From positions 1-21,019 of IMG/VR virus record IMGVR_UViG_3300032236_000914: 21,019 nucleotides of DNA. One strand, 5' to 3'. Of the stretch, positions 1-21,019 are shown piece after piece. Below the pieces are notes generated by a model, which worked only from the letters and a program-made list of their open reading frames with translations, was not told where the DNA came from and made no database searches. This DNA comes from a virus. The translations under genes and the position numbers were made by a program. Within the stretch, counting starts at the first letter, position 1, and every line of letters starts with the position of its first letter.

Positions 1-402
1 ACTTTTGATTTATTTCATAGTGGTCACGTAAACTTATTAAAAAAATGTAAAGAAATAGCGGGGCCAGATGGTACTGTAATTGTTTCTTTAAACACTGATG
101 ATTTTATTTTAAACTATAAAGGTAAGTCGCCAGTTTGTAGCGATGCTGAAAGAAAAACAGTTTTAGAGGCATGTAAATATGTAGATGAAGTTGTTATGAA
201 TGTTGGCGGAGAAAACTCAAAGATTGCAATAGAATTGTCAAATCCAGATTACATTGTTGTTGGATCTGATTGGGCTAAAAAGGATTACTATGCTCAAATG
301 GGTTTTGATCAAGACTGGCTTGATGAACGTGGTATAGGTTTATGCTATGTTCCATATACAAAAACAATTTCATCAACTAATTTGAAAGCGAGAATGAAAT
401 GA
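1..402 (+). CDS. Cytidylyltransferase-family nucleotidyltransferase (5' end cut by window)
   Basis: The reading frame is open from base 1, so the start lies upstream. The first visible residues, TFDLFHSGHVNLLKKCKEIA, contain the HxGH nucleotide-binding motif of the cytidylyltransferase superfamily (glycerol-3-phosphate cytidylyltransferase, ADP-heptose synthase type). The C-terminus carries ISSTNLK, matching the family's second motif (IS[ST]T.IK/R). Such enzymes join CTP or ATP to a phosphorylated small molecule, releasing pyrophosphate and giving an activated donor. Here the probable use is precursor supply for the glycosyltransferase that follows, whose start overlaps this stop (ATGA, 4 nt), so the two are probably translationally coupled. 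The exact substrate cannot be read from the sequence. About 134 residues are visible, nearly a full domain of the usual ~130-140. Confidence 0.85.
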   Translation, partial: TFDLFHSGHVNLLKKCKEIAGPDGTVIVSLNTDDFILNYKGKSPVCSDAERKTVLEACKYVDEVVMNVGGENSKIAIELSNPDYIVVGSDWAKKDYYAQMGFDQDWLDERGIGLCYVPYTKTISSTNLKARMK

Positions 403-1832
403 GTTTTTACCCATATATAGTTAAATGGGATGCGGTTCATAATAATGTACTTGATATTGAAGCAAAGTTTGAAGAAATTGGTCAGCCTCATACAGTAATT
501 AATTCTGGGGAATTAAAAAAAGATAATTGGAAAAATGTAGGCGACATAAGATATTATCGTCAACTTTTAACTGCATTAAAAGATTTTGATCCATCATATG
601 ATTATATGGGATATATTTGCGGAGATGTAAGTTCAAATGAATGGGATGATGTATTAAGTCGTGCCGAATATGTTTTGAATAGCTATAATGTCGGAGTATA
701 TGCTCCACATTTAACTCATGAGCCATGGAGTAAAAATTCTTGTTATCTTGAAAGTGTACCAGGAGATGATGATCTTTTTGTTGCTTGCCAAACTGATGGC
801 ATAATGATTTTTATTCACAGGGATATTGTAAAGATTATGCTTGAATACTTTGATTATCTTTCAAGCAAAATTGATTTGACCACCATAACAAGTGGTTGGG
901 GTATGGATATGATCTGGTGCACATTATCTATGTACCTAGATATGATGATACTTAGAGACAATAAATATATAGTAAATCACCCTGCTGGAAGTAGTTATGA
1001 TCATTCAAAAGCATCACAAGAGCTAAAAATAGTTTTAGATGTTTTCAATGAATTTGCTGTAAGTTTGGGTTATGATTTAAATAGAATTGGTTCTTTACAA
1101 TCAAATATTTATGGAAGAATGTCACATAATTTAAATTCAATGCATACTTCAACTTTTTATAATGTACCGCTTAACCTGTATGACCCAATACATGAGTTAA
1201 ATTATCATATTGTAAGCATTGATGATTCAAGAAAGATAAACAAGGATAAATTAAGAAACTTTATTAATGGTAAAGAAGTTGAAATTCCATGCTTAAATGC
1301 AAGGATAGAAAGTAATGTAGATAAATTTTTTCAAGAAAATCCAGAAGTTAAACTAACTTGGCAAGGATTAAAAGCTGGAGAGATTGGTTGTTTTGGAAGC
1401 CATTACTTAGCGTGGAAATATCTTAAAAATTCAAGCTTAAAAATGTTAACTGTTTTTGAAGATGACATAATTGTTCATGATAATTTTAAAGAGCAATATA
1501 ATAATTTAATTAATAATGCACCAAAAAATTGGGACATAATTAGTATTTTTGTTGATCCAAATCAATATCCAAGATTTGACAAAAACCAAAAGGTAAACTA
1601 TTATATTGCTAAAGGTTACCAAGATTGGTCAACCTTGGGATATATCATATCAAAGAGCGGGGCTGAAAAGATATGTAAGTTTGTAGAAGAAAATGGAATG
1701 AATCAACCAGTTGATTGGTACATATTCAGAAATGGGCATGAAGGTCATTTTAATGTTTACACTTTACCTCCATATATAAAAAGTTCTTTAGAAATAGATC
1801 ACACATATCCGTCACAAGTTCAAGGAGAATAA
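399..1832 (+). CDS. Two-domain glycosyltransferase with C-terminal GT25-like domain
   Basis: 477 residues. The C-terminal part (about 265-470) resembles family 25 glycosyltransferases (LPS/collagen galactosyltransferase type): it has GEIGCFGSH at 327-335 and the acidic metal/nucleotide-sugar motif FEDDI at 353-357, followed by a VDWYIF segment. The N-terminal part (about 1-210) looks like a separate domain, with GWGMD at 166-170 and HPAGSSYDH at 194-202; this recalls GT-A-like domains such as DUF707, but that link is weak. The protein may add sugars to modified phage DNA, to virion proteins or to a host surface glycan; the neighbours (a cytidylyltransferase upstream, a nucleotide-modification-associated protein downstream) do not decide between these. 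The start overlaps the upstream stop, and the stop overlaps the next start. Confidence 0.75.
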   Translation: MSFYPYIVKWDAVHNNVLDIEAKFEEIGQPHTVINSGELKKDNWKNVGDIRYYRQLLTALKDFDPSYDYMGYICGDVSSNEWDDVLSRAEYVLNSYNVGVYAPHLTHEPWSKNSCYLESVPGDDDLFVACQTDGIMIFIHRDIVKIMLEYFDYLSSKIDLTTITSGWGMDMIWCTLSMYLDMMILRDNKYIVNHPAGSSYDHSKASQELKIVLDVFNEFAVSLGYDLNRIGSLQSNIYGRMSHNLNSMHTSTFYNVPLNLYDPIHELNYHIVSIDDSRKINKDKLRNFINGKEVEIPCLNARIESNVDKFFQENPEVKLTWQGLKAGEIGCFGSHYLAWKYLKNSSLKMLTVFEDDIIVHDNFKEQYNNLINNAPKNWDIISIFVDPNQYPRFDKNQKVNYYIAKGYQDWSTLGYIISKSGAEKICKFVEENGMNQPVDWYIFRNGHEGHFNVYTLPPYIKSSLEIDHTYPSQVQGE

Positions 1833-2179
1833 TGATAAGTACAGATTATCCTAATAAAGATAGCTTTATTTCATGGGTTGCAGATTTGCAATTGATAGCA
1901 ACCAGCGCACCTTCGGGACAAAAGATTATTACAAAATGCCTTGATGTTGCAGAAATGCTTATTAAGAAAAATGTGTCTTACGGTGATTCGGCAATTAGCC
2001 CAAAAAGAATATTTGCTAAATCTGACAATGTTGAACAGATTAAGGTAAGAATTGATGATAAGTTAAATCGCATATCTAACTCTGAGGGGTATCCAGGAGA
2101 TAATGATATTGATGATTTGATTGGTTATTTAATCTTACTTAAAATTGCTGTTGACAAAAACAGAAAAGATAAGATATAA
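1832..2179 (+). CDS. Nucleotide modification associated domain 1 (Nmad1/DUF1599) protein
   Basis: 115 residues. The central and C-terminal sequence, with NVSYGDSAISPKRIFAK, IKVRIDDKLNRI and DDLIGYLILLKIA, closely follows the DUF1599/Nmad1 pattern (a YGDSA segment, a RIDDKL.RI helix and a DLIGYL helix). This family is known from phages and was linked by genome context to modified nucleotides; its biochemical activity is not settled. The ATG overlaps the last base of the glycosyltransferase stop (TAATG), so it is the last gene of a coupled three-gene cluster. A consensus promoter for the next gene lies inside its last codons. Confidence 0.8.
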   Translation: MISTDYPNKDSFISWVADLQLIATSAPSGQKIITKCLDVAEMLIKKNVSYGDSAISPKRIFAKSDNVEQIKVRIDDKLNRISNSEGYPGDNDIDDLIGYLILLKIAVDKNRKDKI

Positions 2180-2180
2180 T
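2151..2180 (+). promoter_or_regulatory. Promoter, TTGACA-N18-TATAAT, leaderless for the gene at 2186
   Basis: TTGACA at 2151-2156 and TATAAT at 2175-2180 are both perfect sigma-70/SigA-type hexamers, 18 nt apart. Only 5 nt separate the -10 box from the ATG at 2186, so transcription should begin at or beside the start codon. The promoter lies inside the end of the Nmad1 gene and would drive the packaging genes. Confidence 0.8.
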
Positions 2181-2185
2181 TAAGT

Positions 2186-2371
2186 ATGCCAACATACGTA
2201 TATAGATGTATAGATGATGAAGATCATGCAATTCTTGAAGTTACCCGTTCAATTACGGATGAAGAGGGTTCTTACAAGTGTGAAGAATGTGAATCAGTAA
2301 TGGTTAGATATTACACACCCTTTGGTATTCAATTTAAAGGATCAGGGTTTTATAAAACAGACAATGGATAA
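2186..2371 (+). CDS. FmdB-like zinc-ribbon protein with one degenerate metal knuckle
   Basis: 61 residues that follow the FmdB/CxxC_CxxC_SSSS family from end to end: the opening MPTYVYRC, a central SITDEEG, the KCEECES knuckle and the ending GIQFKGSGFYKTD. The family normally binds zinc through two CxxC pairs. Here the first knuckle keeps only one cysteine (RCIDDED), so metal binding may be weakened or altered. Roles of the family are poorly known; the protein may be a small regulator or an accessory of packaging. It has no Shine-Dalgarno and lies 5 nt after a perfect -10 box, so it is read as leaderless. The next start lies inside its last codons. Confidence 0.8.
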   Translation: MPTYVYRCIDDEDHAILEVTRSITDEEGSYKCEECESVMVRYYTPFGIQFKGSGFYKTDNG

Positions 2372-2891
2372 TGAAATAGAACTTGCTGGTCAATTTGATC
2401 AAATGAATAAGGTAATTGAAGAACTATTAAAAGGTGGTACTTCAACCCAAATTGCAAAAAATTTAAATCTTACACGTGTTCAAGTTGAAAATCATATTAA
2501 GACTTGGAAAGAGCTTGTTCAAGATAATACTGCTATTAAAGCCCGTGCCAAAGAAGCACTTGCAGGTGCTGATGAACATTATAGTATGCTAATTAAAGAA
2601 GCTTGGAGTGTTGTAAACGAGGCTGGTGTTGCATCAGAACTTAATACAAAAAATGCAGCATTAAAGCTTATTGCTGATATTGAAGCTAAGCGTATTGATA
2701 TGTTAAACAAGGCGGGAGTCTTGGAAAACAATAGCATGGCTGATGAGATTCTTGAGAATGAAAGAAAACAAGAAGTTTTGGTAGGAATATTAAGAGATGT
2801 AACTTCATCATGTGATCATTGTAAATTTGAAGTGGCAAAAAGATTATCTGAAGTTACTGGTCAAGTAGAAGCCGTAATAATCAATGAATGA
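2364..2891 (+). CDS. Probable terminase small subunit (HTH protein)
   Basis: 175 residues from the ATG at 2364, chosen because it overlaps the upstream stop by 8 nt; an upstream in-frame codon at 2322 would run far back into the zinc-ribbon gene. Residues about 17-48 form a likely helix-turn-helix (GGTSTQIAKNLNLTRVQVEN), followed by long charged helices. A small HTH protein coupled to the large terminase is the usual place and design of TerS, which recognises phage DNA and feeds it to TerL. The CDHC near the C-terminus is a lone pair. The call rests mainly on position and HTH, since small terminases diverge strongly in sequence. Confidence 0.65.
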   Translation: MDNEIELAGQFDQMNKVIEELLKGGTSTQIAKNLNLTRVQVENHIKTWKELVQDNTAIKARAKEALAGADEHYSMLIKEAWSVVNEAGVASELNTKNAALKLIADIEAKRIDMLNKAGVLENNSMADEILENERKQEVLVGILRDVTSSCDHCKFEVAKRLSEVTGQVEAVIINE

Positions 2892-4725
2892 TTTTAATGT
2901 ATTTTTGGATGCATTAAGTGGTGATGATTTTGATGAAACTCCAGCCACACTAGAAGAATTTGTAACTGATAAAAAATATCTTGGTCTTCCGCCATTATCA
3001 GAGTTGCAATATACAATGATTAAAGCTTCAACACAAATTTATAAAAAAGAAACTCTTATTAAACTTTATGGTGAAGAACAAGGCAATAAAATATTTAAAC
3101 AGACATGTAATGAAGTTATATTGCAGTTGGGTAAAGGATCTGGAAAAGACTATACATCTACAATTGCTTGTGCATATATGGTTCATATGTTATTGTGTCT
3201 TTCTGACCCCGCCAGATATTATGGCAAACCTCCAGGAGATGCTATTGATATTATTAATATTGCTATTAACGCTGTTCAGGCAAACCGAGTATTCTTTAAG
3301 GGATTTAATCAGCGTATTGAAAAGTCTCCATGGTTTCAGGGAAGATATATTGCTAAAGCAAATATGGTTGAATTTGATAAGGGCGTAACAGTTCACTCAG
3401 GTCACTCAGAATCCGAGGCTTGGGAAGGATATAACGTTATTGCAGTTATCCTTGATGAAATTTCGGGATTTGAGCTTGAATCAACATCAGGTCATCAAAA
3501 TGCAAAAACTGCATCTTCAATTTATAAGATGTATAAAGGATCTATTACTTCTCGTTTTCCAGATTTTGGAAAACTTGTTTTACTTTCATTCCCACGTTTT
3601 AAAAACGATTATATTCAGCAAAGATACAATGAATCAATTGCAGAAAAAGAAGTAGTTTTAAGACATCATAAATTTAAAGTTAACCCAGATTTACCAGAAG
3701 GCACTCAGGGAAATGAATTTGAAATTGAGTGGGAAGAAGATCATATAATATCTTATAAGATGCCCAAGCTTTTTGCACTCAAAAGACCAACTTGGGAAAT
3801 TAACCCTACCAGAAAAATTGAAGATTTTACAGAAGCATTTTATACAGATCCTATGGATGCTTTAATGCGTTTTGCTTGCATGCCTCCAGATGCTACTGAT
3901 GCATTCTTCAAAAATCGTGCGGTAATTGAAAAAGCTTTTTCTAATCCTAAGTTAAATGTTGATGAGTATGGAAGATTTGATGATCATTTTAAACCAAAAG
4001 AAGATATAAAGTATTTCATGCACGTAGACTTGGCGCAAAAACATGACCACTGTGCAGTAGCATTGGCGCACGTAGATGGCTGGGTTACAATGAAAATTGG
4101 TGATCAATATAAAGAAGCAGCACCTAGAGTTATTGTAGATGCAGTAAGATACTGGACTCCAACAGCTTCAAAATCTGTTGATTTTACAGAAGTTAAAGAT
4201 TATATTACATCTGTAAGAGAGCGGGGATTCAATCTTAAATTGGTTACATTTGACCGCTGGAATTCTCATGATATGATGCAACAACTTGGTGTACATGGAA
4301 TTAAAACAGAGATCCTTTCGGTAGCTAAAAAACATTATGAGGATATGTCTCTTACATTAACCGAAGAAAGATTGCATGGACCAAATATACAGTTGTTAAT
4401 TGATGAATTGCTTCAACTACGTATTGTTAAGGATAAGGTAGACCACCCCAGAAAAGGCTCTAAAGATTTATCTGACGCAGTTTGTGGTGCAGTATTTAAT
4501 GCAATATCTTTAACTCCTCCAGACCAAGACAAGGAAGTAGAGATATATACTTATTCTGGGGTATTTGCAGATGAGATTGCACAATTAAAAGCTGAATCTG
4601 ATGCAAGAATGAAAAATACTATTAGGTTGCCAGAAAAGCGGGTAATGCCAAATGATATTCGTGATTTCTTTGATGATGACGATAGTGAATACAAAGATAT
4701 AGTTGACAACTTCAAAATACTATAG
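2884..4725 (+). CDS. terL: Terminase large subunit (packaging ATPase and nuclease)
   Basis: 613 residues, the usual size. The N-terminal ATPase has a Walker A-type loop GKGSGKD at 83-89, a Walker B strand VIAVILDE with D191-E192, and a coupling-motif-like LLSFPRF at about 233-239. The C-terminal RNase H-like nuclease has the expected acidic residues: D382 in YFMHVDLAQKHDHC, D457 in VTFDRWN, and D528/D531 in SKDLSDAV. It cuts concatemeric phage DNA and drives it into the prohead through the portal. The start overlaps the probable TerS gene by 8 nt, so they form a translational unit. The stop codon lies in the spacer of the next promoter. No intein or intron is seen. Confidence 0.95.
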   Translation: MNDFNVFLDALSGDDFDETPATLEEFVTDKKYLGLPPLSELQYTMIKASTQIYKKETLIKLYGEEQGNKIFKQTCNEVILQLGKGSGKDYTSTIACAYMVHMLLCLSDPARYYGKPPGDAIDIINIAINAVQANRVFFKGFNQRIEKSPWFQGRYIAKANMVEFDKGVTVHSGHSESEAWEGYNVIAVILDEISGFELESTSGHQNAKTASSIYKMYKGSITSRFPDFGKLVLLSFPRFKNDYIQQRYNESIAEKEVVLRHHKFKVNPDLPEGTQGNEFEIEWEEDHIISYKMPKLFALKRPTWEINPTRKIEDFTEAFYTDPMDALMRFACMPPDATDAFFKNRAVIEKAFSNPKLNVDEYGRFDDHFKPKEDIKYFMHVDLAQKHDHCAVALAHVDGWVTMKIGDQYKEAAPRVIVDAVRYWTPTASKSVDFTEVKDYITSVRERGFNLKLVTFDRWNSHDMMQQLGVHGIKTEILSVAKKHYEDMSLTLTEERLHGPNIQLLIDELLQLRIVKDKVDHPRKGSKDLSDAVCGAVFNAISLTPPDQDKEVEIYTYSGVFADEIAQLKAESDARMKNTIRLPEKRVMPNDIRDFFDDDDSEYKDIVDNFKIL

Positions 4726-4731
4726 TAGAAT
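4703..4731 (+). promoter_or_regulatory. Promoter, TTGACA-N17-TAGAAT
   Basis: TTGACA at 4703-4708 and TAGAAT at 4726-4731 with an ideal 17-nt spacer. The terL stop (4723-4725) lies in the spacer. Transcription should begin near 4738, giving a leader of about 23 nt with the ribosome site AAAGGA before the ATG at 4761. It would also cover tRNA-Asn. Confidence 0.75.
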
Positions 4732-4760
4732 AACGCTACAACAACAAACAAAGGATAACA

Positions 4761-5048
4761 ATGTTAGCAAATGGAACAATTAAAACCATTGAAGATGAAG
4801 ATGATATTTATATTAGTTTAACTTCATTGTGTGAATATTTTGCACAATCATCATCAAATATGAGAAAAGAAATTCGTCATGCAAATCCAGCAGATAAGCG
4901 ATATGCTAATGGACTTTATGATATGATGCATACTATTGCAGAAGAAATGATTGAACTTGGAAAGTATGAAGCACAACGCAGAATGATTCAAGGTCCAGAA
5001 GATTTGCTTAAGATGATTGACAAAGCAAATAACGGTTTGGTAGAATAA
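4761..5048 (+). CDS. Phage protein of unknown function (95 aa)
   Basis: I do not recognise this family. The protein is soluble and probably mostly helical, with an acidic N-terminus and a charged C-terminal helix rich in Met and Glu (AEEMIELGKYEAQRRMIQ). There are no cysteines that would make a metal site and no membrane segment. The start is supported by AAAGGA about 8 nt upstream and by a dedicated consensus promoter at 4703-4731. It sits between terL and tRNA-Asn, and the transcript probably continues into the tRNA. Confidence 0.75.
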   Translation: MLANGTIKTIEDEDDIYISLTSLCEYFAQSSSNMRKEIRHANPADKRYANGLYDMMHTIAEEMIELGKYEAQRRMIQGPEDLLKMIDKANNGLVE

Positions 5049-5054
5049 TAATAT

Positions 5055-5130
5055 TGGCCTGTAGCTGAATTGGCACAGCGTCCCGCTGTTAACGGGAAGA
5101 TTGCAGGTCCGAGTCCTGCCAGGCCAGCCA
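5055..5130 (+). tRNA. tRNA-Asn (anticodon GTT)
   Basis: Perfect 7-bp acceptor TGGCCTG/CAGGCCA, TA at positions 8-9, D-stem GCTG/CAGC, anticodon stem TCCCG/CGGGA with loop CTGTTAA (GTT), T-stem GCAGG/CCTGC with loop TCCGAGT, discriminator G and an encoded CCA. 76 nt. It reads AAC and AAU, the latter frequent in this AT-rich phage. Confidence 0.93.
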
Positions 5131-5155
5131 ATTATTAACCAACTAATAGAGAGAG

Positions 5156-5161
5156 TATAAT
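5156..5161 (+). promoter_or_regulatory. Possible -10 box (TATAAT) just before the gene at 5163/5169
   Basis: Perfect TATAAT with no good -35 (TTATTA at 5132-5137, 18 nt away, is weak). It would start RNA near 5168, fitting the second ATG. It could equally be chance in AT-rich DNA. Confidence 0.4.
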
Positions 5162-5162
5162 T

Positions 5163-5408
5163 ATGAATATGATGGCAGAAAAAACAGAAGAAGTTATTGT
5201 TGAAAAAGAATATATTCTTGGACCTAGTAATCGTTGTGATGCATGTTCTGCCGAAGCATTAGTTTTGGTTAAAGGTGTTAATGGAGAACTTTTATTTTGT
5301 GGTCATCATTACGCAAAGCATGAAGAAGCATTAAAAGATTTTGCATATGAGATTACTGATGAGCGAGATAAGTTAATTCAAAACAAACTTATAGGATCTG
5401 AAAATTAA
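5163..5408 (+). CDS. DUF7455-like small zinc-site protein
   Basis: 81 residues. RCDACSAEALVLV, then LLFCGHHYAKH about twenty residues later, match the small DUF7455-type proteins common in Actinobacteria and their phages, with CxxC and CxHH as likely zinc ligands. The role is unknown. The start is uncertain: ATGs occur at 5163, 5169 and 5172. AGAGAG lies about 8 nt before 5163 as a weak ribosome site, while a TATAAT at 5156-5161 lies 7 nt before the ATG at 5169 and would make that one leaderless. The family domain begins well after all three. Confidence 0.75.
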   Translation: MNMMAEKTEEVIVEKEYILGPSNRCDACSAEALVLVKGVNGELLFCGHHYAKHEEALKDFAYEITDERDKLIQNKLIGSEN

Positions 5409-5410
5409 TT

Positions 5411-5438
5411 TTGAAGTAGCTCAAATATATGGTATGAT
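5411..5438 (+). promoter_or_regulatory. Promoter, TTGAAG-N16-TATGAT with extended -10, leaderless HNH gene
   Basis: TTGAAG at 5411-5416, TATGAT at 5433-5438 preceded by TG at 5430-5431 (TGn extended -10). Six nt then separate it from the ATG at 5445. It would drive the HNH gene and the tRNA/RNA cluster to 6303, where no other promoter is evident. Confidence 0.6.
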
Positions 5439-5444
5439 TAAGCT

Positions 5445-5876
5445 ATGAATAAAAAATGTATAACTTGCAACCAAATAAAAGACATAGAGTTGTTTGCAAA
5501 AGCAGCAAGATACAAAGATGGCAGAAGAAATTATTGTAAATCTTGCCATTCAATATATATGACAAATTACATAAAGAACAATCCAGGAAAGAGATCAAAG
5601 CAGAACCCAAACAGAAAGTTTAGAAGGCATGGATTAACTGAAGAAAAATATCTTGAGTTATATGAAAAGCATAATGGCAAATGCCATGCTTGTAAAGAAA
5701 GAGAAGGTACAAATATAGATCATGACCACAGTTGTTGTAATAAGGCAAGATCTTGTGGTAAATGTGTAAGAGGCTTGTTGTGTAGCCAATGCAATACAGC
5801 TTTAGGTTTATTAAATGATGATGAAGAAAAAATTAAAAATTTAATAAAGTATTTAAAGCAACCGACAGTATCCTAG
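5445..5876 (+). CDS. Endonuclease VII-like HNH endonuclease
   Basis: 143 residues. An N-terminal zinc ribbon (CITC at 5-8, CKSC at 31-34) precedes the recombination endonuclease VII-type His-Me core: C80/C83 (GKCHACK), IDHDH at 91-95, RGLLCSQCN with C113/C116 and N117, then ALGLL. Family members cut branched or double-stranded DNA; free-standing copies in phages often behave as homing-type elements. Two further genes of this design lie at 19302 and 20229. There is no Shine-Dalgarno, and the ATG lies 6 nt after the -10 box. Its last codons and stop (5874-5876) run into tRNA-Ile, an overlap of 15 nt. Confidence 0.88.
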   Translation: MNKKCITCNQIKDIELFAKAARYKDGRRNYCKSCHSIYMTNYIKNNPGKRSKQNPNRKFRRHGLTEEKYLELYEKHNGKCHACKEREGTNIDHDHSCCNKARSCGKCVRGLLCSQCNTALGLLNDDEEKIKNLIKYLKQPTVS

Positions 5877-5936
5877 CTTGGTTTTGGAAGTACTCTTATA
5901 AGGTATGTATCGCTGGTTCAAATCCAGCCTGTCGGA
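5862..5936 (+). tRNA. tRNA-Ile (anticodon TAT)
   Basis: Acceptor CCGACAG/CTGTCGG, TA at 8-9, D-stem TCC/GGA with a 12-nt loop, anticodon stem GTACT/GGTAT (two G-U pairs) with loop CTTATAA, T-stem GCTGG/CCAGC with loop TTCAAAT, discriminator A. CCA is not encoded. The TAT anticodon reads AUA directly rather than through a modified CAT tRNA, useful in an AT-rich genome where AUA is common. The 5' part overlaps the end of the HNH gene. Confidence 0.88.
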
Positions 5937-5940
5937 CTAG

Positions 5941-6012
5941 TTCCCGTTCGTCCAATTGGAAGGACAATGGCCTTTGAAGCCATGAATCGTGGTCCGAATC
6001 CACGGCGGGAAG
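5941..6012 (+). tRNA. tRNA-Gln (anticodon TTG)
   Basis: Acceptor TTCCCGT/GCGGGAA, D-stem GTCC/GGAC, anticodon stem ATGGC/GCCAT with loop CTTTGAA (TTG), 4-nt variable loop, T-stem CGTGG/CCACG with loop TCCGAAT, discriminator G, no encoded CCA. Reads CAA. Confidence 0.92.
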
Positions 6013-6015
6013 CAA

Positions 6016-6134
6016 GGCTATAGGTAGCACACCTTAGAATGGTATAGTTACATATAACAAATATAGGTACCCGTGTGTAAGAGTTCGGGGAGATAGGGCA
6101 GAGTCATTCTGTGCTGGAATATCTACCTATAGCC
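6016..6134 (+). ncRNA. Structured RNA candidate with 12-bp closing stem, inside the tRNA cluster
   Basis: A perfect 12-bp helix (GGCTATAGGTAG at 6016-6027 with CTACCTATAGCC at 6123-6134) encloses two arms. Arm one stacks CACAC 6028-6032/GTGTG 6073-6077, GGTA 6041-6044/TACC 6068-6071 and GTTA 6047-6050/TAAC 6055-6058. Arm two is CAGA 6099-6102/TCTG 6108-6111. The result is a three-way junction of about 119 nt between tRNA-Gln and tRNA-Thr. It has no tRNA T-loop and does not look like 5S rRNA, tmRNA or a group I intron to me. Phage T4's tRNA cluster also encodes two stable RNAs of unknown role, so a comparable stable RNA is plausible. It is probably cut out of the tRNA precursor. Confidence 0.65.
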
Positions 6135-6137
6135 CCT

Positions 6138-6212
6138 GCTTCCTTAGCTAAGTGGTATAGCATCCGCCTTGTAAGCGGAAGGCCGTCAGTTCAATCCTGA
6201 CAGGAAGCTCCA
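6138..6212 (+). tRNA. tRNA-Thr (anticodon TGT)
   Basis: Acceptor GCTTCCT/AGGAAGC, TA at 8-9, D-stem GCTA/TAGC, anticodon stem TCCGC/GCGGA with loop CTTGTAA (TGT), T-stem GTCAG/CTGAC with loop TTCAATC, discriminator T and encoded CCA. 75 nt; reads ACA. Confidence 0.94.
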
Positions 6213-6213
6213 A

Positions 6214-6303
6214 GGAAAAATGGCAGAGTGGTCTATTGCAGCGGATTGCTAATCCGCCGTAGGAATTATTTTCCTACCGTTGGTTCAAATCCAACTTTTT
6301 CCG
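6214..6303 (+). tRNA. tRNA-Ser (anticodon GCT)
   Basis: Acceptor GGAAAAA/TTTTTCC, anticodon stem GCGGA/TCCGC with loop TTGCTAA (GCT), long class II variable arm GTAGGAA/TTCCTAC, T-stem GTTGG/CCAAC with loop TTCAAAT, discriminator G, no CCA. The long variable arm is diagnostic for Ser. Reads AGC/AGU. Confidence 0.93.
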
Positions 6304-6312
6304 CAAATAATG

Positions 6313-6318
6313 TATAAT
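6313..6318 (+). promoter_or_regulatory. -10 box (TATAAT) for near-leaderless gene at 6327
   Basis: TATAAT with 8 nt to the ATG at 6327 and no clear -35. The 14-mer AAATAATGTATAAT here recurs at 9349-9362 before the gene at 9370, where the gap is 7 nt. Confidence 0.5.
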
Positions 6319-6326
6319 TAAATATC

Positions 6327-6830
6327 ATGACTGATGCACACGATGTAAATATGCAATTTAATATTTTAGCTCATATACCAGAGCATAATCCACGTGAATC
6401 TGATCCAAATTATAAATATTTTAATAGAGCCAAAGCCCGCATTAAAAAAGCGGGAATGTGGAGATGTGTTATTAATGATGATCTATGTGGTGGAGAACCA
6501 GAATTACATCATACACATATAGAGTTTTCACAACTTCCAAATGCAGATAAAGCTAAAGTTGAAGCTTATTTTGGTTTAAATTTTAAAGATGAAGATGAAT
6601 TTCAGCAATGGTTGGAAAGTCCAGGAAATCTAGAAGTTTTATGTACAAATCATCATAGAACACATTATGGCATTCATAGTCTTCCTCATGCTCTTTGGGA
6701 ATCCCTCCGATTTAGAAAGTCGGGTACGTTGCCAGCAGCGGAAGTATTGACTAAAGATGATATAATTAGTAATAATAAAATTAAAAAAGGAGATAAAAAT
6801 GGCCCTAGCACATCAAATAGTAGCACTTAA
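6327..6830 (+). CDS. HNH-type nuclease domain protein
   Basis: 167 residues. C47 and C54 (WRCVINDDLC), ELHHTHIEF with H61/H62/H64, then GNLEVLCTNHHRTHYG with N101, C106, H109/H110 and H113 form a recognisable HNH/His-Me finger arrangement with cysteine zinc ligands. It belongs to a different HNH subtype from the endonuclease VII-like genes. The C-terminal 40 residues are polar, Lys/Asn/Ser-rich and probably disordered; they overlap the next gene by 32 nt and hold its ribosome site. It directly follows the tRNA cluster and lies 8 nt after a TATAAT. Confidence 0.75.
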   Translation: MTDAHDVNMQFNILAHIPEHNPRESDPNYKYFNRAKARIKKAGMWRCVINDDLCGGEPELHHTHIEFSQLPNADKAKVEAYFGLNFKDEDEFQQWLESPGNLEVLCTNHHRTHYGIHSLPHALWESLRFRKSGTLPAAEVLTKDDIISNNKIKKGDKNGPSTSNSST

Positions 6831-7086
6831 TTCAAGCACAGCAACACTCGTAAGCATTCCTTCTGCATCAGAGGTTCCTTATGAGCATAACGCATCAATT
6901 TCAGTACAGAACCTAGACAGTTCTGCAACAGTATTTTTGGGTGATTCAACAATTACAACATCTTCTTACGGGTACGCACTACTTCCTGGAGCATCAGTTA
7001 GCTTTGATCTTCTTGCAGATGACCAACTTTTTGCTATCGCATCAGCTGGGACACCAAACGTAGCGGTGCTAGCAGCGGAGGTCTAA
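6799..7086 (+). CDS. Small beta-rich virion-type protein
   Basis: 95 residues rich in Ser, Thr, Ala and Val, with alternating beta-strand patterns (TATLVSIPS, ASISVQNLD, ATVFLGDST, ASVSFDLLA, VAVLAAEV). No cysteine, no signal peptide, no catalytic motif. This composition is common in capsid decoration or tail-associated proteins. A strong Shine-Dalgarno (AAGGAGAT at 6787-6794) indicates high expression. The next gene begins 1 nt after its stop, so the two are probably made together. I cannot name the exact virion part. Confidence 0.7.
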   Translation: MALAHQIVALNSSTATLVSIPSASEVPYEHNASISVQNLDSSATVFLGDSTITTSSYGYALLPGASVSFDLLADDQLFAIASAGTPNVAVLAAEV

Positions 7087-7087
7087 T

Positions 7088-7540
7088 ATGTCTATTCGTT
7101 TTAATGCACCTAAACAACAGCAAACAAAAATAACTATTTTAAAAGCATCTGATTTTAGTTTCGCTGCAGACGCTACAGTCACATCTAGCACATATGTTCC
7201 AGTAGTTTCAAAAACATTTAAACCAACACTTATTAATGCTGACATTTTTGTTGAAGTTTATGCAGTTTCAAGTGTAAACGGAAGCGGTAATGATGATTGG
7301 TTTACAAACATCACTTGGAATAATAACGAGATTGGTTATAACCATGAAGTATTTTCTACAACATATAGTGGTGGGTCAAGAACAAGTAACCTATTCCCAC
7401 TAGTCGGATCTTGGTACAATATTAATACAACTCCATACACACTTGCTGTAAATGCAAGACGTGGTACATCAGATGATGCATTAACTATTAAAGCAGATGT
7501 ATCTTTTTATGTAAAAATTACAGAGGTTGCGAGAGCATAA
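7088..7540 (+). CDS. Beta-rich virion-type protein
   Basis: 150 residues with many aromatic/polar strands (ATVTSSTYVPVV, DIFVEVYAVSS, WFTNITWNN, ADVSFYVKITEV), suggesting a beta-sandwich of the tail, fibre or decoration class. No known catalytic motif. It follows the 95-aa virion-type protein after 1 nt and precedes the 351-aa protein by 1 nt, a tight structural cluster. The role is inferred only from fold type and neighbours. Confidence 0.65.
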   Translation: MSIRFNAPKQQQTKITILKASDFSFAADATVTSSTYVPVVSKTFKPTLINADIFVEVYAVSSVNGSGNDDWFTNITWNNNEIGYNHEVFSTTYSGGSRTSNLFPLVGSWYNINTTPYTLAVNARRGTSDDALTIKADVSFYVKITEVARA

Positions 7541-7541
7541 G

Positions 7542-8597
7542 ATGCCTTATAAAATTGTCCAGCACGGCAATAAGTTTTCAGTAGTAGCACAAAATACTGG
7601 GCACGTGGCTGGAACACATCCAAGTAAAGCTAAAGCACAAGCACAAATGGCTGCATTATATGTTAATGAACCAGAAGCACGTAAGTGTATGACTTGTGGC
7701 TGTGATGATTTGGGAAATGATCATCATTATATTTCAGATACAGAAAAATGTACATCATGCATTGATAAAGGTCAAGGACCATGCTGGGATGGATATTCTT
7801 ATGCAGGAACAAAAGAAGATGAAAATGGAAAAACTGTTCCTAATTGTATCCCCGTCAAAAAAGCAGATGGTGGCTATCAACCAAATGCTGGTATGAAAGC
7901 AGCAGCACGTCGTGCATTAAAGTGGAGAGATGCTGGTATGGCGACTGGAGCAGGAACACCTGTTGGTTGGGGTCGTGCAAGTGATATTGTTGCAGGAAGA
8001 TCAATGTCTCTTGATACAGTAAAAAGAATGTATTCTTTCTTTTCAAGACATGAAGTTGATAAAAAAGGTAAAGATTGGGACAAGCCATCACACGGAAAAA
8101 TTATGTGGAACGCTTGGGGCGGAGACGCAGGATATGCTTGGTCTCGTGCTATTGTAAATAGAGAAAATAAAGTTGAAAAAGAGCGTGGAACTATTGCAGG
8201 AGAGTCATCAGCAAACTCTGGTCGTATAAGTGGCGGGGTAGGCTGGAAGATTGAATTCAATACTCCAGATTGCCAACATGGTTGGTCAGTAATTAAAGTA
8301 GGATCAGGACAATCTATTGGATGCTTTTTTAAAGAAGAAGATGCAAAAGCTGCATTAGAAGCATTAGCAGTAACAGAACCAATTGTTAAAGATGAAGCAA
8401 ATGGTCAAACTAAACAAAATGAACAAGAAGGAATTGGTTCATTTAGTTTTTGGAATGGTTCATTTGCACCAGTTATGGGATTACAGAACGGTGATGCAGG
8501 ATGGAAATCTACATATAATACACCACCACAACATGATGGAAAACCAACTGTAGGATATGGAAATCATAGCGATCCAAAGGGTCGCAGTAATCAATAA
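7542..8597 (+). CDS. Phage head-associated-type multidomain protein
   Basis: 351 residues from the ATG at 7542; an upstream in-frame TTG would overlap the previous gene. Segments in order: a YKIVQ...TGHVAGTHPSKAKAQAQMAALY repeat-like motif (about 3-42) common in phage head proteins; a cysteine cluster (CMTCGCDD and CTSCIDKG) likely to bind metal; a conserved block with AARRALKWRDAG, FFSRHEVDKKGKDW and WNAWGGDAGYAW (about 120-205) often seen in actinophage minor head or protease-linked proteins; and a polar tail with FWNGSFAPV. The last motif resembles WGGAFAP at the end of the 12301-13101 product. The enzymatic role is unknown; no protease triad is evident. Confidence 0.65.
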   Translation: MPYKIVQHGNKFSVVAQNTGHVAGTHPSKAKAQAQMAALYVNEPEARKCMTCGCDDLGNDHHYISDTEKCTSCIDKGQGPCWDGYSYAGTKEDENGKTVPNCIPVKKADGGYQPNAGMKAAARRALKWRDAGMATGAGTPVGWGRASDIVAGRSMSLDTVKRMYSFFSRHEVDKKGKDWDKPSHGKIMWNAWGGDAGYAWSRAIVNRENKVEKERGTIAGESSANSGRISGGVGWKIEFNTPDCQHGWSVIKVGSGQSIGCFFKEEDAKAALEALAVTEPIVKDEANGQTKQNEQEGIGSFSFWNGSFAPVMGLQNGDAGWKSTYNTPPQHDGKPTVGYGNHSDPKGRSNQ

Positions 8598-8601
8598 AAT
8601 C

Positions 8602-8610
8602 TGATATAAT
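8602..8610 (+). promoter_or_regulatory. Extended -10 promoter, TGATATAAT
   Basis: TG-A-TATAAT at 8602-8610 with no good -35. Transcription from about 8617 meets a terminator some 50 nt later, so it could make a short RNA rather than an mRNA. Confidence 0.5.
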
Positions 8611-8622
8611 AAAATTAACAAC

Positions 8623-8672
8623 ACCCCGCACGAAAATCGCCTAACAGGGATATCGCACCAGCGGGGTTTTTT
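8623..8672 (+). terminator. Rho-independent terminator / short RNA
   Basis: ACCCCGC 8623-8629 pairs with GCGGGGT 8661-8667, then the T-run continues to 8672. The 31-nt loop is long for a simple terminator. It ends the virion gene cluster and may also be the 3' end of a ~55-nt RNA from the promoter at 8602. Confidence 0.7.
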
Positions 8673-8673
8673 A

Positions 8674-8682
8674 TGATATAAT
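8674..8682 (+). promoter_or_regulatory. Extended -10 promoter, TGATATAAT, for the hsp20 leader
   Basis: TG-A-TATAAT at 8674-8682 directly after the terminator T-run. A start near 8687-8689 would put the ATG of a 17-codon leader ORF at or near the 5' end. Confidence 0.6.
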
Positions 8683-8686
8683 ATAC

Positions 8687-8740
8687 ATGAACTGCCTTCG
8701 GGGGTTCAAAAATCTAACTAACTTGCTGAAAAGGAGCTAA
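8687..8740 (+). CDS. Possible 17-aa leader peptide (MNCLRGFKNLTNLLKRS) before hsp20
   Basis: The ATG lies 4 nt after the -10 box, so it would be leaderless. The basic peptide ends with TAA at 8738-8740, and its last codons contain the hsp20 ribosome site AAGGAG (8731-8736). Its first codons form a hairpin (GAACTGCC 8689-8696, TTCG loop, GGGGTTC 8701-8707, one bulged G). Ribosomes on this ORF could therefore affect hsp20 initiation. It may also be chance; only the layout supports it. Confidence 0.4.
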   Translation: MNCLRGFKNLTNLLKRS

Positions 8741-8745
8741 GTAAA

Positions 8746-9228
8746 ATGACACATCTAAAAAATAATAATACCCTAAATGGTACAACAGGGTATACATATA
8801 CAACAGGAACATACAACCCATTCGCAACAATTGAAGCATTTTTTAATGACCCGTTTTTTCTAGGGTTTAATGATCAATTTGTAAGATGGAATAAAAATAA
8901 GAATACACTATCTTCATTCCCCCCATATAACGTAAAGAAGGTTGACGATGACAATTATATTGTTGAGTTGGCTGTTGCTGGATATGACCGTGAAGATATT
9001 GATGTAACAGTAGATAAAGACACATTAATTATCAAGAGTGAACGTGAAAATGAAGATAAAGCAGACTACCTACACAAAGGCATTGCTGGACGTAATTTCA
9101 CACAATCATTCACGCTTGGTGAATATATGATTGTTAAGTCTGCTTCACTTGATAATGGATTGCTTATCGTTAAAATTGAACGGGAACTTCCAGAGTCTGC
9201 AAAGCCTAGACAAATCAAGATCAAGTAA
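8746..9228 (+). CDS. hsp20: Small heat shock protein, HSP20/alpha-crystallin family
   Basis: 160 residues. Residues 60-148 follow the alpha-crystallin domain (YNVKKVDDDNYIVELAVAGY, ..DIDVTVDKDTLIIKSER, ending GLLIVKIERELPE), and the C-terminus has the IxI motif as QIKIK. The N-terminal arm has an NPF segment and aromatic residues typical of oligomer-forming sHSPs. These ATP-independent holdases bind unfolding proteins; phage versions are thought to help virion protein folding. The start is fixed by AAGGAG at 8731-8736. A TTCG hairpin and small leader ORF lie just upstream. Confidence 0.93.
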   Translation: MTHLKNNNTLNGTTGYTYTTGTYNPFATIEAFFNDPFFLGFNDQFVRWNKNKNTLSSFPPYNVKKVDDDNYIVELAVAGYDREDIDVTVDKDTLIIKSERENEDKADYLHKGIAGRNFTQSFTLGEYMIVKSASLDNGLLIVKIERELPESAKPRQIKIK

Positions 9229-9236
9229 GATATAAT
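9207..9236 (+). promoter_or_regulatory. Promoter, TAGACA-N18-TATAAT, upstream of the RNA-rich gap
   Basis: TAGACA at 9207-9212 and TATAAT at 9231-9236, 18 nt apart. It overlaps the hsp20 stop and would start RNA near 9243, at the beginning of the hairpin-rich segment. Confidence 0.6.
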
Positions 9237-9242
9237 AGTAAC

Positions 9243-9340
9243 AGGTAACCACTCCAACGACTAGTTCGTTTCAGGACCGCCTGACAGGAAAGCTGGATAA
9301 CTGGGATGCCTCCCCGCAAGTGCATATTGTGGTCCAGCAT
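9243..9340 (+). ncRNA. Multi-hairpin structured RNA or leader between hsp20 and the holin-like gene
   Basis: Three successive structures are visible: AACGA 9256-9260/TCGTT 9266-9270; CAGG 9272-9275/CCTG 9280-9283; and GCTGGA 9292-9297/TCCAGC 9333-9338 enclosing GGGA 9303-9306/TCCC 9311-9314. CAGG also occurs at 9242-9245 and 9286-9289, so CCTG has alternative partners. No open frame with a start and ribosome site is evident. It could be an independent RNA or a long regulatory leader; a second TATAAT at 9357 allows the downstream gene its own leaderless start. No known riboswitch was recognised. Confidence 0.45.
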
Positions 9341-9356
9341 TTATAATTAAATAATG

Positions 9357-9362
9357 TATAAT
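9357..9362 (+). promoter_or_regulatory. -10 box (TATAAT) for leaderless gene at 9370
   Basis: TATAAT with 7 nt to the ATG, no strong -35. Shares AAATAATGTATAAT with the site at 6305-6318. Confidence 0.5.
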
Positions 9363-9369
9363 AAGTTAT

Positions 9370-9669
9370 ATGAAAAAGTTTTTGGCTAACGCATCTTTTT
9401 ATATACAAAAATATCCAGCAAGAATAACTGGATATTTGTCTGCAATTAGCTTAAATGCTATGAAATATTGGACAGATGTTCCAATGGGTCTTTTAATACC
9501 AATTGCTATGTTATTTATAATGATGGGTGAGGGTTCACAAAGACTTGAAGATAAAAAGACTGTACAGGCTTTGTATACGCATAATGATCCAAATAAAAAA
9601 GATGACGAGATTATAGTAGAAATGCTACGCCACATAGATGAAGATATAAAGGGTGAAAAAAATGGCTGA
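9370..9669 (+). CDS. Small membrane protein, probable holin
   Basis: 99 residues. A hydrophobic stretch at about 18-57 (ITGYLSAISLNAM, then VPMGLLIPIAMLFIMMGEGS) can form one or two membrane segments after a basic N-terminus, followed by a charged C-terminal tail (EDKKTVQ... DEDIKGEKNG). Size and design fit phage holins, which open the membrane at lysis, but no lysin lies nearby. It overlaps the Dps gene by 8 nt and provides its ribosome site. It has no Shine-Dalgarno of its own and lies 7 nt after a TATAAT. Confidence 0.5.
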   Translation: MKKFLANASFYIQKYPARITGYLSAISLNAMKYWTDVPMGLLIPIAMLFIMMGEGSQRLEDKKTVQALYTHNDPNKKDDEIIVEMLRHIDEDIKGEKNG

Positions 9670-10120
9670 TAAAAACAATTTAGTTAACGAATTAAAAGAA
9701 TTACAATCAATGGCTATGAAGATTTATGCACAATCCCATGGTTATCATTGGAATATTGAGGGGCGGGATTTTAAACAAGATCATGCTTTCTTATTAGAAA
9801 TTTACGAAGATGTATTTGATTCAATTGATGCTTATGCTGAAAATATTAGAAAGCTGGGTGCAAAGTCACCATTTGGCCTAGAACAATTGCAACAAAATAG
9901 TGCATTAAGAGTAAATGATTCGTTAGATTTAAATGCAGAGCAAATGTTTGCTGAATTAAGCAAAACAAATCTTCAAATTATTGATAAGTTAAAAGAAGGT
10001 TTTGATACTGCAACTGAATTAAAAGAAAATGGAATTGCAAACTTTTTGGCAGATCGTCAAGATAAACATGCATTCTGGCAATGGCAACTAACATCTACAT
10101 TAAAGCCAACAATAATGTAA
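9662..10120 (+). CDS. dps: Dps/ferritin-like protein
   Basis: 152 residues from the ATG at 9662 (AAAGGG about 9 nt upstream); an in-frame GTG at 9653 is possible. YHWNIEGRDFKQDH, followed by IYEDVFDSIDAYAE, gives H29, H41, D56 and E60. The spacing 12-15-4 equals that of the inter-subunit ferroxidase ligands in Dps (H31, H43, D58, E62 in Listeria). Dps dodecamers oxidise and store iron and often shield DNA from peroxide. In a phage it may protect replicating DNA or interfere with host iron and redox stress. The HNH start overlaps its stop (TAATG). Confidence 0.85.
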   Translation: MADKNNLVNELKELQSMAMKIYAQSHGYHWNIEGRDFKQDHAFLLEIYEDVFDSIDAYAENIRKLGAKSPFGLEQLQQNSALRVNDSLDLNAEQMFAELSKTNLQIIDKLKEGFDTATELKENGIANFLADRQDKHAFWQWQLTSTLKPTIM

Positions 10121-10554
10121 TGTGTGGAACACGCTCAGGCTATGTTGCACATAGGTCTACAAAAGAAATTCCATGTGATGCTTGTAAACAGGCAGAAAAA
10201 GAATATAAGTCTAATTGGTATAAAAAAAATAAATTAAAAGTTTTGCAAAAACACAGACAGTGGGATATAAATAATCCAGAAAAACGCAGAGAATTACGAA
10301 GAAAAACAGAAAGAAAGCGTAGATCGGATAAATTTAATAATGGATTTGAGCCATATACTGAAAAAGAAGTTTTAGAAAAATATGGTTTAATTTGCCACAT
10401 ATGTTTAAAAAATATAGATTTATCTTTAAATAGAAGAGATCCTATGGGATTTCAAGTTGATCACGTAATACCACTTTCAAGGGGCGGGGAAGATAAATTG
10501 GATAATGTTAAGCCATCTCATGCAAAATGTAATCAGCAAAAAGGAAATAGTTGA
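10120..10554 (+). CDS. HNH endonuclease with N-terminal CGT..GY zinc motif
   Basis: 144 residues from the ATG at 10120, which overlaps the dps stop; longer in-frame readings would lie inside dps. The N-terminus MCGTRSGYVAHRSTKEIPCD..C is a small motif common in actinophage HNH proteins. A Lys/Arg-rich helical linker follows (about 30-72), then a classical HNH core: C92/C95 (CHIC), D114-H115 in QVDHVIPLSRGG, N129, and H134...C137-N138 in HAKCNQQKG. It probably nicks or cuts DNA, as a homing or packaging-linked nuclease. Unlike the other HNH genes here it is coupled to its upstream gene and has no promoter of its own. Its stop lies inside the next -35 box. Confidence 0.88.
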   Translation: MCGTRSGYVAHRSTKEIPCDACKQAEKEYKSNWYKKNKLKVLQKHRQWDINNPEKRRELRRKTERKRRSDKFNNGFEPYTEKEVLEKYGLICHICLKNIDLSLNRRDPMGFQVDHVIPLSRGGEDKLDNVKPSHAKCNQQKGNS

Positions 10555-10580
10555 CAAGCACATTGAAGTAATAGTATAAT
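10551..10580 (+). promoter_or_regulatory. Promoter, TTGACA-N18-TATAAT, for tRNA-Lys/tRNA-Arg/subtilase
   Basis: Perfect TTGACA at 10551-10556 and TATAAT at 10575-10580. The stop codon of the HNH gene (10552-10554) is within the -35 box. Confidence 0.8.
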
Positions 10581-10599
10581 ACAGTTATAAATCAGTGCA

Positions 10600-10622
10600 A
10601 GGGTCACGAAAGTGACCTTTTG
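10600..10622 (+). terminator. Short GAAA-loop terminator or attenuator just after a promoter
   Basis: GGTCAC 10602-10607, GAAA loop, GTGACC 10612-10617, extended by G-T and A-T pairs, then TTTTG. It lies only about 15-35 nt after the predicted start, so most transcripts from the 10551 promoter could stop here, or it may act as an insulator for read-through from dps. Confidence 0.6.
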
Positions 10623-10627
10623 TATTT

Positions 10628-10698
10628 GGGCTTGAAGCATTAAGGTGATGCTCTGGACTTTTAATCCAGAGAAGAAGGATCGTTACCTTCCAAGCCCA
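10628..10698 (+). tRNA. tRNA-Lys (anticodon TTT), unusual T-loop
   Basis: Acceptor GGGCTTG/CAAGCCC, D-stem GCAT/ATGC, anticodon stem CTGGA/TCCAG with loop CTTTTAA (TTT), T-stem GAAGG/CCTTC, discriminator A. Positions 8-9 are AA instead of TA, and the T-loop is ATCGTTA rather than TTCRANY, so tertiary contacts deviate from the norm. No CCA. Reads AAA/AAG. Confidence 0.82.
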
Positions 10699-10702
10699 CA
10701 AA

Positions 10703-10775
10703 GCCTCTGTAGTTCAGTGGATAGAACAATGGACTTCTAAGCCATGTGTCGCAAGTTCAATTCTTGCCAGGGGCA
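10703..10775 (+). tRNA. tRNA-Arg (anticodon TCT)
   Basis: Acceptor GCCTCTG/CAGGGGC, TA at 8-9, D-stem GTTC/GAAC, anticodon stem ATGGA/GCCAT (one A-G mismatch next to the loop) with loop CTTCTAA (TCT), T-stem GCAAG/CTTGC with loop TTCAATT, discriminator A, no CCA. Reads AGA, the common Arg codon of AT-rich phages. Confidence 0.88.
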
Positions 10776-10786
10776 CGTAACACAAC

Positions 10787-10794
10787 TACTAACA
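10787..10794 (+). promoter_or_regulatory. Leader motif TACTAACA (copy 1)
   Basis: The same octamer lies before the start codons of the subtilase, GroES and secreted surface protein genes (gaps of 11, 10 and 13 nt). Confidence 0.4.
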
Positions 10795-10805
10795 GAAAGA
10801 ATAAA

Positions 10806-11693
10806 ATGAAAAAAATAACAGCACTAGCAGTAGCATTATTATCAATTATTCCAGTTTCAGCACATGCTTCAACTCCAAAGACATTAGCAATTATTGATAC
10901 TGGTGTTGATATGACTAACAATTCTATTAAAAATAATATTATTTATGAGGTATGTGTTTCTGGGTATAATTCATGTCCAAATAAAAATAATTTTCAAGAG
11001 GGTGCGGGTGCATCTACAATTTCCCCCGCAATGCTTACAAATAATGCTTGGGTTCATGGAACAGAGGTTGCATCAGCAGCAATTCAAACAGATCCAAATG
11101 TAAAAATTATTGAAATTCGCTGTGCTTCTTTTATTGCACCTACGGGTTATATCGGATGTAATAATGATATGCTGACAACAGCTTTAAACTGGATTTCTTC
11201 TAATCAAATTAAGTTTAATATTGGTGCTGTAGTTGCCCCATTTGGTTCACTTTCATCAAAATGTAATACATCAGCTCCCTATGTTTCTTCAATTAATCAG
11301 CTTACCTCTGCTGGATTAGCCGTCATATTCCCCACTGGGAATGATTTTAATTACACATCAGTTGATAACCCAGCATGTTTGCAAGGAGTTTTAGCAATTA
11401 GTTCAATTGACGATAAGGGTCGCCTAGCATTGTATGCAAATTATTCCCCAAGAGTTGATTTTGCTGCATTGGGTAACTTGACTGTTGCCACAGTAAATAA
11501 CCAAACAAAAACGGATTCTGGAACATCATTTTCGGTGGCCGTATTTGGGGCGGGATGGCTAAAGATCCAAAACCTTAAGGGATTATCTTATCAGTCAGAA
11601 TATAACCTTATTAAGTCAACTTCTTTAAATTACACTAATATTATGGTTAAATCTAACGTTGCTGGAATCAACTTGGCAGCAGCTTTAAAGTAG
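10806..11693 (+). CDS. Secreted subtilisin-like serine protease (S8)
   Basis: 295 residues from the ATG at 10806; in-frame sequence further upstream is tRNA-Arg. Residues 1-21 are a Sec signal peptide (MKKITALAVALLSII..) with cleavage expected after AHA. The S8 triad is present in order: D31 in AIIDTGVD, H84 in HGTEVAS, S241 in SGTSFS, with oxyanion N179 in FPTGND replacing the common AAGN. Several cysteines could form disulphides outside the cell. It should act outside the membrane, for example on host surface proteins, during lysis or on competing phages. It is transcribed after two tRNA genes, and TACTAACA lies 11 nt before its start; the ribosome site is weak. Confidence 0.88.
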   Translation: MKKITALAVALLSIIPVSAHASTPKTLAIIDTGVDMTNNSIKNNIIYEVCVSGYNSCPNKNNFQEGAGASTISPAMLTNNAWVHGTEVASAAIQTDPNVKIIEIRCASFIAPTGYIGCNNDMLTTALNWISSNQIKFNIGAVVAPFGSLSSKCNTSAPYVSSINQLTSAGLAVIFPTGNDFNYTSVDNPACLQGVLAISSIDDKGRLALYANYSPRVDFAALGNLTVATVNNQTKTDSGTSFSVAVFGAGWLKIQNLKGLSYQSEYNLIKSTSLNYTNIMVKSNVAGINLAAALK

Positions 11694-11701
11694 AGTATAA
11701 T
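11673..11701 (+). promoter_or_regulatory. Promoter, TTGGCA-N17-TATAAT
   Basis: TTGGCA at 11673-11678 and TATAAT at 11696-11701 with a 17-nt spacer, inside the end of the subtilase gene. It would start RNA near 11708, just before the GAGGAAG ribosome site of the gene at 11722. Confidence 0.7.
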
Positions 11702-11721
11702 TACTACTGAGGAAGTGCAAA

Positions 11722-12042
11722 TTGGAATATAACCCTTCAGACGAAGAACATAGAGAAATAATGGAGTACCTTTTATCAGAAGGTGCTGCAATTCTTGAGG
11801 GAATTGATGAAGACGGTGAACCAATATACAAGTTTGACATGGATGTTTTGGAAGAAGTAATGCCAGAACTCCACGCAGCAATGCAAGAAGATATGGATCA
11901 AGTTTTGGTTGATTTATATCAAAGAGGTTTAATAGATGTATCTTATGATGAAAATCTAAATGCATTAATGTCAATATCTGAGCAAGGTAAAGTTGCCCTG
12001 ATAGAAGCAGGATTCAGTTTAGATGAAGAAGATACAATTTAA
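11722..12042 (+). CDS. Acidic phage protein with winged-helix-like C-terminus (TTG start)
   Basis: 106 residues, starting at TTG because GAGGAAG lies 8 nt before it; the first in-frame ATG would lose 13 residues. The protein is strongly acidic. Residues about 35-100 read as several helices followed by SYDENLNALMSISEQGKVAL, a pattern like a small winged-helix wing, but no family is recognised with confidence. It could be a DNA-binding or assembly factor. It stands first in a transcription unit with two virion-type genes, starting from its own good promoter. Confidence 0.7.
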   Translation: MEYNPSDEEHREIMEYLLSEGAAILEGIDEDGEPIYKFDMDVLEEVMPELHAAMQEDMDQVLVDLYQRGLIDVSYDENLNALMSISEQGKVALIEAGFSLDEEDTI

Positions 12043-12066
12043 CTTAATAAGGTGGTGATTTAAATA

Positions 12067-12300
12067 ATGGATAATAACCAACAAGGTAAAGAGGGTGGCG
12101 TACAGCAACCAGCAGCAGCTACAGTAGCAGAGGCAGCAGGTCCACAAGCTCCACTAACTACAGATGCTAAGAGTGATCTTGGTGTTAATAACCCAGGCAC
12201 AGTTAACGTTGCAAGCCCTTTCACGGGGCGTGATGTTTCAATGACCACTCCACAATATGCTGGAGGAAATATCACGACAACAGAAGTGGGGTCAAAATAA
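12067..12300 (+). CDS. Low-complexity virion-type protein (77 aa)
   Basis: 77 residues rich in Ala, Gly, Gln, Thr and Pro with no hydrophobic core (AAATVAEAAGPQAP, NNPGTVNVASPFTGRD), probably extended or disordered. The ribosome site AAGGTGGTGAT (12049-12059) is one of the strongest in the window, so it should be abundant. It abuts the next gene with no gap (TAA then ATG). Such a protein may be a head-tail or scaffold-associated component; this is inference from composition, expression signal and neighbours. Confidence 0.65.
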   Translation: MDNNQQGKEGGVQQPAAATVAEAAGPQAPLTTDAKSDLGVNNPGTVNVASPFTGRDVSMTTPQYAGGNITTTEVGSK

Positions 12301-13101
12301 ATGGATCTTGTACAAAAAAGAGAATTTTCAGACGAAAAGCGTAAGGAATTGGCAGACAAAGGTCATGCAATGCCAGACGGTTCTTTTCCTATTGAAAACA
12401 TTACAGACTTGCATAATGCAATACAGTCTGTAGGTCGCTCAGGTAATTATGCTAAAGCTAAAGCTCACATAATTCAACGTGCAAAAGATCTAGAGGCAAC
12501 AAATATACTTCCAGAAGACTGGAAGATTAAAAAGTTTATTGATGATATTAAAGATGCTTTTCTCAAAGCAATTGGAACATCATCTTCAGTAGACCAAGAG
12601 CGGGATGAAAGATCCGTAGAAAATTACGTCCGACAAACTGGGAATGTTAATACACCACCAGTTAATGTTGGCGACTATACGATTGGAGGTAATAACATGT
12701 CAAACAACACAACAGAGCCAGATCCAAAGGGCGACCTAGCGGTGCAAAAAGATCTCCCAAGTGCAACACGTCCAGATGCAGTTACAACAATTGCACAAGA
12801 GACACGCCCAGAAGGAGATGTAACACCATCAGAGGCGCCTAATAACGATGCTTTAGCAGACGTTTCAACAGGCGGTGCAGGAGTTTACAAGTCAGGAATG
12901 ACTTGCCCAGATTGCAACGAAGCAGTAGCACATAAGTGTGCAGTTGAAAAAGCTGCAGACGCAGATGAAGTAACAGAAACAGTTGAAAAAGCTGCAGATG
13001 AAGCGGAATCTAAGGAAGAAGCAAAAGCAGAAACACCAGCAGACGAGAAAGCAGAAATGAAGAAGTCTATTTGGGGTGGAGCATTCGCACCAATTAAGTA
13101 A
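12301..13101 (+). CDS. DUF6582-type phage head protein with acidic scaffold-like tail
   Basis: 266 residues. The N-terminal 75 residues match the DUF6582 pattern (REFSDEKRKELADKGHAMPD, SFPIENITDLHNAI, AKAHIIQRAKDLEA, LPEDW), found in actinophage head-region proteins. A Gly/Asn/Pro-rich linker follows, a CPDCNEAVAHKC metal-type site, then a Glu/Ala/Lys helix and the ending SIWGGAFAPIK. Acidic, helical tails of this kind are typical of scaffold-like proteins. An internal in-frame ATG at 12697 behind a perfect GGAGGT suggests a second, shorter product. The WGGAFAP ending resembles FWNGSFAP in the 7542-8597 product, hinting at a shared binding partner. Confidence 0.7.
   Translation: MDLVQKREFSDEKRKELADKGHAMPDGSFPIENITDLHNAIQSVGRSGNYAKAKAHIIQRAKDLEATNILPEDWKIKKFIDDIKDAFLKAIGTSSSVDQERDERSVENYVRQTGNVNTPPVNVGDYTIGGNNMSNNTTEPDPKGDLAVQKDLPSATRPDAVTTIAQETRPEGDVTPSEAPNNDALADVSTGGAGVYKSGMTCPDCNEAVAHKCAVEKAADADEVTETVEKAADEAESKEEAKAETPADEKAEMKKSIWGGAFAPIK
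12697..13101 (+). CDS. Nested in-frame product (134 aa) from an internal start
   Basis: ATG at 12697 is in the frame of the 12301 gene and lies 6 nt after GGAGGT (12685-12690), the best core Shine-Dalgarno seen here. The product would carry only the linker, the Cys site and the acidic tail (begins MSNNTTEPDPKGDL). The design resembles lambda C/Nu3, where a scaffold is made from an internal start in the protease gene. Expression has not been shown. Confidence 0.5.
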   Translation: MSNNTTEPDPKGDLAVQKDLPSATRPDAVTTIAQETRPEGDVTPSEAPNNDALADVSTGGAGVYKSGMTCPDCNEAVAHKCAVEKAADADEVTETVEKAADEAESKEEAKAETPADEKAEMKKSIWGGAFAPIK

Positions 13102-13104
13102 ATT

Positions 13105-13120
13105 ATATATACGTATATAT
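13105..13120. repeat. 16-bp perfect palindrome ATATATACGTATATAT
   Basis: Perfect inverted repeat with no spacer, 3 nt after the stop of the head gene and 2 nt before the terminator stem. May be a protein site or just AT-rich sequence. Confidence 0.5.
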
Positions 13121-13122
13121 GT

Positions 13123-13155
13123 AAACAAGGACGGTTTCCCCGTCCTTGTTTATTT
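13123..13155 (+). terminator. Strong hairpin terminator, 12-bp stem
   Basis: AAACAAGGACGG 13123-13134 pairs perfectly with CCGTCCTTGTTT 13140-13151 around TTTCC, ending in TTTATTT. Because the stem begins with AAA and ends with TTT it could stop transcription in both directions. It closes the 11722-13101 transcription unit. Confidence 0.8.
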
Positions 13156-13169
13156 CAGAAAGGGATAAA

Positions 13170-13538
13170 GTGAGAGTATTAGTTTTTGGTTCAAAAGAGT
13201 GGGAAGATTATAACGATTTAATTCGTCAAGTAACACTTCTTATTGAAGATAACAAAGCCTATTATCCAGATGACAAAGAATGCATTTTTGTTCATAAAGG
13301 TACTCGTGGAGCTGAAAACATGGTTACTGAATATATCGGTAAAACAGAAAAGTTCTTAAGACAAAAAGGCTATAAAATCAAAGAAGAATTAATTAGAGAT
13401 AAAGGCTCTTTGTCGGATGTTGAAATGATTGAATCTGAACCTAGCATTGCTTTAGTATTTGGCGATTCTACAAGAAATAAGCAGTGCATTAAATTACTTG
13501 AGGCCTACGGAATTCCGTATAGATATTTTCCAAAATAA
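13170..13538 (+). CDS. SLOG/DUF2493-like nucleotide-binding protein
   Basis: 122 residues from GTG at 13170, chosen because AAAGGG lies 5-8 nt upstream and VRVLVFGS is the expected first strand; an upstream TTG falls in the terminator. The order VLVFGSKEW, FVHKGTRGAENMV, SIALVFGDSTRN, GIPYRYFPK matches the Rossmann-like DUF2493/SLOG pattern (GGR near the N-terminus, HGxxRGAD, then a final D/G-rich loop), with the canonical GGARGAD replaced by KGTRGAE. Such proteins bind nucleotides or nucleotide-derived ligands; a precise role in phages is unknown. It follows a strong terminator without an evident promoter of its own. Confidence 0.65.
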   Translation: MRVLVFGSKEWEDYNDLIRQVTLLIEDNKAYYPDDKECIFVHKGTRGAENMVTEYIGKTEKFLRQKGYKIKEELIRDKGSLSDVEMIESEPSIALVFGDSTRNKQCIKLLEAYGIPYRYFPK

Positions 13539-13540
13539 GC

Positions 13541-13570
13541 TTGACACTGTAAAGATTTAAATGATACAAT
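13541..13570 (+). promoter_or_regulatory. Promoter, TTGACA-N18-TACAAT with extended -10
   Basis: TTGACA at 13541-13546, TG at 13562-13563 and TACAAT at 13565-13570. It would give a leader of about 25 nt to groES, containing TACTAACA (13585-13592) and AAAGGAAA. Confidence 0.75.
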
Positions 13571-13584
13571 ATATATAGCGTACC

Positions 13585-13592
13585 TACTAACA
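13585..13592 (+). promoter_or_regulatory. Leader motif TACTAACA (copy 2)
   Basis: Lies 10 nt before the groES ATG and directly before its AAAGGAAAG ribosome site. Confidence 0.4.
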
Positions 13593-13602
13593 AAGGAAAG
13601 TA

Positions 13603-13908
13603 ATGACAAACATTCAACCACTAGGAACACTAGTTTTGGTTAAAAAAATTGAAGAAAAAGAAAAAACAACAGCTTCAGGCTTAGTCCTAACCGCCTCTGC
13701 AATGGAAGCAGAATTAGCACGTGGAACGGTAATTGCAGTTGGCGAAGGAACAAGAGACATTCAAGGAAACATTCATCCACTTAATATCAATATTGGTGAT
13801 ATTGTTTATTTTAATGAAATGCATTTAACAGAAATAACTGATGATGATAACAACAAGTATAATTTTATTGCTTTCAGCAATCTTTTTGGAAAGGTAACAA
13901 ATGGCTAA
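13603..13908 (+). CDS. groES: GroES-like co-chaperonin (Cpn10)
   Basis: 101 residues, full Cpn10 length. MTNIQPLGTLVLVKKIEE matches the first strand; residues 17-33 (EEKEKTTASGLVLTASA) are the GroEL-binding mobile loop; RGTVIAVGEGT, NIGDIVYFNE and the closing strand complete the beta barrel. GroES caps GroEL during folding. Phage versions such as T4 gp31 and CocO let host GroEL fold large capsid proteins. No groEL occurs in the window, so the host's is presumably used. With HSP20 this is the second chaperone here. It overlaps the next gene by 8 nt and has its own promoter. Confidence 0.93.
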   Translation: MTNIQPLGTLVLVKKIEEKEKTTASGLVLTASAMEAELARGTVIAVGEGTRDIQGNIHPLNINIGDIVYFNEMHLTEITDDDNNKYNFIAFSNLFGKVTNG

Positions 13909-14131
13909 AGTATCTTTAAATTATGAAGCAGCGCATAAGTTTGTTGAAAAAAATAAGTCTCAAGGATTTTTTTGGGATGGCTACACCATTGTAAAGTGGT
14001 CTCCAAGTAACAATGGTTATATGCAACCAAATGGCATGTTTAGAAATAATAAATGGGGTTATTCAAATCGCTATAATTTAACTGCCAACGGTACTTGGGA
14101 GATTAGCGATAAATATGCCAAACTCATTTGA
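13901..14131 (+). CDS. Small aromatic-rich phage protein of unknown function
   Basis: 76 residues rich in Tyr, Trp, Asn and Lys (GFFWDGYTIVKWSPSNNGYM, KWGYSNRYNLTANGTWEI), suggesting a small beta fold. No family is recognised, and no signal peptide or membrane segment is seen. It overlaps groES by 8 nt and the WhiB-like gene by 17 nt, so it belongs to the operon from the 13541 promoter. Confidence 0.7.
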   Translation: MAKVSLNYEAAHKFVEKNKSQGFFWDGYTIVKWSPSNNGYMQPNGMFRNNKWGYSNRYNLTANGTWEISDKYAKLI

Positions 14132-14435
14132 TAAAATTGGTATAGGTATTGATGAAAAAGATTTAAAATGGTATCATCTTGCTGCTTGCAACAATATGTC
14201 AATTAATTGGTTTTATGACGACTATGAAGTTGATAAAGAGTTAGCAAAACAAGTTGATCAAATATGTATGCATTGCCCAGTTATAAAGCAATGTTATGCA
14301 GAAGGAGTCAAAGATAAAGAAAAAGGTGTAAGGGGCGGTGTCTATATGGATCTTGGCAGACCAGATAAACAACATAACGATCATAAAGACGCTGAAACAT
14401 GGAAAAGGTTGAAAAAACTTCATGGAAAAAATTAA
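14115..14435 (+). CDS. WhiB-like iron-sulfur transcription factor
   Basis: 106 residues. WYHLAACNNMSINWFY, then CMHCPVIKQCYAEG and GVRGGVYM, give the four-cysteine 4Fe-4S pattern C25, C51, C54, C60 and the G[VI]xGG beta-turn (W to R here). WhiB proteins are restricted to Actinobacteria and their phages; they partner SigA and redirect transcription, and phage copies can repress host whiB genes or block superinfection. A basic C-terminal tail (WKRLKKLHGKN) may contact DNA. It overlaps both neighbours (17 and 14 nt). The gene is a main argument for the host group. Confidence 0.92.
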   Translation: MPNSFDKIGIGIDEKDLKWYHLAACNNMSINWFYDDYEVDKELAKQVDQICMHCPVIKQCYAEGVKDKEKGVRGGVYMDLGRPDKQHNDHKDAETWKRLKKLHGKN

Positions 14436-14682
14436 ATATACTTTAGAAATGGCTAAGAAGATTAGGGAAATAAAAGTTCCAGTCAAGGGCTTGCAATTAG
14501 ATATAAGAGCCAGACCTAATTATTTAGCATTAACAGTATATGAAGAAAATATTATGGAGTACAATGAAACCCAAAGAATGGCATTAATGGAATATTTATT
14601 ATTAGTTAGACAGCTAATTATGGCATATGGATCACCATGTGAAATAGAAGGGGTAAAATACGTTAATGTCAAAAGACCATGA
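14422..14682 (+). CDS. Phage protein of unknown function (86 aa)
   Basis: I do not recognise this family. It has a basic N-terminus (MEKIKYTLEMAKKIREIKVP), a short strand segment (LQLDIRARPNYLALTVYEEN), then a Met-rich amphipathic helix (NETQRMALMEYLLLVRQLIM). The single cysteine is not part of a metal pair. The start overlaps the WhiB-like gene by 14 nt and the end overlaps the next gene by 17 nt. Small, partly overlapping reading frames are usual in this operon. Confidence 0.7.
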   Translation: MEKIKYTLEMAKKIREIKVPVKGLQLDIRARPNYLALTVYEENIMEYNETQRMALMEYLLLVRQLIMAYGSPCEIEGVKYVNVKRP

Positions 14683-14884
14683 AAAAACTCTTGAGTATGT
14701 TTATATACCTGATGAGGGTGTGTATGGAACAGTAATAAGGTATGGGGCATATTCATCATTAATTGAGTATTATGAAAATGGAATAGGGTATACTATTGAA
14801 GTACCAAATGATGAATATATATTGGTTTATGAAATAGGCGTTGGCTATTTATCTGAAAATGAAGATCAAGAAGAGGAATTATAA
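14666..14884 (+). CDS. Small acidic phage protein of unknown function (72 aa)
   Basis: 72 residues, acidic, Tyr/Gly-rich, with regular strand patterns (YVYIPDEGVYGTVIRYG, SLIEYYENGIGYTIEVPNDE, YILVYEIGVGYL) that suggest a small SH3-like or beta-barrel fold; this is only a pattern reading. AGGGG about 14 nt before the ATG is a weakly placed ribosome site. The stop overlaps the next start (ATAATG). Confidence 0.65.
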   Translation: MSKDHEKTLEYVYIPDEGVYGTVIRYGAYSSLIEYYENGIGYTIEVPNDEYILVYEIGVGYLSENEDQEEEL

Positions 14885-15114
14885 TGTTGTGTTATTCATG
14901 TAGTAAGCAAAAGGATGAACTTCATCCATCCAAATCCGCCCTGCTTAGTGGAGTAAACTTGTTTATGTGTCAAAGTTGCATAGATGGCAAATTTGAACCT
15001 AGATGGGTTATTATTTTGGCGGGTAGACAAAATGGATCTGAGTATGTAAGAGATTACATAGTAAAAAGAAAGTATTTTGGAAGACCAATTTCGGCGGAGG
15101 AAATAATTGCTTAA
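14884..15114 (+). CDS. Zinc-knuckle phage protein of unknown function
   Basis: 76 residues. CYSC at residues 3-6 and CQSC at 29-32 form a likely four-cysteine zinc site. The rest (FEPRWVIILAGRQNGSEYVR, YIVKRKYFGRPISAEEIIA) is a helical tail, with conserved-looking RW and Y..GRPI elements found in small actinophage proteins. No enzymatic motif. The stop overlaps the thioredoxin start by 8 nt, and its end carries that gene's GGAGG. Confidence 0.7.
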   Translation: MLCYSCSKQKDELHPSKSALLSGVNLFMCQSCIDGKFEPRWVIILAGRQNGSEYVRDYIVKRKYFGRPISAEEIIA

Positions 15115-15403
15115 GATCACAAATGATGTTCAAGAATTCATTGACGAAGATGAGTGTGTAGTTTATTTTACTGCTGAATGGTGTGCACCATGTAAGCAAT
15201 TAAAGCCACATTATGGAAAAGTATCTGTAATGGATCCAGATACTAATTATTATCTGGTTGATGTTGATAAGATACCTGCTGCCAGTATAGAATACTATGA
15301 AATTAAAAGCATCCCGCAAATTTTTGTTATGAACAAAGGTGAGATTGTTGATCGTATTGAATCTCGTACAGCAGAATCCATTTTGGAGGAATTGGGCAAA
15401 TGA
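15107..15403 (+). CDS. Thioredoxin-like protein (TTG start)
   Basis: 98 residues. The active site is WCAPCK (C26, C29), followed by a YLVDVDKIP strand and the cis-proline segment SIPQIF (P69). Thioredoxins reduce disulphides; phage copies may serve ribonucleotide reductase or act as polymerase processivity factors, but neither partner is in this window. TTG at 15107 is chosen because GGAGG (15096-15100) lies 6 nt upstream and no suitable ATG is near the first strand. The Ntn hydrolase start overlaps its stop (ATGA). Confidence 0.9.
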   Translation: MLKITNDVQEFIDEDECVVYFTAEWCAPCKQLKPHYGKVSVMDPDTNYYLVDVDKIPAASIEYYEIKSIPQIFVMNKGEIVDRIESRTAESILEELGK

Positions 15404-15945
15404 CAACAATTGTAGCTGTTGCAAAAAATGGTAGCGTAACTATAGGTGCTGATTCGCAAGTTACTGATGGTGCACGTCCAAGTGTACACGCTAATATGCA
15501 AAAGATTACCAAAAATAATGGCTGGCTGGTTGCTGGCAGTGGTGATTCGCAACCTTGTGATATATTGCAACATGTTTTTGTTCCACCAATTCCAACAGTA
15601 AAGGAAAGAGAAAATCTTTATAGATTTATGGTTGTTAAGTTTATTCCAGCAATGAAAGAATGTCTAGAAGATTATGGTTGGAAAGAAGATAAAGAAGATA
15701 AAGATTCTGGATTCAATATGTTATTTGCATTTGATGGAGAAGTTTTTGACATTGGAAATGATTTCAGTGTTTTGCTGAATAGCGACGGCATATACGGTGT
15801 TGGCTCAGGCTCACCATTCGCTATTGGTGCGTTGTACGCTGGTGCAAGTATGGAGAAAGCTCTTGAAATTGCAGCTAACAATGATATTTATACATCTGGA
15901 CCTTTTCAGGTTGTAAAACAACAAAAGCATTCTAGGAAAGCTTAA
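15400..15945 (+). CDS. HslV/proteasome-like Ntn hydrolase
   Basis: 181 residues. After Met1 the protein begins TTIVAV, and ADSQ follows so that, numbering the Thr after Met as 1, the Asp is at 17 as in HslV and proteasome beta subunits; the catalytic Lys position is met by K34 (one later). GWLVAGSGD and YGVGSGSPFAIGALYAGA are the other family strands. If Met is removed, Thr1 could be an N-terminal nucleophile. Possible roles: protein turnover during infection, prohead processing or host protease interference. No HslU or other ATPase is nearby. GGAGGA lies 9 nt upstream. The gene overlaps thioredoxin by 4 nt. Confidence 0.8.
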   Translation: MTTIVAVAKNGSVTIGADSQVTDGARPSVHANMQKITKNNGWLVAGSGDSQPCDILQHVFVPPIPTVKERENLYRFMVVKFIPAMKECLEDYGWKEDKEDKDSGFNMLFAFDGEVFDIGNDFSVLLNSDGIYGVGSGSPFAIGALYAGASMEKALEIAANNDIYTSGPFQVVKQQKHSRKA

Positions 15946-15960
15946 AGTTTTCTGAGAAGC

Positions 15961-15990
15961 TTGACAAAAGAATAACGGATACGTTATAAT
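15961..15990 (+). promoter_or_regulatory. Strong promoter, TTGACA-N18-TATAAT
   Basis: Both hexamers are perfect (15961-15966 and 15985-15990). The ~57-nt leader has two hairpins: CTGC/GCAG around 16002-16014 and CCTGTACAGG at 16021-16030, then TACTAACA and AGGAAA. Confidence 0.85.
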
Positions 15991-16032
15991 CAATTATTGG
16001 CTGCATAAAGCAGTCATTATCCTGTACAGGGA

Positions 16033-16040
16033 TACTAACA
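16033..16040 (+). promoter_or_regulatory. Leader motif TACTAACA (copy 3)
   Basis: Lies 13 nt before the ATG of the secreted surface protein gene. Confidence 0.4.
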
Positions 16041-16053
16041 AGAATAGGAAACT

Positions 16054-17157
16054 ATGAAGACAACAAAGAAGATCGCTATTGCAACTGCTGCAGCCCTTGC
16101 AATCGTAGGCGTATCAAGCGTTGCTCACGCTACCCCATTGGCGGTAACAGTAGCAGGCGTAACAAACACAACAACTTCTGCAGCACCAAAGACAGTTGCA
16201 GTTCCAGTATCAAACGTAATTGATTCATCAAACACTGTAGCACTTGCTGCTACAGCAGATACAGGAACAGTTGTAACATATGCTGCATCTGGCGTTAAGC
16301 TTGTATCAGCACTTAACACAACACTTGCTCCAGTATCAACTACTAGTGGTGTTTCATCAATTTCAGCAACATCAACAGGTTCTGCTGTAACAGTATATGC
16401 ATACACAACTTCAGTATCAGTTGGTTCAGTAACCATTACAAATGGTGCTTATTCAACAATCGTATATATTCAGGGAACTGCTGGTCCAGCAGCAAATATT
16501 TCTGCATCAGTACCAGCATCAGCAGCAGTAAATACTGCTCCAACATTTTCAGTTTCAGCAACTGACGTGTTTGGAAATCCTGTAGCATCTGAATCTATTT
16601 CAGTAACCTTGATTGGTGCAACATTCTCTGATGCATCAATTACAAAGACATTGACAACTTCTGCAGTAACTTCTGCAGCAGGTGTAATTCCAGTGACCGT
16701 ACTTGGTTCAGCAACAGGAACTTTGTCTGCAGTATCTGCAGGTACAGTAACAGTTGTTGCAACTGATACTTCAATTGCTTCAACTTCTGTTGGTCTACCA
16801 GCAGCAGTTAAGTCTGCTATTGCAACATTTAACGTTTCTGATCTTTCAGGTCAGGTAGCAGCACTTAGTGCACAGGTTGCATCACTTAATGCACAGCTTG
16901 CATCTGCTAACTCAGCACTTGCAGCAGCACAGTCTGCACTTGCAGCAGAAAAGGCATCACATGCTTCAGATTCTGCAACTGCCACAAATGCACTTAATGT
17001 TGCTACAACTGCACTAACAGCAGAGAAAGCAGCACATATTGCTGATGTTACAAATGACAAGAGCACTCTTGCATCAGTAAATAAGTCATACTTGGCACTT
17101 ATTGCTAAGTATAATGCTTTGGCTAAGCGTTTTCGTCAGCCACAAGTAACTAAGTAA
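16054..17157 (+). CDS. Secreted surface protein, Ig-like beta domain plus C-terminal coiled coil
   Basis: 367 residues. Residues 1-27 are a Sec signal peptide (MKTTKKIAIATAAALAIVGV..) with cleavage expected after AHA. The central part is Ser/Thr/Ala/Val-rich; the stretch with FSVSATDVFGNPVASESISV resembles invasin-type Ig-like (Big) domains. Residues about 262-360 form a clear heptad coiled coil (LSGQVAALSAQVASLNAQLA). No sortase motif or lipobox is seen; the end is basic (KRFRQPQVTK). Composition and codon choice are more GC-rich and repetitive than in neighbours, suggesting origin from a host surface protein. It is a single-gene unit with a near-perfect promoter and its own terminator, so it should be highly expressed. 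A role in altering the cell surface or excluding other phages is inference. Confidence 0.78.
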   Translation: MKTTKKIAIATAAALAIVGVSSVAHATPLAVTVAGVTNTTTSAAPKTVAVPVSNVIDSSNTVALAATADTGTVVTYAASGVKLVSALNTTLAPVSTTSGVSSISATSTGSAVTVYAYTTSVSVGSVTITNGAYSTIVYIQGTAGPAANISASVPASAAVNTAPTFSVSATDVFGNPVASESISVTLIGATFSDASITKTLTTSAVTSAAGVIPVTVLGSATGTLSAVSAGTVTVVATDTSIASTSVGLPAAVKSAIATFNVSDLSGQVAALSAQVASLNAQLASANSALAAAQSALAAEKASHASDSATATNALNVATTALTAEKAAHIADVTNDKSTLASVNKSYLALIAKYNALAKRFRQPQVTK

Positions 17158-17172
17158 ATAACTTATTGAATT

Positions 17173-17200
17173 GGGCTGGTTGAATAAACCAGCCCTTTTT
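17173..17200 (+). terminator. Strong rho-independent terminator overlapping the next promoter
   Basis: GGGCTGGTT 17173-17181 and AACCAGCCC 17187-17195 form a perfect 9-bp stem around GAATA, followed by TTTTT (17196-17200). Confidence 0.92.
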
Positions 17201-17208
17201 GATATAAT
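17180..17208 (+). promoter_or_regulatory. Promoter TTGAAT-N17-TATAAT embedded in the terminator
   Basis: TTGAAT (17180-17185) lies across the terminator loop; TATAAT (17203-17208) follows the T-run, preceded by TGA (extended -10). Only 9 nt separate it from the ATG at 17218. Confidence 0.7.
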
Positions 17209-17217
17209 GGAGATATT

Positions 17218-17502
17218 ATGAGTAATGAATTATGGTCTTGGGGTTTATCAATAATCGGTGTAGTTGGTTTACTATTAGTTGGTCACAAAAATTGGCGGGG
17301 ATATCTTGTAGGTATCGCTACAGAAATTGCTTGGGTAGCATATAGTATTCAAACAAAGCAATGGGGATTTATATTTGGATCAACAATTTATATCTCAGCA
17401 TACGTATTTAATATAAATAAATGGTTAGACGAAGTAAGAAGAAAAAGAATTAGAAATTTGTTTACAATTAATCCATTACATAACTATAGAAAGAGCAAAT
17501 AA
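17218..17502 (+). CDS. Small three-helix membrane protein (PnuC-like fragment fold)
   Basis: 94 residues with about three hydrophobic segments (WSWGLSIIGVVGLLLVG, GYLVGIATEIAWVAYSI, WGFIFGSTIYISAYVFNI) and a basic C-terminal tail (RRKRIRNLF). The W.GYLVG..TE..W..YSI pattern resembles one half of PnuC-type vitamin transporters and small actinophage membrane proteins. Transport activity is not shown. It lies 9 nt after its -10 box with GGAG between them, so its mRNA is leaderless or nearly so. The next gene overlaps its stop (TAATG). Confidence 0.7.
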   Translation: MSNELWSWGLSIIGVVGLLLVGHKNWRGYLVGIATEIAWVAYSIQTKQWGFIFGSTIYISAYVFNINKWLDEVRRKRIRNLFTINPLHNYRKSK

Positions 17503-17720
17503 TGTCTAGTGTACCACTATCAACAAATAAGCTTGAAACAATCGTAGAAGTTGTATCAAGAGATCTATTGGAAAAATGGGCTATTGATGATCGTTTTAAC
17601 GAAGATGATTTAGTTCAGGCAACTCAAAATGCTATTGATGATACTGTTTTTGTAATTAATAATTTTATGGAGCATTTTAATACATACATGATGTTTGAAG
17701 CTGAAAAGAAGAATCTTTAA
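17502..17720 (+). CDS. Phage protein of unknown function (72 aa)
   Basis: 72 residues, acidic, mostly helical (LETIVEVVSRDLLEKWAIDD, VQATQNAIDDTVFVINNFM). No cysteine site, no membrane segment and no recognised family. The ATG overlaps the stop of the membrane protein gene. Small helical proteins in this position are often host-interaction factors, but nothing here shows it. Confidence 0.65.
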   Translation: MSSVPLSTNKLETIVEVVSRDLLEKWAIDDRFNEDDLVQATQNAIDDTVFVINNFMEHFNTYMMFEAEKKNL

Positions 17721-17734
17721 TTAAATAAATATCA

Positions 17735-17743
17735 TGATATAAT
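17735..17743 (+). promoter_or_regulatory. Extended -10 promoter, TGATATAAT, near-leaderless gene at 17753
   Basis: TG-A-TATAAT with 9 nt to the ATG, the same gap as at 17218. No clear -35. Confidence 0.6.
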
Positions 17744-17752
17744 AATTATATT

Positions 17753-18139
17753 ATGAAAAAATTCTTACTTAAGTTCAAGCACTTATTTACCCACTTTGAA
17801 AATAGGATTGAGGAACTATCAGATTGGACCGCAGAGGTATCTGCAAGCCCATGGTTCCTTATTTTGCATATAATATGGTGGATATGCTGGATTGTATTCA
17901 AGGTAGAGCCATTTCCATATGGCTTACTGACTATGATACTAAGCTTGGAAGCAATCATACTTTCAGCTCTTTTGTTATCTTCAAGTAACCGTGAAGGTGA
18001 TGTAGAAAAGAAAATAGCTCGTAAAACTTTAAGCAACTCAAAAGAAACAAACTTGATAGTTGAAGAAATACATGAAATAGTGCGGGATCTTCAAGAAGAT
18101 ATTCAACACCTCATAGATGAGGAGGAAGAAGAAATCTAA
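17753..18139 (+). CDS. DUF1003-like membrane protein
   Basis: 128 residues. The order DWTAEVSASPWFLILHIIWW, then PFPYGLLTMILSLEAIILSA and LLLSSSNREGD closely follows the DUF1003 pattern (two membrane helices with SLEAI.LS and a S.NR end). The C-terminal half is a charged helix (IVEEIHEIVRDLQED) ending in a run of glutamates. Family function is unknown; some members have been called iron-permease-like without proof. It sits in a small-membrane-protein cluster, followed at once by a 28-aa membrane peptide whose ATG overlaps the stop. Confidence 0.8.
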   Translation: MKKFLLKFKHLFTHFENRIEELSDWTAEVSASPWFLILHIIWWICWIVFKVEPFPYGLLTMILSLEAIILSALLLSSSNREGDVEKKIARKTLSNSKETNLIVEEIHEIVRDLQEDIQHLIDEEEEEI

Positions 18140-18225
18140 TGGAAGCTTGGTTAATGTATATCAGTATGCTTATTATTGTTGGCGTATCATTTAAAGCACA
18201 CAATGCTCGTAAACATCAAAATTAA
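18139..18225 (+). CDS. 28-aa membrane peptide
   Basis: The frame begins MEAWLMYISMLIIVGVSF and ends KAHNARKHQN: one hydrophobic helix followed by a basic tail. Its ATG overlaps the stop of the DUF1003-like gene by 1 nt, so it would be translated by coupling. Such tiny single-span peptides are common in phage genomes and often go unannotated. Confidence 0.55.
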   Translation: MEAWLMYISMLIIVGVSFKAHNARKHQN

Positions 18226-18240
18226 TGGATAGTTAGAATA

Positions 18241-18396
18241 ATGAATGAAATAAATAAAGATACAGAAATGTATTGGCGTAATAAGATAGCGGACGAGATA
18301 TTAGAATTGCAAAAACCTGATGGCATATATTTGACATCGGTTTTTGCTTTGTTATGGATTAAAAAATGTGCTGATATTGCAAGGGGGTCAGAATGA
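18241..18396 (+). CDS. Small phage protein (51 aa) of unknown function
   Basis: The frame starts MNEINKDTEMYWRNKIADEI and ends KKCADIARGSE. It has a charged helix, a LELQKPDG turn and a short hydrophobic helix (LTSVFALLWI). The size and overlap with the next ATG (4 nt, ATGA) fit a real gene. No ribosome site beyond AGAATA is seen. No family is recognised. Confidence 0.55.
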   Translation: MNEINKDTEMYWRNKIADEILELQKPDGIYLTSVFALLWIKKCADIARGSE

Positions 18397-18560
18397 CCTT
18401 TGAAGATTATATTAAAAGAATTAAAGAAGAAGATGAAGAATTGCTAAAGAATCTCGGATCTGATTTTGATGAAGAAGGTATACCATATTGGGAAAAGTGG
18501 CATAAGCGTATTGACAATCCCGCCGTTGATAGTGTAGAATCAACACATGACAAAAATTGA
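18393..18560 (+). CDS. Small acidic phage protein (55 aa) of unknown function
   Basis: The frame starts MTFEDYIKRIKEEDEELLKN and ends VDSVESTHDKN, helical and acidic. AAGGGGG lies about 11 nt before the ATG (a good ribosome site), the start overlaps the previous stop, and the end overlaps thyX by 14 nt. The thyX promoter lies inside it. Confidence 0.6.
   Translation: MTFEDYIKRIKEEDEELLKNLGSDFDEEGIPYWEKWHKRIDNPAVDSVESTHDKN
18511..18540 (+). promoter_or_regulatory. Promoter, TTGACA-N18-TAGAAT, leaderless thyX
   Basis: TTGACA at 18511-18516 and TAGAAT at 18535-18540 with 18 nt between. The gap to the thyX ATG is 6 nt, and no ribosome site is present. Confidence 0.75.
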
Positions 18561-19245
18561 TGTATTAGATAAAGGCTATGTACGTTTAGTAGATGTATTG
18601 GGTAATGATTTATCAATTGTAAATGCAGCTCGTGTTTCATATGACAAAGAATCTACTGAATTTGGATTAAGAGATGAAAAATTAATTGATTTCTTGATTA
18701 GAGAAGGACACACTTCCCCGCTCAGACACGCAGCCCTTACATTTGAGATTTATGCCCCATTAATGGTGGCACGTCAATGGTGGAAGTATGCAGTTGCATC
18801 TACACATATTGATGATCAAAATGGGTGGAATGAATCATCTCGCAGATATATTACAGAAAAAGAAGAATTTTATATTCCAGAAGAAGATCAGTGGCGATCA
18901 AAACCAGAAAATTCTAAACAGGGTTCAGGAGAACCAGTAAACAAATATGTTGGTTATAGCTATACTGAATTACTTAAGGATTATATTAAAAAAGGTGAAC
19001 ATTATTATCAATTGGCACTTCAAGATAATATAGCACCAGAGCTTGCTAGATTATTTCTTCCTGCATATGGTATGTACGTTCGTTGGAGATGGACTACGAG
19101 TTTACAAGGCGTCATTACATTTTTAAATCAAAGATTACCTCATGATGCACAGGTAGAAATTCAAGATTATGCTAAAGCAGTTAAAGATTTATCTTCGTCA
19201 GCATTTCCTAAGACATTCGTTAGTTGGAGTAAAAATGAATACTGA
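18547..19245 (+). CDS. thyX: Flavin-dependent thymidylate synthase ThyX (variant motif)
   Basis: 232 residues. The first part (IVNAARVSYDKES, LREGHTSPLRH-type segment, FEIYAPLMVARQWWKY) and the C-terminal YVRWRWTTSLQGVITFLNQR follow ThyX. The signature RHRx7S is altered: ARQWWKYAVAS at 75-85 has WWKY where RHR is expected, and NESSRRY (95-101) follows after a short insert. ThyX methylates dUMP to dTMP with FAD and methylenetetrahydrofolate; some phage homologues also vary here, so activity is probable but not certain. It would supply thymidine for an AT-rich genome. Leaderless promoter just upstream. Confidence 0.9.
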   Translation: MTKIDVLDKGYVRLVDVLGNDLSIVNAARVSYDKESTEFGLRDEKLIDFLIREGHTSPLRHAALTFEIYAPLMVARQWWKYAVASTHIDDQNGWNESSRRYITEKEEFYIPEEDQWRSKPENSKQGSGEPVNKYVGYSYTELLKDYIKKGEHYYQLALQDNIAPELARLFLPAYGMYVRWRWTTSLQGVITFLNQRLPHDAQVEIQDYAKAVKDLSSSAFPKTFVSWSKNEY

Positions 19246-19288
19246 GTTAGAATTTGATGATGAATACCCTATTGATGATAGAATGTGA
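19235..19288 (+). CDS. Possible 17-aa acidic peptide overlapping the thyX end
   Basis: MNTELEFDDEYPIDDRM, starting 11 nt before the end of thyX in another frame. It fits the pattern of tiny overlapping phage genes but has no ribosome site of note and may be chance. Confidence 0.2.
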   Translation: MNTELEFDDEYPIDDRM

Positions 19289-19294
19289 TAGAAT
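19286..19294 (+). promoter_or_regulatory. Extended -10 promoter, TGATAGAAT, leaderless HNH gene at 19302
   Basis: TG at 19286-19287 and TAGAAT at 19289-19294, 7 nt before the ATG. A TATAAT also lies at 19294-19299 but is only 2 nt from the ATG, too close. Confidence 0.6.
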
Positions 19295-19301
19295 ATAATG
19301 T

Positions 19302-19715
19302 ATGGAAACAAAAACTTGTTCAAAATGTAAAATAAAAAAAGATAAATCAGAATTTACTAGACGTTCTGATAGAAAAAACTCTTTATTTTCAGAATGTAAA
19401 TCATGTAACAACAAAAGGTCTAAAGAGTATAAAGCCAGAATGCTTGAATCTAATCCAGAGCAATTTAAAATAAGGGAAAAAGCTAATAGATTAAAGTCTG
19501 TTTATGGAATAAATCCTGATGAATATAAAGTTATTTATAAATCTCAAGATGGCAGATGTGCAATATGTAAAAAGAAAGATAAATTAGTTGTTGACCATGA
19601 TCATGCAACTAAAAAAATTAGAGGGCTTTTGTGTCATCATTGTAACTTAGTTTTGGGTCATTCAAAGGATACTGTACAAATCTTAAAAAATGCGATAGAA
19701 TATCTACAACAATAA
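19302..19715 (+). CDS. Endonuclease VII-like HNH endonuclease
   Basis: 137 residues. N-terminal zinc ribbon (CSKC at 6-9, CKSC at 32-35), basic linker, then C86/C89 (GRCAICK), VVDHDH at 96-101 and RGLLCHHCN with C111/C114 and N115. The design equals that of the genes at 5445 and 20229, but the linker sequence differs strongly, so they are diverged family members rather than recent copies. It sits between thyX and the dimer glycosylase, with its own leaderless promoter, as expected for an inserted homing-type gene. Confidence 0.88.
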   Translation: METKTCSKCKIKKDKSEFTRRSDRKNSLFSECKSCNNKRSKEYKARMLESNPEQFKIREKANRLKSVYGINPDEYKVIYKSQDGRCAICKKKDKLVVDHDHATKKIRGLLCHHCNLVLGHSKDTVQILKNAIEYLQQ

Positions 19716-19728
19716 CAAAGGATAAAAA

Positions 19729-20220
19729 ATGCAAACATTCCTTCCATATCCCGCCATGCGGGACAGTTTAGATGCATTGGACAACAAGCGTCTTAACAAG
19801 CAAATCCTAGAGACATATCAAATTCTAAATGTATTGTCTGGTCAGTCCAAGTCTGGTGCTTGGCGTAATCATCCCGCCGTACTTATGTGGGCGGGTGCTG
19901 AGAATGAATTGTGGCGTTATGGTATGACTGCTATTGCACTTGCCGATATGCGTGGAATTAAGACTGAAAACAATCTTGCTAATATGCAAGCACTTGCTAG
20001 TAAAGCTGCGGTATATTGGGGTAATGATGAACCAATGTGGCGTAAAAATCCTGAAGTTCTTAAGCGTGTTAATGCTACGCATAAAGCTAATTTATATCGC
20101 AAAGATCCAATTTACTACGAAGATTTTCATGATGCAGTAGACAATAAGTATAATAAACCATGTTGTGATAGATGCCAATATTATTGGCCAGTTGCAACAC
20201 ATGTCACTACTATGATATAA
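19729..20220 (+). CDS. Pyrimidine dimer DNA glycosylase-like protein (Pyr_excise)
   Basis: 163 residues. MQTFLPYPAMRDSLDALDNK at 1-20, RLNKQILETYQIL and AWRNHPAVLMWAG (44-56), then LWRYGMTAIA match the T4 endonuclease V/DenV-type Pyr_excise family and its actinobacterial relatives (MSMEG_6728 type). The T4 enzyme cleaves the glycosyl bond at UV dimers with its N-terminal Thr2; here residue 2 is Gln, as in the relatives, so mechanism may differ. The C-terminal CCDRCQYYW may bind metal. UV repair would suit a phage of sunlit water. Ribosome site AAAGGAT lies about 7 nt upstream. Confidence 0.8.
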   Translation: MQTFLPYPAMRDSLDALDNKRLNKQILETYQILNVLSGQSKSGAWRNHPAVLMWAGAENELWRYGMTAIALADMRGIKTENNLANMQALASKAAVYWGNDEPMWRKNPEVLKRVNATHKANLYRKDPIYYEDFHDAVDNKYNKPCCDRCQYYWPVATHVTTMI

Positions 20221-20221
20221 T
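20213..20221 (+). promoter_or_regulatory. Extended -10 promoter, TGATATAAT, leaderless HNH gene at 20229
   Basis: TG-A-TATAAT overlapping the stop of the glycosylase gene, 7 nt before the ATG. No -35 needed for an extended -10. Confidence 0.65.
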
Positions 20222-20228
20222 ATGTATT

Positions 20229-20810
20229 ATGGAAAAATGTAGTTACAATGATTGCGAAAAAAATGCAAAAAGGTCGGGACTATGTCGGACCCACTGGAAT
20301 CTTGTGCATTATGGCAAATGCTTAAATGGTTGCAAACAACCAGCATCACAAAAATCTGGATTTTGTACAAATTGTATAAATAGAGGAAATAAAGCTCCAG
20401 AAAAAAGAAATAAAGGTTCATTATTAAACAATGATGTGGAAAGAGTTTGCAGCAAATGCAAAGATGTTTTTGAAATAAATGTTTTTATTAAGTCAGGACA
20501 CAAGAATAGGTGTATTGAATGTCAAAAACAGCAAAAGTTTAAAGATTATTTAAAGAGAAACTACAACTTGACGGTATCTGAGTATGAGGATCTGTCAAAA
20601 AATGGTTGTATGATTTGCGGTAAAGATGAAAAACAAAATAATAAAAAACTATCCGTAGATCATGATCATGAATGTTGTGATGGCAGGACGAGTTGCGGTA
20701 AATGCATCAGAGGTGTATTATGCGATTTATGTAATAGAGCAGTAGGTTTTTTTAAGAACAATCCAGAGTTAGGTTTAAAAATGTACCGATACTTGCGAAA
20801 GGCAGAATAA
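20229..20810 (+). CDS. Endonuclease VII-like HNH endonuclease with extra zinc motifs
   Basis: 193 residues from the ATG at 20229; further upstream in-frame codons lie inside the glycosylase gene and before the -10 box. Besides the ribbon CSKC (74-77)/CIEC (95-98) and the HNH core (C127/C130, VDHDH at 143-147, RGVLCDLCN with C165/C168 and N169), it has an added N-terminal module with C4, C9, C19, H22 and C31/C35, C46/C49, which looks like two small zinc fingers for DNA targeting. ECCDGRTSCGKCIRG is shared with the gene at 5445 (SCCNKARSCGKCVRG), so these two are the closer relatives. Confidence 0.88.
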   Translation: MEKCSYNDCEKNAKRSGLCRTHWNLVHYGKCLNGCKQPASQKSGFCTNCINRGNKAPEKRNKGSLLNNDVERVCSKCKDVFEINVFIKSGHKNRCIECQKQQKFKDYLKRNYNLTVSEYEDLSKNGCMICGKDEKQNNKKLSVDHDHECCDGRTSCGKCIRGVLCDLCNRAVGFFKNNPELGLKMYRYLRKAE

Positions 20811-20953
20811 TGTGTGAGTCCAAAGAACTAATTGAAATGCAGATACGTGCTCAAGTTGTAATGGAATTACTTAAAGATTCTTATTACACATATGGTGGCG
20901 GTAATCTACGAGATGGAGTAAATCGGATTATGGGTGTGGTATTGAACAAATGA
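20810..20953 (+). CDS. Small phage protein (47 aa) of unknown function
   Basis: The frame begins MCESKELIEMQIRAQVVMEL and ends GVNRIMGVVLNK: one helix, a SYYTYGGGNLRDG turn and a final helix. The ATG overlaps the HNH stop (TAATG) and the end overlaps the next ATG (ATGA), the coupling pattern of true genes here. No family is recognised. Confidence 0.6.
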   Translation: MCESKELIEMQIRAQVVMELLKDSYYTYGGGNLRDGVNRIMGVVLNK

Positions 20954-21019
20954 GTGATAAATACAATAGATGCCCATATTGCAATAGCCTAAGAAAGCGT
21001 TACATGGTATTAGGTGATC
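20950..21019 (+). CDS. Zinc-ribbon protein, N-terminal fragment (cut by window end)
   Basis: MSDKYNRCPYCNSLRKRYMV is followed by a few residues before the window ends. The CPYC pair is the first half of a probable zinc ribbon. The ATG overlaps the previous stop. Function cannot be judged. Confidence 0.55.
   Translation, partial: MSDKYNRCPYCNSLRKRYMVLGD

Follow-up and report, generated by a model that had tools for sequence, protein, structure and literature searches.

A widespread phage tRNA-cluster RNA with a conserved core predicted to be antisense to helix 69 of 23S rRNA

Stable RNAs other than tRNAs occur in phage tRNA clusters, as exemplified by RNA C and RNA D (species 1 and 2) of T4, for which we know of no complementarity to rRNA. 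CopA and CopT are an example of antisense pairing by hairpin loops. Helix 69 of 23S rRNA joins the two ribosomal subunits and is the target of capreomycin-type drugs. It is described as a main inter-subunit bridge, and an antisense peptide nucleic acid (PNA) against it inhibits the growth of Escherichia coli (Kulik 2017, cited in PMC7038079, excerpt). Phage-encoded RNAs that act on other RNAs include anti-sRNAs such as AgvB (PMC4104026, excerpt), and phage theta (HDV-like) ribozymes are small structured RNAs located directly beside phage tRNAs (PMC10879173, excerpt). Besides, eukaryotic and archaeal snoRNAs (C/D, H/ACA, U3, and snR30) are small structured RNAs with bipartite complementarity to rRNA.

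The RNA described here has the tRNA-cluster setting in common with T4 RNA C and RNA D, a likeness at the level of description. Like CopA/CopT-type kissing RNAs and AgvB, it is built around a hairpin loop complementary to the hairpin loop of another RNA, and it shares its phage origin with the anti-sRNAs; by analogy it may work like a kissing antisense RNA, although its predicted target is helices 69 to 71 of 23S rRNA and not an mRNA, a plasmid RNA, or an sRNA. It differs from snoRNAs in that no C/D or H/ACA layout is visible, its arms are contiguous, and it is encoded by a bacterial phage. It also differs from the theta ribozymes, which it resembles in size class and location, by its fold, by the lack of any Rfam match, and by its paired termini. 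The synthetic helix 69 PNA, which blocks growth, has the identical putative rRNA target (PMC7038079, excerpt), but it is man-made, whereas the tRNA-cluster RNA is a natural viral RNA. In the portions of the literature on related RNAs that were covered, pairing of this kind with 23S rRNA is described for neither a phage nor a bacterial RNA.

The element is located in an IMG/VR virus record of 21,019 bases, the whole of which was analyzed and is referred to as the window, and in which ARAGORN predicted seven tRNAs. As the initial annotation had noted, it adjoins tRNAs on both sides, beginning 2 nt 3' of tRNA-Gln and ending 3 nt 5' of tRNA-Thr (Table 1), and it is probably released through tRNA processing. 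An endonuclease VII-type gene (5445-5876) also lies within this tRNA cluster and overlaps the start of tRNA-Ile. The minimum free energy of the element was -37.3 kcal/mol (z = -2.6 versus shuffles). The same annotation had recognized no RNA family, and we likewise obtained no Rfam match for the element, either at the gathering score or at E values up to 5; when the window and divergent members were searched against Rfam 15, only tRNAs reached the gathering cut-off. The tRNA-cluster RNA is a structured RNA outside every described Rfam family, and it belongs to no known RNA family among those tested.

Table 1. Features of the tRNA-cluster RNA and its flanks (positions in the window; rRNA in E. 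coli numbering)
Feature	Position	Strand	Remarks
tRNA-Gln(ttg), 5' flank	5941..6013	+	ARAGORN
Whole structured element, 119 nt	6016..6134	+	Between tRNA-Gln and tRNA-Thr
P1 closing helix, 5' strand, GGCTATAGGTAG	6016..6027	+	12/12 pairs double-changed, 99.7% of cells paired
Element A, CTTAGAATGGTATAGTTAC	6033..6051	+	Putative antisense to 23S rRNA 1929-1910
P2b hairpin, TATA-GTTACA-TATA	6043..6056	+	Would display the anti-helix-69 loop (GUUACA); 96% of cells paired
P3 hairpin, CCCG/CGGG, loop TGTGTAAGAGTT	6070..6089	+	4/4 pairs double-changed, 76% of cells paired
Element C, GTTCGGGGAGATAGGG	6083..6098	+	Family: putative antisense to 23S rRNA ~1990-2006; weak in the window copy
P4 stem-loop, CAG/CTG outer pairs in the window copy	6099..6116	+	7/7 pairs double-changed, 86% of cells paired (family)
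Element B, CATTCTGTGCTGG	6105..6117	+	Putative antisense to 23S rRNA 1961-1972 (helix 71 side); CATTC-GTGCAGG
P1 closing helix, 3' strand, CTACCTATAGCC	6123..6134	+	Same P1 covariation, 12/12 pairs, 99.7% of cells
tRNA-Thr(tgt), 3' flank	6138..6212	+	ARAGORN

Homologues were sought in 80 loci identified by terminase homology, which together with the window made up the first 81 sources; there the element occupies a matching position within the tRNA cluster. Additional homologues were collected with a closing-stem pattern and a conserved-core pattern. The covariance model found the element in 57 of the first 81 sources and in 69 of 73 further sources, the latter partly chosen by pattern and including some loci that share a contig; the window copy, itself part of the seed, scored 82.3 bits (E = 6.7e-21). 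Family members range from 77 to 144 nt, and most full-length ones have a perfect closing helix of 11 to 14 bp despite widely differing sequence. Exactly one core copy was present in 16 of 18 whole virus records, whereas a reversed control pattern was present in 0. The actinobacterial-type core pattern gave only two isolated, unconvincing matches among approximately 85,000 bacterial and archaeal genomes. The family is widespread among freshwater phages, at the same genomic place.

The perfect 12-bp closing helix (P1) was correctly described at the outset, GGCTATAGGTAG being fully complementary to CTACCTATAGCC. The accompanying statement that such a match is not expected by chance has to be corrected, because a 12-bp inverted repeat of this spacing occurred somewhere in 18 of 200 shuffled 21-kb windows (9%), and the repeat alone is therefore weak evidence. 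Another perfect inverted repeat of 12 bp in the window, AGCAATATAATA (1492-1503 and 1599-1610), is unrelated; it is inside an ORF and probably due to chance. Helix P1 is proven not by the repeat itself but by covariation over 55 distinct homologues, in which the compensatory changes that the initial annotation had proposed as a check were found at all 12 pairs. Overall covariation was far above that of shuffled or slid controls in this model-based alignment, which was fitted to the structure; a first MAFFT alignment gave the same result for P1.

The interior of the molecule had been drawn as a three-way junction with two arms, but the consensus has four helices (P1, P2/P2b, P3, and P4) meeting in a four-helix junction. 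Among the sequence words proposed for the arms, CACAC/GTGTG, GGTA/TACC, and CAGA/TCTG were present in only 3, 7, and 6 of the 55 homologues, respectively, and only the GTTA/TAAC words persisted (24 of 55), as part of a weaker, shifted hairpin. P2b, P3, and P4 were likewise supported by the alignment; P2 was weaker (62 to 65% of cells). Minimal versions of 77 to 80 nt (L003, L088, L101, L124, and L129) consist of P1 and the antisense core without the usual P3 and P4, a hint that what is essential is the core. Some copies have tRNAs on both sides and others close a run of tRNAs; still others, by inspection, directly follow a promoter-like sequence (L128, L142, L145, L151, L156, L177, and L067) or precede an ORF with no directly adjoining tRNA (L039 to L041 and L046). 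Three further candidates were rejected: a mini-ORF in the core (AUG-GUA-UAG) is lost in members with insertions, the GG of a T-box-like AGGGUGGNA is not conserved, and neither is the GUAA of the P3 loop GUAAGAG with which the loop GUUACA might have kissed.

The main feature of the RNA, overlooked in the initial annotation, is a conserved core that is, by its sequence, antisense to helix 69 of 23S rRNA, so that the informative comparison is not the one first drawn with the orphan stable RNAs of T4. Written as CUUAGGAUG(n)UAUAGUUAC or CUUAGRAUG(n)UAUAGUUAC, the invariant core equals the reverse complement of the 23S segment GUAACUAUAACCAUCCUAAG (1910-1929) of Nonomuraea and Tsukamurella, and its predicted target comprises the loop and 3' strand of helix 69 and the 5' strand of helix 70. 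In the window copy, the match is interrupted by an A.C mismatch at 1924 and by a single unpaired A close to 1919. Scoring one point per Watson-Crick match and -2 per mismatch or gap, we obtained 17 for the cores against an actinobacterial rRNA operon (15 for the window's core and one other), compared with at most 13 for shuffled cores (2,000 per core), 7 to 8 for the sense strand, and 9 to 14 against E. coli rRNA. The conserved complementarity of the family exceeds chance, and we use antisense RNA to 23S rRNA as a working class.

Conservation of the core followed the putative duplex. Across the 55 sequences, near-invariance covered the positions that face 1910-1916 and 1925-1929 and did not extend to those facing 1909 and 1930, and the sole substitution facing a U (1926, 1923, 1917, and 1915) was A to G, which retains G-U pairing; pairing at 1924 was broken in one clade. 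This set was found partly with the core pattern, and the members found only by terminase homology or covariance (L010, L016, L045, L046, L054, L060, and L067) agree. Every tRNA-cluster member has an indel or a mismatch within 1918-1924, so that no uninterrupted 20-bp duplex would form. The RNA, its helices, and a complementarity whose conservation tolerates G-U pairs and has sharp bounds are established at the level of comparative sequence analysis, and we regard the complementarity of the core to 23S rRNA as strongly supported.

The middle letters of the tRNA-cluster core fit the actinobacterial CCAUCC better than the E. coli CGGUCC. The window encodes a WhiB protein (14115-14435), and its closest terminases are those of Streptomyces phages of Stanwilliamsviridae; thus, the host of the phage is likely an actinobacterium. 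A search of nine named isolated phages with related terminases (infecting Streptomyces, Rhodococcus, or Gordonia), run without a positive control, gave no match to the RNA. The window also encodes a GroES-like co-chaperonin (Cpn10; 13603-13908) and a ThyX thymidylate synthase (18547-19245). In a relative, Streptomyces phage Comrade, the tRNA region after the terminase includes a gene annotated as encoding a Ro-like RNA-binding protein (L189:13643-15259); the known ligands of Ro proteins include Y RNAs and misfolded rRNA.

For the 3' half, core-free sequences representing many clades were used to scan two actinobacterial rRNA operons on both strands. One clear peak emerged, antisense to 23S rRNA at ~1960-1985, in a region reaching to ~2006 (summed z of 41 and 46), compared with 27 for the next-best place and 18 to 20 for shuffled operons; without the four strongest members it was still first (24 and 29 versus at most 19). 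In the two-strand scan this peak also outranked the 16S sense sequence at ~620-690, which the 3' half had appeared to resemble. Matches cluster at 1961-1975 (CGCCAUUCGUGCAGG) and 1990-2006 (UCUGCGGUUGAGACAG). A profile HMM of the 3' halves did not find rRNA, no rRNA was scored by the full covariance model, and scoring of single sequences with G-U pairs allowed was not above shuffles and was uninformative; the putative complementarity of the 3' half is divergent.

We consider it probable that the tRNA-cluster RNA functions by pairing with host 23S rRNA, as a phage-encoded, trans-acting antisense RNA that docks on helices 69 to 71 of free or maturing 50S subunits. P1 would close the molecule, and a hairpin would present the anti-helix-69 UAUAGUUAC in its loop and the adjoining nucleotides, immediately preceded by CUUAG(G), so that both could jointly pair with 1910-1929, while the looser elements of the 3' half could pair with 1961-2006. 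Because P1 joins the ends of the RNA, elements A and B can be placed on either side of rRNA helix 70/71, and their pairing around helices 70 and 71 may create a four-way junction. First contact would be a loop-loop kiss with the exposed helix 69 loop of a free or maturing 50S subunit, which could then spread into the flanking strand as CUUAG pairs with 1925-1929. Holding helices 69 to 71 out of place may block the joining of 30S and 50S subunits or late 50S maturation during infection. Mutation of helix/loop 70 is described as abolishing subunit association (PMC5408214, excerpt). We infer that the RNA is produced and binds in vivo; any one effect of the pairing is less than half as probable as the pairing itself. 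Plain inhibition of translation would conflict with a lytic phage's own need for ribosomes unless it were partial, late, or directed at newly made subunits.

The same pairing might instead protect the ribosome, the RNA covering or splinting helix 70 so as to block or bridge MazF-type cuts at UUCCU in abortive infection, which we regard as unlikely. The RNA sits beside phage tRNAs, which have themselves been proposed as answers to RNA-cutting defences, and elements A (1910-1929) and B (1961-1972) flank the UUCCU site of helix/loop 70 (1939-1943). The hypothesis is motivated by the cutting of 23S rRNA at helix/loop 70 by actinobacterial MazF-mt3 and MazF-mt6 (PMC5408214, excerpt). There is, however, no sign of such toxins in the hosts of these phages, and pairing across helices 69 and 70 would disturb the ribosome too. 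A snoRNA-like role as a modification guide, presenting nucleotides near C1920 to a modifying enzyme, or as an rRNA chaperone assisting the folding of domain IV is quite improbable: although the bipartite antisense is consistently unpaired or mismatched opposite 1918-1924, its arms are contiguous (at most a few nucleotides apart) without the upper stem of H/ACA guides, neither C/D boxes nor an H/ACA guide pocket with ACA were seen by eye in the family alignment, and to our knowledge guide-dependent modification enzymes are absent from bacteria. That a helix 69 cytidine is methylated by TlyA (PMC12805891, excerpt) would suit such a guide.

The antisense sequence also occurs in a second context. 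The core pattern with E. coli-type middle letters matched 56 viral contigs, in many of which the motif lies right 3' of a stop codon and is followed by a strong hairpin. We therefore also considered a set defined independently of the motif, namely 80 loci found by homology of one major capsid protein, which gave 44 distinct downstream regions. The antisense CUUAGG-R-Y-Y-GUU-R-UAGUUAC was present in 25 of the 44, at stop+4 to +12 and before a terminator-like hairpin. The changes were again mainly compatible with G-U pairing: A to G opposite U1923 (8 cases) and U1917 (11 cases) and, if E. coli-type 23S rRNA is assumed at 1921-1922, C to U opposite G1921 (18 cases) and G1922 (3 cases). A single change, U to C at 1919, breaks pairing, and a gap of one base at 1922-1923 is present in a few members. 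When A or G replaced C in the pattern, 24 contigs matched, most of them in the capsid context, which indicates that the two central letters are the variable part. The middle letters of the capsid group are E. coli-type (C opposite G1922 and Y opposite G1921), and the nearest named relatives of its capsid are those of Streptomyces phages; if the hosts are actinobacteria, the two central positions would be mismatched.

The motif was absent downstream of the capsid gene in Streptomyces phages Karimac and Mildred21, in Bacillus phage KLEB27-3, and in Moorella phage MTATph1, and an Rfam search of the capsid 3'UTR group gave nothing but tRNAs at the cut-off. The capsid 3'UTR hairpins with the anti-helix-69 sequence (L277 to L329, also L198, L199, and L253 to L276) are possibly 3'UTR-derived small RNAs. 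A variant one base shorter, CUUAGG-CUGUUAUAGUUAC, occurs in L170, L173, L320, and L321, and in L170, L173, and L320 it is surrounded by an AGGCU/AGCCU stem, suggesting that the hairpin stem covaries around the antisense loop. In a third form, CTTAGGAGTTATAGTTAC lies within a short hairpin whose closing stem is GAAGAGGGCGCA/TGCGCTCTCTTCC, and an ORF that begins MKKLAVF lies downstream (L256:3167-3184, L258, L259, L264, L268, and L275).

These capsid copies, 4 to 12 nt past the stop codon and before a terminator-like hairpin, could mean that the hairpin acts in cis on the ribosome of its own message, by recycling or capture of the 50S subunit after the capsid stop, with the tRNA-cluster RNA as a derived free version; this seems rather implausible, as the tRNA-cluster copies mostly have no directly preceding ORF and are closed by P1. 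It is very improbable that the tRNA-cluster RNA is an orphan structured RNA of the T4 RNA C/D kind, released by tRNA processing, whose rRNA complementarity is an accident of structural constraints. Such a reading accounts for the position between tRNAs and for the strong fold of the RNA itself, but the core score is far outside the shuffled distribution, conservation has sharp boundaries at 1910 and 1929, the same antisense recurs in the unrelated capsid 3'UTR setting, and the 3' half points to the same rRNA neighborhood. A self-cleaving, tRNA-end-trimming ribozyme, which the direct contact with tRNAs would recall, as in theta ribozymes (PMC10879173, excerpt), is extremely improbable, as there is no Rfam ribozyme match, the 5' and 3' ends pair over 12 covarying bp and do not form the HDV fold (5'-terminal P1 with cleavage at the first base), and several copies lack an adjoining tRNA.

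Beyond pairing of the tRNA-cluster RNA with host 23S rRNA, we hold it to be evenly balanced that phages of several lineages control the host 50S subunit through an RNA loop-loop kiss with the decoding-bridge helix 69, in two formats (a P1-closed tRNA-cluster RNA or a capsid-message 3'UTR hairpin) and with 50S maturation, subunit joining, or recycling as the controlled step. If confirmed, the tRNA-cluster RNA would be an example of a virus acting directly on ribosomal RNA by means of a natural RNA of its own, and some of the orphan RNAs in phage tRNA clusters would be accounted for. It would also provide natural, structure-tuned leads for antisense molecules against helix 69 of 23S rRNA and would represent a new layer of host takeover.
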